A program made the position numbers and the translations under genes. Under the pieces are notes generated by a model that ran no database searches, was not told the origin of the DNA, and saw only the letters and a list, made by a program, of their open reading frames with translations. Shown in pieces: positions 1 through 64,000 of a stretch of 64,000 nt of DNA. Position 1 is the stretch's first letter; every line of letters starts with the position of its first letter. This DNA is from Pseudophaeobacter sp. GTDB lineage: Bacteria > Pseudomonadota > Alphaproteobacteria > Rhodobacterales > Rhodobacteraceae. The stretch is taken from contig JALUXC010000002.1 in the NCBI GenBank assembly GCA_027019165.1, positions 372,001 to 436,000 on the forward strand, written 5' to 3'.

Positions 1-251
1 AACCCAGAGGCAGAGACATCGTTGTTGTAACCGCCATCGTAGGAAATCCGCTGCGGATCGAAGGAGGCGTCCCAAACAAAGCCGCGTCCACCGCAGTGCA
101 CCATGGTCAAAACACCGCGACTGAAGCTCTGTGCACGATTTAGATCCGGCGGTGTCACATTCTGCAGAGTCGGCACATTGAGCCGTCGTTCTATCACCGT
201 GGTTTGGGCACCGCTACAAACTGGGCAGGCGTGAGGCTGAATATGGGTCAT
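1..251 (-). CDS. SAM-dependent methyltransferase, N-terminal part (cut by window edge)
   Basis: Reading the minus strand from an ATG at 251 gives an open frame of 83 codons that runs off the left edge. It begins MTHIQPHACPVCSGA, with a CPVC zinc-knuckle-like pair, and later has a YDGGYNND stretch that resembles the segment just before the SAM-binding domain of class I methyltransferases with an N-terminal metal site. A GGAGAAAG ribosome site lies about 8 bases upstream. It is divergent from the sugar operon and may modify the same glycan; that is inference. The SAM-binding domain itself is outside the window, so the family call is tentative. Confidence 0.6.
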   Translation of the reverse strand, partial: MTHIQPHACPVCSGAQTTVIERRLNVPTLQNVTPPDLNRAQSFSRGVLTMVHCGGRGFVWDASFDPQRISYDGGYNNDVSASG

Positions 252-481
252 AGAAATAGCGCTTTCTTTCTCCAGCAGACCCACGCTCGGTTGGCACAGG
301 GTTTGTGCATGCGCCGAAAACTAAAATGAAATTCTTACTAATTTAGAAACACAGCCGCTTCCGATGAAGCATACCAAAAGGTCGATGCGGATTGTTTCAA
401 TTTTCTGCAATTCAACCAAAAATTAACTGCAGCATTCATAAGGTTGAGCGCAAAGAGGCAAACACTGAATCGAGAGCACAC

Positions 482-1345
482 ATGAAAGTTGTCATCCTGG
501 CCGGCGGACTTGGAACGCGCATCAGTGAGGAATCCCACCTGCGCCCAAAGCCCATGATCGAAATCGGTGGCAAGCCGATTCTTTGGCACATCATGAAAAC
601 ATTCAGCGCGCACGGTCTGACCGACTTCGTGATTTGCTGTGGCTACAAGGGCCACATGATCAAGGAGTACTTCACCAACTACTTGCTCTATAATTCGGAC
701 GTCCAAGTGGACCTCGCTAGTGGTGAACACAAGATCCTCAACCACAGCGCCGAACCCTGGCGAATCACCATGCTCGACACTGGCGCAGAAACCCAAACCG
801 GCGGTCGCCTTGCCCTGGCCCGTCCTCATTTGGGTGAGCGGTTCTGCTTGACCTACGGCGATGGTGTTGCGGACGTCGACATCAAAGAACTGATCACATT
901 TCACAAACGAGAAGGCCGCAAAGCGACGGTCACGGCCGTGCAACCTGCGGGGCGTTTTGGCAGCCTCGAAACGGATGGAACTGCTGCGCTGAACTTTGTG
1001 GAAAAACCGGCCGGGGACAACAACTGGGTAAGCGGCGGCTTTTTCGTCTGCGAACCAGATGTTCTGGATCTTATCCCAAGTCTCGACACGATCTGGGAAC
1101 AAGACCCCTTGGAGACACTCACGCGTGACAGGCAGTTGTCGGTCTACAAGCACCGCGGCTTCTGGAGCGCCATGGACACCATGCGGGACAAACGGCTGCT
1201 TGAAGAGCTTTGGAACACCGGAAAGGCACCTTGGAAGGTTTGGGAAACGCCAGAAGCACAATTGCCCTTTAGCCTCGTCGCGAAAACCGGCCCAGCAGTT
1301 GGGAACTTGAGTGCATCGTCAAAATCGACGCCGATCGGACACTAG
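482..1345 (+). CDS. rfbF: Glucose-1-phosphate cytidylyltransferase
   Basis: Makes CDP-glucose from CTP and glucose 1-phosphate, the entry step to CDP-activated deoxysugars; cytoplasmic. The protein (287 residues from this start) opens MKVVILAGGLGTRISEES, the nucleotidyltransferase signature, followed by RPKPMIEIGGKPILWHIM and ICCGYKGHMIKEYF, all typical of RfbF. GDGVADVD supplies the metal-binding aspartates. The longer upstream frame from 392 lacks family similarity, so the ATG at 482, preceded by a weak GAG site, is chosen. RfbF usually ends near residue 257; about 30 extra C-terminal residues here look unstructured. First gene of the sugar operon, with 3 bases before the next gene. The partner CDP-glucose 4,6-dehydratase was not recognised with certainty in the window. 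Confidence 0.93.
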   Translation: MKVVILAGGLGTRISEESHLRPKPMIEIGGKPILWHIMKTFSAHGLTDFVICCGYKGHMIKEYFTNYLLYNSDVQVDLASGEHKILNHSAEPWRITMLDTGAETQTGGRLALARPHLGERFCLTYGDGVADVDIKELITFHKREGRKATVTAVQPAGRFGSLETDGTAALNFVEKPAGDNNWVSGGFFVCEPDVLDLIPSLDTIWEQDPLETLTRDRQLSVYKHRGFWSAMDTMRDKRLLEELWNTGKAPWKVWETPEAQLPFSLVAKTGPAVGNLSASSKSTPIGH

Positions 1346-1348
1346 TAG

Positions 1349-1903
1349 ATGGCCAACCCTGAACTTAGAGAACTGCCTCTGGCTGGTGCCTTTCATTATC
1401 GCCCCACGCCCCACAATGATCATCGCGGCAGTTTTTCGCGTCTCACCTGCAATCAGTTTCTCGCGGACGCCGACCTGAACACCAATTGGGTGCAGACCAA
1501 CCTGTCGCGTACAAAGACGCGGGGCACAGTCAGGGGAATGCACTACCAGACGGACCCGTTTGCGGAAATCAAGCTTCTGACCTGTTTGTCCGGCCGGATC
1601 TTCGACGTATTGGTGGACTTGCGCCCAACCTCTGCCACCTATGGGCAATGGACCAGCGTCGAACTTGACGGAGCAACGGCGGACACGGTCTATATTCCAG
1701 TCGGCATCGCCCATGGGTTTCAGACACTGAGTGATGACGTCACGCTACACTACAGTCATTCGGCCGCTTTTCATCCAGATCATCAGGCGGGTGTCTCCTA
1801 TAGCGATCCACACATCGGGATCCGCTGGCCGCTCCGCGTGAGCGGCGTGTCTGAGCGGGATGCCAACCTGCCCCCACTTAAAACTCTAGAGGAGGCTCTG
1901 TAA
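1349..1903 (+). CDS. rfbC: dTDP-4-dehydrorhamnose 3,5-epimerase family protein
   Basis: Cupin-fold epimerase of 184 residues acting on C3/C5 of a 4-keto-6-deoxy NDP-sugar. The RmlC signature VRGMHYQ with catalytic His65 is present, as are Lys75, the core SGRIFDVLVDLR and the IPVGIAHGFQTL strand; Tyr135 in LHYSHS lies where the family has its catalytic tyrosine. It sits between a CDP-glucose synthase and a C-methyltransferase, so the true substrate is more likely a CDP-4-keto sugar, perhaps C3-methylated, than dTDP-sugar; this is inferred from context only. It overlaps the next gene by one base (TAATG), indicating translational coupling. Confidence 0.88.
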   Translation: MANPELRELPLAGAFHYRPTPHNDHRGSFSRLTCNQFLADADLNTNWVQTNLSRTKTRGTVRGMHYQTDPFAEIKLLTCLSGRIFDVLVDLRPTSATYGQWTSVELDGATADTVYIPVGIAHGFQTLSDDVTLHYSHSAAFHPDHQAGVSYSDPHIGIRWPLRVSGVSERDANLPPLKTLEEAL

Positions 1904-3174
1904 TGCAGTGCCGCCATTGCGCAACAGAACTGTCCCTAACGGTGCTTGACCTCGCACATGCGCCGCCCTCCAACGCCTATCTGGAAAAAGGTCAGCTGCG
2001 ACAGCCAGAGATGCATTTTCCGCTGCGCCTTTTCCTGTGTGAAAGCTGCGGGTTGGTTCAGACAGAAGATTTCTGCGACGCGGACCAGCTGTTTGATGAC
2101 AACTACGTCTATTTCTCTTCGACCTCCAGCAGTTGGTGTGCCCATGCAGCGCGTTTCGCAGAAAGCGCCATTGCACGGCTGGGCTTGACAAAGGACAGTT
2201 TTGTCGTCGAGGTCGCCTCCAATGACGGCTATCTGCTGCAGAACTTCGTGAAGGCCGAGATTCCCTGCCTCGGCTTCGAGCCTACAGCCAGCACCGCAGA
2301 AGTCGCGGCGCGCAAAGGAGTCCAGAGCCGAACGACGTTCTTTGGTGAACTCGAGGCAAAAACGCTTCGGCAGGAAAGGCCGCGAGGGGCCGATCTGATC
2401 ATCGGAAACAATGTCTATGCACATGTTCCCGACATCAATGACTTCACACGCGGGTTGGAACAGCTTCTGGCCGAGCAAGGTGTGATCTCTCTGGAATTTC
2501 CGCATTTGCTGCAACTGGTCGAGCAAGGCCAGTTTGACACGGTGTATCACGAACATTTCTCGTATCTGTCTCTGACGACAGTCCAGAAGATCTTTGCAGC
2601 GGCAAACCTGCGCATCTTTGATGTCGAGCAGCTCTCGACCCACGGCGGCAGTCTACGGGTATGGGGATGCCGATCCGCTGCAGAACACAAACAAACGAAA
2701 GCCGTAGACACGATCCTGCAGCAAGAGCGCAGTGTCGACATCACAAAGGGTGCCTTCTTTGAGAATCTGCAAGGCCAGGCCGATCATGCCGCGGATGCGC
2801 TGCTCTCGTTCCTGCTGGACCTCAAGGCCAAGGGTGAGAGCGTAGCGGCCTATGGCGCTGCAGCCAAGGGAACGACGCTGCTGAATTACGCAAGGGTAAA
2901 TGACCGGATCTTGCCCTATGTCTGTGATGCGGCGCCATTCAAACAGGGACGCTACCTGCCGGGATGTCATGTCCCGGTGAGAAACCCAATCGAATTGCGC
3001 AACACCCCCCCGCAGCATCTGTTGATCCTGCCCTGGAACATCAAAGACGAGATTGCGCGTGATCTGAGCTGGCTGGCTCGTGAACACGGTACGACCTTCT
3101 GGACCATTCTTCCTCAACCCGAGCGCATAGAGCTCGACACTCGCGCCCACTCACCTGCCGCACTTTCGGCATGA
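1903..3174 (+). CDS. NDP-sugar C-methyltransferase (TylCIII-like)
   Basis: A 423-residue class I SAM-dependent C-methyltransferase. The N-terminus carries the zinc-binding pairs CRHC (C3, C6) and CESC (C46, C49) of this family, then a SAM-binding stretch VVEVASNDGYLLQNF and the EHFSYLS motif that holds the catalytic acid/base of sugar C3-methyltransferases. The C-terminal third (YGAAAKGTTLLNY) is the second Rossmann-like domain usual for the family. These enzymes methylate C3 of a 4-keto-6-deoxy NDP-sugar to give a branched sugar. Placed after rfbF and rfbC, it suggests a CDP-linked 3-C-methyl-6-deoxyhexose. The product cannot be named from sequence. Confidence 0.88.
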   Translation: MQCRHCATELSLTVLDLAHAPPSNAYLEKGQLRQPEMHFPLRLFLCESCGLVQTEDFCDADQLFDDNYVYFSSTSSSWCAHAARFAESAIARLGLTKDSFVVEVASNDGYLLQNFVKAEIPCLGFEPTASTAEVAARKGVQSRTTFFGELEAKTLRQERPRGADLIIGNNVYAHVPDINDFTRGLEQLLAEQGVISLEFPHLLQLVEQGQFDTVYHEHFSYLSLTTVQKIFAAANLRIFDVEQLSTHGGSLRVWGCRSAAEHKQTKAVDTILQQERSVDITKGAFFENLQGQADHAADALLSFLLDLKAKGESVAAYGAAAKGTTLLNYARVNDRILPYVCDAAPFKQGRYLPGCHVPVRNPIELRNTPPQHLLILPWNIKDEIARDLSWLAREHGTTFWTILPQPERIELDTRAHSPAALSA

Positions 3175-3199
3175 TGACGCACGCGCCCGGAGCCAATTT

Positions 3200-4414
3200 A
3201 TGTCACAGCCGAAACTGAGCATTTGCATACCGACTTACAACCGGGCACGATACCTTGCCACCCTTCTGACTCATCTGGAAGAGTTGGTCGAACAGCTGCC
3301 GTTCGAGGTCGAGATTATTGTCTCTGACAACGCCTCCTCCGACAACACCTTGGAGCTTCTGGACGAGGCTCGTGGGCGCCTTCCTCTCCTGATCCTGCAA
3401 CAATCAGAAAACCTTGGCTCGATCCGCAACATGAGCTGTGCAAAGCGGGCTGCAAAAGGCGAATATCTGGTTTATCTGGCAGACGATGATCGGCTGAAGC
3501 CGGATGCACTGGTCGATTCGATCACCCGTTTGGACGCGAACCCAAAGGCCGCAGCTCTCTATGCCCCCTGGGAAGTCTTGGATTTGGTTTCCAACGAGAT
3601 CCTGTCTCAATTCTATAAACAATCCAAGAACGTGACGATCCCGAAAGGGAACTACGCCAGGCTTGTCGAGCATGTTGCCGAGCACCGGATTTTCTCGGAA
3701 ATCTGTATCCTGCGCCGCAATGCCTTTCGCGCGTTGCATCCGGTGGGCAACGATCTGGCGTATTGGGCTTTCACTATGCCCTGCGAATACCTCGGGTATG
3801 GCGATCTGATCTATGCAAAGACCCCATTCTACATCTCCGTCGCCCGCCACTTCGAGGGAGACACGCGCGCGCAAGAGGGGTTTTCAGAAGTCATGAGCGC
3901 CTGGGACAGATACCGCGGCGGCGCGGAATACATGTACGGCCTTGCGCTTCAACAGGGTGGAATGAGGGACCCTGCAAGAACTCTGTCTTTCGTTCATTCC
4001 ATGCCAATCGAGCGCATGATCACTGCACTCAGGTTTCGGATTCAACAAGGCCGGGACCCACTGGAAAACTACGCTATTGCAGCGCGGATTAGGGGAAACG
4101 GCTACGAAAAACACTTGCCAGTTCCCATGGAACAAATCCGCACAACGGCAGGCCTCTATTTCGCCACTGTGACATTGCCGGACACTGTTCAGGCCGAAGG
4201 CGTCGCGATCATTGGTCAGTGTGATCAGGATACCATTGCAACACTCAACACCATATCGAACCGGCCGGTGCGCCATGTGACCGAAGGCACAGAAATCTAC
4301 GCCACAGATGTTGTACTGAATCTCGGCTGCAAGGATAGCGCGATTTTGAAACAGGCCGACACCGTGGCTCTGGCACATGTACGCGACGCCGATCTGATGC
4401 GGAAATTCTTATGA
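3200..4414 (+). CDS. Family 2 glycosyltransferase
   Basis: A GT-A fold glycosyltransferase of 404 residues. It opens with LSICIPTYNRARYL, followed by IIVSDNASSDNT and the metal/nucleotide-binding LADDDRLKPDAL, all GT2 landmarks. The catalytic domain occupies about residues 1-240. Residues from about 310 to the end form a separate unrecognised module containing VRHVTEGTEIYATDVVLNL. There are no membrane segments, so it is probably a cytoplasmic or peripheral enzyme that transfers the sugar built by the neighbouring genes to a lipid-linked glycan. It overlaps the next gene by four bases (ATGA). Confidence 0.88.
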   Translation: MSQPKLSICIPTYNRARYLATLLTHLEELVEQLPFEVEIIVSDNASSDNTLELLDEARGRLPLLILQQSENLGSIRNMSCAKRAAKGEYLVYLADDDRLKPDALVDSITRLDANPKAAALYAPWEVLDLVSNEILSQFYKQSKNVTIPKGNYARLVEHVAEHRIFSEICILRRNAFRALHPVGNDLAYWAFTMPCEYLGYGDLIYAKTPFYISVARHFEGDTRAQEGFSEVMSAWDRYRGGAEYMYGLALQQGGMRDPARTLSFVHSMPIERMITALRFRIQQGRDPLENYAIAARIRGNGYEKHLPVPMEQIRTTAGLYFATVTLPDTVQAEGVAIIGQCDQDTIATLNTISNRPVRHVTEGTEIYATDVVLNLGCKDSAILKQADTVALAHVRDADLMRKFL

Positions 4415-5343
4415 GCAAGACCGCACAGCATATCCTTTTGACAGGCTCTACCGGGTTTGTCGGTCGGGCGGTTACCAAGGTCCTGCACCACGCGGAGCAT
4501 CGGTTGTGCCATGTGGTGCGCCAAGGCAGTGCGGATCGTATCCCCGTTTTGGGACCTCAGGACCGTGTCATCGAAGTTCCGGATGTCTTCTCGCAAAGTG
4601 CCGCATGGTGGGCCGAAGTGATGCAGGGTCAGGACATGGTGATACACATGGCCTGGTACGCCGAAGCCGGAAAATACCAGACCTCTCCCAAGAACACCGA
4701 TTGCCTGATCGGCACTCTGGGGATGGCACAGGGGGCGGCTCTTGCACAGCTGGACCGCTTTGTCGGGGTTGGAACCTGCCTTGAGTATGACCTTCACACA
4801 GCTCAGGCCGAACGCCAAAGCGTCGGTACGAACAGCCCCGTGAATCCACAATCTCCCTATGCAGCCGCCAAGGCAGCCTGCGCTCTCGCCCTGGGCCAGA
4901 GCCTGCCGCAGGCCGGGGTGGACTTCTTGTGGGCGCGTCTGTTTTACCTGCACGGCGCAGGGGAAGATCCCCGCCGCCTGGTCGCCGCGCTGCATGAAAA
5001 CCTCTCCAAGGGGCAATCGATGGCCCTGACTTCTGGCCTGCAGGTTCGGGATTTTCTGGACGTTTCGGATGCCGCCAAGATGCTCGTAGATGACGCGCTT
5101 TCGGATCGCTGCGGCGTCAGCAACATCTGCTCACAGACCGGCATCACCGTGCGGGCCCTGGCCGAACATATCGCAGATCAATACGGGCGCCGCGATCTAT
5201 TGCAATTCGGGACGCGCCCCGACAACCCCGACGATCCGCCCTACGTCGTCGGACACCGTGGACCAATCCCACACAGACTTTTCTCTCAATCCGCCGCCTC
5301 TGGCACCGGCGTGAAAGCCATGACCGAAAGGATGACACAATGA
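4411..5343 (+). CDS. NAD-dependent epimerase/dehydratase (extended SDR)
   Basis: A 310-residue extended short-chain dehydrogenase acting on nucleotide sugars. The Rossmann glycine motif TGSTGFVGRA is at residues 11-20, and the catalytic YxxxK is Y150-AAA-K154 in SPYAAAKAAC, preceded by the VGVGTCLEY strand. Family members reduce, epimerise or dehydrate NDP-sugars. Here it could be a 4-ketoreductase finishing the branched sugar, or the missing 4,6-dehydratase. The overall sequence looks more like a reductase/epimerase than RfbG, but this is a judgement by eye. It overlaps both neighbours by four bases, so it belongs to the operon. Confidence 0.85.
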   Translation: MSKTAQHILLTGSTGFVGRAVTKVLHHAEHRLCHVVRQGSADRIPVLGPQDRVIEVPDVFSQSAAWWAEVMQGQDMVIHMAWYAEAGKYQTSPKNTDCLIGTLGMAQGAALAQLDRFVGVGTCLEYDLHTAQAERQSVGTNSPVNPQSPYAAAKAACALALGQSLPQAGVDFLWARLFYLHGAGEDPRRLVAALHENLSKGQSMALTSGLQVRDFLDVSDAAKMLVDDALSDRCGVSNICSQTGITVRALAEHIADQYGRRDLLQFGTRPDNPDDPPYVVGHRGPIPHRLFSQSAASGTGVKAMTERMTQ

Positions 5344-6110
5344 CGACCTTCCAAAGCGAAATCACCGCACGCACCCAAGATATGCGGGGCGACCCGGCCC
5401 TGCAGTCCGCCGCTATGGATTTCCTTCAAGCCTCGGCCAAGGCAAAATATTCCTACAACTTCCAGTGGATGGGCCGCCCAATTATCCAGTACCCGCAGGA
5501 TATCGTCGCCATGCAGGAACTGATCCACGAGATCAAACCTGACCTGGTGATCGAAACCGGCATTGCGCATGGCGGCTCGCTGATCTTTTCGGCCTCGATG
5601 CTGGCGCTACTGGAAATGACCGAGGCGATTGAGGCCGGCACCAGCTTTGATCCCAACAACCCCAAACGCAAGGTGCTGGGAATCGACATCGATATCCGTC
5701 CCCATAACAAAGCCGCCATCGACGCTCATCCGATGCGCTCTCGCATCGAGATGATCCAGGGCTCTTCGATCGCTGATGACGTGGTCGCCAAAGTGCACGA
5801 CATTGCCAAAGACTATAAAAAGATCCTCGTATGCCTGGACAGCAACCACACGCATGATCACGTTCTGGAAGAACTCAAGGCCTATGCACCGCTTGCGTCA
5901 GAGGGCAGCTACTGCGTGGTGTTTGATACCCTGATCGAAGACATGGCACCGGACACATATAGTGACCGTCCCTGGGGCAAGGGGAACAATCCCCACACCG
6001 CGATCCACTCCTACCTCAAGGAAGCAGGCGGATTTGAAATCGACCGCCAAATCCATGACCGTTTGCTTATCACAGTCGCTCGTGACGGTTTCCTGCGACG
6101 CCTGTCCTAA
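5340..6110 (+). CDS. CmcI-type methyltransferase (cephalosporin hydroxylase family)
   Basis: A 256-residue protein of the family named after cephalosporin hydroxylase, whose members are mostly SAM-dependent O-methyltransferases including rhamnosyl methyltransferases. Landmarks are the SYNFQWMGRPIIQYPQD entry segment, the SAM-binding loop VIETGIAHGGSLIF, VLGIDIDIR and LVCLDSNHTHDHVLEELKAY, whose aspartate and histidines form the metal site. As last gene of the operon it probably O-methylates the sugar or the finished glycan. A strong terminator follows 36 bases after the stop. Confidence 0.85.
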   Translation: MTTFQSEITARTQDMRGDPALQSAAMDFLQASAKAKYSYNFQWMGRPIIQYPQDIVAMQELIHEIKPDLVIETGIAHGGSLIFSASMLALLEMTEAIEAGTSFDPNNPKRKVLGIDIDIRPHNKAAIDAHPMRSRIEMIQGSSIADDVVAKVHDIAKDYKKILVCLDSNHTHDHVLEELKAYAPLASEGSYCVVFDTLIEDMAPDTYSDRPWGKGNNPHTAIHSYLKEAGGFEIDRQIHDRLLITVARDGFLRRLS

Positions 6111-6145
6111 GGACTCGCTGGTAGACAAAGCACCAAACCGAACCG

Positions 6146-6178
6146 AGGGACGCCTGCATGGGCGTCCCTTTCCTTTTT
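6146..6178 (+). terminator. Rho-independent terminator of the sugar operon
   Basis: A perfect 9-bp stem, AGGGACGCC with GGCGTCCCT (6146-6154 and 6161-6169), has a 6-base loop and is followed by TTCCTTTTTC. It lies between the convergent sugar operon and modC. The U-rich side favours plus-strand transcripts. Confidence 0.85.
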
Positions 6179-7269
6179 CATGATCCGCTGATCTTGCTAA
6201 TATCTCCGGGCGCGATGGCAACGGACTTGATGACGGCATAGCAGTCGCTGCCTTCTTCCAACCCAAGGGCCTGCGCAGAACGTTGCGTGATCCGGACCAG
6301 GATGCGTCCTGCAGGCGTTCGAAGAGAAACCATCGCGCCGGGGCCTTCCCCCGAATGGATCTGGTCCACCTGCCCCGGCAGAATATTGAGCGCAGACAGC
6401 CCTTCTGGTTTGCCCCGCGACAGGATCACCTCATGGGCCGAGATGCGCACGCGCACCATCTGCCCCGGCGCCTGTGCAACACGCGGCAGGAACAGCGAAA
6501 GCCCTCCGGCATCCAGCTCGCTAAGGCCGTCAGGATGGTGCGCTTTGAGCCGCGTTTCAAGCACAGCCCCGACCGACCGCACCCCTGTCGGCATCACCTT
6601 GGGATCGCTGAGGATCTCAGCTGCCGGTCCTTGTCGCGTGGTTTTCCCATCTTGCAAGACAACAACGGTAGTGGCGAGGCGGGCGACCTCGCTTGCGGAA
6701 TGGCTGACGTAAAGAATGGGAATGCCGCTCTCATCTCTGAGACGTTCAAAATAGGGCAGGATTTCTGCCTTGCGCGCCTCATCCAGGGCAGCAAGTGGCT
6801 CATCGGCAAGGATCATCTCCGGGGCCGACAAAAGAGCGCGCCCAATGGCTATGCGTTGTTTCTCACCGCCGGAAAGGCCGCCAGGTCGCCGCTTCAGCAG
6901 ATGGCCAATACCAAGCATTTCAACGATCTGATCCAGATCGGCGCGCGGGGCTGCCTTTGGCGCGAACCAGTTGCCAAACAGCAGGTTCTGCCGAACCGTA
7001 AGATGCGGAAACAGCCGCCCCTCCTGAAAGACATAGCCGATGCGGCGGCGGTTTGGCGGCAGCCACAGCCCCTGATCCGTATCGCACAGATCCCGGCCAT
7101 TCAGGGAAATACGTCCCTGTGCAGGCCGCAACAATCCCGCAACCGCATTCACCACGGTTGTCTTGCCAGACCCGGATCGCCCAAACAGCACAGTGATCCC
7201 AGGGGGAGCGTCAAAGGCGACATCCAGCGCGAAACCCGGTCGACTATGTTGCAGGCTGACCGACAGCAT
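6178..7269 (-). CDS. modC: Molybdate ABC transporter ATP-binding protein
   Basis: Cytoplasmic ATPase that powers molybdate import with ModA and ModB. Walker A is FGRSGSGKTT, the Q-loop is YVFQEGRLFPHLTV, the ABC signature is LSGGEKQRIAIGRALL, and Walker B is ILADEPLAALD. The C-terminal part (about 285-355) is the Mo/TOBE oxyanion-binding domain found in ModC. The ATG at 7269 gives 363 residues and overlaps the modB stop by one base; a GTG one codon earlier is also possible. No ModE gene is visible nearby. Confidence 0.93.
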   Translation of the reverse strand: MLSVSLQHSRPGFALDVAFDAPPGITVLFGRSGSGKTTVVNAVAGLLRPAQGRISLNGRDLCDTDQGLWLPPNRRRIGYVFQEGRLFPHLTVRQNLLFGNWFAPKAAPRADLDQIVEMLGIGHLLKRRPGGLSGGEKQRIAIGRALLSAPEMILADEPLAALDEARKAEILPYFERLRDESGIPILYVSHSASEVARLATTVVVLQDGKTTRQGPAAEILSDPKVMPTGVRSVGAVLETRLKAHHPDGLSELDAGGLSLFLPRVAQAPGQMVRVRISAHEVILSRGKPEGLSALNILPGQVDQIHSGEGPGAMVSLRTPAGRILVRITQRSAQALGLEEGSDCYAVIKSVAIAPGDISKISGS

Positions 7270-7961
7270 CACCCGTCTCCGATCCGTCTTGCAGCCCGGC
7301 GGGCCAGAAACTCAGAAAGCAGCAAGGCGCCCATTGCTATTGCAATGGAGATCATCACCAGCCGTGCGGCGGCCGCCTCACCTCCCGGGGTTTGCAGAAA
7401 GGCATAAACGGCAGAGGGCAAAGTCTGGGTTTGGCCCGGAATGTTGGACACAAATGTGATCGTCGCGCCAAACTCACCCATCGCCTTGGCAAAGCCCAGG
7501 ATCGAGCCCGCAATAACTCCCGGCAGAATCAACGGCAGTGTAACGGTTGCAAACACCCAAGGACGCGAGGCCCCAAGCGTCGCTGCGGCCTGTTCCAGCT
7601 TCGGATCGACGGCCTCGATCGACAGCCGGATCGCCCGCACCATCAGAGGAAACCCCATGATGGCCGCAGCCAGGGCAGCACCCGTCCAGCGAAAAGCCAG
7701 AACAATCCCCAGCTCCTGCAAGAGACCGCCAACCGGCCCTTGGGTCCCAAATGTCAAAAGCAGAAGATAGCCCGTCACTACCGGTGGAAGGATCAGCGGC
7801 AGATGGACAAGCCCATTGAACAGCTGCTTGCCCGCAAACTCCCACCGTGCCAATGCAAAAGCCGTCAGCACAGCAAACGGCATGGCAACAAGCGTCGCCC
7901 AGAACGACACCCGCAGGGAAAGGGCAACTGCCTGCCATTCTTCAGCGCCGAGCCACTCCAT
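7269..7961 (-). CDS. modB: Molybdate ABC transporter permease
   Basis: Inner-membrane channel of the molybdate importer, about 230 residues with five to six hydrophobic segments. It carries the EAA-type loop (EQAAATLGASRPWVFATVTLP) that docks on ModC, and the usual HLPLILPPVVTGYLLLL membrane stretch. The ATG at 7961 is used; a TTG at 7973 that overlaps the modA stop is an alternative, and neither has an obvious ribosome site, which fits translational coupling to modA. Second gene of modABC. Confidence 0.92.
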   Translation of the reverse strand: MEWLGAEEWQAVALSLRVSFWATLVAMPFAVLTAFALARWEFAGKQLFNGLVHLPLILPPVVTGYLLLLTFGTQGPVGGLLQELGIVLAFRWTGAALAAAIMGFPLMVRAIRLSIEAVDPKLEQAAATLGASRPWVFATVTLPLILPGVIAGSILGFAKAMGEFGATITFVSNIPGQTQTLPSAVYAFLQTPGGEAAAARLVMISIAIAMGALLLSEFLARRAARRIGDG

Positions 7962-7969
7962 GTTAGCGG

Positions 7970-8752
7970 TCAATCGGGCAATCGGGAAAACCCTTCTTCC
8001 ATCAGAATGGACTGAACGGAGAGTGTTTTCAGGTGGTCAAGAAAGCCAAGCGCGGCAGGGTTGTCTGCTGGCGCAACGGCGGCGGCCGGATATACGATTT
8101 GCGGATGGCTATCGGCTGGAAAACGCGCGACGACGCTGACTGCCGAACTGGCGCGCGCATCCGTGGCATAAACAACGCCAAAAGGAGCTTCCCCGGTTGC
8201 CACCAAGGCCAGGGCGGCCCGGACGTTGTCCGTTTGCACCACATCCGGCTGCACACTCTCCCACAGGTTCATCGAACTCAGGGCTGCCTTAGCGTATATT
8301 CCGGCCGGAACAGCCTCAGTCAGGGCCATCGCAAAGCGCCGCCCGGACAAACGCTCTAGAAGATTATCTTTTGAAGTCAGGTCAGCCGGAGGCTGTTTTC
8401 CGTGGCCGATCAAAACCAATTGGTTCCCAACAAGATCAAATCGCGTTTCACCAACTATCCGTCCTTTTTCCTCAAGATAGTCCATCCAGGCCGGATTGGC
8501 AGATAGAAAGACATCTGCCGGAGCCCCCAGCTCTATCTGGCGGGCCAGTACGGAGGATCCCGCAAACGACACCAAGACTTGATGGCCAGTTGCCGCCTCA
8601 AACTCTGCTCGGATCCGGGCAATGGCGTTGGTCATACTGGCAGGTGCAAAGACAATGACCTGACCTGCACGCAAAAAAGTCGGCGCCATCGAACACAGGA
8701 CAATCCCCAGCACGGCAGCCAGTACGTGGCGGCAAATGCGGGAGAACATCAT
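7970..8752 (-). CDS. modA: Molybdate-binding periplasmic protein
   Basis: Periplasmic solute-binding protein that captures molybdate. From the ATG at 8752 it has 260 residues, with a hydrophobic signal peptide (VLAAVLGIVLCSMAP). The mature part shows the ModA landmarks VFAPASMTNAI, FAGSSVLARQIELGAPADVFLSA and GEAPFGVVYATDA. The start is set by a GAGG site six bases upstream of a double ATG. First gene of modABC. I saw no convincing ModE box or molybdenum-cofactor riboswitch in the 110 bases upstream. Confidence 0.92.
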   Translation of the reverse strand: MMFSRICRHVLAAVLGIVLCSMAPTFLRAGQVIVFAPASMTNAIARIRAEFEAATGHQVLVSFAGSSVLARQIELGAPADVFLSANPAWMDYLEEKGRIVGETRFDLVGNQLVLIGHGKQPPADLTSKDNLLERLSGRRFAMALTEAVPAGIYAKAALSSMNLWESVQPDVVQTDNVRAALALVATGEAPFGVVYATDARASSAVSVVARFPADSHPQIVYPAAAVAPADNPAALGFLDHLKTLSVQSILMEEGFSRLPD

Positions 8753-8859
8753 GATAAGCCTCGCTACCAAATTGCGTTACCCTTTCGGACTATCCGCGGG
8801 CTTCCAACGGAGCAAGGAATAAATTCTGCCCTGCGCTATGGGCACGAAAACATGATCGA

Positions 8860-8895
8860 CAGGAAAAGGCCGATCACACGTTGGTGACCGGCCTT
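8860..8895 (-). terminator. Terminator of the MCP-cheB-cheD operon
   Basis: A 12-bp stem with one A/C mismatch pairs AAGGCCGATCAC (8866-8877) with GTGACCGGCCTT (8884-8895) around a 6-base loop. Read on the minus strand it is followed by TTTTCCTG, so it closes the cheD-ending transcript 31 bases after the cheD stop. Confidence 0.8.
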
Positions 8896-8925
8896 GGTAA
8901 CTCAAAGACGCGACGCAGATATGGA

Positions 8926-9489
8926 TCAGAACAGGGTGAGATCCCCTGCGCCAGCGGGAGCAGCTGCCGGTGCAGGCTTCGGCGCGGCGCGTGCTGCAGC
9001 AATTTCCTGTTCGCCCAGACGACGGTCATTGGCAACACGTGTCTGCTGCGCGCTTCCGCTGGTTGGGTGGAACCTGACCCTGCGGGCCGAGGTACCGCCT
9101 ACGCTGGATGAAATGCACGGGATGCCTTCGTCTTTCAGAAACTGCTGCACGAATTGCGCATTGGACGCGCCAATATCGGACAGGTTGGCGGACATCTTGG
9201 CTCCACCGAACACCTTGGCCTTAAGATTGCGCCGTTCGGCACCCTTTTTCATGACCCCGTTGATCAGAAGTTCCATCGCGTGAATACCGTAGCGTGCGCT
9301 GACGGCACCGCCATTTGCATTCGCCAGCAGGAAATGGTTCATCCCACCAACACCGTTTTCTGCATCATAAATGCAGGCCGCAATGCACGATCCGAGAACC
9401 GTCGAGAACACGACCGAAGGATCGGTGGATACCCGGTATTCTCCCTGCAAGAGCGTTACCGAAGTGGAGTTGGCGAATACTGACGTCAC
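8926..9489 (-). CDS. cheD: Chemoreceptor glutamine deamidase CheD
   Basis: Deamidates glutamines on chemoreceptors and so tunes their signalling; cytoplasmic. The 187-residue protein has the CheD catalytic pair Cys35 (VLGSCIAACIYD) and His52 (GGMNHFLL), spaced 17 residues apart as in known CheD enzymes, plus the FGGAKM loop. The C-terminal 35 residues are Ala/Pro-rich and probably a flexible tail. The start codon is GTG, placed 7 bases after an AGGAG site. Last gene of the minus-strand chemotaxis operon, followed by a terminator. Confidence 0.93.
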   Translation of the reverse strand: MTSVFANSTSVTLLQGEYRVSTDPSVVFSTVLGSCIAACIYDAENGVGGMNHFLLANANGGAVSARYGIHAMELLINGVMKKGAERRNLKAKVFGGAKMSANLSDIGASNAQFVQQFLKDEGIPCISSSVGGTSARRVRFHPTSGSAQQTRVANDRRLGEQEIAAARAAPKPAPAAAPAGAGDLTLF

Positions 9490-9514
9490 AGCGGTCTCCT
9501 TGTTAACCTTTCAC

Positions 9515-10519
9515 TCAGGACTTCGCGGCCTGAAGCAGAGCTCCAGCCATCCTTGCGAGCGATACTTGTTTTTGCGCGGCTCCAGTTTCCCAAGCAACTC
9601 TTGGCATTCCATAAACAACAGAGGATTTTTCATCCTGTGCAAAGGTCGATGCACCAGCTTTGCGCAATTCCATCAGACCTTTAGCTCCGTCCTGCCCCAT
9701 TCCTGTCAAAATAGTTGCCACCACGTCTCTTCCATATGGCACGGCAGAAGTGAATAAAGCGTCAACAGAAGGCGTATGACCCGAAATTGGCGGTCCATCC
9801 TTCATACGCAGACGGACAGGTTTGCGCGGAGATAGCCCCATGTGGCGCGTTTGCCCGGCGGCCACGTAAACATGCCCTGATTGGATCTGCATTCCGTCTT
9901 CGGCAGGCACGACTTTCGCGGCACAGATACGATCGAGCAGCGATACCAGACCGGGTCCAAAATTCTTTCCAGTGTGCTGAACGATCATGGTCGGCGGGCA
10001 GTCCTGTGTGAACCCGACCAGAACGCTGCGCAATGCCTCCACACCCCCAGTCGACGATCCGATCAGGATCATTTTCTTGAAGTCGTTTTTGGCGGGTGCT
10101 GATCGCGCGGCCGGCGAACGCGAGGGCGCGCCCCGGCGTGGCGCCTTCACCATCATGTCAAAATACTGGGCGAACTGACGTGGGCTGTCCGCCTTGGTCA
10201 ATTCAAAAATGCCGGCACCAACGTTCAAAAGAGGGTTGGACTGGCGTGCGGGCGTTGCCCCGGGACTGTCCATAACCGAAACCCAACGCGTGTCGACAGC
10301 CGAGAACAGCGCCAACATCATTTCAAACTCAGGCAATCGGGTGAAACCATCCTCAACAAAGGCAAAGGTTGGCTGAGCCGCCTCTGCCTGGTTGTAGGCC
10401 ATCATCAGATTGTTGGCCAAGAGAACCTTCATACCGGGATATGCCGATTCCATATGAGATTGCAGTGACCGGGCAAAAGCCCGATCCGTCGTAATGATAA
10501 GAAGGTTTTGAGACGTCAA
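9515..10519 (-). CDS. cheB: Chemotaxis methylesterase CheB with degenerate receiver domain
   Basis: Removes methyl groups from receptor glutamates during adaptation. Residues from about 148 to 330 are a complete methylesterase domain, with the triad Ser156 (IGSSTGG), His182 (VQHTG) and Asp277 (GMGQDGA). The N-terminal 120 residues look like a response-regulator fold but lack the canonical DD pair (TTDRAF instead), and the beta-3 end reads VEDGF. A lysine in ELTKADS may mark the beta-5 position. Phosphorylation control may therefore be weak or absent; this is inferred. The start is TTG; no ATG is available in the right place. Lies between cheD and the MCP gene. Confidence 0.9.
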   Translation of the reverse strand: MTSQNLLIITTDRAFARSLQSHMESAYPGMKVLLANNLMMAYNQAEAAQPTFAFVEDGFTRLPEFEMMLALFSAVDTRWVSVMDSPGATPARQSNPLLNVGAGIFELTKADSPRQFAQYFDMMVKAPRRGAPSRSPAARSAPAKNDFKKMILIGSSTGGVEALRSVLVGFTQDCPPTMIVQHTGKNFGPGLVSLLDRICAAKVVPAEDGMQIQSGHVYVAAGQTRHMGLSPRKPVRLRMKDGPPISGHTPSVDALFTSAVPYGRDVVATILTGMGQDGAKGLMELRKAGASTFAQDEKSSVVYGMPRVAWETGAAQKQVSLARMAGALLQAAKS

Positions 10520-10606
10520 TGCTTCACCCAGTCACGTTTTTTTGGCGAACAGCCAAAAGTTTCCCTAATTTGTGAAGTGCACGAAAACACTTCGGATTGC
10601 TGGTCC

Positions 10607-12946
10607 TTAGAAATCCTGCCACTTGTCGAGGGCTGCGTTGCCGTCGGTGCCGGTGGCCGCCGGGGCGGCGTCGCTGAAGTCTGAGAAATCCCAGTCATCA
10701 TCGCCATGCGCCGTCGGCTTGCTCGGGGCAGGTTTTGGCGCGCTCATCTGCGTGATGCCGCCACCGCCCGAAATCTTGAAATGCGCCACCAGTTCGGCCA
10801 GCTTCGTCGCATCGCTGTTGAGCATATGCCCTGCCGCGGTGGCCTCTTCGACCATGGCCGCGTTCTGCTGGGTCACCTGATCCAGCTGCACAACGCCGGT
10901 GTTGATCTCGCCCAGACCCGTGGATTGCTCCACCGCGCCCTCGGCGATATCCGTCACCAGTTTCGAGATGTGGTTGACGCGCTCGACGATGTTGTTCAGC
11001 GCATCGCCCGCCTTGCCGACCAGATCCACCCCGCGCTCCACCTGGCGCGAGGAGTCGCTGATCAGCGTCTTGATCTCCATCGCCGCATCCGAGGAGCGCT
11101 GCGCCAGGGCGCGCACTTCGGAGGCAACCACCGCAAAGCCGCGGCCCGCTTCGCCCGCACGGGCGGCCTCGACGCCTGCGTTCAGCGCCAGGAGGTTGGT
11201 CTGGAAGGCGATGTCGTCGATCACGCCGATGATCTGCGCGATATGGGTCGAGGACTGCTCGATCTCGGTCATGGCCGAAACCGCGCTTTGCACCACGACA
11301 CCGCTGTTCTCGGCCTCTTGCTTGGCCTCTTCCATGATGTTCTCAACGCTACGGGCGCCTTCGGCGGCGGATTTCACGCTGGCGGTCAGCTCATCCAGAG
11401 CCGCGGCGGTCTCTTCCAGCGTCGCGGCCTGGCTTTCGGTGCGGTGCGACAGGTCATCCGACGACTGGCTGATCTCAGCCGCCCCGTTGCGAATGCTTTC
11501 GGCCGATTCAACCACCTGGGCAATCGTGGCACTCAGAGTTTCAACAGTACGGTTGAAATCAGTGCGCAACTGCTCGTGCTCTTCGGAGAAGGGGTCGGTG
11601 ATCGTATCGGAGAAGTCACCCTGCGACAGCCTCAGAAGTCCCGTGCTGAGCTTTTCCACAACCTTTTCCTGCTGGCGCTGCTGTTCCGCGCGCTCCTCCT
11701 GAGCAGTGCGTGCATGACGCAGGTCTTCCTGCATGGAGACAAGAGTCTTGCCGATCTGGCCAATCTCATCGCTGCGCTTGGCTTCCGCCACTTCGGTATT
11801 CAGGTTGCCAGAGGATACAGAGTCCATGTTTTCACTGAGCCGCACAAGAGGCCGTGTAATCGAGCGTGCAAAGAGCCAGCCCAAAACCGATAGCCCGCCG
11901 GCACAAGCCAAAGACACAGCAATCATAAAGGCCATGGCGGAATTGACCGGCGCCATCAGTTCGGCGCGATCCTGTTCGATGACGATCGCCATGTCCACAC
12001 CCATCATTGAGAAAGGTTCTGAGAAGGCGCTTACCTCATTCCCGTTCACTCCCATCACGGCCGGATAGAAGGCGCTTTGCCCGTTCAAGGCACCTCTGAT
12101 CTGCTCTAGGTCGGGTGCCGGATCCAACGTTTGGTGGCCATTCTCATAGCGCGCGCTGGAGCGAAAAAGATTGTCCGGCCCGACAAGATAGGCATCGACG
12201 GTGTTCCCGATACCCCGTGAATCATTCATGAAGGAATCGATCATTCCCACCGGGATCTGCAGGATCAGAATGCCGACCATTTGCCCCGAATTGGACACCA
12301 GCTGCGTAGCGGCAAATGCCGCCGGTGCATTATTGCTGGGGGCATATGGTGCAAAATCCGAAAACAGAACCTGCCCCGGTTCGGCTTCGACCGCTTCACG
12401 ATAGAGAACACCAATACCGGAATCCTTGTAGGGACCATCAATCAGGTTGGTGCCGTAGTCGTCTTCCTTGTAGACTGTGTAGATGATGTTGCCCGTAAGA
12501 TTGACCAGGAAGGCATCATAGTAGCCCTTGGTGGTCAGCAACGTCCGAAAGGCCGGATGGAATTTGGCGTGATGGATGTTATAGGGGATCGTCGCCTTGC
12601 CACGATCAAGAAGGTGACGCTCACCCAGAGGATTCGGGTTGTTCGTGATGTAGGCGTCCCGGACTGTATCAGCCGCCCCGTCACCAAGATTTGCCCAGGC
12701 CCCCGAAAGACGCTGCAGCGCGGTTTCGGTCGATGGCATGGCAGCTAACGTCAGAAGGTCAGCCTCAAAGCCGTTCATCAAGGCTTCGACAGCCGTCTCG
12801 CGGCCAGCGATCAGCGATTCGAAATGCTCTTCGGCCTGATGCCTGGCACTTCTTTGTGAGGTCACTGTACTGATCGTCACGATAACTGCGGCCAGCACCA
12901 CGACAAATCCGACAACCAAGAGCGGGAGTTTTTGAGCAATCTTCAC
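10607..12946 (-). CDS. Methyl-accepting chemotaxis protein, dCache-like sensor, C-terminal tether
   Basis: Transmembrane chemoreceptor of 779 residues. An N-terminal membrane helix (about 8-28) is followed by a periplasmic domain of about 300 residues with dCache-like strands (YYDAFLVNLTGNIIYTVYKE, DAYLVG), a second membrane helix (about 337-358), a HAMP domain, and a second HAMP-like segment (LSTGLLRLSQGDFSDTI). The signalling hairpin tip is at IDDIAFQTNLLALNAGVEAARAGE. A linker of about 60 residues ends DKWQDF, matching the xWxxF pentapeptide that docks CheR or CheB. Start is GTG. Encoded first in the operon with cheB and cheD, so it is likely their client. The ligand is unknown. Confidence 0.93.
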   Translation of the reverse strand: MKIAQKLPLLVVGFVVVLAAVIVTISTVTSQRSARHQAEEHFESLIAGRETAVEALMNGFEADLLTLAAMPSTETALQRLSGAWANLGDGAADTVRDAYITNNPNPLGERHLLDRGKATIPYNIHHAKFHPAFRTLLTTKGYYDAFLVNLTGNIIYTVYKEDDYGTNLIDGPYKDSGIGVLYREAVEAEPGQVLFSDFAPYAPSNNAPAAFAATQLVSNSGQMVGILILQIPVGMIDSFMNDSRGIGNTVDAYLVGPDNLFRSSARYENGHQTLDPAPDLEQIRGALNGQSAFYPAVMGVNGNEVSAFSEPFSMMGVDMAIVIEQDRAELMAPVNSAMAFMIAVSLACAGGLSVLGWLFARSITRPLVRLSENMDSVSSGNLNTEVAEAKRSDEIGQIGKTLVSMQEDLRHARTAQEERAEQQRQQEKVVEKLSTGLLRLSQGDFSDTITDPFSEEHEQLRTDFNRTVETLSATIAQVVESAESIRNGAAEISQSSDDLSHRTESQAATLEETAAALDELTASVKSAAEGARSVENIMEEAKQEAENSGVVVQSAVSAMTEIEQSSTHIAQIIGVIDDIAFQTNLLALNAGVEAARAGEAGRGFAVVASEVRALAQRSSDAAMEIKTLISDSSRQVERGVDLVGKAGDALNNIVERVNHISKLVTDIAEGAVEQSTGLGEINTGVVQLDQVTQQNAAMVEEATAAGHMLNSDATKLAELVAHFKISGGGGITQMSAPKPAPSKPTAHGDDDWDFSDFSDAAPAATGTDGNAALDKWQDF

Positions 12947-13376
12947 TGTACAACGCGCCTTTCCGTCTGGGATCTTGAGCGGCCCAAGAAGGGCTATTTC
13001 CCAATAGTGAATGCTCAGCAGATGTTAATTTGCCGCTTAAATTTGGCCTGCTGCTTCAAATTTTACGAAGGCAATCTGCAGAAGAGCCAACCGGCAACGA
13101 CAAAGCGTGACCAATCCCATCCTCGTTTCGCACCCTCGCGCGCGCGTAATAGGATTCTAACTGTGTAGCCCAATCCCCAACTCGGAAACACAGACCAAAG
13201 ACCGCCTGGACAGGCCCCTAAAATTTTCCGGAAAAGAGAGCTCCTGATGCAGCGCGGCGCCATATAAAACGGCATTCCCGCCATATTCCGGCAATCAATT
13301 ATTAAGCCCCCAACCCTAAGAATGGGCCTATCGAACTCTAACATGTGACCGACAACGGGGGTGCGACTCGCGGAAG
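12947..13376. other. Divergent intergenic region of the chemotaxis locus
   Basis: 430 bases without a credible gene separate the MCP gene from cheS and must hold both promoters. Visible structure includes a perfect 12-bp palindrome TTTTCCGGAAAA at 13224-13235, two GCCATAT copies exactly 21 bases apart (13259 and 13280), and TTAA half-sites at 13025-13028 and 13037-13040. Promoter positions could not be assigned with confidence. Confidence 0.6.
13224..13235. promoter_or_regulatory. Palindrome, candidate operator of the che locus
   Basis: TTTTCCGGAAAA is a perfect 12-bp palindrome in the divergent region about 140 bases upstream of cheS. The regulator is unknown and the site could be chance. 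Confidence 0.35.
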
Positions 13377-13664
13377 ATGACCACGGAAACGCAAAAACAC
13401 CTTTTGGAATTGCCGAATGCATTCTCGGATCTCGATCCGCTGATTGCATTTCTGCGCGGCGCGCGCACCTCAGCGGTCGAAATCGACTGCAAAGGGGTAG
13501 CCGCCATGCCATCGCGCTGCCTCCAGCTTCTGCTTAGTGCAGAGCAGCAGTGGCGCTCTGAAGAACTGGGCTTTGCGGTCACTAACATCAGTGAATCGTG
13601 CCGAAAGTCTCTGTCGCTTTTGGGTTTAGAGTCCAACCGGTTTGAAGACGAGGAAACAGCATGA
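13377..13664 (+). CDS. cheS: STAS-domain chemotaxis protein (CheS-like)
   Basis: A small cytoplasmic protein of 95 residues with a STAS-like pattern: a beta strand with AVEIDCKGVAAMPSRCLQLLLSAEQQW and a later GFAVTNISESCRKSLSLLGL, the latter typical of STAS helices. In Sinorhizobium meliloti a STAS protein, CheS, is encoded at the head of the che operon next to cheY1 and binds CheA to speed CheY1 dephosphorylation. The same position and size here support calling it the CheS counterpart. It overlaps the following cheY by four bases. Confidence 0.75.
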   Translation: MTTETQKHLLELPNAFSDLDPLIAFLRGARTSAVEIDCKGVAAMPSRCLQLLLSAEQQWRSEELGFAVTNISESCRKSLSLLGLESNRFEDEETA

Positions 13665-14035
13665 AAACCAAAGTTCTTGCCATCGATGATTCCCGCACGA
13701 TTCGGAATCTGCTTGCGGCCACTCTGGAAGAGGCCGGTTTTGAATACCACTGTGCGGTAGATGGCCGCGAAGGGGTGGACATGTATCCCGAAGTGGCCCC
13801 GGATGTGGTGATCACGGACATCAATATGCCGAACCTGGACGGTTTCGGTGTGATTGAAGAGCTGCGCGGCGAAGGCATCAATTCCAAAGTGCCGATCCTG
13901 GTTCTGACCACGGAAAGCGCTGCCGACATGAAGGCGCGCGCACGCAATGCCGGAGCAACTGGCTGGATCACCAAACCCTTTGACGATGCGTCGCTGATCT
14001 TCGCTCTCAAGCGCGTAACTGGAGCCGCGGCATAA
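13661..14035 (+). CDS. cheY1: CheY response regulator (first copy, probable phosphate sink)
   Basis: Single-domain receiver of 124 residues. The acidic pocket is Asp9/Asp10 (AIDDSRT), the phospho-acceptor is Asp53 (VITDINMPNLDG), the switch Thr83 is in LVLTTES, and Lys105 is in TKPFDD. It lies between cheS and cheA, the same position as the phosphate-sink CheY1 of S. meliloti, whereas the second CheY lies near the end of the operon. The division of labour (sink versus motor-binding) is inferred from gene order only. Confidence 0.92.
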   Translation: MKTKVLAIDDSRTIRNLLAATLEEAGFEYHCAVDGREGVDMYPEVAPDVVITDINMPNLDGFGVIEELRGEGINSKVPILVLTTESAADMKARARNAGATGWITKPFDDASLIFALKRVTGAAA

Positions 14036-14036
14036 G

Positions 14037-16202
14037 ATGTCCGGGTCGATTCAAGATACCTTCTTTGAGGAGTGTGAAGAGCTCCTTGAAGCAACGGACG
14101 AGGGTCTGACTGCCATCGAAGGTGGCAATCACGATCCGGAGGTGGTCAATGCCGTCTTCCGTGCCGTTCACTCGATCAAGGGTGGCGCCGGGGCATTTGG
14201 CTTGGACGAGTTGGTGGCGTTTGCCCACAGATTTGAGACCGTTTTTGACGAAGTGCGAGCCAATCGGCTGGAGCTTGAGCCCAAGCTGATACAGCTGCTT
14301 CTGCGCTCCAGCGATCACCTGTGCGACTTGGTTGCCACTGCCCGAGACGGCGGTGAGACCGACGAAGCGCACCACAACATGCTGATCGCCGCACTCGATG
14401 AGTATATCCCTGAAGAGGAAGAGGACCTCACCTTCGAACCGATGGGTCTCGGTGCTCCCGGCGGCTTTGCCCCGGCGGCGATCGATATCCCAGCCGCACC
14501 GACGGAAGAGACCTATCGCATCCGCTTCCATCCCATGAAAGAGATGTACGGAACCGGGAACGAGCCTTTCTTCCTGTTCCAGGCCCTGAAAGAACTCGGC
14601 GAACTCGAGATCAAGCTCGATGATACCGAACTTCCTGGCTTTGATGCGATCGATGTAGCGGAAAGCTATCTGGCTTGGGATCTGGTTCTGACCTCCACTG
14701 AACCTCGCGACAAGATTGAGGCCGTCTTCGAATTCGTGGAAGGCCTGTGCGAACTGTCGATCGAAGGGGATGGCGACGCCGAAGCGGATGCTGCGGCCCT
14801 CGAAGCACTGAATGCTGCATTTGGTGTTGCTCCGTCCGCAGAGGACGGGGACGCCGCTCCAGCCCCTTTTGACCAACCGGCCCCCGCTCCGGCGGCAGAT
14901 GCAGGCCCCGCACCCGCGGTGGACGCGTCTGCTGACAAGGCTCCCGCTCCCAAGGCAGACACCGCAAAAGCGGAGCAGCGCGGGGGTCCAAAGCCGACCT
15001 TGCGCGTAGAGCTTGAACGGGTGGACCGGCTCATCAACGCGGTTGGAGAGCTGATCATCAACCACTCGATGCTGGCTCAGCAGATTGCCAATCTTGATGT
15101 CGCCGACATGCGGGATGTGGAGACCGAACTGGAAGGGTTCAAGAATCTGGCCCGGGACATCCAGGAAGGCGTCATGTCGATCCGCGCACAGCCGGTCAAA
15201 CCGCTGTTCCAGCGTATGGCCCGGATTGTCCGCGAAGCCTCCAGCGCGACGGGCAAGACCTGTAAGCTTGTGACCGAGGGTGAAAACACCGAAGTCGACA
15301 AGACCGTCATCGAACGCCTGTCGGATCCGCTGACGCACATCCTGCGCAACGCGGTGGACCACGGGATCGAAAAGCCCGAGGACCGGGAAAGCGCCGGAAA
15401 GGGCAAGGTTGGTGAAATCAAGCTGACGGCCTCGCATCGCTCGGGAAGCGTCTGCATCGAGATCAAGGACGACGGTGCCGGTGTGAACCGACCACGCGTC
15501 AAACAGATCGCGATCGACAAGGGGCTGATCCCCGAGAACGCCGAGCTGACCGACAGCGAGATCGACAACCTGTTGTTCTTGCCAGGTTTCTCGACAGCCA
15601 AGGAAGTGTCAAACCTCTCGGGGCGCGGCGTGGGCATGGATGTGGTCAAGAACGCTGTGACCGGCCTTGGTGGCCGCATCAACATCTCGTCCGCGCCCGG
15701 CAAGGGCTCGACATTTACGATCATTCTACCACTGACCCTTGCGGTCATGGACGGAATGGTGGTGTCGGTTGCGGATCAGACCATGGTGGTTCCGATTACC
15801 TCCATCGTGGAAACGATGCGTGGCAGCGACGATATGATCAACAACTTGGGTGCCGATGGTACTCTGTTGTCGATCCGTGGGAACTTCGTGCCCGTCTGTG
15901 ACGTGGCCGGAGCGCTGGGCCTGGAAAAACAAGATGACCAACCGCCCGGCGTCTATCTGCTGGTCGAGACGGAAACCGGTCAGCGCAGTGCGCTTGCGGT
16001 GGATGATATCCATGACCAGCGCCAGGTGGTCATCAAGAGCCTGGATGGCGTGTGCGGGGAGATTGCCGGTGTGGCAGCCGCCACAATTCTTGGAGACGGC
16101 AAAATCGCCATGATCCTTGATCCGGAAAGCATTATCGCGGCCTCGCCCTCGGCAGCCGCCTTTGACACCGAGCGGAGAATGAACAATGCAGTCGCAAGTT
16201 GA
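14037..16202 (+). CDS. cheA: Chemotaxis histidine kinase CheA
   Basis: Central kinase that phosphorylates the CheY proteins in response to receptor state. The 721-residue protein has an HPt domain with phospho-acceptor His45 (FRAVHSIKGGAGAFG), a P2-like response-regulator docking region (about 155-245), a Pro/Ala-rich linker (about 270-320), a dimerisation helix pair, and an ATPase domain with N box (HILRNAVDHGIEKPEDRESA), G1 (EIKDDGAGV) and G2 (SGRGVGMDVVKNAV). A CheW-like regulatory domain follows from about 575. It starts one base after the cheY1 stop and overlaps cheW by 17 bases. Confidence 0.96.
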   Translation: MSGSIQDTFFEECEELLEATDEGLTAIEGGNHDPEVVNAVFRAVHSIKGGAGAFGLDELVAFAHRFETVFDEVRANRLELEPKLIQLLLRSSDHLCDLVATARDGGETDEAHHNMLIAALDEYIPEEEEDLTFEPMGLGAPGGFAPAAIDIPAAPTEETYRIRFHPMKEMYGTGNEPFFLFQALKELGELEIKLDDTELPGFDAIDVAESYLAWDLVLTSTEPRDKIEAVFEFVEGLCELSIEGDGDAEADAAALEALNAAFGVAPSAEDGDAAPAPFDQPAPAPAADAGPAPAVDASADKAPAPKADTAKAEQRGGPKPTLRVELERVDRLINAVGELIINHSMLAQQIANLDVADMRDVETELEGFKNLARDIQEGVMSIRAQPVKPLFQRMARIVREASSATGKTCKLVTEGENTEVDKTVIERLSDPLTHILRNAVDHGIEKPEDRESAGKGKVGEIKLTASHRSGSVCIEIKDDGAGVNRPRVKQIAIDKGLIPENAELTDSEIDNLLFLPGFSTAKEVSNLSGRGVGMDVVKNAVTGLGGRINISSAPGKGSTFTIILPLTLAVMDGMVVSVADQTMVVPITSIVETMRGSDDMINNLGADGTLLSIRGNFVPVCDVAGALGLEKQDDQPPGVYLLVETETGQRSALAVDDIHDQRQVVIKSLDGVCGEIAGVAAATILGDGKIAMILDPESIIAASPSAAAFDTERRMNNAVAS

Positions 16203-16674
16203 AGTCAAGCACGGCGATCAGGAAGTAAAACACGCCCAGTTCAGTGAATTTGTGAGCTTCACTGTGGCGGGCCAGGCTTTCTGTCTCAAAATCACTCAGA
16301 TCCGTGAGATCCGCCGGTGGTCCCCAGTCACGATCCTGCCGCACGCCCCGTCGGACGTGCTGGGCGTGATGAACCTGCGTGGAGCGGTGATCCCGATCTA
16401 CGATCTGTCCGCGCGTTTCGGCCTGCACCAGACCGAAGCCAGCGAGCGCAATGTCGTGATCGTCGTCGCGGTTGGTGGCAAACCGGTTGGCCTGCTGGCC
16501 GAGTCTGTCTCGGAAATCATCTCGATCAATCCGGATGACATCCAGGACACGCCTCCAGTCGATAGCCGCTACACCATGGAGTACATCCAGGGAATCATCT
16601 CGCACGATGAAACCATGGTGCGGATCATCAATCTGGATGCAGTTATTTCTGTGCCTGAACAGGTGATGATGTGA
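16186..16674 (+). CDS. cheW: Chemotaxis coupling protein CheW
   Basis: Couples receptors to CheA in the signalling array. The 162 residues form one CheW domain, with FVSFTVAGQAFCLKITQIREIRRW, VLGVMNLRGAVIPIYDLSARFG and VGLLAESVSEIISI as recognisable strands. Cytoplasmic. It overlaps cheA at its start and cheR by four bases at its end, so it is translated from the same message. Confidence 0.95.
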   Translation: MQSQVEVKHGDQEVKHAQFSEFVSFTVAGQAFCLKITQIREIRRWSPVTILPHAPSDVLGVMNLRGAVIPIYDLSARFGLHQTEASERNVVIVVAVGGKPVGLLAESVSEIISINPDDIQDTPPVDSRYTMEYIQGIISHDETMVRIINLDAVISVPEQVMM

Positions 16675-17537
16675 ACGCAAGAAGTCCTATCGATCCCAAG
16701 ACAGACGGTTTCACCCTGACTGATCAGGATTTCGAAGCCATCGCCCAATTTGCCTACAAGCATTTCGGGTTGTCTATGTCGAGCAGCAAGAAACCACTGG
16801 TTTCTGCGCGCTTGGCACGGCGTCTGCGTCAGCAGAACGTTGTGAATTTCAAGGACTATCTTGCCCGTCTCAACGGGCCGAATTCTGACGCAGAGCGCAG
16901 TAACCTTCTGTCGCTCCTGACCACCAATGTGACGCAGTTCTTCCGAGAGCCGCATCACTTTGAGACCATGCGAAAGGATGTTCTGCCCGGGCTGATTCAA
17001 AAGGCACGGGAAGGCGGTCGGGTCCGGATTTGGTCGGCCGGATGTTCCAATGGCCAGGAACCCTACACTCTGGCGATGATCATTCAGGATATGTGCCCTG
17101 ATGTGAATCGTCTGAACTTCAAGATCCTGGGCACCGACATCGACCCGGTTGTTGTGAAAACGGCCACAGCGGCAAAGTACCCGGCTGACGAACTGGCGCA
17201 AATCCCTGCGGAATACCGCAAGTATGTACCAAAACTGGATGCGGACGGCAGGCTGCCGGAAAGCATCCGTTCGATGGTCACGCTTGGCGTTCTGAACCTG
17301 ATCGAACCCTTTCCATTTAAGGGAAAATTCGATGCAATATTTTGTCGGAACGTGGCCATCTACTTTGATACACCGACCCAGCAGAAGGTCTGGCAGGCGT
17401 TTCAAAGGTCTTTGGTGCCAGGAGGTTACTTGTTTATCGGGCACTCAGAGCGAATGTCCGGCCCCGCCGCGCAACACATGAAAACGGCCGGCATCACAAC
17501 ATACATTCACACTCCGTCGGGTGGGGATGCCCGATAA
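16671..17537 (+). CDS. cheR: Chemotaxis methyltransferase CheR
   Basis: Methylates receptor glutamates using SAM. The 288-residue protein has the N-terminal helical domain (MSSSKKPLVSARLARRLR) that contacts the receptor helices, then the SAM-binding domain with RIWSAGCSNGQEPYTLAM, ILGTDIDPVVVKTA and FDAIFCRNVAIYF. The MCP across the divergent promoter ends in a WQDF pentapeptide, the type of site the CheR beta-subdomain docks on. It is followed by cheY2 after 34 bases. Confidence 0.95.
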   Translation: MNARSPIDPKTDGFTLTDQDFEAIAQFAYKHFGLSMSSSKKPLVSARLARRLRQQNVVNFKDYLARLNGPNSDAERSNLLSLLTTNVTQFFREPHHFETMRKDVLPGLIQKAREGGRVRIWSAGCSNGQEPYTLAMIIQDMCPDVNRLNFKILGTDIDPVVVKTATAAKYPADELAQIPAEYRKYVPKLDADGRLPESIRSMVTLGVLNLIEPFPFKGKFDAIFCRNVAIYFDTPTQQKVWQAFQRSLVPGGYLFIGHSERMSGPAAQHMKTAGITTYIHTPSGGDAR

Positions 17538-17571
17538 GTTTGAGCAGTAAAGAGAAACACGAGGAAAAAAC

Positions 17572-17958
17572 ATGAGCTTGAAAGACAATCTGCGCGTTAT
17601 GGTTGTGGACGATATGTCGACAAGCCGAGGGATCCTGACGCAGTCCTTGGACGAACTGGGCATCAAGAACTATATGGTGGAAAACAACGGGCAATCCGCG
17701 TTTCAGAAAATGACGAAAACGCCTGTGCACCTCGTGCTGTCTGACTACAATATGCCTGGCATGGACGGCCTTGGCCTTCTGCAGGCTGTACGCGGGCACC
17801 AGGTCACTCAGCGCGTCGGGTTCATCCTGGTTACAGGGAAACCGACTCCTGAGATCATCGAAGTCGGCAAAAAGCTCGGGCTGAACAACATTGTACGCAA
17901 GCCGTTCACCGTCGCGACAATGAAGCAGGCCATCGAACAAGTGGTTGGACGCCTGTAA
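17572..17958 (+). CDS. cheY2: CheY response regulator (second copy, probable motor-binding form)
   Basis: Single-domain receiver of 128 residues. Asp13/Asp14 (VVDDMSTSRG), phospho-acceptor Asp58 (VLSDYNMPGMDG), Thr88 (ILVTGKP) and Lys110 (VRKPF) are all present. In alphaproteobacteria with two CheY proteins the one encoded late in the operon usually binds the flagellar motor, while the early one drains phosphate; the same order holds here. The gene for the CheT-like protein follows two bases after its stop. Confidence 0.92.
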   Translation: MSLKDNLRVMVVDDMSTSRGILTQSLDELGIKNYMVENNGQSAFQKMTKTPVHLVLSDYNMPGMDGLGLLQAVRGHQVTQRVGFILVTGKPTPEIIEVGKKLGLNNIVRKPFTVATMKQAIEQVVGRL

Positions 17959-17960
17959 TC

Positions 17961-18293
17961 ATGAAGCATCCCGACAAAGCCCTGAGAGATCTCTGCGCCA
18001 TTTCCTCTTGGGAAATGCAGCAGCTGAAGGCAAAGATTCAAGAGTTAGAAGACGTTGCGTTAACGGTTCTGGAGCGCGGAACGCGCCCAACCAGCCAAGA
18101 GCTAAAAGCACTGCAGGATTTTGATCTGGTCATCCAGACACTTTCAGGTTTGTCGGGTTTCTATGACCGGGTTGAAGACCAGATCAATGCATCTGGTCCC
18201 GCCGATCTTCCTGCTGCGGCAAAAGGCGTAACGTTGGAAAAACTGCGTGAACGGCTATTGGCCCCCGGGGACTTGCACAAGCAAAGTGCCTAA
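17961..18293 (+). CDS. cheT: CheT-like protein with DxxxQ phosphatase motif
   Basis: An all-helical, charged protein of 110 residues. Residues 49-60 read KALQDFDLVIQT, which places Asp55 and Gln59 in the DxxxQ spacing used by the CheZ phosphatase (Asp143, Gln147 in E. coli) and by the recently described CheT of S. meliloti, a protein of similar size encoded at the end of its che operon. CheT dephosphorylates a CheY and binds CheR. Position, length and motif agree, but overall similarity is low in this family and was judged by eye. Last gene of the operon, followed by a terminator. Confidence 0.7.
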   Translation: MKHPDKALRDLCAISSWEMQQLKAKIQELEDVALTVLERGTRPTSQELKALQDFDLVIQTLSGLSGFYDRVEDQINASGPADLPAAAKGVTLEKLRERLLAPGDLHKQSA

Positions 18294-18297
18294 CCAG

Positions 18298-18330
18298 AGT
18301 GCCGCCCTTTTGGGCGGCGCTTTTGCTTTT
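18298..18330 (+). terminator. Terminator of the cheS-cheT operon
   Basis: GCCGCCC (18301-18307) pairs perfectly with GGGCGGC (18312-18318) around a TTTT loop, extendable by three further pairs including one G-U, and is followed by GCTTTTGCTTTT. It starts five bases after the cheT stop. Confidence 0.88.
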
Positions 18331-18698
18331 GGATCCGGAATGGGAAACATCTGCAGTCATCGCAAGATCAACCCCGTTTCCTGCCAGCACTGTCAAACTC
18401 ATTGCGAATCGCGCGGTGGAGCCGCTCTCATGACCGGCTAGAGATCTCGGATCACCCCGGCGTCACATACGTCAAAAATCCGGCTTTGGCCATCGCGATC
18501 CACACAATGGAACAGATGCCAAGCAATTGGTCTGTTTCACTCGCTTCTCATTCAAACCGACATATGACCCAGGCTCGCAACAACGGCCGCCCTACAACCT
18601 TTCTTTTTCTGCAGTCTCTTGCACGCATGGGTCTTTCAGGGACCGCAAGAACCAAATTGTATTTTTTACTACGTCACCCCTGCCAAGACGCAGACGCC
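18331..18698. other. Non-coding stretch between che operon and iclR
   Basis: About 370 bases between the che terminator and the convergent end of the IclR gene. Open frames here show no family features and no ribosome sites. I see no hairpin, repeat or RNA gene that I could defend. Confidence 0.5.
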
Positions 18699-19472
18699 TC
18701 ACGTCAGCTCGGACAGTCTTTGCGCCCCCAGACGCAGCGCAGGTAGTCGTTCCACAAGACACATCAGGCTGCAACGTTGCACCGGTGCATGCACAGACAG
18801 CGTTGCCAACAGCCTGTCACTTCGGTCCCACACCGGAACGGCAACCGCGACCATTCCAGAGATGAATTCTTCATCGTCCGTTGAGTAACCTCTTGCACGG
18901 ATAGCATCCACTTCGGTCAAAAGCGCATCTGGGTCCGTGAGCGTCTTTGGCGTCGTCGCTTCCAGCGGGTGTGATCGAACAACCGCTTCAAGGGCCTTGG
19001 GTTTCAGCGAAGAGAGGTACATCTTGCCGCTTGCCGTGCAATGGAAGGGCACCTGGGTGCCAATCGGCAGCTGTATGCGAAGCGGCCACTTGGTTTCGAC
19101 CCTGTCGAGATAGATCATCCCTTCCCGGTCTGCTGCCGCAAGGTTGCAGGTCTCGCCCAGCTCTTCGGCAATGCCTTTCAGAATGCTGAGCCGCGCGGTG
19201 CGCAGGTGTTCGGACGACATTGTGTCCAGCGCCATCTGGCGCAGGCGCGGCCCCGGCCCAAAGGCCCGCCCATCAAGATCGCGTTGCAGGAACCCTTCGG
19301 CCTCGGCTGTCTGGATCAGCCGATGCACGGTCGGTTTGGGCAAACCCAGCTCTTCGATCAGATCTGCCGGTCGCACTGCGATCCCACGTGCAACGACAAC
19401 CTCCAGCAGTCGCAGCAGCCGGAGGTTGGTGGGGATCTGTCCGTCTTGCTTTTCCGATGCGTCTTCTGCCAT
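18699..19472 (-). CDS. IclR family transcriptional regulator
   Basis: DNA-binding regulator of 257 residues. The N-terminal winged helix (PADLIEELGLPKPTVHRLIQTAEAEGFLQRD) is followed by the IclR effector domain with RVETKWPLRIQLPIGTQVPFHCTASGKMYL and GYSTDDEEFISGMVAVAVPV. It is encoded 12 bases after dctM in the same direction, so it is probably co-transcribed with the TRAP genes and controls them and the divergent GMC oxidoreductase. A candidate operator lies at 22925-22939. Confidence 0.92.
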   Translation of the reverse strand: MAEDASEKQDGQIPTNLRLLRLLEVVVARGIAVRPADLIEELGLPKPTVHRLIQTAEAEGFLQRDLDGRAFGPGPRLRQMALDTMSSEHLRTARLSILKGIAEELGETCNLAAADREGMIYLDRVETKWPLRIQLPIGTQVPFHCTASGKMYLSSLKPKALEAVVRSHPLEATTPKTLTDPDALLTEVDAIRARGYSTDDEEFISGMVAVAVPVWDRSDRLLATLSVHAPVQRCSLMCLVERLPALRLGAQRLSELT

Positions 19473-19484
19473 CGCCCATCCGCG

Positions 19485-20843
19485 CTATTTGTTTGGCAGC
19501 AGCACCAAGGCAAAGTCGGGCACAAGGGAAACCAAAAGCCAAACCCCGATAAGTGCTGCAAGATAGGGCACCGTATAGCGGAGCAGTCTGAAATACGGAA
19601 CACCGGTTACCCCTGACGCCACATAGAGGTTGAGCCCATAGGGCGGCGTGATGAACCCGATGGAGGCGCCAACCAGGAAGATGACCGAGAAATGGATCGG
19701 ATCGATTCCCACAGAGGCCGCAATCGGGGCAAGGATCGGCGCAAGGATGATCGTGACCGGAAGGCTCTCCAGCACCATACCGGAAAAGAAGACGATAACC
19801 ATCGAGGTGAACAGGACAGCGTGATAACCGCCCATCGAGGTCACGAACCCGCCGATGACCTGCTGCGCCCCCAATAGCGACAGGATCTGCTGCATCACCA
19901 CCGAGATGGCGATGAGGGGCGCAAGAATGCCGGTGATCTGTGCCGATCGCACCACGATGGACGGGATCTGCAAAGGCGTGAACCCTTCCACCACCAGCAT
20001 TTCTGCAAAGGATTTCTCCTGCCAGGTTTTGTCTGTCTTGCCCCCCATCATGCGGGTCACAATCCAAGACAGAACTCCGGCGATAACGCAGAACCCAACG
20101 GTCACGCCTGCGGCCTCGGTCGGGGAAAATTTGCCCGTGTAGATCCCCCACAGCACCAGACCGATGGCAAAGAAGCCAAGCCAGGCGCCAAAGGCCGTCT
20201 TGAGCACTCGGGTCATCTGCAAGGGGATCAGGTGCCCCCAGCCGTTGCGGCGGCAGATGATCCAGCAGGCCAGCTGCATACCGATGACCATCATCGCGCC
20301 GGGCAGGATCCCGGCCACGAACAGGTCCGAGATTGGCAAATTCATCAGGAACCCGTAGACGATGAAAATGATCGACGGCGGGATGATGATGCCAACTGTC
20401 CCGCCCGCCGCTGCGGTCGCCGCCGAAAAGCGCTCGTCATAGCCGCCCTTGACCATTTCCGGGTGCAGCATCGAGCCGATGGTGGCGGTGGTGGCCGAGT
20501 TGGATCCCGAAATCGCGGCAAACAGCCCACAGGCCCCGAGCGAGGCCATGGCCAGCCCGCCGCGCATCCAACCCAGACAGGCATAGGCAAAGTCAGAAAG
20601 CCTGCGCGCGATGCCGGACTGGTTGATCAGATCTCCGGTCAGGATGAACAGCGGCATCGCCAAAAGGGCAAACCCCTTGTTGAAGACATTCAGCAGCTCA
20701 GCCCCCATATTATCAAGCGTCAGCCCCAGCACGAAAGAGCAGCCAATCACCCAATAGGCGATGACCAAAAGCACCGGCACCCCCAGCATGAACAGGAAGG
20801 TGACCCCCAGCGAGATCAGCGTGACCCAGGTTCCGTCCGTCAT
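19485..20843 (-). CDS. dctM: TRAP transporter large permease subunit
   Basis: Large membrane subunit (452 residues) of a sodium-driven TRAP importer, with about twelve hydrophobic segments including GVPVLLVIAYWVIGCSFVLGL and GITPPYG-like motifs (GFITPPYGLNLYVASGV) near the C-terminus. SGSNSATTATIGSMLHPEM is the conserved DctM core. The start at 20843 (MTDGTWVTLISLG) is chosen because the upstream extension has the composition of dctQ in another frame. Its start overlaps the dctQ stop by one base (TGATG). Confidence 0.94.
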   Translation of the reverse strand: MTDGTWVTLISLGVTFLFMLGVPVLLVIAYWVIGCSFVLGLTLDNMGAELLNVFNKGFALLAMPLFILTGDLINQSGIARRLSDFAYACLGWMRGGLAMASLGACGLFAAISGSNSATTATIGSMLHPEMVKGGYDERFSAATAAAGGTVGIIIPPSIIFIVYGFLMNLPISDLFVAGILPGAMMVIGMQLACWIICRRNGWGHLIPLQMTRVLKTAFGAWLGFFAIGLVLWGIYTGKFSPTEAAGVTVGFCVIAGVLSWIVTRMMGGKTDKTWQEKSFAEMLVVEGFTPLQIPSIVVRSAQITGILAPLIAISVVMQQILSLLGAQQVIGGFVTSMGGYHAVLFTSMVIVFFSGMVLESLPVTIILAPILAPIAASVGIDPIHFSVIFLVGASIGFITPPYGLNLYVASGVTGVPYFRLLRYTVPYLAALIGVWLLVSLVPDFALVLLPNK

Positions 20844-21511
20844 CACGTATCTCCTCCGATCACGGCTTGCTGGATCATGGGCCGTCCATTGCGGAAATTG
20901 CTGATATCGTCCCAGAGGTTTTCGAACACCCGCGCGATCATCATCACAAAGGCAAGGGGCGCGGTGATCAGGAACCACCATTGCATCACGCTGTCGGTGC
21001 CCAGAACGATCTGAAAATTGGAGGCAGACAGGGCCGTCATCCGTGTTGTGGTCACAAAGACGATAACGGCGAACCCGAACCAGAGGGCCGCATCCAGCAC
21101 GAGACAGGCCAATTGCCCGGCACGGGGCATGGCCATGCGAAACTCGATAAAGCTCAGATGGGTGCGCAGCCTGACGTTAAAGGCCGCGCCAAACCAGGCC
21201 ATGATCATGAACAAAAGGGGCGGGATAGTAGTGGACCAGGGTTGCTGGTTCTTGAAAACGAAGCGGTCGATCACCCCCCAAAAGATGATCAGGGCAATGG
21301 CCAGATAACTCCAGACCATGACGGTGCGCTCCAGATGGCGATCCAGAAGCGGCACCAGACGGTAAAGCCCCATGACCAGCAGCCCGCCAAATATGGCCAC
21401 CGCTGTGCCAGCAACCCAGGCGGCATTGCCCTCCAGCGCATTGCGAATTTCCCAACTGTCTTGCGACGCAAAGGCGGCGACAATGTCGCCAATGTCCGAC
21501 CAGACCTGCAT
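20843..21511 (-). CDS. dctQ: TRAP transporter small permease subunit
   Basis: Small membrane subunit of the TRAP importer, 222 residues with four main hydrophobic segments. The RTHLSFIEFRMAMPR stretch after the second pair of helices corresponds to the RxDV/HIxVxxF-type motif of DctQ proteins. A GGGAGGA ribosome site lies six bases before the ATG. It is longer than a minimal DctQ because of about 40 extra N-terminal residues. Lies between dctP and dctM. Confidence 0.9.
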   Translation of the reverse strand: MQVWSDIGDIVAAFASQDSWEIRNALEGNAAWVAGTAVAIFGGLLVMGLYRLVPLLDRHLERTVMVWSYLAIALIIFWGVIDRFVFKNQQPWSTTIPPLLFMIMAWFGAAFNVRLRTHLSFIEFRMAMPRAGQLACLVLDAALWFGFAVIVFVTTTRMTALSASNFQIVLGTDSVMQWWFLITAPLAFVMMIARVFENLWDDISNFRNGRPMIQQAVIGGDT

Positions 21512-21561
21512 GTCTTCCTCCCAGAATTAGCCGCCGACAGCCTCCACTCTGCCGGGACGAC

Positions 21562-21591
21562 AGGGGCGGCGCAGTCCTTGGCGCCGCCCCT
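21562..21591 (-). promoter_or_regulatory. Intercistronic hairpin between dctP and dctQ
   Basis: AGGGGCGGCGC (21562-21572) and GCGCCGCCCCT (21581-21591) form a perfect 11-bp stem with an 8-base loop. On the minus-strand message no U-tract follows it, so it is more likely an mRNA 3-prime stabiliser or partial attenuator that favours dctP expression than a full terminator. Confidence 0.7.
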
Positions 21592-21619
21592 CTTCTCCTC
21601 TACTCAGGTTCGGTCTGGC

Positions 21620-22852
21620 TCACCCTTTCCACCAGCGGCGCGGCTCCACGTTTTCGGGCTTCATGTCTTTTTCGACTTCCCGCGCAATGGTGTAGATTTC
21701 CTGATAGGTGTCGATGCCGCCTGCCCATTTGTTGAGACGATCCCGCCACTGTTCCCACAATTGCGGCTGGAACTCGGGCGAGCACATTTCCTCGGCCATG
21801 CGGATTTCGCTTTCCGGCAGGAAGGCGGGGCGCACGTCGTTTTCCACAAAGATGGTGCCCGGCAGCTGCGGGTCCGAGAAACCGACTGTCTTGACCAGTG
21901 CCGCCTCGTTTGCGGCCTGAACATGAGCCTGCGCCCAATAGGCGCTCTCCATCACGGCGTCCTGCAGATAGCCTTCCAAGCCGTCAAAGACCTTGGCGGA
22001 CATCGAGGTATGCTCGGTCCCGCAGAAGAACTTGAGATCAACGGACTGGCTGACCACCGGCGACATATTGGCATAGGCCACGGCAGAGGCCCAGGTTTCC
22101 GCCCCATCAATCAGCCCCTGTTTCAACCCATCGAGCGTCTCTTCCCAGGCCACCGGCACCGGATTGAGGTTCAGCGCCTTCATGGCAATCCGCCCCAGCT
22201 GGGTGCCGGTCACGCGGTTCTTGGTGCCAAAGAGCTGCTCCAGCTTGGTGACGGTAGGCTTGTCCTGCCAGCCAAGACCCAGCTGAATCCCGCGCAGCTC
22301 ACAATGGCTGAACAGGAATTTGAGGCCATGCCGCTTTTCCAGCGGATCGCGCAGGATCTCCTGGCTTTTTGGATGGTAGAGGAAGTGATACTGCGACGCG
22401 CGGCCCGGGAACATGAAGGCATAGTCCAAAACGTTCAGATAGGGCGCGCCGCCGGCAGAGTTCTGGGTCGAGGCCGCATAGATATCGACGATGCCCTGCT
22501 GGGTTTTTTCCACACAGCTCAGCTGCCCGCAGATCTGGTTGTCACCGATAAACTCGATGCGGATCTCCCCATCCGTCCGCGCCTCAAGGTCTCGGGCAAA
22601 CTCCAGGGCCCCTGCCCGTTCGATCAAGAGATTGCGCGCGTTAAAGCCTGCAGCACCAAACTTTAGCGTGTGTTTTGCAGGCTTGGAAAAGCGCCTCTCA
22701 TAGGTCGATTCTGCCGCAGCGGCGAGGCTGGCCAGACTCATGGCCCCACCAAAGCTGCCGGCAGCCAACAGCGTCGAGCTCATCCCGTAAGTCCCTGCAA
22801 CGCGGAACAAATCGCGCCGCGTTATGCGGCTCAAATTCTTTGAAAGTCCCAT
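21620..22852 (-). CDS. dctP: TRAP transporter substrate-binding protein
   Basis: Periplasmic binding protein of a TRAP importer, 410 residues. The N-terminus contains SRITRRDLFRVAG, a twin-arginine export signal, followed by an alanine-rich segment. The body has DctP landmarks such as ELRGIQLGLGWQDKPTV, KALNLNPVPVAWEETLDGLKQGLIDGAE and a C-terminal FLPESEIRMAEEM. The ATG at 22852 has an ideal GGGAGGA site; the upstream frame extension is discarded. The substrate cannot be named; the divergent GMC alcohol oxidase suggests an alcohol or polyol-like compound. Confidence 0.92.
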   Translation of the reverse strand: MGLSKNLSRITRRDLFRVAGTYGMSSTLLAAGSFGGAMSLASLAAAAESTYERRFSKPAKHTLKFGAAGFNARNLLIERAGALEFARDLEARTDGEIRIEFIGDNQICGQLSCVEKTQQGIVDIYAASTQNSAGGAPYLNVLDYAFMFPGRASQYHFLYHPKSQEILRDPLEKRHGLKFLFSHCELRGIQLGLGWQDKPTVTKLEQLFGTKNRVTGTQLGRIAMKALNLNPVPVAWEETLDGLKQGLIDGAETWASAVAYANMSPVVSQSVDLKFFCGTEHTSMSAKVFDGLEGYLQDAVMESAYWAQAHVQAANEAALVKTVGFSDPQLPGTIFVENDVRPAFLPESEIRMAEEMCSPEFQPQLWEQWRDRLNKWAGGIDTYQEIYTIAREVEKDMKPENVEPRRWWKG

Positions 22853-22924
22853 GCTTATCCTCCCTGATCGCATTATTGAGACACTGTGTATCAAAAAAGG
22901 CTAGCTTGCTTTAGCCATCCTGTA

Positions 22925-22939
22925 TAGAAAATTTTTCCA
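22925..22939. promoter_or_regulatory. Candidate IclR operator between dctP and the GMC gene
   Basis: TAGAAAATTTTTCCA is one mismatch from the perfect palindrome TGGAAAATTTTTCCA, close in form to known IclR-family boxes (TGGAAA-type half-sites). It lies between the divergent starts of dctP (22852) and the GMC oxidoreductase (22962), where a regulator could control both. Confidence 0.4.
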
Positions 22940-22961
22940 CGGAGAGTCGGGAGGGACGGTC

Positions 22962-24560
22962 TTGGAGGCTGATTTCATTGTAGTGGGTGCCGGATCCGCA
23001 GGCTGCGTGATCGCCAATAGATTGAGCGAAAACCCAAAAAACAAGGTTGTCCTGCTTGAGGCCGGAGGAAAGGACACGAACCCCTGGATCCATGTCCCGG
23101 TCGGCTATTTCAAAACCATGCACAACCCGTCTGTCGACTGGTGCTACAAAACCGAACCCGATCCGGGCCTGAACGGGCGCTCTATCGACTGGCCGCGCGG
23201 CAAGGTGCTGGGCGGGTCTTCGTCGCTGAACGGGCTTTTGTACGTGCGCGGCCAGAAAGAGGACTATGACCGCTGGCGCCAGATGGGAAACAGCGGCTGG
23301 GGCTGGGATGACGTTCTGCCACTCTTCAAACGATCAGAGGATCAGGAACGCGGCGAAGATGCCTTCCATGGCGTCGGCGGCCCGCTTTCGGTGTCGAACA
23401 TGCGCATTCAGCGCCCGATCTGCGATGCCTGGGTCGCCGCCGCGGTTGAGGCGGGCTATCCGTTCAACCCAGACTACAACGGGGCCGAGCAAGAAGGAGT
23501 CGGTTACTTCCAGCTCACCACACGCAACGGACGCCGCTGCAGCGCCGCCGTTGCTTTTCTGAAGCCCGCAAAGACCCGACCAAACCTGGAGATCGTCACA
23601 CGAGCGCTGGTGCAGCGCATCGATCTTGAGGGACGACGGGTCACTGGGGTGACCTATCTGGATGCAAGCGGAACTCCCCGCAGCATCATAGTCCGCAAGG
23701 AGGTCATCCTGTCAGCCGGAGCCATCAACTCGCCACAGACCTTGATGCTTTCTGGGATTGGCCCGGCAGAGCAGCTCAGGGAAAACGGCGTAACGCCGCT
23801 GGTGGATCTGGCGGGCGTAGGTCAGGCCCTGCAGGATCATCTGCAGGCGCGACTTGTGTTCAAATGTAAGGAACCCACACTGAACGATGAGGTGCGCAGC
23901 CTGTTCAACCAGGCCCGGATTGCGCTGAAATACGCTCTGTTCCGCTCTGGCCCGATGACAATGGCAGCAAGCCTTGCAACGGGGTTCATGAAAACCCGGC
24001 CCGATCTGGCAACCCCCGACATTCAGTTCCACGTTCAGCCCTGGTCCGCCGACAGCCCCGGCGAAGGCGTGCATCCGTTTTCGGCCTTCACCATGTCGGT
24101 TTGCCAGCTGCGCCCCGAAAGCCGGGGAGAAATCCGCCTGAATGGCCCTGATCCAAAGACCTATCCAAAGATCATACCGAACTACCTATCAACCGAGGCG
24201 GACTGCAGAACCATCGTGGACGGGGTCAATATCGCCCGCAAGATCGCACGGCATGCCCCCTTGGCCTCCAAAATCGCCGAAGAGTTCCGCCCGTCTTCCG
24301 ACCTTGCCATGGAGGACTATGAAGCAACTCTGGACTGGGCGCGCAGCAATTCAACTTCGATCTATCACCCGACGGGAACCTGCAAGATGGGACAGGGACC
24401 GGATGCGGTTGTTGGCGCAGATCTGCGCGTGCATGGCATTGAGGGTCTGCGGGTCGCAGATTGCTCAATCATGCCGGAAATCGTCTCGGGCAACACCAAT
24501 GCCCCCGCCATCATGATCGGGGAAAAGGCCAGTGATCTGATCCTTGAGGCCTCAGTGTAG
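22962..24560 (+). CDS. GMC family oxidoreductase (choline dehydrogenase-like)
   Basis: FAD-dependent alcohol oxidoreductase of 532 residues. The FAD-binding motif DFIVVGAGSAGCVIANRLSE opens the protein, the GMC signature 1 is GKVLGGSSSLNGLLYVRG, and signature 2 is GAINSPQTLMLSGIG. The C-terminal catalytic region has STSIYHPTGTCKMG and SGNTNAPAIMIGEK, with the active-site His/Asn pair. The start is TTG with a GGGAGGG site 6 bases before it. Divergent from dctPQM-iclR; it probably oxidises the compound brought in by that importer. Choline itself is possible, but betaine genes are not adjacent. Confidence 0.92.
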   Translation: MEADFIVVGAGSAGCVIANRLSENPKNKVVLLEAGGKDTNPWIHVPVGYFKTMHNPSVDWCYKTEPDPGLNGRSIDWPRGKVLGGSSSLNGLLYVRGQKEDYDRWRQMGNSGWGWDDVLPLFKRSEDQERGEDAFHGVGGPLSVSNMRIQRPICDAWVAAAVEAGYPFNPDYNGAEQEGVGYFQLTTRNGRRCSAAVAFLKPAKTRPNLEIVTRALVQRIDLEGRRVTGVTYLDASGTPRSIIVRKEVILSAGAINSPQTLMLSGIGPAEQLRENGVTPLVDLAGVGQALQDHLQARLVFKCKEPTLNDEVRSLFNQARIALKYALFRSGPMTMAASLATGFMKTRPDLATPDIQFHVQPWSADSPGEGVHPFSAFTMSVCQLRPESRGEIRLNGPDPKTYPKIIPNYLSTEADCRTIVDGVNIARKIARHAPLASKIAEEFRPSSDLAMEDYEATLDWARSNSTSIYHPTGTCKMGQGPDAVVGADLRVHGIEGLRVADCSIMPEIVSGNTNAPAIMIGEKASDLILEASV

Positions 24561-24566
24561 CGAAAA

Positions 24567-25202
24567 CTAGCGTGCTTTTGCCCCGATCGCCGCACTCAGG
24601 AACGCCTTCAAACCCGGCAGGAGTTTTCGCATCTTCGCCTCCCCCAGAACGCTGTGATAGGCACGGCCTTCGATCAGTTCGAGCACCATATGCGCCGCCT
24701 CTTCAGGGGATGTCGGTAAGTTGAAATCCCCGTTTTCCACGCCGCGTTGCAAAAGGCGTGTCAAGGCGGCGACCAGCGCCGCACGGTTTTTCCAGAACAG
24801 CTCTCCAAGGTCGTCCTTGCGAATGGCCTCACTGGTGATCTCGATGGTCAGGATCACGTTTTCAGGGGCTGCCAGGTATTTTGCGTAGACCCCAACGAAC
24901 TTTCCGAACCTTTTTGGCGCAGGGCCGTCCTTTTCGAGCAGCGCAATGAAAGGGTCCAGCTCCTGCCGCTCAAGCCGCGCGATTTCCAGGAGCACATCAT
25001 GCTTGCCCGGAAAATGGTTGTAGAGATTGCCAAGGCTCACCCCTGCCCGCGCCGCAATATCGCGCACGCCGGTCTGGTGAAACCCGGTCTCCAGAAAGCA
25101 CATCACCGCAGCCTCAAGGATTTTTTGCCTGCGCGCAGCCAAGGCCCTGTCACGTGAGTTTTGCGGCGAAGGATCTGATGGAGTGTTTGATTTCATTGCC
25201 AT
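24567..25202 (-). CDS. TetR family transcriptional regulator
   Basis: Repressor-type regulator of 211 residues. The N-terminal helix-turn-helix reads KILEAAVMCFLETGFHQTGVRDIAARAGVSLGNLYNHFPGKHDVLLEI, the standard TetR signature; the rest is a variable ligand-binding domain. It is divergent from the RND efflux genes with a perfect palindrome between them, so it probably represses the pump and itself until an inducing compound binds. It converges with the GMC gene, whose stop is six bases away. Confidence 0.93.
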   Translation of the reverse strand: MAMKSNTPSDPSPQNSRDRALAARRQKILEAAVMCFLETGFHQTGVRDIAARAGVSLGNLYNHFPGKHDVLLEIARLERQELDPFIALLEKDGPAPKRFGKFVGVYAKYLAAPENVILTIEITSEAIRKDDLGELFWKNRAALVAALTRLLQRGVENGDFNLPTSPEEAAHMVLELIEGRAYHSVLGEAKMRKLLPGLKAFLSAAIGAKAR

Positions 25203-25215
25203 CTACATATTGAAC

Positions 25216-25227
25216 GAACGATCGTTC
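25216..25227. promoter_or_regulatory. TetR-type operator upstream of tetR and the RND genes
   Basis: GAACGATCGTTC is a perfect 12-bp palindrome, preceded by a second GAAC half-site at 25212-25215. It lies 14 bases upstream of the tetR start and 74 bases upstream of the adaptor start, as expected for an autorepressed divergent pair. Confidence 0.65.
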
Positions 25228-25300
25228 ATTGTATATGCCATGTAGCCGCAGGTCGCAACACGCATTGCGATTCGAAGTTTCGACAACGGAAAGACACGCT

Positions 25301-26452
25301 ATGCCAGACATGCAGATTGAGTCCCCCACCTCCAAACCAAGACGCTGGCTCTTTGTCACCCTGGCCCTTGCCCTCTTGTCGGCGGTGGTGGTCCTGCTGC
25401 TGGAGACCGAAGACACGGTGGACGTCTCCCGCACGACTGCGGCACCTGTCGCACCGGTTGTTTCGGTGCTGCATAGGAGCCAAGCGGAGGTTACGGCGCA
25501 GGTCTCTGCCTTTGCCGAGCTGCGCCCCCGGTGGAGCGCCGAGATCCGCGCGGCGGTGTCGGGCCGTATTCGCGCGGTGCATGATGCCGCGCTTGCAGGC
25601 ACCCGCGTCACTGCAGGAACGCCCCTGTTCGAGGTAGAGCGCACCCCCTTTGAAACCGCCGTGACCGCAGCCGAAATGGCCGTGGAAGAGGCAGAACTGG
25701 CCCGCCTGCGTGCGCAGAACAATGTGACCGTGTCGCGACGGCAGTTCGCCCGTAACGATATCGAGCCGCCCAACGATCTGGCCCTGCACCTGCCGGACCT
25801 GCGGATTGCCGAAAAATCGCTCGCCTCGGCGCAGGCGCAACTGGCCGCAGCCCGACAGCAATTGGCTGACACCGTGGTAACGGCACCATTTTCCGGCTTC
25901 GTCACATCTCGGCTCGCCAGCCTCGGACAGACAGTCAGCGCCGGAGAGCCGCTGGTGACACTCTCGGATGACAGTCATTTTGAGATGACTGTGGAACTTA
26001 GCAGGTCGGACTGGGCCTTGCTGGACCACCCCATCGCGGGCGGAACAGCGCGACTGTTTCACCGGGATGGACGACCCCTTGGCACAGCGACCATCCGGCA
26101 GGGGGGCGGCTTTCTCGATCCCCAAACCCGCCAGATACGTGTCTTCCTGGACGTCTCGGATCCGGCCGAAGGGGTGCTGGCCGGGGATTTCCTGCGGGTG
26201 GTATTTGACGGACGCCGCATTGCAGACACCCTGACCCTACCGGAAACCGCGCTGACCCGCGCCGGATACATTTGGATGGTTGACACTGACGACCTGTTGG
26301 TCCGACTGAGCCCCCAAATCCTGTTCCGCAGCGAGGACAGGATCACCATCGCCGCTCCGCAAGATCTGCCCGCCCCGTGGCGCGTGGTGCGCACGCCGCT
26401 GGCCTCTTTCCTGCCCGGGCAACGGGTAGCGCCGCAGCGGGTAGAGGGTTGA
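25301..26452 (+). CDS. RND efflux periplasmic adaptor (MFP subunit)
   Basis: Membrane-fusion protein of 383 residues linking an RND pump to an outer-membrane channel. One N-terminal membrane anchor (LFVTLALALLSAVVVLLL) is followed by a lipoyl-like half (RAAVSGRIRAVHDAALAGTRVTAGTPLFEVE), a helical hairpin, the second half (VVTAPFSGFVTSRLASLGQTVSAGEPLVTLSD) and beta-barrel and membrane-proximal domains. The ATG at 25301 with a GGAAAGA site is preferred to the upstream frame start. Three bases separate it from the pump gene. No TolC-type channel gene is adjacent. Confidence 0.92.
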   Translation: MPDMQIESPTSKPRRWLFVTLALALLSAVVVLLLETEDTVDVSRTTAAPVAPVVSVLHRSQAEVTAQVSAFAELRPRWSAEIRAAVSGRIRAVHDAALAGTRVTAGTPLFEVERTPFETAVTAAEMAVEEAELARLRAQNNVTVSRRQFARNDIEPPNDLALHLPDLRIAEKSLASAQAQLAAARQQLADTVVTAPFSGFVTSRLASLGQTVSAGEPLVTLSDDSHFEMTVELSRSDWALLDHPIAGGTARLFHRDGRPLGTATIRQGGGFLDPQTRQIRVFLDVSDPAEGVLAGDFLRVVFDGRRIADTLTLPETALTRAGYIWMVDTDDLLVRLSPQILFRSEDRITIAAPQDLPAPWRVVRTPLASFLPGQRVAPQRVEG

Positions 26453-26455
26453 TCC

Positions 26456-29400
26456 ATGCACGCATTGACCGCTTGGTTCATCCGCAATCCTGTTGCTGCC
26501 AACCTCATGATGCTGCTCATCCTGTTCCTTGGTGTGCAGACCCTCTTTTCCATCCGCATCGAAGGCTTCCCCCGCATTCCGCCTGAGAGTGTCGAGATTA
26601 CCATTGAGTACCCCGGCGCAACCGCCGAACAGGTCGACGAGCTGATCACGCAGAAGGTAGAGCAGGCCCTTGAAGGTGTCGAAGGCGTGCGCTCGATCAC
26701 TTCGACGTCCGGGAATGGGTATTCGGCGGTCACGGTACACCGAGCCGGAGGGGTGCGGCTGCAAGACGTGCTGGACCGGGTGCGTATCCGCATCGACGGG
26801 CTGACTGACCTGCCCGAAAAGGCGCGCAGACCGGTGATCGAAGCCTCCGGCTATGACTTCCCGGCGCTTTACGTCAACCTGCACGGGCAGACCGATCCGG
26901 CCACCCTGCAAACTCTGGCGCAGCGGCTGAAGGAGACCCTTCTGGCGGAACCGGAACTGTCCCGGCACAAGATTTGGGGCCTGATCCCACGCGAGTTGCG
27001 GATCGAGGTCGAACCCGAAATCCTGCGTCAATACGGGCTGACAGTTGCAGATGTGAGCGCTGCGATCCAGGCCAACTCTCTCAGTTTTCAGGCCGGTGAG
27101 CTGCGCACCAAGGGCGGCACCATCTACCTGCGCGCCGACGACCGCGCCCGCTATGCGCCCGAATATGGCGCCCTGCCGATCATCGAACGCCCCGACGGCT
27201 CTTTCGTGCCACTGTCTGACATCGCGCAGATCGGAGACGGTTTTGAAGAGGGCGATTTCCTTTTTCGCCTGAACGGCAATCCCACCATCGGCATGGAGGT
27301 GCTGATCGGGCAAAAGGAAAACCTGCTGGATATCAGCCGTGTGGTGCGCCGCGTGGTGAGCGATTTCGAACGCCAGCTGCCCCCCGCGATCCAGGCCGAA
27401 GTCTGGGGCGACAGCGCAGGATACATCGCCGACCGCCTCGCGCTGTTGCAGTCGAACGGCGTGCAGGGGCTGTTGCTGGTCACGCTGCTGCTGTCGATCT
27501 TTCTGAATGTACGGCTGGCCTTTTGGGTGGCCATGGGCATTCCGATTTCGGTCATGGGCGCACTGGCCGTCGCCGGGTCGAAATGGGTCGACTACTCTCT
27601 CAATGACGTCACCACATTCGGCCTGATCATTGCTTTGGGCATTCTGGTGGATGACGCAGTGGTCGTAGGCGAAAGTGTCTTTGAAGAGCGCCGCAAAGGG
27701 GGCGATCCCATCAAACAGACCGAAATCGGCGTCAAACGGGTCGCCACTGCCACCGTTTTTGGGGTGTTGACGACCGTGGCGGCCTTTTACCCGATGCTGC
27801 TGATCGACAATCCGCTGGGCAAGGTTCTGGCCGGGTTCTCGGGCATCGTCATTCTGGCGCTTTTGTTCTCGCTGTTTGAAAGCAAGTTCATCCTGCCCGC
27901 GCACCTCGCCCATGTGCCGCTGACTGAGCAGCGCCGCCACTTGCCCGCGCGGCTTTGGGGGCGGGTGCAGGACGGGGCGCGCGGCGCGCTGATGTGCGTG
28001 CGTGATCGCCTGTATCAGCCGACCCTCCGGTTTTCGCTGCGGCACCGATACGCGGTTCTGATCCTCTTCATTGCCGCCGGTGCGCTGGGTCTTGGCCTCT
28101 TGGAGAAGGGCAAGGTCAAGACCGTGTTCTTCCCGGATGTTCCGGGCCAGGTGATCACCGTGAACCTTGAGATGGACGCCCGCGCGCCCTTCTCTCTGAC
28201 GCGGGACAATGTCGACCGGATCGAGGCCGAAGGGCGCCGCCTCAACCAAGAACTGGCGGAAAAGGCCGACATGGAGGATCTGCCGATTCGCACCTTCTTT
28301 GCCATCGTGAACGGCGCGGGTAGCGCCCAGATCTATGCCGAGATGCTGCCGGTGGCAGAGCGACCCCATGTGCCGATCCTTGACGTGGTGCGCCAGTGGC
28401 GTGCTCGCGTGGGGGCCGTTGAGGGGGCAAGCGAGCTGGAATTCACCGGCTCCGAAGCCCTTGCCGGAGGGTTCAGCATCCGCCTGATGTCCAAGGACGA
28501 GGACCTTTTGCGCGCCGCCAGCGAGGAGATGCGCGGCTTCCTGGGCGGCATCGACGGCGTGGCCAATATCCGCGACGGTCTGGTCGGCGGCCAGCCCGAG
28601 CTGCGCCTGCGCCTGCGGCCCGACGCCCGCAACCTTGGCTTCACGGCTGAAACCCTGGCCAGTCAGATCGGCTATGGTTTTGGCGGCGCCGAGGTCACGC
28701 GGGTGCGCCGCGATGGCGCCGAGGTGCGCGTGGTGGTGCAAAACGCCCGCGATGCGCGCGACACAATCCACGATCTGATGCAGATCCGCCTGCGCAGCGA
28801 CACCGGCGTCTGGGTACCGCTCGGCACCGTGGCCGAGGTCGAAGGCAGCTATGTCTCTGCCGCGCTGCATCGCCGCGATGGGCAGCGGATGAATACGGTA
28901 ATGGCCTCGATCGACCGCAGCGTGGTTGCCCCGTCTGAGGTCGGACAGGCCGTTTTTGAACAACTGGTGCCGCAGCTTTCAAAAACCTATCCAAGCGTCA
29001 AGGTTGTTGCCGCCGGAGAGCTGGAGGAGATGGGAGAGATCCAGGGCGGGTTGATCCGTGCCCTGATCCTTGCGGCCGTGCTGATCTATGTGTTGATGGC
29101 CGTGCCGCTCAGAAGCTATTGGCAGCCCGTGGTTATCCTCGCCATCGTGCCTTTTGGGTTCATCGCCGCAGCAATGGGACATCTCATCATGGGGGTGTCG
29201 CTGTCACTGTTCTCCTTCTTTGGGATGCTGGCGCTTACTGGGGTGGTAGTCAATGACAGCCTGGTGATGATCACCCGCTACAATCAGGCGCGCGACGAGG
29301 GCAACAGCGTGCCCAAGGCCCTGCATGAAGCCGGGATCGGACGGTTCCAGGCAATTTTCCTGACCACGGCCACGACGGTGATCGGCCTTCTGCCCCTTCT

Positions 29401-29584
29401 GACCGAAACATCCGAACAGGCGCAATATCTGATCCCGGCGGCGGTCTCTCTGGCCTTTGGAGAGCTGTTCGGCACCGCGCTGATGCTCATCCTCGTGCCG
29501 GTTCTGATTGCCATCACCGAAGATGTAATCGCACTGTTTCACGCCCCATCCAGTTTGCCCGAAAGCCAAAAGGTACGCCCATGA
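26456..29584 (+). CDS. RND efflux permease (AcrB/HAE family)
   Basis: Proton-driven inner-membrane exporter of 1042 residues with the usual two-fold layout: first membrane helix at about 10-28, large periplasmic loop, helices from about 335, then a repeat from about 525. The helix-4 motif GILVDDAVVVGESVFEERR carries the paired aspartates for proton relay, and the helix-10 region reads GVVVNDSLVMITRYNQARDEG, the variant found in the VVND group of alphaproteobacterial pumps. The substrate is unknown. Its end overlaps the DUF2141 gene by four bases. Confidence 0.94.
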   Translation: MHALTAWFIRNPVAANLMMLLILFLGVQTLFSIRIEGFPRIPPESVEITIEYPGATAEQVDELITQKVEQALEGVEGVRSITSTSGNGYSAVTVHRAGGVRLQDVLDRVRIRIDGLTDLPEKARRPVIEASGYDFPALYVNLHGQTDPATLQTLAQRLKETLLAEPELSRHKIWGLIPRELRIEVEPEILRQYGLTVADVSAAIQANSLSFQAGELRTKGGTIYLRADDRARYAPEYGALPIIERPDGSFVPLSDIAQIGDGFEEGDFLFRLNGNPTIGMEVLIGQKENLLDISRVVRRVVSDFERQLPPAIQAEVWGDSAGYIADRLALLQSNGVQGLLLVTLLLSIFLNVRLAFWVAMGIPISVMGALAVAGSKWVDYSLNDVTTFGLIIALGILVDDAVVVGESVFEERRKGGDPIKQTEIGVKRVATATVFGVLTTVAAFYPMLLIDNPLGKVLAGFSGIVILALLFSLFESKFILPAHLAHVPLTEQRRHLPARLWGRVQDGARGALMCVRDRLYQPTLRFSLRHRYAVLILFIAAGALGLGLLEKGKVKTVFFPDVPGQVITVNLEMDARAPFSLTRDNVDRIEAEGRRLNQELAEKADMEDLPIRTFFAIVNGAGSAQIYAEMLPVAERPHVPILDVVRQWRARVGAVEGASELEFTGSEALAGGFSIRLMSKDEDLLRAASEEMRGFLGGIDGVANIRDGLVGGQPELRLRLRPDARNLGFTAETLASQIGYGFGGAEVTRVRRDGAEVRVVVQNARDARDTIHDLMQIRLRSDTGVWVPLGTVAEVEGSYVSAALHRRDGQRMNTVMASIDRSVVAPSEVGQAVFEQLVPQLSKTYPSVKVVAAGELEEMGEIQGGLIRALILAAVLIYVLMAVPLRSYWQPVVILAIVPFGFIAAAMGHLIMGVSLSLFSFFGMLALTGVVVNDSLVMITRYNQARDEGNSVPKALHEAGIGRFQAIFLTTATTVIGLLPLLTETSEQAQYLIPAAVSLAFGELFGTALMLILVPVLIAITEDVIALFHAPSSLPESQKVRP

Positions 29585-29991
29585 AACTGATCTCCACTCT
29601 GGCCCTTCTGATCTTCCCGTTGGGGGCCGCCGCCGAAGGCATTGATCTGACCGTATCCGGCGTTCGCAGCGATGTGGGGCAAGCGCTTGTCGCCGTCTTT
29701 GACAGCGCGCAGGCCTTTGACCGGCTGGATTTCGAAAAGGTCGCCGGATTTGCCGCACTGCCCGCGCAAAGGGGGAGCCTCGCGCATCATTTCACAGGTC
29801 TCAATGCCGGGCCTTACGCCATTTTCCTGTTCCATGACGAAAACAGCGATGAGGATCTCAATGTGCGCGGCTGGACCCTGCTCGAAGGGATCGGCGCATC
29901 CGGTGCGGACGCGCCCGGCGACGAGCCCAGTTTTGCCGAAGCCGCCTTTGCGCCGGGGCCGGTCACTGTCAAACTTCACTACGGCCAATGA
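29581..29991 (+). CDS. DUF2141 family exported protein
   Basis: A 136-residue protein with a cleavable signal peptide (residues 1-18, ending GAAAEG). The mature part shows the DUF2141 pattern LTVSGVRSDVGQALVAVFDS and the family hallmark GPYAIFLFHDENSDEDLN, here with an acidic variant of the usual DENxNGxLD. Predicted periplasmic beta-sandwich of unknown function. Translationally coupled to the RND pump and followed after six bases by an ABC membrane-domain gene, so it may assist export or envelope maintenance. Confidence 0.85.
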   Translation: MKLISTLALLIFPLGAAAEGIDLTVSGVRSDVGQALVAVFDSAQAFDRLDFEKVAGFAALPAQRGSLAHHFTGLNAGPYAIFLFHDENSDEDLNVRGWTLLEGIGASGADAPGDEPSFAEAAFAPGPVTVKLHYGQ

Positions 29992-29997
29992 CCCGCC

Positions 29998-30855
29998 ATG
30001 CTGAGTGATCTTCCCTTGACCATTGGCAGCCTCTTCCGGGTGTTTCGGCTGCGGATTTTTCTGACCTGGGGCATGATCCTTGGAGAAACTGCCCTCATGG
30101 CCCTTATCCCTCTGTTCATCGGGCTGGCCATTGATGACCTCTTGACCGGAGGTCGCACTGCATTCTGGCAACTGGCGGGGATCATGGCGCTGCTTATTGC
30201 TCTCTCGGTCGTCCGGCGGGCCTATGACACGCGCATCTATGGCGCGATCCGGGTGGAGCTTGGGAAAGCACAGGTAGAGCGCGGATCGGGGCAAGAGGTC
30301 TCGACCCTCAACGCGCGTATCGCCATGGGGCGCGAGATGGTCGACTTCCTCGAAGAGACCCTGCCCGAAGCCATCGCGGCCGGGGTGCAACTGGTGATAT
30401 CGGTGATTGTCCTGTCGTTCTTCTCGCCGCATCTGGCGCTGGTGGCAGGGGGCGCCACACTGGCCATGATCGCGCTCTACGCCCTGTTTCACCGCAGGTT
30501 CTATACCCTCAACGCCGCCATCAATCAGCGGAGCGAGCAGCAGGTCGCCTTGCTGGAGCGCCGCAATCTGCGCGCCATGAGCGCGCATTTCCTGCGCCTG
30601 CGTCGCCTTGAGGTGCGCCTGTCGGACAGAGAGGCGCTGCTTTATGGCGGGATATTCGTGATCCTTCTGGGGATGATCCTGGGCAACCTGCGCATTGCGA
30701 CCGCCCTGCCCGAGGTGACAGCGGGCACCCTGTTCTCGGTTGTCAGCTATTCCTGGGAATATGTCGAAAGCGCTCTCGCGCTGCCGATCACCTTGCAGAG
30801 CTGGACCCGCCTGTCGGAAATCATGGCCCGGATCAATCAGGATGCCTTGATCTGA
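29998..30855 (+). CDS. ABC transporter six-TM membrane domain without ATPase
   Basis: A 285-residue integral membrane protein with six hydrophobic segments arranged as an ABC exporter membrane domain (FLTWGMILGETALMALIPLFIGLAIDDLL early, GGIFVILLGMILG late). There is no Walker A or ABC signature, and the frame ends normally with TGA before the place an ATPase domain would follow. No ATPase gene adjoins it. The same type is known as a six-TM ABC-like family of unclear function. It ends the RND operon, converging on the cupredoxin gene with 9 bases between. Confidence 0.8.
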   Translation: MLSDLPLTIGSLFRVFRLRIFLTWGMILGETALMALIPLFIGLAIDDLLTGGRTAFWQLAGIMALLIALSVVRRAYDTRIYGAIRVELGKAQVERGSGQEVSTLNARIAMGREMVDFLEETLPEAIAAGVQLVISVIVLSFFSPHLALVAGGATLAMIALYALFHRRFYTLNAAINQRSEQQVALLERRNLRAMSAHFLRLRRLEVRLSDREALLYGGIFVILLGMILGNLRIATALPEVTAGTLFSVVSYSWEYVESALALPITLQSWTRLSEIMARINQDALI

Positions 30856-30864
30856 AATAGGGCA

Positions 30865-31338
30865 CTAGGCCTCCAGCTGCTTCAGGAGCGTGCGAAAGGC
30901 GCTGCGGGCGCTGCCGGGGTGGCGAACCTTCTTTGCCTTGGCGAGGTTGTGCAGATCACCGCCGACCACGATCAAACCAACCATCCCCCATTCGTAGTGC
31001 GGGACACAGATATGCCCGTAAATCCCCGGCACGGTGAAGGTAACGGTCAGCGCCTCATCAAGGGCGCCGTTCCAGGGCGCGGCCCCTTCGGGGATCATCC
31101 CGCGCTTGCTGGCCGAATTGTGGCCCGCATCAGTTGGCAGAAAAGTCACGCTCTCTCCGGGGTTCACATGCAGGATTGCCGGCTCAAACACATTTGGAGT
31201 CTCCGCATCGCCGCAGGCGGCATTCAGCATCAGAACCGAATGCGCAGCACCATCCGCCTGTGGCGCAGGGCAGGCCAATGCCGCACCGGACCCGGCAAGG
31301 GCAGACATGGACAGGATGAAATTACGACGGGTAAGCAT
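30865..31338 (-). CDS. Cupredoxin (pseudoazurin/plastocyanin-like type-1 copper protein)
   Basis: A 157-residue exported electron carrier or copper-binding protein. The N-terminus LTRRNFILSMSALAGSGAALA is a twin-arginine signal. The mature domain has the full type-1 copper set: His73 (DAGHNS), then Cys111, His114 and Met119 in GHICVPHYEWGMVGLIVVG. About 30 residues after the domain are basic. The start at 31338 is chosen since the 28 residues upstream overlap the ATPase gene and have no family match. It overlaps the end of the iron-type ABC ATPase gene by 17 bases, so it belongs to that operon. Confidence 0.88.
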   Translation of the reverse strand: MLTRRNFILSMSALAGSGAALACPAPQADGAAHSVLMLNAACGDAETPNVFEPAILHVNPGESVTFLPTDAGHNSASKRGMIPEGAAPWNGALDEALTVTFTVPGIYGHICVPHYEWGMVGLIVVGGDLHNLAKAKKVRHPGSARSAFRTLLKQLEA

Positions 31339-32095
31339 GGACAAGAAGATCCTCCCGGGGGCCAGTGGTGATTTCGATGTCGACGCCGTAGATCTCTGAA
31401 ATTGCAGGCGATCTGAGCACATCGTCGGGGCGTCCTTCGGCCATCACACGGCCCCGCCCGACCAGCACCAGATGGTCGGCAAAACGGGCCGCGAGGTTCA
31501 GATCATGCAGCGCAACCATGCCGATGGCACCACGCTGCACCACCGCCTGTTTGATCTGGTGCAGAACCTCCAGCTGGTGCCGCAGGTCAAGCGCCGAGGT
31601 CGGCTCATCAAAGAGATAGACATCCGAAGTGCGCACCAGGGCCTGCGCGACCGAGACCATTTGCGACTGCCCACCGGACAACTCGCTGACATAGGCCTCG
31701 GCAAGGTGGCCGATCCCATAGGCCTCAAGCGCGCGGCCCACGGCCAGCATGTCTGCCTCACTCACCCGCCAGCCGCGCAGCTGTTTGTGGGCCATCATCA
31801 CCACATCAAAGACCGTGAGCGCGGCATTGGCGGCAAAGAACTGCGGCATGAAACAGACCTGCTTGAGGCGCGCTTTGCCAGAGAGCGTTGCAAGGTCTGC
31901 CCCGTTCAGATGCACGCTGCCGGTCTCGGGTTTCAGCAGCCCGGCGATCAGGCGGAACAGCGTCGATTTACCGGCTGCGTTCGGGCCGATGAGGGCGGTC
32001 AGCTGGCCGGGTTTCAGGGCCTCAAAGCCAACATTCTGAAGGACCTTGCGTTTGCCGTAGGAAAAGCTCAGATCCCGCGCGATCAATCCAGTCAT
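31322..32095 (-). CDS. Iron/siderophore-type ABC transporter ATP-binding protein
   Basis: ATPase of 257 residues of the FecE/HmuV type. Walker A is IGPNAAGKSTLF, the signature is LSGGQSQMVSVAQAL, Walker B is VYLFDEPTSALDL, and the H-loop is MVALHDLN. The signature LSGGQSQ is a slight variation of LSGGQRQ. It energises the permease encoded upstream, with a four-base overlap. The message continues into the cupredoxin gene. Confidence 0.93.
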   Translation of the reverse strand: MTGLIARDLSFSYGKRKVLQNVGFEALKPGQLTALIGPNAAGKSTLFRLIAGLLKPETGSVHLNGADLATLSGKARLKQVCFMPQFFAANAALTVFDVVMMAHKQLRGWRVSEADMLAVGRALEAYGIGHLAEAYVSELSGGQSQMVSVAQALVRTSDVYLFDEPTSALDLRHQLEVLHQIKQAVVQRGAIGMVALHDLNLAARFADHLVLVGRGRVMAEGRPDDVLRSPAISEIYGVDIEITTGPREDLLVHAYPS

Positions 32096-33162
32096 TGCCA
32101 GTGCCTTTTTCGTTGCCCAAGGATCAGCATGACAAAGAAGGGAATGCCGATCAGCGAGGTGATCATACCGATGGGATAGACGATCCCCGGCGTGATGGCC
32201 TTGGAGGCGATGGAGGTGCCCGACAGGATCAATGCACCGCAGAGCGCCGACAAGGGCAGAAAGCCGCGCTGATCCTCGCCCACGATCATGCGGGCAATAT
32301 GTGGCCCAACCAGACCGACAAAAGCGATAGCCCCCACGAACGACACGGCCACGGCCGCCAAAAGCGACACGCCCGCCAGAATGGTCACCCGCAACAGGCC
32401 GACATTGACGCCCAGCGCGGCGGCCTTGTCTTCTCCCATGCGCAGCGCCGTCAGCGCCCAGCTGCGCGACAGGAACCAGGGCAGGATCACCACCAGCACC
32501 ACAAGACAGATCCCGACCTTGGTCCAGGTCGCCCGCGCCAGCGATCCCATCTGCCAGAACACCAGCTGCGCCAGTTGAAACTCGGAGGCCCCATACTGCA
32601 GGAAGGCCAAAAGCGCGTTGAAGGTGAACAGCATGGCGATCCCGACCAGGATCATCGCCTCGGGGGAGACCCCGCGCAGCCGGGTAAAGGCAAAGAGGAA
32701 CATCGCCGTGCCCATCGCAAAGACAAAGGCGTTGACGCTGACAAACAACCCTCCGATGCCGGGGATTACCGACCAGCCAAGGACAATAGCCAGCGCGGCC
32801 CCAAAGCTTGCCGCCGAGGACAGGCCCAGTGTGAACGGATCCGCCAGCGGGTTGTTTAGAATGGTCTGCATCTCGGCCCCGGCCACGCCCAGCATGGCTC
32901 CCACCATCACCGCCATCAGGGCAACGGGCAGGCGCACCTTCCAGATGATGACGCTTTCCTTCGCGCTCGCCACCGATGGATCCAGGATCACATGCAGGGT
33001 GCGCAGAAAGCTGAGATTGGCAGGCCCGGTGATGATATCGATGACCACCATGGTCAAAAGCGCAAAGACCGCCAGACCCACCAGCGCCGCACGTCTGAAG
33101 TTGCGACGCCGATAGGCGCTGACAAGGGCGCTCGCATCGGGCGTATAGGGCTGATCTGTCAT
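32092..33162 (-). CDS. Iron/siderophore-type ABC transporter permease (FecCD family)
   Basis: Inner-membrane permease of 356 residues with nine to ten hydrophobic segments. FecCD landmarks are VRLPVALMAVMVGAMLGVAGAEMQTILNNPLADPFTLG, the GLVGPHIARMIVG loop and the C-terminal GIPFFVMLI helix. It imports ferric chelates, haem or cobalamin; the substrate is not decided by the sequence. It follows the binding-protein gene after a 57-base gap holding a hairpin. Confidence 0.94.
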   Translation of the reverse strand: MTDQPYTPDASALVSAYRRRNFRRAALVGLAVFALLTMVVIDIITGPANLSFLRTLHVILDPSVASAKESVIIWKVRLPVALMAVMVGAMLGVAGAEMQTILNNPLADPFTLGLSSAASFGAALAIVLGWSVIPGIGGLFVSVNAFVFAMGTAMFLFAFTRLRGVSPEAMILVGIAMLFTFNALLAFLQYGASEFQLAQLVFWQMGSLARATWTKVGICLVVLVVILPWFLSRSWALTALRMGEDKAAALGVNVGLLRVTILAGVSLLAAVAVSFVGAIAFVGLVGPHIARMIVGEDQRGFLPLSALCGALILSGTSIASKAITPGIVYPIGMITSLIGIPFFVMLILGQRKRHWQ

Positions 33163-33182
33163 GAAACCATTCGCAAAAGAAG

Positions 33183-33211
33183 GGTCTGCGGGCAGCGACC
33201 GCCCGCAGACC
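33183..33211 (-). promoter_or_regulatory. Intercistronic hairpin after the iron-type binding-protein gene
   Basis: GGTCTGCGGGC (33183-33193) and GCCCGCAGACC (33201-33211) form a perfect 11-bp stem with a 7-base loop. On the minus-strand message it is followed by CTTCTTTTGCG, a weak U-rich stretch, so partial termination or mRNA stabilisation is plausible. Confidence 0.7.
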
Positions 33212-33219
33212 GATGGAAT

Positions 33220-34374
33220 TTACTTGTCGCCTGCTGCGGACATCCAGAAGGTCCCAGAGGCCTCGAACGGCAGGAACCGCGCGTGCAGCTCTTCAAAGGT
33301 TGCCTGCGGATCGAGATCTTCGAAATCGTCCGGGTGGAACCATTTTGCCAGCTGCTGCACGGCGACAAAGTGATAGGGCGAGTTGTAGAACTGGTGGAAG
33401 ATGACGTGATAGTTGCCTTCTTTCACCGCATCGAGATCGGCAAACCCAGGCCGCGCGGCCAGATCGTCAATCCGCTTGGTGTTGATCGCATCATCCGCCT
33501 CATAGCCAAGCAGAACCGAGCCCACTTCAGGCTTGGATTCCGCCCAGTTCGCGCCCGTGGCGACAATATGCGCCGGGTCGGCAGTGATCACGCCTTCAAG
33601 GTTCAGCGTCACCGAATAGGCATTCGCCAGGGTCGAGGCATAGTTGGTGCCACCAGCCAGTTCGACAAAGCGGCCATAGTTATAGGGGCCAAAGGACCAG
33701 CAGCAGAAATCGGGCTGCCATCCGGCGGCGTTTTCTACCACCACCATGGGCCGCTCTTCGGCCGGGATGGTGTCGACGATGTTGGTCACCTTGCGCATCT
33801 GCGCGATGTAGAAATCGATGAACTCAGCCGCGCTCTTTTCTTCGCCCAGGATGCGGCCCAGCATCAGAAGGGAGGGCACGACATTCTCGGTCGCATTGCG
33901 GCGGAAATCGATAAAGGCAACCTGAACGCCAGCTTCACCCAGCTTGTCCATCAGGCCGGTTTCCTCGGCCTTGAACAGGCTGCCGGACTCCAGAAGCACC
34001 AGATCGGCATCAGCCTCAAGCACGGCTTCGATGCTGAAATCTCCGGCATAGGGGTTGCCAAAGTCGATCATCCGCGCCGTGTCCTCCGGGAAGGCACCCT
34101 GGAATTTGCGGAACCCATCGGGGTCGTACTGGATCAGATCGCTGTTCCATCCCACGATCTTTTCGAACGGGTTCCCGTCGGTAACGGCGCTGATCCCGTA
34201 CATCATGCGCCCTTCGCCAAGGATGATCCTCTCGGGCATCTCGGGAAGCGTGACTTCGCGGCCAGCAATATCGGTAAAGGTCAAGGCTTCAGCTTGAGCA
34301 TCGGTTGCTGACACGAGACACGTGCTGGCTACAAGAGCACCAAGGAAGCCGCTCTGGACTGTCGAAAAGGACAT
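33220..34374 (-). CDS. Iron/siderophore-type ABC substrate-binding protein
   Basis: Periplasmic binding protein of 384 residues with an N-terminal signal peptide ending ATDAQAEA. The first lobe begins LTFTDIAGREVTLPEMPERIIL, the standard start of class III ferric-chelate binding proteins, followed by ADADLVLLESG and a long helix between lobes. The WQPDFCCWSFGPYNYGRFVELAGG segment, with adjacent cysteines, is characteristic of this subgroup. A GGAGA site precedes the ATG. First gene of a four-gene operon with permease, ATPase and cupredoxin. Confidence 0.9.
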   Translation of the reverse strand: MSFSTVQSGFLGALVASTCLVSATDAQAEALTFTDIAGREVTLPEMPERIILGEGRMMYGISAVTDGNPFEKIVGWNSDLIQYDPDGFRKFQGAFPEDTARMIDFGNPYAGDFSIEAVLEADADLVLLESGSLFKAEETGLMDKLGEAGVQVAFIDFRRNATENVVPSLLMLGRILGEEKSAAEFIDFYIAQMRKVTNIVDTIPAEERPMVVVENAAGWQPDFCCWSFGPYNYGRFVELAGGTNYASTLANAYSVTLNLEGVITADPAHIVATGANWAESKPEVGSVLLGYEADDAINTKRIDDLAARPGFADLDAVKEGNYHVIFHQFYNSPYHFVAVQQLAKWFHPDDFEDLDPQATFEELHARFLPFEASGTFWMSAAGDK

Positions 34375-34687
34375 AGGCGGTCTCCGGTTACTATGTATGA
34401 GCGGCGCTTAACACTGCATGCAGGTATAGGCAACTGTTTTACTCAGGAAATTGAACTACTGTCGTTAAAAAGGGATCGGCAAATCGCACAATTGAAGGGG
34501 AACCGTGCAGAAACGTCCAAATGCGGCTGCTTTTTTGCCATTTTGCGCGCCTATGACGGAAGGCCAAAAGACACAGGATAGACGCGTCACCAGCCTGAAG
34601 CGCTGTAGTTAGACACGCAGAAGCGACCCGCAAACCAGAAGTGAAAAATATCGTCGCGCAGTCCGATTGCAAAAAGGTCCGGGCCCA
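34375..34687. other. Divergent intergenic region, iron-type ABC operon and Hint gene
   Basis: About 310 bases, visibly AT-richer than the flanking genes, that should hold the promoters of the ABC operon (minus) and the Hint gene (plus). I looked for Fur, Irr and RirA-like boxes and found none I could support. No gene-like frame has a ribosome site. Confidence 0.5.
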
Positions 34688-36109
34688 ATGGCCAATATTG
34701 ACATCCTTCGAAGTGATGGAACGCCGCGCGAAACCGACTATGGCGTTCGCTCTGATACATCGTCGCGCGGGGTCGACCTTGAAGGGGCGCAGATCACCGC
34801 GACCTATGCCGATGGCACCACCGAGACGCTGACGTGGAAAGCCCTTGACCCCTACACAACGGGCGGAGCCAGCGGCACGGACATCAAAATGTTCTTTGGG
34901 TACAGCTGGCACGAGCTGACAACCACAAAGACACTTGCCTCGCTCAGTATCGACCTGTCGCCGGCGAACTCGGTCTTTGATACCACGACGGCGATGGGGG
35001 ACGATCCCAGCGCCCCCTCGACGCCGGGATCCCTCAATGGCTTTCCTTTCAAGCTGGCGCCGGACTACGCAGATACCACAGGCGATATCACAGCGACCTA
35101 TTCAAACATCGTGAACCTGTCCGGCAACGCTCCGGTTGGCGATCTCTACACGACAATGACGATCGATTTTTCCGGGCTGCCCGGCGGTGGGCTGTTGGGG
35201 CGGCTTGACTGGAATTCCGACATCGACACGATGACCGGCCCATTCAAAGACACGCTCGATGCGGTCGATGACGTCCTGACGATTTCCGGCGACGGGTCCG
35301 AGCAGTTGAACATTCTGGACAACGACCAACATAGCGATGGGACCGAGCTTTCAATCACCCAGATCAACGGTCAAGCAATTGCGCCCGGCGGATCGGTGAC
35401 CCTGCCCAGCGGCGAGGTTGTGACACTCAACGCCGACGGCACGCTGTCGATCACCAATGACAGCACCGTCAATGAGATCAACACGTTTTCCTACACGGTC
35501 GACGATGGGCAAGGCCACACGGATGTCGGGACCGTGACGGTCAAGACCAATGTCAAAGTGCCGCCCTGTTTTGTCGCCGGGACGCTCATCCGCACCCCGA
35601 AAGGCGACGTTGCGGTTGAGGATCTGGAGATCGGAGACCTTGTTCTCACCCGCGATCACGGCCCTCAACGCCTGCGCTGGATCGGACGCTGTCACCGCCG
35701 GGCTGAAGGGGTCAACGCGCCGATCACCTTTGCCGCAAATGCAATCGGGGTCCATGGTCCCATCTCGGTCTCTCCAAATCACCGGGTTCTGCTGCGGTCA
35801 GAAATGGCAGAGCTGCTTTTTGGTCAGCGCGAAGTGCTGGTCAAGGCCAAGCATCTGTTGAACGACCAGACCATCCGCATCGATGCCCATGGCGGTTTGG
35901 TGACCTATGTGCACCTCCTGTTCGACCAGCACGAGATCGTCATCTGTGACGGCTTTGCCAGCGAAAGCTATCACCCCGGCGCCGAGACTTTGGACGCTTT
36001 CGATCCCGAGACCCGCGCCGAAGTTCTGGAACTGATGGCTGAGATGGAAACCTACGGCCCAACCGCGCGGCTTGAGATCAAGGCCCACGAAAGTCGGCTT
36101 TTGACCTGA
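34688..36109 (+). CDS. Secreted Hint-domain protein with VCBS-like domain
   Basis: A 473-residue protein in three parts: an N-terminal beta-rich region of unknown type (1-185), one VCBS/cadherin-like repeat (about 190-285; DAVDDVLTISGDGSEQLNILDND to FSYTVDDGQGHTDVGTVTV), and a Hint domain from Cys294 (PPCFVAGTLIRTPKGDVAVEDLEIGD) with His365 in SPNHRVLL. Hint domains can cleave their own backbone at the cysteine. Such proteins are common in Roseobacter-group genomes and are thought to leave by type I secretion, having no classical signal peptide. It stands alone. The start MANIDIL is preferred over a codon seven residues upstream. Confidence 0.85.
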   Translation: MANIDILRSDGTPRETDYGVRSDTSSRGVDLEGAQITATYADGTTETLTWKALDPYTTGGASGTDIKMFFGYSWHELTTTKTLASLSIDLSPANSVFDTTTAMGDDPSAPSTPGSLNGFPFKLAPDYADTTGDITATYSNIVNLSGNAPVGDLYTTMTIDFSGLPGGGLLGRLDWNSDIDTMTGPFKDTLDAVDDVLTISGDGSEQLNILDNDQHSDGTELSITQINGQAIAPGGSVTLPSGEVVTLNADGTLSITNDSTVNEINTFSYTVDDGQGHTDVGTVTVKTNVKVPPCFVAGTLIRTPKGDVAVEDLEIGDLVLTRDHGPQRLRWIGRCHRRAEGVNAPITFAANAIGVHGPISVSPNHRVLLRSEMAELLFGQREVLVKAKHLLNDQTIRIDAHGGLVTYVHLLFDQHEIVICDGFASESYHPGAETLDAFDPETRAEVLELMAEMETYGPTARLEIKAHESRLLT

Positions 36110-36111
36110 GC

Positions 36112-36146
36112 AAAAAAGCCGCCAACCGGGGTTTCCGGTCGGCGGC
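36112..36146 (-). terminator. Terminator after the aldehyde dehydrogenase gene
   Basis: A 12-bp stem with one mismatch (36118-36129 with 36135-36146) has a 5-base loop. On the minus strand it is followed by a run of six T, and it starts 22 bases after the dehydrogenase stop. It may also slow plus-strand transcripts of the Hint gene. Confidence 0.82.
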
Positions 36147-36167
36147 CATCTGTTTGGTTCAGATCGA

Positions 36168-37688
36168 TCAGAAGAAGCCGAGCTTGTTCGGATTGTAGCT
36201 GACCAGCATGTTCTTGGTCTGCTGATAGTGATCCAGCATCATCTTGTGGGTCTCGCGCCCGATACCGGATTGCTTGTAGCCGCCAAAGGCCGCATGCGCC
36301 GGGTAGGCATGATAGTTGTTTACCCAGACGCGACCGGCTTCGATATTGCGGCCAAAACGATAGGCGCGGGTGCCGTCACGGGTCCAGACACCGGCGCCAA
36401 GGCCGTACATGGTGTCATTGGCGATCTGCAGCGCTTCTTCCTCGGTCTTGAAGGTGGTCACCGAAACCACGGGGCCAAAGATCTCTTCCTGGAAGACACG
36501 CATCTTGTTGTGTCCCTTCAGGATCGTGGGCTGGATGTAAAAACCGCCCGACAAATCGCCGTTAAAGCGTTCGGCATCGCCGCCGACCAGCACCTCTGCC
36601 CCCTCTTCCACGCCGATGGTCAGATAGGACAGGATCTTGTCTTGCTGCTCTGCGCTGGCCTGCGCGCCCACCATGGTTTCCAGATCGCGCGGATCGCCGC
36701 GCTTGATCGCCTTCACACGTTCGATGCAGCGGGCGATGAACTCTTCGTAGATGTCTTCCTGGATCAGCGCGCGGCTGGGGCAGGTGCAGACCTCACCCTG
36801 GTTGAAAGCAAAAAGCACAAAGCCTTCGACCGCCTTGTCGAGAAAGGCGTCATCTTCGGCCATGACATCGGAAAAGAAGATGTTGGGGGATTTGCCGCCG
36901 AGTTCCAGCGTCACCGGGATCAGGTTCTCGGTTGCGGCCTGCATGATGATGCGGCCCGTTTCGGTCGATCCGGTAAAGGCGATCTTGGCAATGCGCGAAG
37001 ATTTGGCGAGCGGCCCGCCCACTTCGGGGCCCATGCCGTTGACGATGTTGAGAACGCCCGGCGGCAAAAGGTCGGCAATCGCCTCAACCAGCACCATGAT
37101 GGCCGCAGGGGTCTGCTCGGCCGGTTTCAGCACGATGCAGTTGCCCGCCGCCAGCGCAGGCGCCAGTTTCCAGGCCGCCATCAGCACCGAAAAGTTCCAG
37201 GGAATGATCTGCCCGACCACGCCCAGCGGTTCATGGAAGTGATAGGCCACTGTGTCGTGGTCGATCTCGGACATGCTGCCTTCCTGCCCGCGCAGCACGC
37301 CCGCGAAATAGCGGAAGTGATCCACCGCCAGCGGGATATCCGCCGCCATCGTCTCGCGCAGAGGTTTGCCGTTGTCCCAGGTTTCCGCGGTCGCGATGAT
37401 CTCGAGGTTCTCTTCGATCCGGTCCGCAATCTTCAACAGCATGTTGGAGCGTTCCGCAGCCGAGGTCTTACCCCAGGCGTCCTTTGCAGCATGGGCCGCG
37501 TCCAGCGCCAGCTCTACATCCTCGGCGGTCGAGCGGGCCACTTCGCAGACCTTGGCCCCCGTGATCGGGGTGATATTGTCGAAATACTGCCCCTTCGCAG
37601 GCGGCATGAACGTGCCGCCGATAAAGTTGTCATAGCGCATTTTGAAGGGCGAGGTGTAGCCGCCCGCAACTTGGGTCATTTCATTCAT
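36168..37688 (-). CDS. Aldehyde dehydrogenase (AldB/ExaC/AcoD type)
   Basis: NAD(P)-dependent enzyme oxidising aldehydes such as acetaldehyde to acids. From the ATG at 37688 it has 506 residues, the usual length for AldB/ExaC. The catalytic cysteine lies in [14 protein letters not shown], the general-base glutamate in [13 protein letters not shown], the cofactor loop is GSTETGR, and the [21 protein letters not shown] region is typical. GGAGGAAC lies 7 bases before the start. An AcoR-like regulator gene is immediately upstream in the same direction, and a terminator follows. Confidence 0.94.
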
Positions 37689-37791
37689 TTGATGTTCCTC
37701 CATGTCTCCCGGTCCTCCGCCGGGGATGAAGGCACCCTGTTGCAAGACGACCCGCCCTGTCAGCCGGGGGAAAACAGGCATCAGCGCCAGA

Positions 37792-37811
37792 CTGTCTCAG
37801 GAGTGAGACAG
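37792..37811. promoter_or_regulatory. Inverted repeat at end of regulator gene, candidate upstream activator site
   Basis: CTGTCTCA (37792-37799) and TGAGACAG (37804-37811) are a perfect 8-bp inverted repeat with a 4-base spacer, overlapping the stop codon of the AcoR-like gene and lying about 105 bases upstream of the dehydrogenase start. No U-tract follows on the minus strand, so an operator for the regulator is favoured over a terminator. Confidence 0.45.
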
Positions 37812-38777
37812 GTCCGAGCCGCTTTCACCAATGCCCAGCCGTTTCATACGCCGGTAAAGGGTCGCGCGCCCGATCCCAAGGGCACGGGCAGCCTCGGAAA
37901 CATTGCCATCCGCGCGTGACAGCGCGCGCACCACGGCTGCACGCTCGGCCTTTTCAAAGCCGGTCGGCCCCGCCTCGCGGCCAAAAAGGTCAGACGCAGG
38001 GGTGGACCGGATCGGCCCCGAGGCGCTGAGGCCAAAGGCCCGGCGCGCACCGCGCGTTGCCCCCAGCAGCAGGTCATCGCCGTCGACCGCCAGCAGCATG
38101 GCCGCATCGCTGTCGTCATTGTCTGCCACGATGATCCGCGCCTTGGGAAAGGCGGCGCGGAAGGTGTCCACCTCGATCTGGCGCGCGGTCTGGGCGACCT
38201 GCGCCGCGATCAGCCTATTGAAGGCCTCGGTCTGATCCGCGCGCGCCGAGGAGACATCCAGCGCCCCGATCAGCTCTCCTTCGGGGCCAAAGATCGGGGC
38301 ATCCATACAGCTCATGCCGGTGTTGCGGGCGTGGAAGTGTTCGTCGCGGTGTATGATCACCCGGCGGCTTTCGGCGATACAGGTGCCGATCCCATTGGTC
38401 CCTTCCGAGGCTTCGGACCAATCGGAGCCCGGCGTCAGCCCCCATGTCTCGAACACCGCACGGTCGCCATCGGCCGCGCGCAGATCCAGCACCACGCCTT
38501 CGGCGTCGGTCAGCAGAACACCACAGCCCGAGCTGCCGACAAGCTGATAAAGACTGTCGAGCTTGGGCAGGGCAATCCGGTGCATCACCTCGGATTTTTC
38601 GCGCCTCTGGGCCAGTTCCATTTCTGTGATGCGCTGCACATCGCCGCGCTGGCCTGGATCCAGCCCATGATGATCGAGCGAGCGCCGCCACGAGGCCGCG
38701 AGCCGCGAGCGCGCCGCAGCGCTTGGATCGCTTGCCGTTTTGACCACCCGGGTGATGTGCAGATCCGTCTTCGCCAC
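37797..38777 (-). CDS. AcoR-like GAF/Fis regulator lacking the AAA+ domain
   Basis: A 326-residue regulator. The N-terminal two thirds resemble AcoR, with SRLAASWRRSLDHHGLDPG followed by a GAF-like sensor (GCGVLLTDAEGVVLDLR, EGTNGIGTCIAESRRVIIHRDEHF). The C-terminus is a Fis-type helix-turn-helix (ALSRADGNVSEAARALGIGRATLYRRMKRLGI). The sigma-54-activating AAA+ domain that AcoR has between these parts is absent: no GAFTGA or Walker motifs. The GTG at 38777, 6 bases after GGAGGGGAGG, is chosen; 108 residues further upstream in frame look non-coding. It probably controls the adjacent aldehyde dehydrogenase. Confidence 0.88.
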   Translation of the reverse strand: MAKTDLHITRVVKTASDPSAAARSRLAASWRRSLDHHGLDPGQRGDVQRITEMELAQRREKSEVMHRIALPKLDSLYQLVGSSGCGVLLTDAEGVVLDLRAADGDRAVFETWGLTPGSDWSEASEGTNGIGTCIAESRRVIIHRDEHFHARNTGMSCMDAPIFGPEGELIGALDVSSARADQTEAFNRLIAAQVAQTARQIEVDTFRAAFPKARIIVADNDDSDAAMLLAVDGDDLLLGATRGARRAFGLSASGPIRSTPASDLFGREAGPTGFEKAERAAVVRALSRADGNVSEAARALGIGRATLYRRMKRLGIGESGSDLSHS

Positions 38778-38889
38778 GGCCCCCTCCCCTCCGTTTCCTC
38801 CCGTTTGAGTGACGCTAGGGCAATTTTGACCATTAGGAAACCTCAGCCCAGCGGCCTGCTTTATGCCGCAGCGCGGCGAGTTGCGGTGC

Positions 38890-38935
38890 TTGACACCTGA
38901 TCCTCCAGCACCTAGCAAAATCTCCAATGTTTTGC
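38890..38935 (+). promoter_or_regulatory. Possible promoter/operator of the GntR gene
   Basis: TTGACA at 38890-38895 is a consensus -35 box. About 17 bases on lies an inverted repeat, GCAAAA (38915-38920) with TTTTGC (38930-38935), that would overlap the -10 region and could be an autoregulatory GntR site. The -10 box itself is poor. Confidence 0.35.
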
Positions 38936-38951
38936 AGACTGGTGGACAGTT

Positions 38952-39614
38952 TTGATCTTTGGGGGGAAACATCGGGAGGACGACACTGTCGTCGAAATGC
39001 TGGCGTCCGCCCTGCGGCGCGACATTTCCTTTGGGGTTCTGGCTCCTGATCAAAAGCTCAAGATTGAACAGTTGCGTCAACGCTACGGCGGGTCGAACCA
39101 CTCCATGCGCGAAACGCTGCGGATGCTCACCGTTGAGGGCATGGTCGAAGCCACAGCCCAGCGCGGATTTCGCGTGACCTCAGCCACCGAACAGGACCGC
39201 AACGACATTCTGCTGATGCGGCTCAGCCTCGAAGCGCTGGCCCTGTCGCGGGCCCTGCAGCATGGCGATGTGGACTGGGAAGCATCCGTGATAGCCGCGG
39301 CGCACCGTTTAGACCGGGCCGATCACGCGGTTCAAAGCAGCCCGGACGATGTCACAGCGCTGGAATGGGACGAAACCTGCCGGGCCTTTTCCTTTGCCGT
39401 GCTGGGAGCCTGCGACAGCCCCCGCATGCTCGATACCATCGGTCGCCATTTTGACCAGTCGCGCCGGTTCCGCCTGACCCTTTTGCGCGAGGGGCGCATC
39501 GATTTTGCCGAGCGCGCAAGGCGACGAGAGGCTTTGAAGGTCGCGATCATTGCACGGGATGAGGTCGCAGCGCTGGCCTTGCTCGAGACAGATATCCGCG
39601 CCGAGATGACATAG
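38952..39614 (+). CDS. GntR family transcriptional regulator (FCD type)
   Basis: Regulator of 220 residues. The N-terminal winged helix reads ALRRDISFGVLAPDQKLKIEQLRQRYGGSNHSMRETLRMLTVEGMVEATAQRGFRV, the classical GntR pattern, and the rest is a helical FCD effector domain (LMRLSLEALALSRAL, DETCRAFSFAVLGACDSPRML). The TTG start at 38952 is uncertain: it has no good ribosome site, but the next ATG (38997) would cut into the first helix. It is upstream of and co-directional with the ABC importer genes and probably controls them. Confidence 0.88.
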   Translation: MIFGGKHREDDTVVEMLASALRRDISFGVLAPDQKLKIEQLRQRYGGSNHSMRETLRMLTVEGMVEATAQRGFRVTSATEQDRNDILLMRLSLEALALSRALQHGDVDWEASVIAAAHRLDRADHAVQSSPDDVTALEWDETCRAFSFAVLGACDSPRMLDTIGRHFDQSRRFRLTLLREGRIDFAERARRREALKVAIIARDEVAALALLETDIRAEMT

Positions 39615-39665
39615 GCGCGGCACCAGATTTGAACGACAGGTTGCTATTCAGGGAGGAGCACCACA

Positions 39666-40688
39666 ATGACACCATTCAACAGACGTCAGGCCATGGGCCT
39701 TTTGGGCGCGGCAGCGGCAACTGGGCTTGCAGCCCCGGCCATTGCCAAGAACAGCAAGGCTGTTGTGGGCGCGCTGAGCCTCACCAGCCATTCGGGCAGC
39801 TTCATCGCCGTCGAGCGCAACTACTTTGCCGAGGCGGGGCTTGATGTTGAGCTGAAGTTCTTTCAGGCGGCGCAGCCCATGGCCGTGGCCATCGCCAGCG
39901 GTGATGTGGATTTTGGCGTCACGGCAATCTCTGGCGGGCTGCTGAGCCTTGCGCAAAAAGGCGCAGTCAAGGTGATCGGCGGCGCCCTGTCCGAAGAGGC
40001 TGGAATAGACGGTCAAAAGATCCTCGCCTCGGACGCGGCGTTCCAGGCGGGCCTGACCAGCCCCGAGGCACTGGGTGGCAAACGCTTTGGCATGACCACC
40101 GCCGGCTCCTCATTCCACTACATGGGCTCGAAAATCGCCGCCGCACATGGGGTAGACGACCTGAAGTTCGTGCCCCTGCAAAAGGTCGGTGCGATCATCG
40201 GCGCGCTCAAGTCCGGCCAGATTGATGCCTGGTCCATCGTTCCGCACATCGCCAAGGCGTTGGCCGGTTCGGGTGCGGTCCATATCATAGGAGATGTGGC
40301 TGATTACCTGCCGGACTATCAGGTGACAACCGTTTTCACCTCGGCCCAGAACGCAGCCAATGACCGGGGCTTGGTCGAAACCTTCCTTGCAGGCTTTACC
40401 CGTGGGGTGAGCGACTTCAACGCCATCATGGTGGAGAAATCTCAGGGCGATGCGGCGATTAACGAGATGGTGCAGCTGATCCACAAATACGTCTACACCG
40501 ACCGGCCCCTTGAAAAGGCCGCGCCTTCGATCATCAACGGGGCGATGCGCATCAACGAAGGCGCCGCGATCAATGTGGCTTCGGTCCGAGACCAGTTGGA
40601 GTGGATGCAATCGGCCGGACTGGTGGATAGCGCTATCACGCTCGATACCTTCCTCGACACCTCTTACGTCGACACCATCGGCGCCTGA
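39666..40688 (+). CDS. ABC substrate-binding protein, nitrate/sulfonate/taurine type
   Basis: Periplasmic binding protein of 340 residues in the SsuA/TauA/ThiY (NMT1-like) family. The N-terminus NRRQAMGLLGAAAATGLAAPAIA is a twin-arginine signal. Mature-part landmarks are FIAVERNYFAEAGLDVELKFF, AVAIASGDVDFGVTA and GALKSGQIDAWSIVPHIA. GGAGGAGC lies upstream of the ATG. The substrate cannot be assigned; no sulfonatase or pyrimidine-degradation gene adjoins it. First gene of a three-gene importer operon, followed by a hairpin. Confidence 0.88.
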   Translation: MTPFNRRQAMGLLGAAAATGLAAPAIAKNSKAVVGALSLTSHSGSFIAVERNYFAEAGLDVELKFFQAAQPMAVAIASGDVDFGVTAISGGLLSLAQKGAVKVIGGALSEEAGIDGQKILASDAAFQAGLTSPEALGGKRFGMTTAGSSFHYMGSKIAAAHGVDDLKFVPLQKVGAIIGALKSGQIDAWSIVPHIAKALAGSGAVHIIGDVADYLPDYQVTTVFTSAQNAANDRGLVETFLAGFTRGVSDFNAIMVEKSQGDAAINEMVQLIHKYVYTDRPLEKAAPSIINGAMRINEGAAINVASVRDQLEWMQSAGLVDSAITLDTFLDTSYVDTIGA

Positions 40689-40703
40689 AACCACTGAAAC
40701 CAT

Positions 40704-40732
40704 CGCGGGGCAGCAAGAGGGTTTGCCCCGCG
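40704..40732 (+). promoter_or_regulatory. Intercistronic hairpin after the SsuA-like gene
   Basis: CGCGGGGCA (40704-40712) and TGCCCCGCG (40724-40732) form a perfect 9-bp stem with an 11-base loop, 15 bases after the binding-protein stop. No U-tract follows, so it is read as an expression-balancing hairpin. Confidence 0.68.
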
Positions 40733-40754
40733 CATCAATCAAGGGCCAAAAGCC

Positions 40755-41522
40755 ATGGATATCCGACTGGACGGGGTCAGCCATCACTATGGCAGCACAG
40801 AGGTGCTGCGCGACATATCGCTGGACGTTCCGTCCGGGCAGATCGTTTGCCTGGTTGGCCCCTCAGGCTGCGGGAAGTCGACGCTTTTGCGTTTCATGGG
40901 CGGCCTGGAAAAGCCCGAGGCCGGGCGTGTTCTGCAGATCGGCACACCTCCAGAGGGCTGCCTCAACCCGCTGACCTATGTGTTTCAGGACTTTGCCCTG
41001 CTGCCCTGGCGCAGCGTTGAGGGCAATATCTCTTTGGTGCTGGAGGATCACGGCATCAAAGGCAAAGCCGCCAAGGACATCATCCGTGACGTTCTGGCGC
41101 GCACCAAGCTTTCCGATTTTGCAAAGGCGCTGCCAAAACAGCTGTCGGGCGGCATGAAGCAGCGCGTTGCCATTGCCCGCGCCTTGGCGGTGAATCCGGC
41201 GGTGATGCTAATGGATGAGCCTTTGTCAGCGCTGGACAGCCAGACCCGCGAATTGCTGATGGATGATCTGATTGCGCTTTGGACGCGCGCGCCCTTTACC
41301 GCCGTCTATGTGACTCACAACCTGGCCGAAGCGGTGCGGCTGGGTCATCGCATAGTTGTCCTGTCCCGGCGTCCGGGCCGCATCCGCGAGGTGGTTGAGA
41401 TCGACAAACCACTGGCCGAGCGCGGCTATGCCGACCCGGATCTGGAAGAGGTGCAAAAGCATCTTTGGGATCTGATGCGCGACGAGGCGCGCGCCGCCGA
41501 TGAGGAGCTGCTGCATGTCTGA
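40755..41522 (+). CDS. ABC transporter ATP-binding protein, SsuB/TauB type
   Basis: ATPase of 255 residues. Walker A is VGPSGCGKSTLL, the Q-loop is YVFQDFALLPWRSVEGN, the signature is LSGGMKQRVAIARAL, and Walker B is VMLMDEPLSALD. The LPWRSV segment after the Q-loop is typical of the nitrate/sulfonate/taurine group. It overlaps the permease gene by eight bases. Confidence 0.93.
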   Translation: MDIRLDGVSHHYGSTEVLRDISLDVPSGQIVCLVGPSGCGKSTLLRFMGGLEKPEAGRVLQIGTPPEGCLNPLTYVFQDFALLPWRSVEGNISLVLEDHGIKGKAAKDIIRDVLARTKLSDFAKALPKQLSGGMKQRVAIARALAVNPAVMLMDEPLSALDSQTRELLMDDLIALWTRAPFTAVYVTHNLAEAVRLGHRIVVLSRRPGRIREVVEIDKPLAERGYADPDLEEVQKHLWDLMRDEARAADEELLHV

Positions 41523-42336
41523 TCTGACAAACAGCCCGCAGCAGGTGAAAGGACCTGTGGAAATCCGGTTTCGCGGTGCAGGCTTTGCTCCCAAACCTCA
41601 GAAATGGGTGGGGGCCGCGGTTTTTGTACTGCTGATTGCCATCGTGGAATGGGGCACGCGCAGTGGCTTTATTTCGGCGTTGACCCTGCCCAAACCTTCG
41701 GATGTGCTGGCCACCTTTGGAGAGCTTTGGCAATCGGGCATGCTGTTCCAGCATCTGGCCCCATCGCTGACCCGGCTGGCTGTCGGAGCCTCGATCGGGG
41801 CCGGAATAGGCATCTGCGTGGGTGTGTTGATCGGGCTGTTTTCATATGTGCGATCCGGCCTTGTGCCGCTGGTCGCTGCCATCTTTCCGATCCCGAAGAT
41901 CGCGCTCTTGCCGCTTTTTGTGATCTGGTTCGGGATTGACGAGGGATCAAAGTACGCGCTGATCGCCTTTGGCACCTTCACGCCCACGGTGGTTGCCACC
42001 TATGGGGCGGTGGACAATGTCGACCGCTCGCTGATCCGCATGGGGCAAAGTTTTGGCCTCAGCTGGCTGTCCATTGTGCGCAAGATCGTGCTTCCGGGTG
42101 CCATGCCGGGGATCCTGTCGGGGCTGCGCATCAGCCTGGCCATTGCCATCATCCTGCTGGTCGCCGCCGAGATGCTGGGCGCGCAATACGGGATCGGGGC
42201 CTATATCCTTGAGGCAGGCTCGCTTTATGATCTGGAGCGGCTTTTTGCAGGCGTGGTCATCCTGTCGCTGCTTGGCGTTTTGACCTCTGGCGCCATCGGT
42301 CTGGTGGAACGTCGCCTGCTCAGCTGGCGCAGCTAA
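41515..42336 (+). CDS. ABC transporter permease, SsuC/TauC type
   Basis: Inner-membrane permease of 273 residues with six hydrophobic segments. The EAA loop reads MGQSFGLSWLSIVRKIVLPGAMPGILSGLRISLAIA, typical of this group. The ATG at 41515 inside the end of the ATPase gene is chosen over the frame start at 41500. Last gene of the operon; a stem-loop lies between it and the convergent qorB-like gene. Confidence 0.92.
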   Translation: MSDLTNSPQQVKGPVEIRFRGAGFAPKPQKWVGAAVFVLLIAIVEWGTRSGFISALTLPKPSDVLATFGELWQSGMLFQHLAPSLTRLAVGASIGAGIGICVGVLIGLFSYVRSGLVPLVAAIFPIPKIALLPLFVIWFGIDEGSKYALIAFGTFTPTVVATYGAVDNVDRSLIRMGQSFGLSWLSIVRKIVLPGAMPGILSGLRISLAIAIILLVAAEMLGAQYGIGAYILEAGSLYDLERLFAGVVILSLLGVLTSGAIGLVERRLLSWRS

Positions 42337-42353
42337 TCACATGCACGCACAGG

Positions 42354-42385
42354 AAGGGAGCCGACCGTTTCGACCGGCCCCCTTT
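42354..42385. terminator. Possible bidirectional terminator between convergent genes
   Basis: AAGGGAGCCG (42354-42363) pairs with CGGCCCCCTT (42375-42384) with one mismatch, between the convergent importer permease and qorB-like genes. U-tracts are poor on both sides, so strength is doubtful. Confidence 0.45.
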
Positions 42386-42388
42386 GAC

Positions 42389-43237
42389 TCAAACAGCGAG
42401 CGCCGCTTTGACGGCTTCGTTCAACGATGTCGTGGGTCGGCCGATCAGCTTGGACAGGGTCTTGCTTTCGTCCAGCAACCAGCCGTCGGCAGCGTGAACA
42501 TCGGCGTCGGTGATCAGCTCAGGCACACCGGGCGGCAGACCGATGCTGGACAAAAGCGCCATGTAGTCGTCCTTGGGCATATTCACATAGGGCAGTGGCT
42601 TGCCAATTTGAGCTGATGTTTCTGCAGCAATATCCGCAAGGCTGAAAGGCGCATCACATCCAAGCTCATAGATCTTGTTTTCGTGACCCGCCTCGCTGGC
42701 GACTGCGGCCAATGCCTCGGCCAGATCCTGCCGGGTTGCCGGGCTGACTTTCGCCTCACCAGCGGATCCCACCAGCGCCCCATTGGCGATGGCCGCACCA
42801 AGACCGGCGGTCCAGTTCTCGGTGTACCAAGGGTTGCGCAGGATCGTATAGCTCAATCCACAATCCTTGAGCAGAGCCTCCGTCGCCTTGTGATCCGCCG
42901 CAATCATTAGGGGCGAAGTGTCTGCTTTCACGATAGAAGTATAGATGATGCGGTGAACGCCAGCACCTTTGGCAGCTTCAATCGCGTTGCGGTGCTGGCC
43001 GACACGGTCGTTGAACTCACTGGCAGAAATCAGCACGAGGACATCGACGCCCTGCAGCGCGGCATCCAGTGAGGCCCGGTCCGTATAATCCCCCTGGCGG
43101 ACCTCAACCCCCAGCGATGCGGCCTTTTCAGGGGTGCGGGCGATGGCGACAATCTCGGCCTCTGGGGCGCGGGTCTTGAGTTCGGCAATGGCAAGTTGGC
43201 CCAGCTGGCCTGTGGCCCCGGTAACTGCAATCTTCAT
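42389..43237 (-). CDS. qorB: NAD(P)H-binding quinone oxidoreductase (QorB-like)
   Basis: Atypical SDR of 282 residues in the NmrA-like group. The NADP-binding motif is VTGATGQLGQLAIAEL, followed by VVAIARTPEKAASL-like strand and the VHRIIYTSIVKAD and LSYTILRNPWYTENW segments that match E. coli QorB (YtfG). It is divergent from an HxlR regulator, exactly as qorB and qorR are in E. coli. It probably reduces quinones or other electrophiles. A CAGGAGAAAAG site precedes the ATG. Confidence 0.88.
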   Translation of the reverse strand: MKIAVTGATGQLGQLAIAELKTRAPEAEIVAIARTPEKAASLGVEVRQGDYTDRASLDAALQGVDVLVLISASEFNDRVGQHRNAIEAAKGAGVHRIIYTSIVKADTSPLMIAADHKATEALLKDCGLSYTILRNPWYTENWTAGLGAAIANGALVGSAGEAKVSPATRQDLAEALAAVASEAGHENKIYELGCDAPFSLADIAAETSAQIGKPLPYVNMPKDDYMALLSSIGLPPGVPELITDADVHAADGWLLDESKTLSKLIGRPTTSLNEAVKAALAV

Positions 43238-43297
43238 CTCTTTTCTCCTGTTTGAGAATGGCAGATGTGGAACAGCTAGTTGACCAACTTACGAATA

Positions 43298-43309
43298 GTA
43301 AGTACTTAC
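43298..43309. promoter_or_regulatory. HxlR-type operator between qorB and the regulator
   Basis: GTAAGTACTTAC is a perfect 12-bp palindrome placed 60 bases upstream of qorB and 43 bases upstream of the HxlR gene. HxlR/DUF24 regulators bind palindromes of this kind. Confidence 0.65.
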
Positions 43310-43352
43310 ATTTTTGTTAGTTTGAGATTTCCAAAAGCATCGGAGGCGCAGA

Positions 43353-43757
43353 ATGTCAGGATCCCTTGAAACGCTGGCCGCCATCGAAATTCCTGACGTC
43401 ATGGCAGCCGCCTGCCCGTCGCGACGGATTTTGAACCACGTGACCAGCCGGTGGGGGGTGCTTATTCTGGTCGCGCTCAGCCGTGGCAAGATGCGGTTCA
43501 GCGCGTTGCGCCGACATATCGGTGGCGTGAGCGAGCGAATGCTGGCGCAGACACTGCAAACCCTGGAGGCAGACGGGTTTGTCATTCGCAAAAGCCATAA
43601 CGTGGTTCCGCCCCACGTCGATTACAGTCTCAGCCCGCTGGGCCATGAAGCCGCTGAAAAGGTCGCAGATCTCGTCTTTTGGATCGAAGAAAACCTGACG
43701 CGCATCCCTGGTGCCCTGCCCGAAGAAACGACTCCTGTATCGGCAAAGACCGGGTGA
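43353..43757 (+). CDS. HxlR family redox-type regulator (QorR-like)
   Basis: Winged-helix regulator of 134 residues. The family start is intact: CPSRRILNHVTSRWGVLILVALSRGKMRFSALRRHIGGVSERMLAQTLQTLEADGFV. Cys14 near the N-terminus is the position of the redox-sensing cysteine in HxlR/DUF24 regulators that respond to quinones and aldehydes. The divergent qorB-like gene and the intervening palindrome support control of that gene. CGGAGG lies before the ATG. Confidence 0.92.
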   Translation: MSGSLETLAAIEIPDVMAAACPSRRILNHVTSRWGVLILVALSRGKMRFSALRRHIGGVSERMLAQTLQTLEADGFVIRKSHNVVPPHVDYSLSPLGHEAAEKVADLVFWIEENLTRIPGALPEETTPVSAKTG

Positions 43758-43778
43758 TTTGGCAGTGTTGTCTTGCGA

Positions 43779-44684
43779 TCAGCGCGGCTGCGCCAGCGGG
43801 TTTGAAAAATAGTCCTTGAAGTACGCATGGAGAATGGAAACGGGCCGGTCGAATTCCGCATCCTTGCGCCAGGCGAGCCCGACATCCATCGACGGGATCT
43901 CCATCTCGACCGGCACCGTCCCGATGCGCTTGCCTTCCAGCGACCAGGGCCGGTAGACCATGTCCGACAGCACCGTGATGCCCTGCCCGTTGGCCACCAT
44001 CGAGCGCACCGCCTCAACCGATGAGGTGCGCAACCGGACCTTTGGCTGCAGATTGGCCAGCCCCCAGTACTTCATGGTGGTGTGCGCGGCCTCGTCCACG
44101 GTCAGCATGATGTAATCTTCGCGAGCGATCTCTTCGAGAGAGGCCTTGCCCTGCCGTTGCAGCGGGTGGTTGTTGGGCACCCACAGACGCCGGTTCGAGC
44201 TGAGCAGAGTCTCGCTTTCCAGCGCCGGGTTGTTGATGTTCGAGGTCAGCACCACGGCCATGTCGAACCGGTTGTTCAAGAGCCCCTCTTCGATGCTTTC
44301 CCTGTTCAATTCACTCAGCCGGATCTCAAGGTTCGGGTGCAGTTTTGCGATGCGGTCCAGATGATAGGGGAGGAAATAGCCCAGAACCGTGTAGGTGGCC
44401 GCAAGGGAGATGACACCGCTCACAGTCGACCGGCGCCGCGTCAGGTTCTTGGCCTCATCCACGCGCTGCAAAATATCGCGGGTAGAGGCCAGAAACTCCC
44501 GCCCGGCATCGGTCAGTTCCATCCCATGCGCGGCGCGGACAAAGAGGGAGACGCTCAACTCGGCCTCAAGATCCCGGATAGCGCCGGTGACCGATGACTG
44601 CGAGATCGACAGCATGTTGGCGGCGCGGCTGACCTGACCGGTTTCAGCGGTTGCAAGGAAATACTTCAGATGGCGGAGATTCAC
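43779..44684 (-). CDS. LysR family transcriptional regulator
   Basis: Regulator of 301 residues. The N-terminal helix-turn-helix is LKYFLATAETGQVSRAANMLSISQSSVTGAIRDLEAELSVSLFVR, followed by the two-lobed effector domain. The start is GTG with AAGG upstream. It is divergent from the pxpA-containing operon, with a T-N11-A-type inverted repeat between them, so it is the likely activator of that pathway, with the pathway substrate or an intermediate as co-inducer. Confidence 0.93.
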   Translation of the reverse strand: MNLRHLKYFLATAETGQVSRAANMLSISQSSVTGAIRDLEAELSVSLFVRAAHGMELTDAGREFLASTRDILQRVDEAKNLTRRRSTVSGVISLAATYTVLGYFLPYHLDRIAKLHPNLEIRLSELNRESIEEGLLNNRFDMAVVLTSNINNPALESETLLSSNRRLWVPNNHPLQRQGKASLEEIAREDYIMLTVDEAAHTTMKYWGLANLQPKVRLRTSSVEAVRSMVANGQGITVLSDMVYRPWSLEGKRIGTVPVEMEIPSMDVGLAWRKDAEFDRPVSILHAYFKDYFSNPLAQPR

Positions 44685-44713
44685 GAGCGCGCCTTGTGCA
44701 TAACGATAAATTG

Positions 44714-44734
44714 ATTATCGAAAATTCCGATAAT
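44714..44734. promoter_or_regulatory. LysR-type binding site
   Basis: ATTATCG (44714-44720) and CGATAAT (44728-44734) form a perfect inverted repeat with a 7-base spacer, containing the T-N11-A pattern of LysR boxes. It lies 30 bases upstream of the regulator start; another CGATAA half-site is at 44704-44709. Confidence 0.65.
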
Positions 44735-44905
44735 GGTCGCCCAAAGTCAAGGCACCATGAAAAAACGTAAATTTATCAATGGGAAAATTTCTCCTCTTCC
44801 AAGAGCGTTATCCATTTTTCCAATATTCAACGCACAAAAATTAGAATTTTACACCTCACATACCCCTGAGTGATGCTGTTGGAAACACGAACAGGGACTT
44901 GCGGA

Positions 44906-45688
44906 ATGCGTGATTTAATCGATTTGAACTGCGACCTCGGAGAAGGTTTTGGCCATTGGTCCCTCGGCGAAGCCCCTGATGAGTTGCTGATGCCTTTGAT
45001 CAGCTCCGCCAATATTGCCGCCGGGTTTCATGCGGGCGATCCGAACTCAATGGACCGCGTCGTGAAACTGGCGCAGCAGCATGGTGTCGGCCTTGGGGCG
45101 CACCCCGGTTTTCGCGATCTGCAGGGGTTTGGCCGCCGCCACATTCAGACGCGTGCCGAAGAGCTGGTGAATGACATCGTCTATCAGGTTGGCGCGATCC
45201 GCGAATTCGGGCGCCGTCACGGGATTGCCCTGCAGCACGTAAAACCACATGGCGCGCTCTACATGGAGGCAGCCATCAACGAAGAGCTGTCGGAACTGAT
45301 GATCGACACGCTGCGCACCACCAGCCGCGATGCGATCATCTTTTGCATGAGCATCTCCAAGACCTATGAGGTTGCCCGCCGCGCAGGCCAGCCTGTGGTG
45401 CGCGAGTTCTATGCCGACCGCGATTACGACGACAGCGGATCGATCGTCTTTGCGCGCCAGGTCGGCCGGCACGACCCCGATGCAGTAGCGGCAAAATGCG
45501 TGCGTGCCTGCAAAGAGGGCGTTGTGCGCACTGTTACGGGCACTGACATCGAGATCGAGTTCGAATCCATCTGTTTTCACTCGGACACACCCGGCGCGCT
45601 GGAAAATGGCGAGGCCATTCGTCAGGCTTTGCAGGCCGCAGGCATCAAGATCGCTCCCGCAGCGACCGTATTGGAAAAATGCGCCTGA
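44906..45688 (+). CDS. pxpA: 5-oxoprolinase subunit A / LamB-YcsF family protein
   Basis: Cytoplasmic hydrolase-like protein of 260 residues. It opens [14 protein letters not shown], the YcsF hallmark, followed by [18 protein letters not shown] and [15 protein letters not shown], and later HVKPHGALY; these acidic and histidine residues form the family active site. In PxpABC it hydrolyses activated 5-oxoproline. Here it heads an operon that also encodes a biotin carboxylase and its carrier, so the substrate may be another lactam or amide. The start at 44906 is preferred over an ATG 12 codons upstream because the family begins here. Confidence 0.9.
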
Positions 45689-45734
45689 CGCCTTGGCGGC
45701 ACTCAGGCAAACCGACTGGCACTAGGAGGTCGAC

Positions 45735-45971
45735 ATGGCACAGATTCAATCCCCGCTTCCCGGCACGTTCTACCGGCAGCCTTCCCCGGAAGAGCCTCCC
45801 TTCAAATCCGCAGGCGACGCAGTTGCGGTTGGCGACACCATCGGTCTGATCGAAGTGATGAAGACCTTCATCCAGGTCAACGCTGAAGATCCCGGAACCT
45901 TCAAAGCCTATGTTGCCGAAGACGGCGCGCCGGTCATGGCTGGTGATGTTCTGGCAGAGCTGGACGGCTGA
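45735..45971 (+). CDS. Biotin carboxyl carrier protein (single biotinyl domain)
   Basis: A 78-residue protein made of just one biotinyl domain. The biotin-attachment lysine is Lys43 in GLIEVMKTF, which has T instead of the second M of the common MKM motif. It lacks the long N-terminal region of AccB, so it is unlikely to be the housekeeping fatty-acid carrier. It carries carboxybiotin from the biotin carboxylase (next gene, three bases on) to a carboxyltransferase, probably the PxpB/PxpC pair. AGGAGGTCGAC before the ATG is a strong ribosome site. Confidence 0.92.
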   Translation: MAQIQSPLPGTFYRQPSPEEPPFKSAGDAVAVGDTIGLIEVMKTFIQVNAEDPGTFKAYVAEDGAPVMAGDVLAELDG

Positions 45972-45974
45972 GCG

Positions 45975-47357
45975 ATGAAGATCAAACGCCTTCTCATCGC
46001 GAACCGGGGCGAGATTGCCGTGCGCATCATCCGCGCTGCAAAGGCGCTTGGCATTCACACGATCCAGGCGCACTCAGAGGCCGATGCCGATATGCTGGCC
46101 GTCAAACTGGCGGATGAGGCGATCTGCATCGGACCCGCTCCGTCACGGGAGTCCTACCTTGATATCCAAAAGGTCGTCTCAGCGGCCCAGGGCACCGGCG
46201 CAGATGCGGTGCATCCGGGCTATGGCTTTCTGTCGGAAAGCCCCGCTTTTGCCCGTGCGCTGGAAAGCGCGGGGATCATCTATGTCGGCCCATCCGCCGA
46301 CACCATCGAACGTATGGGCGACAAGGTGGCCGCCCGCATTGCCGCCGAGGCCGCGGGCGTGCCGGTGGTGCCCGGCTCCAAAGGGCGGATCGCCTCGGTC
46401 GACGAGGCCGCAGCGGTTGCTACCGAAATCGGCTACCCGGTGATGATCAAGGCCGCTGCGGGCGGCGATGGTCGCGGCATTCGCATCGCCAACGATGAAG
46501 CGGCTCTGCGCAAACTCGCCCCCATGGCCCAATCCGAAGCCGAAGCGGCCTTTGGCGATGGCGGGCTGTATCTGGAACGTGCGGTACAATCCCCGCGCCA
46601 TATCGAGGTACAGATCCTGGGCGACGGCAGCGATGCCATCCACTGCTACGAGCGGGAATGCTCGCTGCAGCGCCGCCGCCAAAAGGTCTGGGAAGAGGCT
46701 GGCGCGGTCTGTCTGGACGATGAGACCCGCGAAAGCCTCTGCGCCTCGGCTGTGGCGCTGGCGAAATCGGTTCAGTACCGCGGCGCGGGGACGCTCGAAT
46801 ATCTTTATGATGAAGCCCGGAATGAATTCTACTTCATCGAGATGAATACCCGCATTCAGGTGGAACACCCGATTTCAGAGATGATCACCGGCGTCGATCT
46901 GGTGCAGGAAATGATCCGGGTCTGCGCCGGTGAGCCGCTGCAATACAGCCAGTCAGACATCAAGGCGACCGGACATGCCATCGAGGTGCGCATCTGCGCC
47001 GAAGATCCCTTCATGCAGTTCCTGCCTTTCCCCGGCAAAGTTCAGACCCTGATCGAACCCACGGGCGACGGCATCCGCTTTGATCACTTTCTGTATGAAG
47101 GCTACCAGATCCCGCCCTTCTATGACTCGCTGCTGGGCAAGCTGATCGTCCACGCGGACACGCGTGCGGCGGCCATCGACAAGCTGCGCGAGGCCCTGCG
47201 GGACCTCCGGCTCGAAGGGCTCAAAACCACGGCACCGCTTCACCTGGCATTGGCGGATGATCCGGACGTTCAGGTGGGCGCCTTCCACACTCAATGGCTC
47301 GAACCGTGGTTGGATGCGGGCAATCTCGCTGCCACAGCAAAAGGGGACGCAGCATGA
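45975..47357 (+). CDS. Biotin carboxylase
   Basis: ATP-grasp enzyme of 460 residues that carboxylates biotin on the carrier protein using bicarbonate and ATP. It opens KIKRLLIANRGEIAVRIIRAAKALG; the ATP-binding glycine loop is KAAAGGDGRGIRI; EMNTRIQVEHPISEMITGVDLV is the catalytic core with the Glu, Arg and Glu needed for carboxylation; RICAEDP follows. It overlaps pxpB by four bases. No accA or accD lies in the window, which supports a dedicated role with PxpB/PxpC as the carboxyltransferase. Confidence 0.94.
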   Translation: MKIKRLLIANRGEIAVRIIRAAKALGIHTIQAHSEADADMLAVKLADEAICIGPAPSRESYLDIQKVVSAAQGTGADAVHPGYGFLSESPAFARALESAGIIYVGPSADTIERMGDKVAARIAAEAAGVPVVPGSKGRIASVDEAAAVATEIGYPVMIKAAAGGDGRGIRIANDEAALRKLAPMAQSEAEAAFGDGGLYLERAVQSPRHIEVQILGDGSDAIHCYERECSLQRRRQKVWEEAGAVCLDDETRESLCASAVALAKSVQYRGAGTLEYLYDEARNEFYFIEMNTRIQVEHPISEMITGVDLVQEMIRVCAGEPLQYSQSDIKATGHAIEVRICAEDPFMQFLPFPGKVQTLIEPTGDGIRFDHFLYEGYQIPPFYDSLLGKLIVHADTRAAAIDKLREALRDLRLEGLKTTAPLHLALADDPDVQVGAFHTQWLEPWLDAGNLAATAKGDAA

Positions 47358-48229
47358 AGACCAGATACACATATGGCGGCGATGAACACATCTATGTGGA
47401 AATCGGCGAGGAGATGTCTCTTGAGGCCTTTTTTGTCGCCCTGTCGATGAGCAACGCCGTGCGCGATGCAAACCTGCCCGGCGTGACCGAAATCTGCCCG
47501 GCGAACTCCTCCTTTCAGGTGCGCTTTGACCCGGATGTCACCGACCCCGAAGAGATGATGGCGGCCATCAAGCAGCTTGAGGCATTCTCTGACCAGGCTG
47601 AAAAACGCCTGTCTACGCGGATCATCGAAATCCCGGTCTTCTATCAGGACCCCTGGACCCATGAGACGTTGATGCGGTTTCGCGAGCGTCATCAGGATCC
47701 AAGCGGAACCGATCTCGACTATGCGGCGCGGATCAACGGATATGACAGCGTCGAGGCCTTTATCGAGGCCCATCACAGCGCGCCCTGGTTCGTCTCGATG
47801 GTCGGTTTTGTGGCTGGGCTGCCCTTCCTTTATCAACTGGTGGAGCGCGAAAAGCAGCTTCAAGTGCCAAAATACCTGCGCCCCCGAACTGATACGCCAA
47901 AGCTGACCGTGGGCTATGGTGGCTGTTTTTCCTGCATCTACTCGGTGCGCGGCGCGGGCGGCTATCAGATGTTCGGCATCACGCCGATGCCGATCTACGA
48001 CCCGGAACAGAAGGTGTCCTACCTGAAAGACTTCATGGTCTTCTTCAAACCCGGCGACATCGTGAAATGGAAGCCGATCGACCGCACCGAATATGACCGG
48101 ATCGAACAAGAGGTCGAAAACGGCACCTATCAGCCGCGTATCGCCGAGGTTGAATTCGATCTGGAAGCCTTCAACGCAGATATCGCCGGGACCAACGCCA
48201 AACTGATGGAGGCGCTCAATGACGCTTGA
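47354..48229 (+). CDS. pxpB: 5-oxoprolinase/carboxyltransferase subunit B (KipI/AHS1)
   Basis: A 291-residue cyclophilin-like-fold protein of the AHS1 family. Recognisable parts are TRIIEIPVFYQDPWTHETLMRF, SGTDLDYAARINGYDSVEAFIEAHHS, FVAGLPFLYQL and RTDTPKLTVGYGGCFSCIYSVRGAGGYQMFG, including the P-R-x-x-x-P...VGxGG core shared with the carboxyltransferase half of urea carboxylase. It pairs with subunit C. Length is greater than the B. subtilis KipI (about 240), through an N-terminal extension. It overlaps both neighbours. Confidence 0.9.
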   Translation: MKTRYTYGGDEHIYVEIGEEMSLEAFFVALSMSNAVRDANLPGVTEICPANSSFQVRFDPDVTDPEEMMAAIKQLEAFSDQAEKRLSTRIIEIPVFYQDPWTHETLMRFRERHQDPSGTDLDYAARINGYDSVEAFIEAHHSAPWFVSMVGFVAGLPFLYQLVEREKQLQVPKYLRPRTDTPKLTVGYGGCFSCIYSVRGAGGYQMFGITPMPIYDPEQKVSYLKDFMVFFKPGDIVKWKPIDRTEYDRIEQEVENGTYQPRIAEVEFDLEAFNADIAGTNAKLMEALNDA

Positions 48230-49190
48230 GATTGTCAAACCCGGCCTTGCGACCTCCGTTCAGGATCTGGGCCGTCCGGGGTACTTTCACCTTGGCATCC
48301 CCGAAGGCGGCGCGATGGATCGTTTTGCCCTGCGTGCGGCGAATATGCTGGTCGGCAACCCCGAAGATGCCGCCTGCCTTGAGGCCGTCTTTATGGGGCC
48401 TGAGATCAAGTTCACCGCAGATACCACAGTGGCCGTGACCGGCGGCGAAATGCCCATCATGGTGGACGGAGAGCAGCAGCAGACCTGGACCTCCTTTGCG
48501 GTCAAGGCCGGTCAGACCCTGTCCTTCGGCTTTCTGAAAAGCGGCGCGCGGATCTACATTGCGGTCAGCGGCGGTATCGATACCCCGCCAGACCTAGGCA
48601 GCCGGTCAACCTATCCCATCGGTGCCCTTGGCGGGATCGAAGGGCGCGCAGTGGCCGCGGGCGACGTGCTTCCCATTGGCGCAGGCACAGCCGCGTCTGC
48701 GGGCCGGAGCGTTCCGGCAGATCTGCGCCGGGGCCCCTCCAATCCGGCAGAGCTGCGGGTTCTGCCCGGTCTTTACTGGCACCGCCTGACAGAGGCCGCG
48801 CAGGCGAGCTTTTTCGACGACACCTGGACCGTAGCGCCTGAGGCCGACCGCATGGGCTATCGCTTCAAAGGCGGCCGTCCGCTTGAGCTGGTCGACCGTG
48901 AGCCGCCCTTTGGCGCAGGCTCAGATCCCTCGAACATCGTGGATGGCTGCTATTCCTATGGATCGATCCAGGTGCCCGGCGGCACCGAGCCGATCATCCT
49001 GCACCGCGATGCGGTTTCAGGCGGAGGATACTTTACCCTTGGTGCCATAATCTCGGCCGATATGGATCTGATTGGGCAACTACAGCCAAACACCCAGGTG
49101 AAGTTTGTCCGAGTTGAAATGGCAGAGGCGCTGAAAGCCCGCGCCCAGCGCAAGGCCATGCTTCAGAAATTACGAGAAGAGCTCATGTAA
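48219..49190 (+). CDS. pxpC: 5-oxoprolinase/carboxyltransferase subunit C (KipA/AHS2)
   Basis: A 323-residue AHS2-family protein and partner of subunit B. It opens IVKPGLATSVQDLGRPGYFHLGIPEGGAMDRFALRAANMLVGNPEDAACLE, the signature of the family, with GARIYIAVSGGIDTPPDLGSRSTY and MGYRFKGG further on. Together with BCCP, biotin carboxylase and subunit B it recreates, as separate genes, the domain set of urea carboxylase. A GGAGGCGC site inside pxpB precedes its ATG. The binding-protein gene follows after 73 bases. Confidence 0.93.
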   Translation: MTLEIVKPGLATSVQDLGRPGYFHLGIPEGGAMDRFALRAANMLVGNPEDAACLEAVFMGPEIKFTADTTVAVTGGEMPIMVDGEQQQTWTSFAVKAGQTLSFGFLKSGARIYIAVSGGIDTPPDLGSRSTYPIGALGGIEGRAVAAGDVLPIGAGTAASAGRSVPADLRRGPSNPAELRVLPGLYWHRLTEAAQASFFDDTWTVAPEADRMGYRFKGGRPLELVDREPPFGAGSDPSNIVDGCYSYGSIQVPGGTEPIILHRDAVSGGGYFTLGAIISADMDLIGQLQPNTQVKFVRVEMAEALKARAQRKAMLQKLREELM

Positions 49191-49263
49191 GGGCTCCACC
49201 CACCCCCAGCAAAACAGCGGAAAACCGCACTGGACTGATGTAACTGACAAGGAGGTCAGAACA

Positions 49264-50337
49264 ATGAAACTCACCCTAACGACTGCGGCAACGCTGGCGC
49301 TTGCCGCAACCCTACCCGGCCTCGCCATGGCCGAGGACAGCTGGTTCCCCTACGAGGCCGAAGAGGTCACACCCGCCTTTTCCGCAGACGGAACCGTCAG
49401 CGCGATCACCTACACGCCGCTTGAGAAAGCCGAAAAACCCTGGAACATCTGCGTGTCCTTTCCGCATATGAAAGACGCCTACTGGCTGGGTGTTGACTAT
49501 GGCGTGGTAGACGAAGCCGAACGCCTGGGCGTCAAGATGAACCTGGTCGAGGCAGGCGGGTACACCGAACTGGCCAAGCAGATCAGCCAGATCGAGGACT
49601 GTGTTGCCTCGGGCGCGGATGCGGTGGTTCTGGGCGCCATCTCTTATGAGGGGTTGAACAACGTCATCGCCGAAGTCGCCGGCAAGGGCGTGCCGGTGAT
49701 CGATGTGATCAACGGTGTGTCCTCCAGCGATATTGCGGCCAAATCCCTCGTCTCGTTCAAGACCATGGGCTTTGAAACAGGTCGCTATCTTGCAGAGAAA
49801 CACCCAGCGGGCTCTGAGCCGGTCAAGGTTGGCTGGTTCCCCGGTCCGGCTGGCGCAGGCTGGGTCGAGGCCGCCCACGCTGGTTTCATGGAGGCCGTTG
49901 AAGGCTCGGCCGTAGAAGTGCTGGAGCCACGCTTTGGTGACACCGGCAAGGAGGCGCAGCTGAAACTGGTCGAAGACGTGCTGCAGGCCACCCCCGAGGT
50001 GCGCTATCTTGCGGGCACCGCCGTCACCGCCGAGGCGGCGCAGGGTCTGATCCGCGAACGCGGCCTGCAGGGTGAGGTCGACCTTCTGGCCTTTTACATG
50101 ACACCCGGCGTCTATTCCGGGATCAAGCGCGGTTTCATCCTAGCTGCTCCGGCTGACAGTATGGTCATCCAGGGCCGCATCGCCATGGACCAGGCCGTGC
50201 GCATTCTCGAAGGCAAGGACTACGTCAAACACGTCGGCCCCAAGATCTTTGTGGTGGATCCAGACAATATCAATGACGTCGCCCGCGAAAGCATCCTCCC
50301 GCCGGAAGGCTTCAAGCCGGTCTTCTCGGTGAACTGA
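49264..50337 (+). CDS. Sugar-type (TorT/RbsB-like) ABC substrate-binding protein
   Basis: Periplasmic binding protein of 357 residues with a signal peptide ending GLAMAEDS. The fold is that of the ribose/autoinducer type: WNICVSFPHMKDAYWLGVDYGVVDEAERLGVKMNLVEAGGYTELAKQISQIEDC, then ADAVVLGAISYEGLN. Overall it looks most like TorT-family periplasmic proteins. AAGGAGGT, a full Shine-Dalgarno match, precedes the ATG. Its place directly after pxpC suggests that it binds the substrate of the biotin-dependent pathway. A hairpin follows the gene. Confidence 0.88.
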   Translation: MKLTLTTAATLALAATLPGLAMAEDSWFPYEAEEVTPAFSADGTVSAITYTPLEKAEKPWNICVSFPHMKDAYWLGVDYGVVDEAERLGVKMNLVEAGGYTELAKQISQIEDCVASGADAVVLGAISYEGLNNVIAEVAGKGVPVIDVINGVSSSDIAAKSLVSFKTMGFETGRYLAEKHPAGSEPVKVGWFPGPAGAGWVEAAHAGFMEAVEGSAVEVLEPRFGDTGKEAQLKLVEDVLQATPEVRYLAGTAVTAEAAQGLIRERGLQGEVDLLAFYMTPGVYSGIKRGFILAAPADSMVIQGRIAMDQAVRILEGKDYVKHVGPKIFVVDPDNINDVARESILPPEGFKPVFSVN

Positions 50338-50373
50338 GCGCAGTCTCAAAAGGCAAGAGACCAAAAGCAGCAT

Positions 50374-50397
50374 GGTCAGGCGGAGCCTCGCCTGACC
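50374..50397 (+). promoter_or_regulatory. Intercistronic hairpin after the TorT-like gene
   Basis: GGTCAGGCG (50374-50382) and CGCCTGACC (50389-50397) form a perfect 9-bp stem with a 6-base loop, 36 bases after the binding-protein stop. It is followed by TCACCCAC, not a U-tract. Confidence 0.7.
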
Positions 50398-50430
50398 TCA
50401 CCCACAGGGCGCAGCGGTCGGAAAGATGAC

Positions 50431-51942
50431 ATGGACGACACTCCTCTCATAAAAACAGCGGCTTTGACAAAAAGCTACCCGGGCGTTCTGGCGCTCGATC
50501 ATGTGGATTTCGACCTCAAGGCGGGCGAGGTGCATGTGCTCTTTGGCGAGAACGGTGCCGGAAAATCCACGCTGATTTCCATGCTGGCCGGGGCGAACAG
50601 GCCCACCGGGGGGCAGATCCTCTTGAATGGCCAGGAGGTGCACCTGGCCAACGTTGCCGATGCACAACGCCGAGGCATTTATACGGTCTTTCAGGAATTT
50701 TCGCTGATCCCCACCCTGACCGTGGCCGAGAATATCTTTCTGGGATGGGAGCCGATGATAGGCCCCTTCGTGAACCATGCGGCCATGCGCAAGCGCGCCG
50801 CAGAGATGTTTGCAGAGCTGGATTTTCCGATTGACCCCAATGCCATCACGGCCAACCTGTCACGGGCGCAAAAGCAGATGGTGGAAATCACCAAGGCCTT
50901 TCACGGCGATCTGTCGGTGCTGATCCTGGATGAGCCCACGGCATCGCTGACGGACCGCGAAGTCGACCACCTGTTCGGCTTTATCGAAACGCTCAAAGCG
51001 CGCGGCGTCGGCATCATCTATATCTCGCACCGGATGCAGGAATTCGCCCGCATTGCCGACCGCGTGACCGTGCTGCGCGATGGCGGTAAGATCGGCACTG
51101 TTGCCATGGCGGATACCGATCAGGACGCGCTGGTCGAGATGATGACCGGTCGCGCCATCACCGAGATCTACCCCACAATCGAACGGCGGACCGGTGAGAC
51201 CCTGCTCAGGGCTGAGAACGTCAGCGCTCCCGGAGTTTACGGTGCCAATCTTGAAATCAAGGCAGGTGAGGTTTTGGGCATCGCCGGTCTGGTCGGATGC
51301 GGCAAATCCCGCCTTGCCCGTGCGCTGATGGGCCTTGGCGCAAAAACCTCGGGGCGGGTCACGCTCAAAGAGCAGGACATCACCCGCACCAGCACCCAAA
51401 GCATCATTCGATCAGGCATGTACTACCTGTCCCCGGACCGCAAAGCCGAAGGGTTGGATCTGGCAAAGACAGCCGATGACAACCTCGCTGTGAACCTCGT
51501 GATGGGCGGGGGCACAACCACCGGTGCCGGTTTTGTCGACTGGGGCAAAGTCCGGCGCAGAACCGCCGAGATCGCCAACCATGTGGAACTGCATGACGGC
51601 TACAGGCGCAAACTGGTTTCTCAGCTCTCGGGCGGCAATCAGCAAAAGGTTCTGTTTGGCCGCTGCTTTGGTCAGGAGGCCGATATCATCATCCTGGATG
51701 AGCCGACCGTGGGCGTCGATATGGGCACCCGTGCGGCCTTGTACCTGTTGATCAAAGAGCTGGCAGAAGCAGGCAAGGCGGTCGTGGTGATCTCCTCCGA
51801 TCTGCCTGAAGTCCTTCACCTGTCACACCGGATGATCGTTCTGGCGCATGGCCATATCACGGCCGAGCTGGAAGGGGACGATCTGACCGAAGAGCAAACC
51901 CTGAAATACTTTTTCGAAGAAAACACCGGAGCCACGGCATGA
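50431..51942 (+). CDS. Sugar-type ABC transporter ATP-binding protein (RbsA family)
   Basis: Double ATPase of 503 residues. The first half has Walker A GENGAGKSTLI, signature LSRAQKQMVEI and Walker B VLILDEPTASL; the second half has GLVGCGKSRLA, LSGGNQQKVLFGR and IIILDEPTVGVD. The second domain shows the degenerate Walker A usual for the RbsA/MglA family. It drives import with the TorT-like binding protein and the permease that overlaps it by four bases. A GGAAAG site precedes the ATG. Confidence 0.94.
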   Translation: MDDTPLIKTAALTKSYPGVLALDHVDFDLKAGEVHVLFGENGAGKSTLISMLAGANRPTGGQILLNGQEVHLANVADAQRRGIYTVFQEFSLIPTLTVAENIFLGWEPMIGPFVNHAAMRKRAAEMFAELDFPIDPNAITANLSRAQKQMVEITKAFHGDLSVLILDEPTASLTDREVDHLFGFIETLKARGVGIIYISHRMQEFARIADRVTVLRDGGKIGTVAMADTDQDALVEMMTGRAITEIYPTIERRTGETLLRAENVSAPGVYGANLEIKAGEVLGIAGLVGCGKSRLARALMGLGAKTSGRVTLKEQDITRTSTQSIIRSGMYYLSPDRKAEGLDLAKTADDNLAVNLVMGGGTTTGAGFVDWGKVRRRTAEIANHVELHDGYRRKLVSQLSGGNQQKVLFGRCFGQEADIIILDEPTVGVDMGTRAALYLLIKELAEAGKAVVVISSDLPEVLHLSHRMIVLAHGHITAELEGDDLTEEQTLKYFFEENTGATA

Positions 51943-52949
51943 CCGCAGACCAATCCCAATCCCGCGCGCTGGAGCCGATCAAACGCCTTTTTGTCAAAGT
52001 CGGCGTGCTCCCGTTTTTCCTGCTGGGCGCGCTGATCGTCTTCACGCTTTTGTCACCAAAATTCCTGACCGGGCAGAATCTGGTCAATGTGGCGCGGCAG
52101 TCGGTCTATCTGGTCCTCGTCTCGCTGGGGCAGATGCTGGTCCTGATCTCGGGAGGTTTTGACCTGTCGGTCGGCACGGCCATTGCGCTCACATCGGTGG
52201 TGTCGGCCCTGTCCATGGTTTGGCTCTCTGGGGTCTTTCCCGATGCAATCTGGCTGGCGATTGCCCTTGGCGCCTTTATCGGGTTTGGCGCGGCGCTGAT
52301 AGTGGGGCTGATCAATGGCATTGGCGTCGCCTATTTTGAGGTTTCCCCCTTTATCATGACACTGGGCGTCTCGTCAGTTGGCGCAGGGCTTGCACTGTTC
52401 CTGACCGGCGGCGTGCCGGTGTCGGGCATCCCCTTTGCCTTTGCCGATACATTCGGCTTTGGCAGGGTCTGGGGTATTCCGGTGCCCGTGGTGATCGCCG
52501 CCCTGTGCATCGTTGTGATGTGGGTGTTCATGTCCCGCACCCGTCTTGGCACACAGATTTATGCGGTCGGCGGCAATATCAAGGCCGCGCATCTGTCTGC
52601 AATCAACACCAAACGCACACTCATGCTGACCTATGCGATCTGTGCTCTGATTGCCTCGCTCACCGGGCTGCTGCTGACCGCGCGCGTCGAAAGCGGAGAG
52701 GCCAACCTTGGCGGCACCATCGCGCTTGAATCCATCGCCGCCTGCGTCATTGCCGGAGTGTCTCTGCGCGGCGGGATTGGCCGGGTCGAGAATGTGGTTC
52801 TGGGCGGTTTTTTCATCGTGCTGGTCCAGAACGGGATGAACCTTGCGCAGGTCAGCTCTTACATGCAGATGGTGCTTTTGGGCGTCTTGCTGATCCTCGC
52901 GGTTATCTTTGACCAGATGCGCTACCGGATGATGATGGGGGGGCGCTGA
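51939..52949 (+). CDS. Sugar-type ABC transporter permease (RbsC family)
   Basis: Inner-membrane permease of 336 residues with about eight to ten hydrophobic segments. RbsC landmarks are VLISGGFDLSVGTAIALTSVVSAL, EVSPFIMTLGVSSVGAGLALFLTGG and RTRLGTQIYAVGGNIKAAHLSAINTKRTLMLTYAICALIASLTGLLLTARV. Last gene of the LysR-controlled operon. It converges with the aldo/keto reductase gene 30 bases on; no terminator hairpin is evident between them. Confidence 0.93.
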   Translation: MTADQSQSRALEPIKRLFVKVGVLPFFLLGALIVFTLLSPKFLTGQNLVNVARQSVYLVLVSLGQMLVLISGGFDLSVGTAIALTSVVSALSMVWLSGVFPDAIWLAIALGAFIGFGAALIVGLINGIGVAYFEVSPFIMTLGVSSVGAGLALFLTGGVPVSGIPFAFADTFGFGRVWGIPVPVVIAALCIVVMWVFMSRTRLGTQIYAVGGNIKAAHLSAINTKRTLMLTYAICALIASLTGLLLTARVESGEANLGGTIALESIAACVIAGVSLRGGIGRVENVVLGGFFIVLVQNGMNLAQVSSYMQMVLLGVLLILAVIFDQMRYRMMMGGR

Positions 52950-52979
52950 CGCCCTCCTGCCCCCAATCAAAACTTCTGC

Positions 52980-53978
52980 TCAGCAATACCGCTCAGGGCC
53001 TTTCCATTGCGCCTCGGAATAGCGGTCTCCATGGGCCCAACCCACGGGCAGAACGGCCTCGATCCGGGCCAGATCCGCCTCTGACAGCATCAGATCGGCG
53101 CCCGCCATACATTCATCGAGGTGATCGACGCTGCGGGTGCCCGGGATCGGGATTACATGATCTCCGCGGCTGAGCAGCCAGGCATTGGCAAGCGCCGCCG
53201 CCGAGGTGCCCATCTCAGTGGCAAGCCTGCGGAACGCATCTGTCAAACGGAGGTTTTCGGTAAGGTTCGGCTCCGTGAAACGCGGATTGCCCGACAGAAA
53301 AGAGAGATCCTTGATCCGGTCTTTTGGGATCGGATTATCCGTCAGCAAAGACCGCCCCACCGGCGAAAAGGCCACCATTGCAACGCCAAGATCAGCACAG
53401 GCCTGCACAAGGCCAAGCTCCGGGAAGCGCGTTGACAGCGAGTATTCCGATTGAACCGCAGCAATAGGAAAGGCCTTCATTGCGCGCCTGAGCGTAGATG
53501 GCGCCACTTCGGAAAGGCCTATGGCGCGGGTCTTTCCCTTTTTGACCATCCGCCCGAGGTTCTCTGCGGTTTCTTCCGGCGTAAAACGGGGATCGCGGCG
53601 GTGCGCATAGAAGAGATCGACACAATCCACACCAAGACGCTGCAGGGATTTGTCCAGCTCTGCCTCAAGATGCTCGGCCGAGTTGTCAAAACACCGGTTG
53701 CCATCTGCATCTTTGGTGATTGTGGCCTTAGTGGCGATCACAAATTCATCCCGCGCGCCCGGGTTGGCTGAAAGGTAGGTGCCGATGGCGCTTTCGGATT
53801 TACCCATGCCATAGACATTGGCCGTGTCCAGGTGGGTGACCCCCAGATCCCGGCAACGGTTCAGGATCGCGTGGCTTTCGGCTTCATTGGTGGGGCCGTA
53901 CATGTCGGAAAAGGACATCGCTCCATATCCGATACAACCGATCTCGGGGCCGGTGGCGCCCAGTTTGCGCGTTTTCAT
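52980..53978 (-). CDS. Aldo/keto reductase
   Basis: NADPH-dependent carbonyl reductase of 332 residues. The barrel begins MKTRKLGATGPEIGCIGYGAMSFSDMYG; the catalytic tetrad is Asp (HLDTANVYG), Tyr in NVYG, Lys (IATKATI) and His (DLFYAHRRDP). IPIPGTRSVDHLDE is the cofactor-binding segment. It is of the AKR13/YajO-like size. A GGGAG site fixes the start at 53978; the 49 residues upstream in frame are not family-like. It is divergent from the ATP-grasp operon, and its physiological substrate is unknown. Confidence 0.93.
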   Translation of the reverse strand: MKTRKLGATGPEIGCIGYGAMSFSDMYGPTNEAESHAILNRCRDLGVTHLDTANVYGMGKSESAIGTYLSANPGARDEFVIATKATITKDADGNRCFDNSAEHLEAELDKSLQRLGVDCVDLFYAHRRDPRFTPEETAENLGRMVKKGKTRAIGLSEVAPSTLRRAMKAFPIAAVQSEYSLSTRFPELGLVQACADLGVAMVAFSPVGRSLLTDNPIPKDRIKDLSFLSGNPRFTEPNLTENLRLTDAFRRLATEMGTSAAALANAWLLSRGDHVIPIPGTRSVDHLDECMAGADLMLSEADLARIEAVLPVGWAHGDRYSEAQWKGPERYC

Positions 53979-54209
53979 GTCGATAGGCTCCCTTGCTGCT
54001 GAGGAAAGTGACAGGCCTGGAATGAGCTCATGATTCCGGTTTGTCGAACCTTTGCAAGTGCATAGACCATTGCCTGCCTGTTTGGATACGGACGCGCACC
54101 CAGTGCTTGCCAAAAAAATGTGCAAAAGTTTGAAATCTCCCGCCTATGATCAACCAGAAATTGGCCCTTGCGGCAACAGGCTGCTAGCGTGACCTCACTG
54201 GGAGACGCC

Positions 54210-55640
54210 ATGACAGATAATGCACGTTATTTTGACGAAATGTACGGCAATGGAGACGCACCGCGCGCTCCTTATGCGCAATACGCTGACTGGTTCAGCC
54301 GGGAAAACCCAAAAGACCTGATCAAGGAAGCCCGCGAGGCCGAAGATTTCTTCCGCCGGACCGGCATTACCTTTAATGTCTACGGCGAAGCGGATGCCGA
54401 AGAGCGGCTGATCCCCTTTGACATCATTCCGCGGATCATCTCAGCAAAAGAATGGAGCCGCCTCGTCAAAGGGATCGAACAGCGGGTTCGGGCCATCAAC
54501 GCCTTCCTGCACGATATCTACCACAGGCAGGAAATCCTGCGCGCGGGCCGGGTGCCGGTTGACCTGATTGCCCGCAACGAAGCCTTCCTGCCCATGATGG
54601 TGGGGGTCGAACCTCCCGGCGGGATCTACACGCATATTGTTGGCATCGACATGGTGCGCACCGGCGATGATGAGTTTTTCGTCCTTGAAGACAACGCCCG
54701 GACCCCGTCTGGCGTGTCCTATATGCTGGAAAACCGCGAAACCATGCTGCAGATGTTCCCGGAGCTGTTCAGCAAAGTAAAAGTGCGGCGGGTTTCGGAT
54801 TATCCGGCTTCGCTGCTGAACTCGCTTGCCCATTGCATGCCTCCCGACCCAAGTCCGGATCAAACTGTGGCGGTGCTGACGCCGGGCATTCACAACTCGG
54901 CCTATTTCGAACACGCCTTCCTGGCCGATCACATGGGGGTGGAACTGGTCGAAGGAACCGATCTCAAGATCGTCGACGGTCGGATCGCCATGCGCACCAC
55001 ACGAGGCTACAAGCCTATCGATGTGGTCTACCGGCGCGTGGATGATGATTTCCTCGACCCGCTCAATTTCAACCCGGACAGTATGCTTGGGGTTCCCGGT
55101 ATCTTTGACGTCTATCGCGCGGGCCGCATCACCATTGCGAATGCACCCGGAACCGGCATTGCCGATGACAAGGCGATCTACAGTTACATGCCGGATATCG
55201 TTGAATTCTACACGGGCGAGAAAGCCATCCTGCAGAATGTGCCCACATGGCGCTGCTCGGAACCGGATTCGCTGGCCTATGTGCTCGACAACCTTGCAGA
55301 TCTTGTCGTCAAAGAGGTGCACGGATCGGGCGGCTACGGGATGCTGGTCGGCCCTGCTGCCTCGAAGAAAGAGCTGGCGGCCTTCCGCAAAAAGCTGGAA
55401 GCGAAACCCGCAGGCTATATCGCGCAACCGACGCTTGCGCTGTCGACAGTGCCGATCCTGACCAAGGCAGGCCTGGCCCCGCGCCATGTCGATCTGCGGC
55501 CCTTTGCACTGTTCAGCCCGCAAGGCATCGACATCACGCCCGGTGGCCTGACACGGGTGGCGCTGAAAAAGGGCAGCCTTGTGGTCAACTCCAGCCAGGG
55601 AGGCGGCACCAAGGACACCTGGGTGTTGGAGGACGACTGA
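54210..55640 (+). CDS. Circularly permuted ATP-grasp protein (type 2)
   Basis: A 476-residue enzyme predicted to ligate an amine or amino acid to a carboxylate using ATP. Landmarks of the family are RLIPFDIIPRIISAKEWSRLVKGIEQRVRAINAFLHDIY, FFVLEDNARTPSGVSYMLENRETM and VVKEVHGSGGYGMLVGP, the last holding the ATP-binding lysine and glycines. GGGAGACGCC before the ATG at 54210 sets the start. It overlaps the alpha-E gene by one base and heads a four-gene operon with transglutaminase and Anbu protease, a known conserved neighbourhood linked to peptide tagging or small-peptide synthesis. Confidence 0.92.
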   Translation: MTDNARYFDEMYGNGDAPRAPYAQYADWFSRENPKDLIKEAREAEDFFRRTGITFNVYGEADAEERLIPFDIIPRIISAKEWSRLVKGIEQRVRAINAFLHDIYHRQEILRAGRVPVDLIARNEAFLPMMVGVEPPGGIYTHIVGIDMVRTGDDEFFVLEDNARTPSGVSYMLENRETMLQMFPELFSKVKVRRVSDYPASLLNSLAHCMPPDPSPDQTVAVLTPGIHNSAYFEHAFLADHMGVELVEGTDLKIVDGRIAMRTTRGYKPIDVVYRRVDDDFLDPLNFNPDSMLGVPGIFDVYRAGRITIANAPGTGIADDKAIYSYMPDIVEFYTGEKAILQNVPTWRCSEPDSLAYVLDNLADLVVKEVHGSGGYGMLVGPAASKKELAAFRKKLEAKPAGYIAQPTLALSTVPILTKAGLAPRHVDLRPFALFSPQGIDITPGGLTRVALKKGSLVVNSSQGGGTKDTWVLEDD

Positions 55641-56575
55641 TGCTGGGAAAAACCGCAGGAGGCGTGTTCTGGATGTTCCGGTATCTGGAACGCAGTGAAA
55701 ACACGGCGCGTCTGATCGAGGCAGGCTTTCGCATTGCACTGACACGGCCGGGCAGTGAGGAATGGACAAGCGTTCTGAAAACCGCCGCCGCCGAATATGC
55801 TTATAGAGAAACCCACGGAGAGGTCATTCAATCCAAGGTGATCGATTTTCTGCTGCGTGATCCAAGGAACCCCTCTTCGGTGATGTCTTCTTATGCGCAG
55901 GCCCGCCAGAATGCACGCACAGTGCGCACGGCCATCACGCAGGAAGTCTGGGAAGCGGTGAATGACGCCTACATTACCCTGAAGAAACGGCTCGCCCGCC
56001 CCGTGGCTGAACGGGATCTGCCGGATGTTTTGGCGCAAATCCGTCAGCACTCAGGGCTGGTGAGGGGCGCGCTCCATGGCTCGATGCTGCGCAATGACGT
56101 CTTTGATTTCTGCCGGCTCGGCACCTTCCTGGAGCGGGCCGACAACACCGCCCGCATCCTGGATGTGAAATACTATGTCCTCTTGCCTTCGGTCACGCAG
56201 GTCGGATCGTCGCTGGATAACGTCCAATGGGAGACGATCCTGCGCTCGGTGTCGGGCGTGCGGTCCTACAGCTGGCTCAACCAGGGCAAGGCGACGCCTA
56301 TGGGGATTGCCGATTTCCTGATCTTCGATCCCCGGATGCCGCGCAGCCTGCGATCCTCAGTGACCAAGATCCGCAGCAATCTGGCAATGCTGGAGAATGA
56401 ATATCTTGAACAGCACCCCTGCCATGAAACGGTTGAAAAACTGGACCGCTGCCTGAGCATCAGCAGCGTTGAAGAGGTCTTTGAAGATGGCTTGCATGAG
56501 TTCCTGACAGAGTTCCTGGCGAATATCGCGCGGCTTGGCGCCGAGATCGAGGCCGATTACAGGTTCACGGAGTGA
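55640..56575 (+). CDS. Alpha-E domain protein (DUF403 family)
   Basis: All-helical protein of 311 residues. It begins MLGKTAGGVFWMFRYLERSENTARLIEAGFR, the conserved opening of the alpha-E family, and repeats a similar element, FCRLGTFLERADNTARILDVKYY, in the middle, suggesting an internal duplication around the RxENTAR motif. Its biochemical role is unproven; it almost always accompanies the circularly permuted ATP-grasp protein. The start at 55640 lies in the TGATG overlap with that gene; the long frame upstream of it is a shadow. Confidence 0.92.
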   Translation: MLGKTAGGVFWMFRYLERSENTARLIEAGFRIALTRPGSEEWTSVLKTAAAEYAYRETHGEVIQSKVIDFLLRDPRNPSSVMSSYAQARQNARTVRTAITQEVWEAVNDAYITLKKRLARPVAERDLPDVLAQIRQHSGLVRGALHGSMLRNDVFDFCRLGTFLERADNTARILDVKYYVLLPSVTQVGSSLDNVQWETILRSVSGVRSYSWLNQGKATPMGIADFLIFDPRMPRSLRSSVTKIRSNLAMLENEYLEQHPCHETVEKLDRCLSISSVEEVFEDGLHEFLTEFLANIARLGAEIEADYRFTE

Positions 56576-56578
56576 CGC

Positions 56579-57382
56579 ATGCGACTGAAGATCGAACATT
56601 CAAGCCGATACAGATTTGATCACCCCACGCGCTATGGTCTGCAGCAACTGCGCCTTACCCCCAAAAGCCGGGTGGGTCAGAAGGTGGAAAGCTGGTCAAC
56701 ACAGATCGAAGGCGGCCGGGTCGAGACCGAGTTTGAGGATCAGAACGCCAATCTTGTGTCTCTGATTTCCTTTGCGCCCGGAGCGCTTGAAATCCATGTG
56801 CGCTGTTTTGGCGAGATCGAGACCGAGGATCAGCACGGTATTGTCGGCAAACACCGCGGGTTCTTGCCCTTGTGGCTGTTCAAACGCTCAACCGATCTGA
56901 CCCGCGCAAGCGCCAACGTGCGGCGGCTGACCAAGGGGCTGCGCGATGCCCATGACAATGACATCGCGCTTTTGCACGATCTTTCCGCCCGCATTCTTGA
57001 GGCGGTGCCTTATGCGATCGGCGGCACTCATGCGGCCACCTCGGCGGATGAGGCGATAGAGCATGGCTACGGTGTCTGCCAGGACCACGCGCATATCTTT
57101 ATCGCGGCGGCGCGGGCAATGGACTACCCGGCGCGCTATGTATCGGGCTACCTGATGATGGAGGGCCGCGAACAGCAGGATGCCACCCATGCCTGGGCCG
57201 AAGTGCACATTGACGGGTTCGGCTGGGTCGGCTTTGACGTCGCTAACGGAATATCACCAGATGCTCGCTATATTCGCGTTGCAACAGGACTTGATTATCG
57301 CGAAGCCGCGCCCATCTCGGGGCTCAGGTTTGGCGCGGGCAGTGAAACCTTGTCGGTGGACGTGGCCGTCCAAGAGCAATAA
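56579..57382 (+). CDS. Transglutaminase-like cysteine protease/amidase
   Basis: Papain-fold enzyme of 267 residues. An N-terminal beta domain (MRLKIEHSSRYRFDHPTRYG) precedes the core with the complete triad Cys167 (YGVCQDHAH), His204 (ATHAWAEV) and Asp220 (VGFDVANG). Bacterial members of this group cut or transfer amide bonds. It lies three bases after the alpha-E gene and 29 before the Anbu gene. It may hydrolyse or rearrange the peptide bond formed by the ATP-grasp enzyme; that is inference. Confidence 0.92.
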   Translation: MRLKIEHSSRYRFDHPTRYGLQQLRLTPKSRVGQKVESWSTQIEGGRVETEFEDQNANLVSLISFAPGALEIHVRCFGEIETEDQHGIVGKHRGFLPLWLFKRSTDLTRASANVRRLTKGLRDAHDNDIALLHDLSARILEAVPYAIGGTHAATSADEAIEHGYGVCQDHAHIFIAAARAMDYPARYVSGYLMMEGREQQDATHAWAEVHIDGFGWVGFDVANGISPDARYIRVATGLDYREAAPISGLRFGAGSETLSVDVAVQEQ

Positions 57383-57411
57383 CAGGTCCGCAACAAGAGC
57401 GGAGCGTCGCC

Positions 57412-58170
57412 ATGACATATTGTGTTGGTTTGAAACTTAAACGCGGGTTGGTCTTCATGTCCGACACCCGGACCAATGCGGGTGTCGACAGCATCAGCGT
57501 CTTTCGCAAGATGTTCCACTGGGAGGCAGAGGGCGAGCGCTGCATCACCATCATGACCGCCGGCAATCTGGGCACCACGCAGGCGGTGATCAGCCTCTTG
57601 AACGAACGCACCCTCCCGGCCGAAGAGCGGGGCCTGCCTTCGATCCTGCAGGCTTCGTCCATGTATCAGGTGGCCAAACTGGTCGGGGAAACTCTGCGCG
57701 AGGTTATCCGGGACCAGGCCGGACAGGATGGCCCCCGCGCCGAGGCGCAGTTCTCAGCCACTCTCATCGTGGGTGGACAGGTCAAGGGCGGCGAGCCGCG
57801 CCTGTTCATGATCTATCCAGAGGGAAATTTCGTTGAAGCCGGCGAAGAGACGCCCTTTTTCCAGATCGGGGAGACCAAATATGGCAAACCGATCATCGTG
57901 CGCGCCTTTGACCCCGAGGTCAGCTTTGAGGACGCCATCAAGATCACGATGCTGAGTTTTGATTCCACCCTGAAGGCGAATTTGTCGGTTGGCCTGCCGC
58001 TTGACCTGCATGTCTATCGCAAGGACAGCCTCAAAATCGGCACGCAAAGGCGGATAGAAGCGGGGGACCCGTATTTTGAAGCTCTCTCACAGGGTTGGGG
58101 CGAGGCCCTGAAAGAAGCTGTGCAGGCACTTCCTCCTTATTCCCTTGAACAGGATGGTGAAACGCGCTGA
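57412..58170 (+). CDS. Anbu proteasome-type peptidase
   Basis: An Ntn-hydrolase of 252 residues related to proteasome beta subunits and HslV. Translation starts MTYCVGLKLKRGLVFMSDTRTNAG; after Met removal Thr2 would be the N-terminal nucleophile, with Asp18 and Lys-type residues following in the expected proteasome pattern. CITIMTAGNLGTTQAV is the strand next to the active site. Anbu proteins form large open helical or ring assemblies and lack a dedicated ATPase. The operon with ATP-grasp, alpha-E and transglutaminase genes is the standard one for this family. Confidence 0.92.
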   Translation: MTYCVGLKLKRGLVFMSDTRTNAGVDSISVFRKMFHWEAEGERCITIMTAGNLGTTQAVISLLNERTLPAEERGLPSILQASSMYQVAKLVGETLREVIRDQAGQDGPRAEAQFSATLIVGGQVKGGEPRLFMIYPEGNFVEAGEETPFFQIGETKYGKPIIVRAFDPEVSFEDAIKITMLSFDSTLKANLSVGLPLDLHVYRKDSLKIGTQRRIEAGDPYFEALSQGWGEALKEAVQALPPYSLEQDGETR

Positions 58171-58411
58171 TCAAAAGCGGGATGTGAGGTCTTCACACAT
58201 CGGGCAAAAGGCCCACTGAGCAGCCTATCAAAGACACCGCACCGCACACTGCTGATCATTGCATTGGGAAAACCTGGCGAAACCAGGCCATCGGGTCATC
58301 TTCAGCGTCTTTCCGAGATTGTTGAAAAGACACAGCCAGCCCCCTTTCCCCCTTGCAACATTGACCTGCAACTGCCCAGGCCACAAGCTCCCGCAAGATT
58401 TGGGAGAGATC

Positions 58412-59218
58412 ATGATTACCAAGAAACGAAAATTGTCGCGGTCTGCAGCAGGGATCTGTGGCGCAGCCCTGTTATCTTCAATGCCTGTTGGAGCCGACGC
58501 ACAGTCGCTGGTTCCTGGTGATCGCCTCCTCTCCGTCAGCTACACGAACCTGGAGCGCGAGGACGCGGGAACCGAACGCAACGCCGACACTGCCATCATC
58601 AGCTACACCTATCAGCGGACCACCCGGATGGCATTCACAGGCTATATCGGCCAAAGCCGCACCGAAGGTGTGTTTCCACCCGCTCCGGCGGATCGGCAGG
58701 AAACGGACAATCCGCTCATTGGCGCAAGGCTGTCCTATGATCTTGGATCGGGCCGTGAAATCAGCGCATCATTGATTTATGGTGACATTGGTGAGCAATA
58801 CACCTCGGGCGGCTCCACAACGCGCGGCAACGGCGATACGCTTACGGGCGCGATCAGGATCAGTCAGACACTGCCCCTAGCGGCACAATTCTTCCTGAAC
58901 GGTGCGCTGTCCGGGTCAGTCAGCAAAAGCGAATATGACACCCCCGGCATCAGCTCCTCATCTACAACGATCCGCTATGATGGGTCTTTGACCCTTGGAT
59001 ATATGGCGACACCCGATCTGTTCCTTGAAGCAGGCATCCACCGTGCCAGCGCCAACAACGTGATCACGATCACTGGCAGCCGTGGCCTGACCCGCGGCAA
59101 GATCGGCGCGACCTACCGCTTCAACCGGGACACGGCGATCGCCCTGAACTGGATGGAGGGCATCGGTGCAGAAGACACCCATCAGCGCCTGCAGATCAAC
59201 CTGATGCGCCGCTTCTGA
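58412..59218 (+). CDS. Putative outer-membrane beta-barrel protein
   Basis: A 268-residue exported protein. From the ATG at 58412 (GGGAGAG upstream) it has a basic start and signal peptide ending VGADAQS. The mature part alternates short amphipathic strands with Gly/Thr/Asp turns (AIISYTYQRTTRMAFTGYIG, GARLSYDLGSGREISASLIYG, KIGATYRFNRDTAIALNWM) and ends LMRRF with a terminal phenylalanine, as outer-membrane barrels do. No specific family is recognised. A lipoprotein gene follows after 26 bases, possibly co-transcribed. Confidence 0.7.
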   Translation: MITKKRKLSRSAAGICGAALLSSMPVGADAQSLVPGDRLLSVSYTNLEREDAGTERNADTAIISYTYQRTTRMAFTGYIGQSRTEGVFPPAPADRQETDNPLIGARLSYDLGSGREISASLIYGDIGEQYTSGGSTTRGNGDTLTGAIRISQTLPLAAQFFLNGALSGSVSKSEYDTPGISSSSTTIRYDGSLTLGYMATPDLFLEAGIHRASANNVITITGSRGLTRGKIGATYRFNRDTAIALNWMEGIGAEDTHQRLQINLMRRF

Positions 59219-59244
59219 ATACATCCCCAGAAAGGATGCAACTT

Positions 59245-59718
59245 ATGATGAGATCATTTCTCCCCCGCCTGTCCCTGCCCGTCCTGCTGCTTTTTGCTCT
59301 CGGCCTAGCGGCATGCACAACCTATAGCGGCCCCATCACCGGCACCGCTGCCAGTGAAAGCCGCCAGATCGAAACAGCAGATGGCGAGACCTTTTCCGTC
59401 ACTGTCGAGGCCCTGACCCGTCACGTGACCGTCGAAACCGGAATTAACCGTTCAGCACGTGAACCTTTCGATGCCTATGTAACCCGCATCACGATCACAG
59501 ACTCCGATGGCCAGGACCGCGTTGTCTTCATTCCGCCGGGCGAAATCAAGTCGAACGGGCAATTCTCCAATGCAGAAGAAGCCGGGTTCAGTAATCCTGA
59601 GAAAGCCATGCAAGCTGGATGGGATTTTGTTAACAAAGAGTTTTCCGGAGTGCCCTTCAGCTTTGTCGAGCCCCCGATCGATGCCCATCTTGACGCCATA
59701 GATACGGTCACAAACTGA
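59245..59718 (+). CDS. Putative lipoprotein of unknown function
   Basis: A 157-residue protein with a lipoprotein signal: LLLFALGLAACTTYSG, where LAAC is the lipobox and the cysteine is the acylation site. The rest contains ITITDSDGQDRVVFIPPGEI and a short C-terminal helix; no family is recognised. The residue after the cysteine is Thr, so outer-membrane sorting is expected. The ATG at 59245 is chosen because AGAAAGG lies nine bases before it; an ATG at 59236 would be too close to that site. Probably in one unit with the preceding barrel gene. Confidence 0.7.
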   Translation: MMRSFLPRLSLPVLLLFALGLAACTTYSGPITGTAASESRQIETADGETFSVTVEALTRHVTVETGINRSAREPFDAYVTRITITDSDGQDRVVFIPPGEIKSNGQFSNAEEAGFSNPEKAMQAGWDFVNKEFSGVPFSFVEPPIDAHLDAIDTVTN

Positions 59719-59984
59719 CGGGTCGGCCCGCACCGCCTGATGCTGCCGGTGAACAAGCAGCTGACCCTCGCAGGTCGCAGTGATCCGCTCTGCCCTTGCA
59801 GTTTCGTTGACAAGCCAGTCGAGCGACCCCACCTGCAATGACAGAGCTTGCGCGCTGCGAATGAAGAATAGCAGAATTTTCGCCTCGAAAAGGGAACTGC
59901 AGGGGCAGGTGTTCTGCTTCGCTCGCCCCCCGAGGACGCAGCCAGGCGACTAAGGAAAACCTAACTCCGACACAGGAGGGCACT

Positions 59985-60281
59985 ATGACCGATATGACCA
60001 TCGCCCGTGAGGACACCGACAGCAAAGCCCGCTATGTCGCACGCATTCCCGGCCTGGAAGGTGAAGGAGAGCTGACGCTGTCCAAGGCCTCCGACATTTT
60101 GATCATCGTGGATCACACCGGCGTTCCGGACAGCATGCGCGGCATGGGTGTTGCGGCCGCACTGGCAGAGCGGGTGATCGCCGATGCGCGAGCGGCGGGT
60201 CAAAAGATCGTGCCCCTCTGCCCGTTCTTTAGCGCCTACATCGCCCGCCATAAGGACGAAACTGCCGATGTGATCAATTAG
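59985..60281 (+). CDS. Small GNAT-like N-acetyltransferase (YjdJ/NATD1 type)
   Basis: A 98-residue single-domain protein of the small GNAT group. ARYVARIPGLEGEGELTLSK and IIVDHTGVPDSMRGMGVAAALAERVIADARAAGQKIVPLCPFFSAYIARH match the family, in which RGxGVAxxL binds acetyl-CoA and VPLCPF is a hallmark. The acceptor is unknown. ACAGGAGGGCACT before the ATG is a strong ribosome site. It stands between the lipoprotein (266-base gap, no feature seen in it) and the pirin gene. Confidence 0.88.
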   Translation: MTDMTIAREDTDSKARYVARIPGLEGEGELTLSKASDILIIVDHTGVPDSMRGMGVAAALAERVIADARAAGQKIVPLCPFFSAYIARHKDETADVIN

Positions 60282-60406
60282 CATCCGCCTGCCTTTGCGG
60301 GGATGACGTATTTTCAGTGATCCGCTCGACAGGCTCGGCAACTGCTCTACCCTGAAGTTCAGGATACGCATGACCTGATCCCCACAGCAATTCCCGGAGA
60401 AGCCGA

Positions 60407-61369
60407 ATGAGCTGGAACCCGACGCAAGATCCAAACTGTCCCGATGCGGGCTGCAGCGCGCTTGAGACGCTGATTATTCCACGTGCACGCGATCTTGGCG
60501 GCTTCGAGGTCCGTCGCGCCCTGCCCTCGCCCAAACGCCAGATGGTCGGCCCTTTCATCTTTTTCGACCAGATGGGACCGGCTGAGTTCATCACCGACGG
60601 CGGCATTGATGTGCGCCCTCACCCGCATATCGGGCTGGGCACCGTGACCTATCTTTATCAGGGAGAGTTCGAGCATCGCGACAGCATCGGCACCCATCAG
60701 ATGATCTACCCGGGTGAGGTCAACTGGATGGTTGCTGGGCGCGGGGTCACCCACTCCGAGCGCACCTCGGAGGAGACCCGCGCCACACGGCACAAGCTGT
60801 TCGGCATCCAGACCTGGATCGCCCTGCCCGAAGACAAGGAAGAGATGGCGCCCGATTTCGAGCACCACAAGGAAGCCGCCCTGCCCGTCATCCAGAGCGA
60901 AGGCGCAACCGCACGGCTGATCCTTGGCGATGCCTATGGGGAACGCAGCCCCGTGACCATGCAGTCCGAGACCTTTTATCTGGATGTGGTGCTGGAGCCG
61001 GGCGCCGGGTTTCCCCTGCCCGATAACCATGAGGACCGTGGTCTCTATGTGACCCAAGGCAGCATCGAGGTCGCAGGCGACACATTCGAGGCAGGCCGCA
61101 TGATGATTTTCCGCCCCGGTGACCGGATCTCGGTGAAAGCCGGCCGGGAGGGGGCCCGGTTGATGGCCCTTGGCGGCGCGACGATGAACGAAAGCCGCTA
61201 TATCTGGTGGAACTTCGTCTCCTCGTCAAAAGACCGGATTGAAGAGGCAAAGGAAGCCTGGAAGGTTGCAGACTGGGCGAATGGCCCCTTCCGCCTGCCC
61301 CCCGGCGATGACGCGGAGTTCATCCCCATCACCGACGAGCTGGAAGGACGGCTGCCTCTGCGCAAGTGA
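60407..61369 (+). CDS. Pirin family protein
   Basis: Bicupin of 320 residues. The N-terminal cupin has the metal-binding pattern DVRPHPHIGLGTVTYLYQGEFEHRDSIG and GEVNWMVAGRGVTHSERT, with three histidines and a glutamate as ligands. RHKLFGIQTWIALP follows, as in other pirins. Bacterial pirins can act as quercetinases or bind partner enzymes; the role here cannot be settled. It lies alone, converging with comF. Confidence 0.92.
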   Translation: MSWNPTQDPNCPDAGCSALETLIIPRARDLGGFEVRRALPSPKRQMVGPFIFFDQMGPAEFITDGGIDVRPHPHIGLGTVTYLYQGEFEHRDSIGTHQMIYPGEVNWMVAGRGVTHSERTSEETRATRHKLFGIQTWIALPEDKEEMAPDFEHHKEAALPVIQSEGATARLILGDAYGERSPVTMQSETFYLDVVLEPGAGFPLPDNHEDRGLYVTQGSIEVAGDTFEAGRMMIFRPGDRISVKAGREGARLMALGGATMNESRYIWWNFVSSSKDRIEEAKEAWKVADWANGPFRLPPGDDAEFIPITDELEGRLPLRK

Positions 61370-61469
61370 TCCTTTCGGGGTGGACCCTATCGGGCGCAGA
61401 ACCAACAATACGCGCCCGTCGCTGTGGCTTCTTTCCCGAAGCGCGCCAAAAACGGCGTCGGCCTCCTTC

Positions 61470-62231
61470 TCATGCTCCTGATTTTTGCCAATCAGCTTCA
61501 CGATAGGTGCGTTGCACGCGGGCAAGCACCGCCACCCTTACTTCTGACGCCCCGGCCTTGAGGCAGGCGTCCGTGCAGGCAGAAAGCGTGGCACCCGATG
61601 TCATCACATCGTCCACCAGCAAGATGGCGCGCCCCCTGATCAGGGCCTCGTGACGCGCGGGCAGCTGTATTGCTTTCGCCAAAAGCCCGAACCGCTCGGC
61701 GCGGGAGCGTCCATCCAGCGAAGGCGTCTTGCGGGCGCGTCGCAGAAGATCCGGCCAATAGTCAAGCCCGGCAAGCTTTGCCAGTGCCCCTGCCAGCAAG
61801 GCCGATTGGTTGTACCGCCGCTTCAACAGGCGGCTCCAATGCAAGGGAACCGGGCAGATCAGGGGATTGTCACGCAGGAGCGGCAACGCCGCGCGCTCGA
61901 TCCAACTCGCCGCATGTGAGGCGATATCCAGGCGGTCCCCATGTTTCAGCGCCAGCACCAATTGCCGTGCTTTTCCTTCGTAGACCAGCGCAGCCCGACC
62001 TTGGCTCCACGGGCGCGGACTGGTCATGCATTCGTCGCACTCAACGCGAAATCCGTCACACTCTCCCGGCAAAGGCACCCCGCATCCCTCACAGACCGTA
62101 CCCGATATGAACTCAGCTTCCCGCCAACAGGGGCCACATAGACCTGGCTCCTGATTGACCAGCCCTCCGCAGCCCAAACACTGTGGCGGGTAGATCATTG
62201 AAACAGCGGTTTGAAACCGGGCGTGCAGCAT
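61470..62231 (-). CDS. comF: ComF family phosphoribosyltransferase-like protein
   Basis: A 253-residue protein linked to DNA uptake in naturally competent bacteria. The N-terminus has zinc-binding cysteines CLGCGG, CGPCW, CEGCGVPLPGEC and CDECM; the C-terminal part is a type I phosphoribosyltransferase fold with the PRPP loop AILLVDDVMTSGATLSAC. ICPVPLHWSRLLKRRYNQSALLAGALAK is the family core. The ATG at 62231 has a GGGGGGATACTT site. Its start lies only 14 bases from that of the divergent methyltransferase gene. Confidence 0.92.
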   Translation of the reverse strand: MLHARFQTAVSMIYPPQCLGCGGLVNQEPGLCGPCWREAEFISGTVCEGCGVPLPGECDGFRVECDECMTSPRPWSQGRAALVYEGKARQLVLALKHGDRLDIASHAASWIERAALPLLRDNPLICPVPLHWSRLLKRRYNQSALLAGALAKLAGLDYWPDLLRRARKTPSLDGRSRAERFGLLAKAIQLPARHEALIRGRAILLVDDVMTSGATLSACTDACLKAGASEVRVAVLARVQRTYREADWQKSGA

Positions 62232-62245
62232 ATAAGTATCCCCCC

Positions 62246-63088
62246 ATGACTCACACTCCCACAGCACAGCCGAAGCTGTTTGACAGGAAAGCACTGGCAG
62301 CGAATAGAGCCCGGCGGCAGCTAGGGGCCCTGTTCCTGCACGAGATGGCCAGGAACGAGGTCGAGGATCGACTCGCCTTGGTTAACAGAGTCTTTACCGC
62401 CCCCGCCGTGGTGACTCCTTTTGCGGAGGTTTGGACGGAAGGTTTGTCCGGTTCGCTCGCCGGGGCCAAGCTGGTTCCGGACGACGATGTATTGGGCCTT
62501 GAACCCGGCGCCCATGATCTTGTGATACATTCCATGGGCTTGCACTGGGCCAACGACCCGGTGGGCCAGTTGATCCAGTGCCGCCGCGCGCTGAAAGAAG
62601 ACGGGCTTTTGCTGACCGTTCTGCTCGGCGGTCAGACCCTGCAAGAGCTGCGCGTCGCCCTCGCCGGAGCCGAATCCGAAGTGCTGGGTGGCCTGTCACC
62701 GCGAATCGCACCCATGGGCGAGGTGCGCGATCTGGGCGCGCTCTTGCAGCGCGCAGGCTTTGCCCTGCCGGTCGCCGATGTGGTGCCGCTGACGGCCGAA
62801 TACCGTGACCTGATGCATCTGATGCACGAGTTGCGCGCCATGGGAGAGGCCAACGCGCTGGAAGCGCGCCTGCGCCGCCCCGTCCCGCGCCGCCTGTTCA
62901 CCCGCGCCGAAGAGATCTACCGTGCGCACTTTGAGACAAAAGAGGGCCGCCTGCCCGCCAGTTTCGAGCTGATCTGTCTTACCGGCTGGTCCCCCTCCGA
63001 CAGGCAGCAGAAACCGCTGCGCCCCGGATCGGCCCAGATGCGCCTTGCCGACGCCCTGAAGGTGCCGGAAACAAAACTGCCAGACTAA
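62246..63088 (+). CDS. BioC/NDUFAF5-like SAM-dependent methyltransferase
   Basis: A 280-residue class I methyltransferase. It opens with KLFDRKALAANRARR, the conserved start of the NDUFAF5/BioC-like group, then HEMARNEVEDRLALVNRVF; MGLHWANDPVGQLIQCRRALKEDGLLLTVLLGG is the post-motif region of SAM methyltransferases of this group. The usual glycine-rich SAM loop after VNRVF is abbreviated. Mitochondrial NDUFAF5 modifies complex I; the bacterial role is unknown. The start at 62246 is next to a run of six C and has no clear ribosome site. Divergent from comF. Confidence 0.85.
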   Translation: MTHTPTAQPKLFDRKALAANRARRQLGALFLHEMARNEVEDRLALVNRVFTAPAVVTPFAEVWTEGLSGSLAGAKLVPDDDVLGLEPGAHDLVIHSMGLHWANDPVGQLIQCRRALKEDGLLLTVLLGGQTLQELRVALAGAESEVLGGLSPRIAPMGEVRDLGALLQRAGFALPVADVVPLTAEYRDLMHLMHELRAMGEANALEARLRRPVPRRLFTRAEEIYRAHFETKEGRLPASFELICLTGWSPSDRQQKPLRPGSAQMRLADALKVPETKLPD

Positions 63089-63092
63089 GCGA

Positions 63093-63172
63093 CAATAGAC
63101 ACCCGCAATAGGCAAACACTTGAGCGGCGCAAATGTGATCCGATTGGTGTTTGCTCACGTATGTATCTATTG
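63093..63172. promoter_or_regulatory. Nested inverted repeats upstream of hemH
   Basis: GCAAACAC (63112-63119) matches GTGTTTGC (63147-63154) perfectly, and around it CAATAGACAC (63093-63102) matches GTATCTATTG (63163-63172) with one mismatch. The pair is nested and sits in the 100 bases before hemH. It could be a regulatory dyad or an mRNA leader structure. Confidence 0.4.
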
Positions 63173-63212
63173 TTCCACCGCAACAAAGATGCCAACCGCA
63201 CAGGATTCCGAA

Positions 63213-64000
63213 ATGCTGGATTCGACCTCGACTGCCAAATGCCCCGTCCACGCTCCTGCCGACCACCCCAAGGTCATGCCGGAGAAGGTCGGCATCCTCC
63301 TGGCGAACCTCGGCACACCGGACGATTTCAGCTACTGGCCCATGCGGCGCTATCTGAACGAATTCCTGTCCGACAAGCGCGTGATCGATTACCCCTCTTG
63401 GAAGTGGCAGCCACTGCTGCAGCTGATCATCCTGACCAAGAGGCCCTTCACCTCGGGCGAGGCCTACAAATCCATCTGGAACCACGACAAGGGCGAAAGC
63501 CCGCTCATGACCATCACCAAAGACCAGACTGCCAAAATGGCAAAGGTCATGACTGATCGCTACGGCGATCAGGTCATGGTCGATTTCTGCATGCGCTACG
63601 GCAACCCCTCGACCAAATCCAAGGTCCGCGAGATGGTGGAGGCCGGCTGCCAGAAGTTCCTCTTCGTGCCGCTCTACCCGCAGTATGCCGGCGCCACCTC
63701 GGCCACCGCGAATGACCAGTTCTTCCGCGCCCTGATGGAAGAGACCTGGCAGCCCGCCGCCCGCACCATCGCCCCCTATTTCAACGAGCCCCCCTATATC
63801 GAGGCACTGGCCCGCTCCGTCGAGGAAGCCTACGCCAAGGCCGAAAAACGCCCGGATATCCTCGTGGTTTCCTATCACGGGATGCCGAAACGCTACCTGA
63901 TGCAGGGCGATCCCTACCACTGCCAGTGCCAGAAAACGACGCGCCTGTTGAAGGAACGCCTTGGCTGGGAGGACACCGAGATCACCACGACCTTCCAGTC
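63213..64000 (+). CDS. hemH: Ferrochelatase (cut by right window edge)
   Basis: Inserts ferrous iron into protoporphyrin IX, the last step of haem synthesis. The 262 visible codons include VGILLANLGTPDDFSYWPMRRYLNEFLSD, FVPLYPQYAGATSATANDQFF and the ferrochelatase signature SYHGMPKRYLMQGDPYHCQCQ with the catalytic histidine. The frame is open to the edge. The ATG at 63213 (AGGATT upstream) is preferred; an in-frame ATG at 63189 would add eight residues and has a weaker site. The cysteines in YHCQCQ may bind a metal or cluster, as in some other ferrochelatases. Confidence 0.95.
   Translation, partial: MLDSTSTAKCPVHAPADHPKVMPEKVGILLANLGTPDDFSYWPMRRYLNEFLSDKRVIDYPSWKWQPLLQLIILTKRPFTSGEAYKSIWNHDKGESPLMTITKDQTAKMAKVMTDRYGDQVMVDFCMRYGNPSTKSKVREMVEAGCQKFLFVPLYPQYAGATSATANDQFFRALMEETWQPAARTIAPYFNEPPYIEALARSVEEAYAKAEKRPDILVVSYHGMPKRYLMQGDPYHCQCQKTTRLLKERLGWEDTEITTTFQ

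Follow-up and report, generated by a model that had tools for sequence, protein, structure and literature searches.

Why does a PxpABC gene set lie in one run with genes for a biotin carboxylase (BC) and a biotin carrier protein (BCCP), and on what substrate would such a system act? The question is raised by a cluster in the window, the whole 64,000-nucleotide stretch of Pseudophaeobacter sp. DNA analysed here. An earlier note on this DNA had proposed that BC, BCCP, and PxpBC carboxylate the substrate nitrogen and that PxpA hydrolyzes the product. That mechanism remains the best inference, every reaction step, the complex, and the substrate class being part of what is inferred, and the cluster probably encodes a biotin-driven lactam-opening system made up of BC, BCCP, PxpBC, and PxpA, with an importer.

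Organization of the Gene Cluster

Open reading frames, together with Pfam and NCBIfam searches, place pxpA, BCCP, BC, pxpB, pxpC, and the genes of a TorT-like importer in one run, with a LysR gene divergent from it; the gene set and positions of the earlier note were recovered in full. The first gene, pxpA (44906-45688, +), encodes a LamB/YcsF family hydrolase (LamB_YcsF, 295.8 bits) that NCBIfam names 5-oxoprolinase subunit PxpA and that is the putative ring opener. It is followed by the 78-aa BCCP (45735-45971, +; Biotin_lipoyl; PRK07051, 112.8 bits, cut-off 87), whose biotin-acceptor residue is Lys43 (codon 45861-45863). The acceptor motif is E-[V/I/A]-M-K, with the lysine present in 60 of 60 sequences. 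The 460-aa BC (45975-47357, +; biotin carboxylase domains; PRK12833, 726.4 bits, cut-off 686) aligns with solved biotin carboxylases along its length. Next come pxpB (47354-48229, +; CT_C_D; 291 aa from the ATG at 47354), for carboxyltransferase subdomains C and D of the urea-carboxylase type, and pxpC (48219-49190, +; 323 aa), for subdomains A and B (CT_A_B, 300.8 bits; TIGR00724, 279 bits, cut-off 230.2).

The run continues with a TorT-like periplasmic binding protein (49264-50337, +; PRK10936, 421.8 bits, cut-off 200), a two-domain sugar-type ABC ATPase (50431-51942, +; ABC_tran in two stretches), and an RbsC-like permease (51939-52949, +; BPD_transp_2). Together these form a CUT2-type (sugar) ABC importer, although the binding protein misses the narrower TIGR02955 (289.9 vs. 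310 bits). The genes are tightly packed, as had been claimed, but they are not mostly overlapping: only three of the seven junctions overlap (BC/pxpB by 4 bp, pxpB/pxpC by 11 bp, ATPase/permease by 4 bp), and the other four are gaps of 3 to 93 bp.

Conservation in Related Loci

The co-occurrence survey suggested in the earlier note covered 57 related, lysine-type loci, and in 55 of them all five core genes are present: 18 of 19 and 20 of 20 from two PxpB searches, 6 of 6 plasmid records, and 11 of 12 loci picked for their BCCP. The two PxpB searches, in which neighbours played no part in selection, yielded 38 complete cores among 39 loci. Because of these two counts, the grouping is taken to be more than a chance neighbourhood. 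The plasmid loci (L159-L164) were hand-picked, five of the six from rows already naming biotin carboxylase. Fourteen loci were taken by BCCP, two of which stand outside the 57: L151, which is arranged like the third group and carries BC and BCCP, and L152, with BCCP and BC only and no PxpB seen. The second PxpB search covered 22 other genomes; G386 was already in the set, and G960 was left out because it lies at a contig edge. Loci L205-L211 are outside the counts given here.

Within 8 kb of PxpB, BC and BCCP are found in 55 of the 57 lysine-type loci vs. 2 of 33 hand-picked arginine-type loci. A BioY or BioB gene is close to 9 of the 57 and to none of the 33. In Natrialba and Rhodococcus, BCCP, BC, and PxpA fall within ~9 kb of a lysine-type PxpB. 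Of the 57 lysine-type clusters, 28 have the binding protein, ATPase, and permease all within 8 kb. The arginine-type locus L204 carries a BC fragment at its edge, beyond the 8-kb limit.

PxpB and Its Likeness to Urea Carboxylase

PxpB carries a lysine at position 173 (codon 47870-47872) that, counted along the alignment, corresponds to K1605 of Kluyveromyces lactis urea amidolyase. In the available text on that enzyme, K1605 is the likely general base, and with the K1605A substitution kcat falls to 79.7 per min, against 836 per min before (PMC5770610). Position 173 was compared in 154 PxpB rows, 146 of them different. Lysine is found in all 62 rows of the window clade, in six long frames that are called urea-carboxylase-like from their length (~1200 aa), and in 19 of 22 rows of a third group; the other 64 rows have arginine. 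L012, the first copy of L063, and the second copy of L168 have a gap at this column and were excluded from the tree. L064_1501, L065_1747, L066_1759, L067_1591, L068_1762, and L158_10145 come from a wrong-strand seed, and both the residue table and the tree were made without that seed.

Profile, tree, and fold point the same way as the lysine. PxpB scores higher with TIGR02712 (urea carboxylase, 122.6 bits) than with TIGR00370 (PxpB, 75.7 bits), and it falls on the urea carboxylase side of a quick, unrooted tree in which long-branch joins may be false. The predicted PxpB model matches urea carboxylase 3va7 with a Z of 27.2 and an rmsd of 2.3 over 277 of 291 residues; the match spans model residues 1-280 and takes in the C/D carboxyltransferase fold with its C-terminal extension. 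Other PxpB-like structures match with a Z of 16 to 20 over 196 to 215 residues. By this lysine and by its modelled fold, PxpB is of the urea carboxylase type.

The idea that the lysine marks biotin linkage without exception was also considered, and was rejected. Arginine-type loci L195, L201, and L207 have BC and BCCP adjoining, and in ten lysine rows both are missing from the 8-kb range; nine of these rows belong to the third group, and the tenth is L206, with a BC ~9 kb away.

Proposed Mechanism

In the proposed mechanism, a small cyclic amide would enter the cell through the importer. At the expense of ATP, BC would load CO2 from bicarbonate onto the biotin of the 78-aa BCCP. PxpB and PxpC, together a two-protein carboxyltransferase of the urea-carboxylase type in which Lys173 is the candidate general base, would then transfer the CO2 to the nitrogen of the ring. 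Once N-carboxylated, the ring may be a good substrate for PxpA, which would open it. The N-carboxy amino acid so formed would shed CO2, and the resulting omega-amino acid would be transaminated and oxidized; the opened lactam would serve the cell as a source of nitrogen and carbon. The joint action of BC, BCCP, PxpBC, and PxpA put forward in the earlier note is thus upheld as an inference from the lysine and fold match, the biotin lysine, the nearby BioY and BioB genes, and the presence of acetyl-CoA carboxylase genes elsewhere in the genome, described below.

Urea carboxylase and urea amidolyase (K. lactis; 3va7, 5i8i) likewise consist of BC, BCCP, and CT_A_B plus CT_C_D carboxyltransferase. 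However, urea carboxylase (TIGR02712) joins BC, carboxyltransferase, and BCCP in one chain of ~1200 aa, whereas the cluster has four proteins. The allophanate hydrolase that is the partner in urea amidolyase has no counterpart among the nine cluster proteins scanned; PxpA is found instead, with importer genes alongside, and may take its place. Caprolactamase CapAB, as described in the accessible parts of two papers, opens its lactam in dependence on ATP and bicarbonate, as is proposed here (PMC8453981, PMC6061476). CapAB is built of Hydantoinase_A/B families and uses no biotin; Pfam finds neither family among the nine cluster proteins scanned. Its authors, in the text available, consider carboxylation at the lactim oxygen rather than the nitrogen (PMC8453981).

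Substrate

Clues to the substrate come from the neighbours of related clusters, where the frame picker often took antisense frames and only separately confirmed families were used. Hydantoinase A/B genes lie near 15 of the 57 lysine-type loci and none of the 33 arginine-type loci. Eleven of the 15 are of one close type, and the single Hydantoinase A subunit scanned scores 1244.7 as a CapA caprolactamase, above the cut-off of 1000; CapAB-like genes stand near 11 of the 57 relatives. Genes for GABA transaminase and succinate-semialdehyde dehydrogenase (SSADH) lie beside L160, L169, L170, L172, and L210, the last four being close relatives of one another. L160 is the locus of Ruegeria sp. TM1040, whose five core proteins share 72 to 82% identity with those of the window. 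As statistical proof this cassette was dropped, its count of 4 of 57 vs. 0 of 33 loci being non-significant (Fisher p 0.29). In the window genome, SSADH is present (707.9, cut-off 646.35), and a profile search found no GABA transaminase (best 226.8 vs. 506.65 bits) and no CapA (best 514.3 vs. 1000 bits) above cut-off.

The CapAB-like and GABA transaminase/SSADH neighbours of some relatives point to a small lactam, perhaps 2-pyrrolidone, and lend no support to the possibly bulky substrate once suggested. A small lactam other than 5-oxoproline is fairly likely to be the substrate. The favoured single compound, 2-pyrrolidone giving GABA, is a tentative choice.

Alternative Explanations

BC and BCCP could be a spare half of acetyl-CoA carboxylase that stands in the operon by chance, with PxpABC independent of both. 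NCBIfam indeed names the two as acetyl-CoA carboxylase parts, and, in the portions available, one paper places accB and accC of a Staphylococcus aureus operon under fatty acid synthesis (PMC11315280) and another reads the extra BC/BCCP pair of Lp. pentosus as a further copy of acetyl-CoA carboxylase (PMC12427679). The L082 cluster also does without BC, the best other BC of that genome being 50% identical. Against this, the pairing recurs in 55 of 57 loci and extends to Natrialba and Rhodococcus, and PxpB matches urea carboxylase in lysine and fold. Moreover, the window genome has accC with an adjoining accB frame, as well as AccA-like and AccD-like frames (named from the profile part matched), all on other contigs, as are all six of its Carboxyl_trans matches. 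The earlier statement that no accA/accD is present thus holds for the cluster but not for the genome, and the cluster BC is not the genome's sole BC. The cluster itself lacks the AccA/AccD carboxyltransferase that goes with BC and BCCP in acetyl-CoA carboxylase, and the spare-half reading is improbable. Still less probable is that the cluster encodes a carboxylase in several pieces acting on urea, on guanidine, or on some other amide with an open chain. The higher score with the urea carboxylase profile and the fold of the PxpB model would suit it, but every one of the 57 lysine-type loci has PxpA and Pfam finds no amidase family among the nine window proteins scanned; a split urea carboxylase proper was rejected because the cluster has no amidase among these nine.

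The same carboxylation route could instead convert 5-oxoproline to glutamate, making the cluster a biotin-assisted 5-oxoprolinase. The families of PxpA, PxpB, and PxpC and their grouping are shared with prokaryotic 5-oxoprolinase, whose name NCBIfam gives to the first gene. The invariant residues of window-type PxpA are common to PxpA of arginine-type loci, and the comparison found no residue separating the two groups. BC and BCCP genes also occur in operons annotated as 5-oxoprolinase, on a Lactiplantibacillus plasmid and in S. aureus. The S. aureus six-gene operon, which includes pxpB, pxpC, pxpA, accB, and accC and is described in the text available as 5-oxoprolinase plus acetyl-CoA carboxylase genes, has by name the same five gene kinds as the window (PMC11315280). 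Yet the window adds BC and BCCP to PxpABC, has lysine rather than arginine at position 173, and places PxpB on the urea carboxylase side of the tree. Both PxpB (TIGR00370, 75.7 vs. 145.55 bits) and PxpC (NF045499, 219.2 vs. 500 bits, with the broader TIGR00724 reached) fall below the curated 5-oxoprolinase cut-offs, a second PxpABC lacking BC and BCCP lies elsewhere in the genome, and lactam and GABA genes adjoin the cluster in some relatives. A 5-oxoprolinase function is rather unlikely.

The belief that PxpABC needs no biotin is itself less firm than the earlier note had it, since L195, L201, and L207 have BC and BCCP and PDB entry 9yx5 pairs PxpBC with an acyl-CoA carboxylase. That entry holds the Mycobacterium smegmatis PxpBC pair MSMEG_0435-0436 with the BC-BCCP subunit AccA3 and is titled as bound to the long-chain acyl-CoA carboxylase complex; it is likened here by title, chain names, and partial sequence alignment. 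Unlike the window protein, the M. smegmatis PxpB has arginine at the Lys173 position, and in the part of the entry available AccA3 is shared, with no BC or BCCP of its own. The entry hints that arginine-type PxpBC may borrow a housekeeping BC. Biotin carboxylation would then be the general lactam-opening route of PxpABC enzymes, classical 5-oxoprolinases included, and the phosphorylation of 5-oxoproline assumed for PxpBC of other bacteria, as worded in the accessible text (PMC13274462), would be wrong; we regard this extension as rather unlikely.

Implications

A literature search, mostly of papers open without subscription, found none giving BC or BCCP a role with PxpABC. If true, the biotin-driven mechanism would be a further way to break unstrained amide rings, by placing CO2 on the ring nitrogen via biotin before hydrolysis, and would join the ATP-dependent enzymes known or assumed for such rings. 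It would account for BC/BCCP copies read as acetyl-CoA carboxylase parts in two papers, give a testable lysine/arginine rule separating two kinds of PxpB, and open the common prokaryotic 5-oxoprolinase to a direct test of its mechanism. For Rhodobacterales, Rhizobiaceae, and other groups, it would also single out genes that may serve to degrade 2-pyrrolidone and lactams like it.

Regulatory Region

The divergent LysR-type regulator (43779-44684, -; LysR_substrate and HTH_1 in Pfam) has a relative of at least 38% in 49 of the 57 related loci. Between it and pxpA lie two operator-like palindromes, both unstranded: the distal TATCGAAAATTCCGATA (44716-44732) and a second, weaker one (44809-44825; 13 of 17 positions in the window), 97 bp before pxpA. 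TATCGAAAATTCCGATA is the genome's only zero-mismatch match to a degenerate motif that was derived from these same regions, with 0.07 matches expected in the window. The genome has just one further near match, with a single mismatch; it falls between a different LysR-like frame and a P450-looking frame and was taken as chance and not as a second regulon member. Promoter and terminator scans gave no more matches than shuffled sequence. Sites like TATCGAAAATTCCGATA are found ~190-205 bp before pxpA in several relatives, and sites like the second palindrome at a comparable distance before pxpA in most of 17 relatives.

Organization of the Gene Cluster

A five-gene core (pxpA, BCCP, BC, pxpB, and pxpC) places two biotin proteins among the genes of PxpABC, and this arrangement is conserved among relatives of the window cluster. 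The plus-strand run opens with pxpA (44906–45688), followed by genes for a 78-residue BCCP (45735–45971) and a biotin carboxylase (BC; 45975–47357), which score above the cut-offs of NCBIfam models PRK07051 and PRK12833, respectively. It continues through pxpB (47354–48229), pxpC (48219–49190), a TorT-like binding protein (49264–50337), a two-domain sugar-type ABC ATPase (50431–51942), and an RbsC-like permease (51939–52949). Adjacent genes overlap at three of the seven junctions, with gaps of 3 to 93 bp at the rest. A LysR gene (43779–44684) lies on the minus strand, opposite the run. Elsewhere in the window, a frame at 34667–36106 combines a Hint_2 domain with bacterial-Ig/cadherin-like domains.

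Among NCBIfam models, PxpB scores higher with urea carboxylase (122.6 bits) than with the PxpB 5-oxoprolinase model (75.7, below the cut-off of 145.55). PxpC meets its broad family and fails the 5-oxoprolinase equivalog, with 219.2 bits versus the 500 needed. PxpC-like proteins are annotated at NCBI as ‘biotin-dependent carboxyltransferase family protein’. From these genes we infer a lactam-opening protein complex in which BC and BCCP would form carboxybiotin, PxpBC would carboxylate a lactam at its ring nitrogen, and the activated ring would then be opened by PxpA.

The Carboxyltransferase Lysine

Counted along the alignment, Lys173 of the window PxpB corresponds to K1605 of K. lactis urea amidolyase. 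According to a study of that enzyme, K1605 probably serves as the general base for carboxyl transfer, with a kcat of 79.7 per min for K1605A versus 836 per min (PMC5770610). Among 154 PxpB rows compared at this column (146 different), lysine is found in every one of the 62 window-clade rows and in all six urea-carboxylase-like long frames, while a third PxpB group has lysine in 19 of 22 rows and leucine in 3. The other 64 rows, including the second PxpB of the window's own genome, have arginine. The leucines belong to three PxpB copies of genomes G569, G467, G655, and G726, four members of a single family, each with four to six PxpB matches from this third lysine-type group (loci L089–L092 and L094–L101).

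A quick PxpB tree, unrooted and with long branches, sets all arginine rows apart by one branch with a support of 100. Lys173 is invariant across a 25-row alignment of lysine-type PxpB. The AlphaFold2 model of the window PxpB (mean pLDDT 90.4) aligns with a urea carboxylase structure over 277 residues at a Z of 27.2; for other solved PxpB-like proteins, Z is 16 to 20 and the aligned length 196 to 215 residues. The three solved PxpB-like proteins compared by alignment (2phc, 9yx5, and the KipI fragment 2zp2) have arginine at the Lys173 column.

Conservation of the Core

Of 385 alphaproteobacterial genomes searched, 20 hold a member of the close PxpB clade; apart from the window's own genome, which is among them, identities run from 66 to 80%. 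A search of 248 genomes from the same family gave 23, again with the window's genome among them, at no less than 63%. The 57 lysine-type loci compared comprise 19 others from the alphaproteobacterial search, 20 from the same-family search, 12 chosen by a short BCCP, and 6 hand-picked plasmid records. The core is complete in 55 of them (18/19, 20/20, 11/12, and 6/6 by source). One miss, L141, looks like an assembly break, because a run of G and C starts inside BC and the remainder of a matching BC lies on a different contig. The other, L082, keeps pxpA, BCCP, pxpB, and pxpC with no BC between BCCP and pxpB, and the best BC elsewhere in its genome is 50% identical. Around arginine-type PxpB, BC and BCCP occur within 8 kb at 2 of 33 loci (L195 and L201).

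More distant lysine-type PxpB genes in the haloarchaeon Natrialba magadii (50% identity) and in Rhodococcus jostii RHA1 (43%) also lie no more than roughly 9 kb from those for BCCP, BC, and PxpA. PxpA of the 57 loci falls into two subtypes, with 27 loci at least 58% identical to the window protein and 30 below 55%; the subtypes differ in neighbour genes, yet PxpB is 61 to 85% identical throughout. At L168, the lysine-type cluster adjoins a second, different group of frames (about 14600–16650) that resemble pxpA, pxpB, and, by a partial match, pxpC.

Proposed Biotin Dependence and Alternative Assignments

Each of the 60 BCCP sequences, from the window, the 57 lysine-type loci, L195, and L201, has the acceptor lysine, in the context E-[V/I/A]-M-K. 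Biotin genes neighbour 9 of the 57 lysine-type loci and none of the 33 arginine-type ones (Fisher p 0.024): the biotin importer BioY at eight, Pfam-confirmed in two, and biotin synthase BioB at L163.

In S. aureus, where one operon holds all five gene kinds, accB and accC have been classed with fatty acid synthesis (PMC11315280), and an additional BC/BCCP pair in Lactiplantibacillus has been taken as a further acetyl-CoA carboxylase copy (PMC12427679). The cluster BC is not the only one in the window's genome, since a 452-residue accC with an adjoining accB frame, along with AccA-like and AccD-like frames, lies on other contigs. The two CT_C_D matches in this genome are both PxpB (one the second PxpB on contig C3, the other taken as the window's), suggesting that it lacks a urea carboxylase. 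Its second PxpABC (L069, contig C3) has no adjoining BC or BCCP. Upstream of that copy are two aldehyde-dehydrogenase-like matches, one 54% identical to TM1040 SSADH, and a hydantoinase-A-like match lies about 10 kb away.

The simple view that lysine-type proteins depend on biotin and arginine-type proteins do without it is complicated by L195, L201, and L207 (a Lactiplantibacillus plasmid), where arginine-type PxpB has BC and BCCP alongside. It is complicated also by PDB 9yx5, by title an M. smegmatis long-chain acyl-CoA carboxylase complex with MSMEG_0435-MSMEG_0436 bound; as known from title, chains, and partial alignment, its chains include AccA3 and its PxpB is of the arginine type. A 2011 study remarked on split urea-carboxylase-like genes, giving no functional data (PMC3199775). 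A literature search, with most subscription papers outside its reach, found no paper connecting BC/BCCP with lactam opening.

Possible Substrates

In some relatives, neighbouring genes favour a small lactam as the substrate. Of the 57 lysine-type loci, 15 have hydantoinase A/B genes nearby, compared with none of the 33 arginine-type ones (p 0.0007), and in 11 of those 15 the genes belong to one close type. The A subunit from L074, the one scanned, passes NCBIfam CapA (caprolactamase subunit; 1244.7 versus a cut-off of 1000); the remaining close-type A subunits, 69 to 75% identical to it, are probably CapA-like. Caprolactamase requires ATP and bicarbonate, and lactam carboxylation at the lactim oxygen is one of three mechanisms weighed by its authors (PMC8453981). 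The caprolactamase gene cluster also encodes an omega-aminotransferase together with a semialdehyde dehydrogenase (PMC6061476).

Genes for GABA transaminase and succinate-semialdehyde dehydrogenase adjoin L160 (upstream, divergent) and lie downstream of the permease in L169, L170, L172, and, by annotation, L210. The pair is counted at 4 of 57 lysine-type versus 0 of 33 arginine-type loci, which is not significant (p 0.29), and represents about two independent cases because L169, L170, L172, and L210 are close relatives. The four counted loci share the window's PxpA subtype; the other subtype holds 10 of 11 CapAB-like and all eight BioY cases. 2-Pyrrolidone is the lactam of GABA. Some relatives carry these GABA and lactam neighbours, but the window's genome, which has succinate-semialdehyde dehydrogenase, contains no GABA transaminase or CapA above cut-off, and 2-pyrrolidone is therefore a tentative and rather doubtful candidate. 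Isochorismatase-like genes adjoin the clusters at L080 (cut off at the contig end), L081, and L083, the latter two with glutamine-synthetase-like and N-formylglutamate-amidohydrolase-like genes as well.

Palindromes between LysR and pxpA

The stretch from LysR to pxpA carries a pair of palindromes that follow the pattern TATCGGAWWWTCCGATA, a distal one at 44716–44732 and a weaker one at 44809–44825. Across 18 regions (window and 17 relatives; 300 shuffles each), the best palindrome is matched or exceeded by 0 to 6 shuffles in 16 regions, while the counts for L071 and L077 are 11 and 176. This test overstates the motif, because the motif was read from those same regions. The distal palindrome is the sole zero-mismatch match to the motif in the genome.
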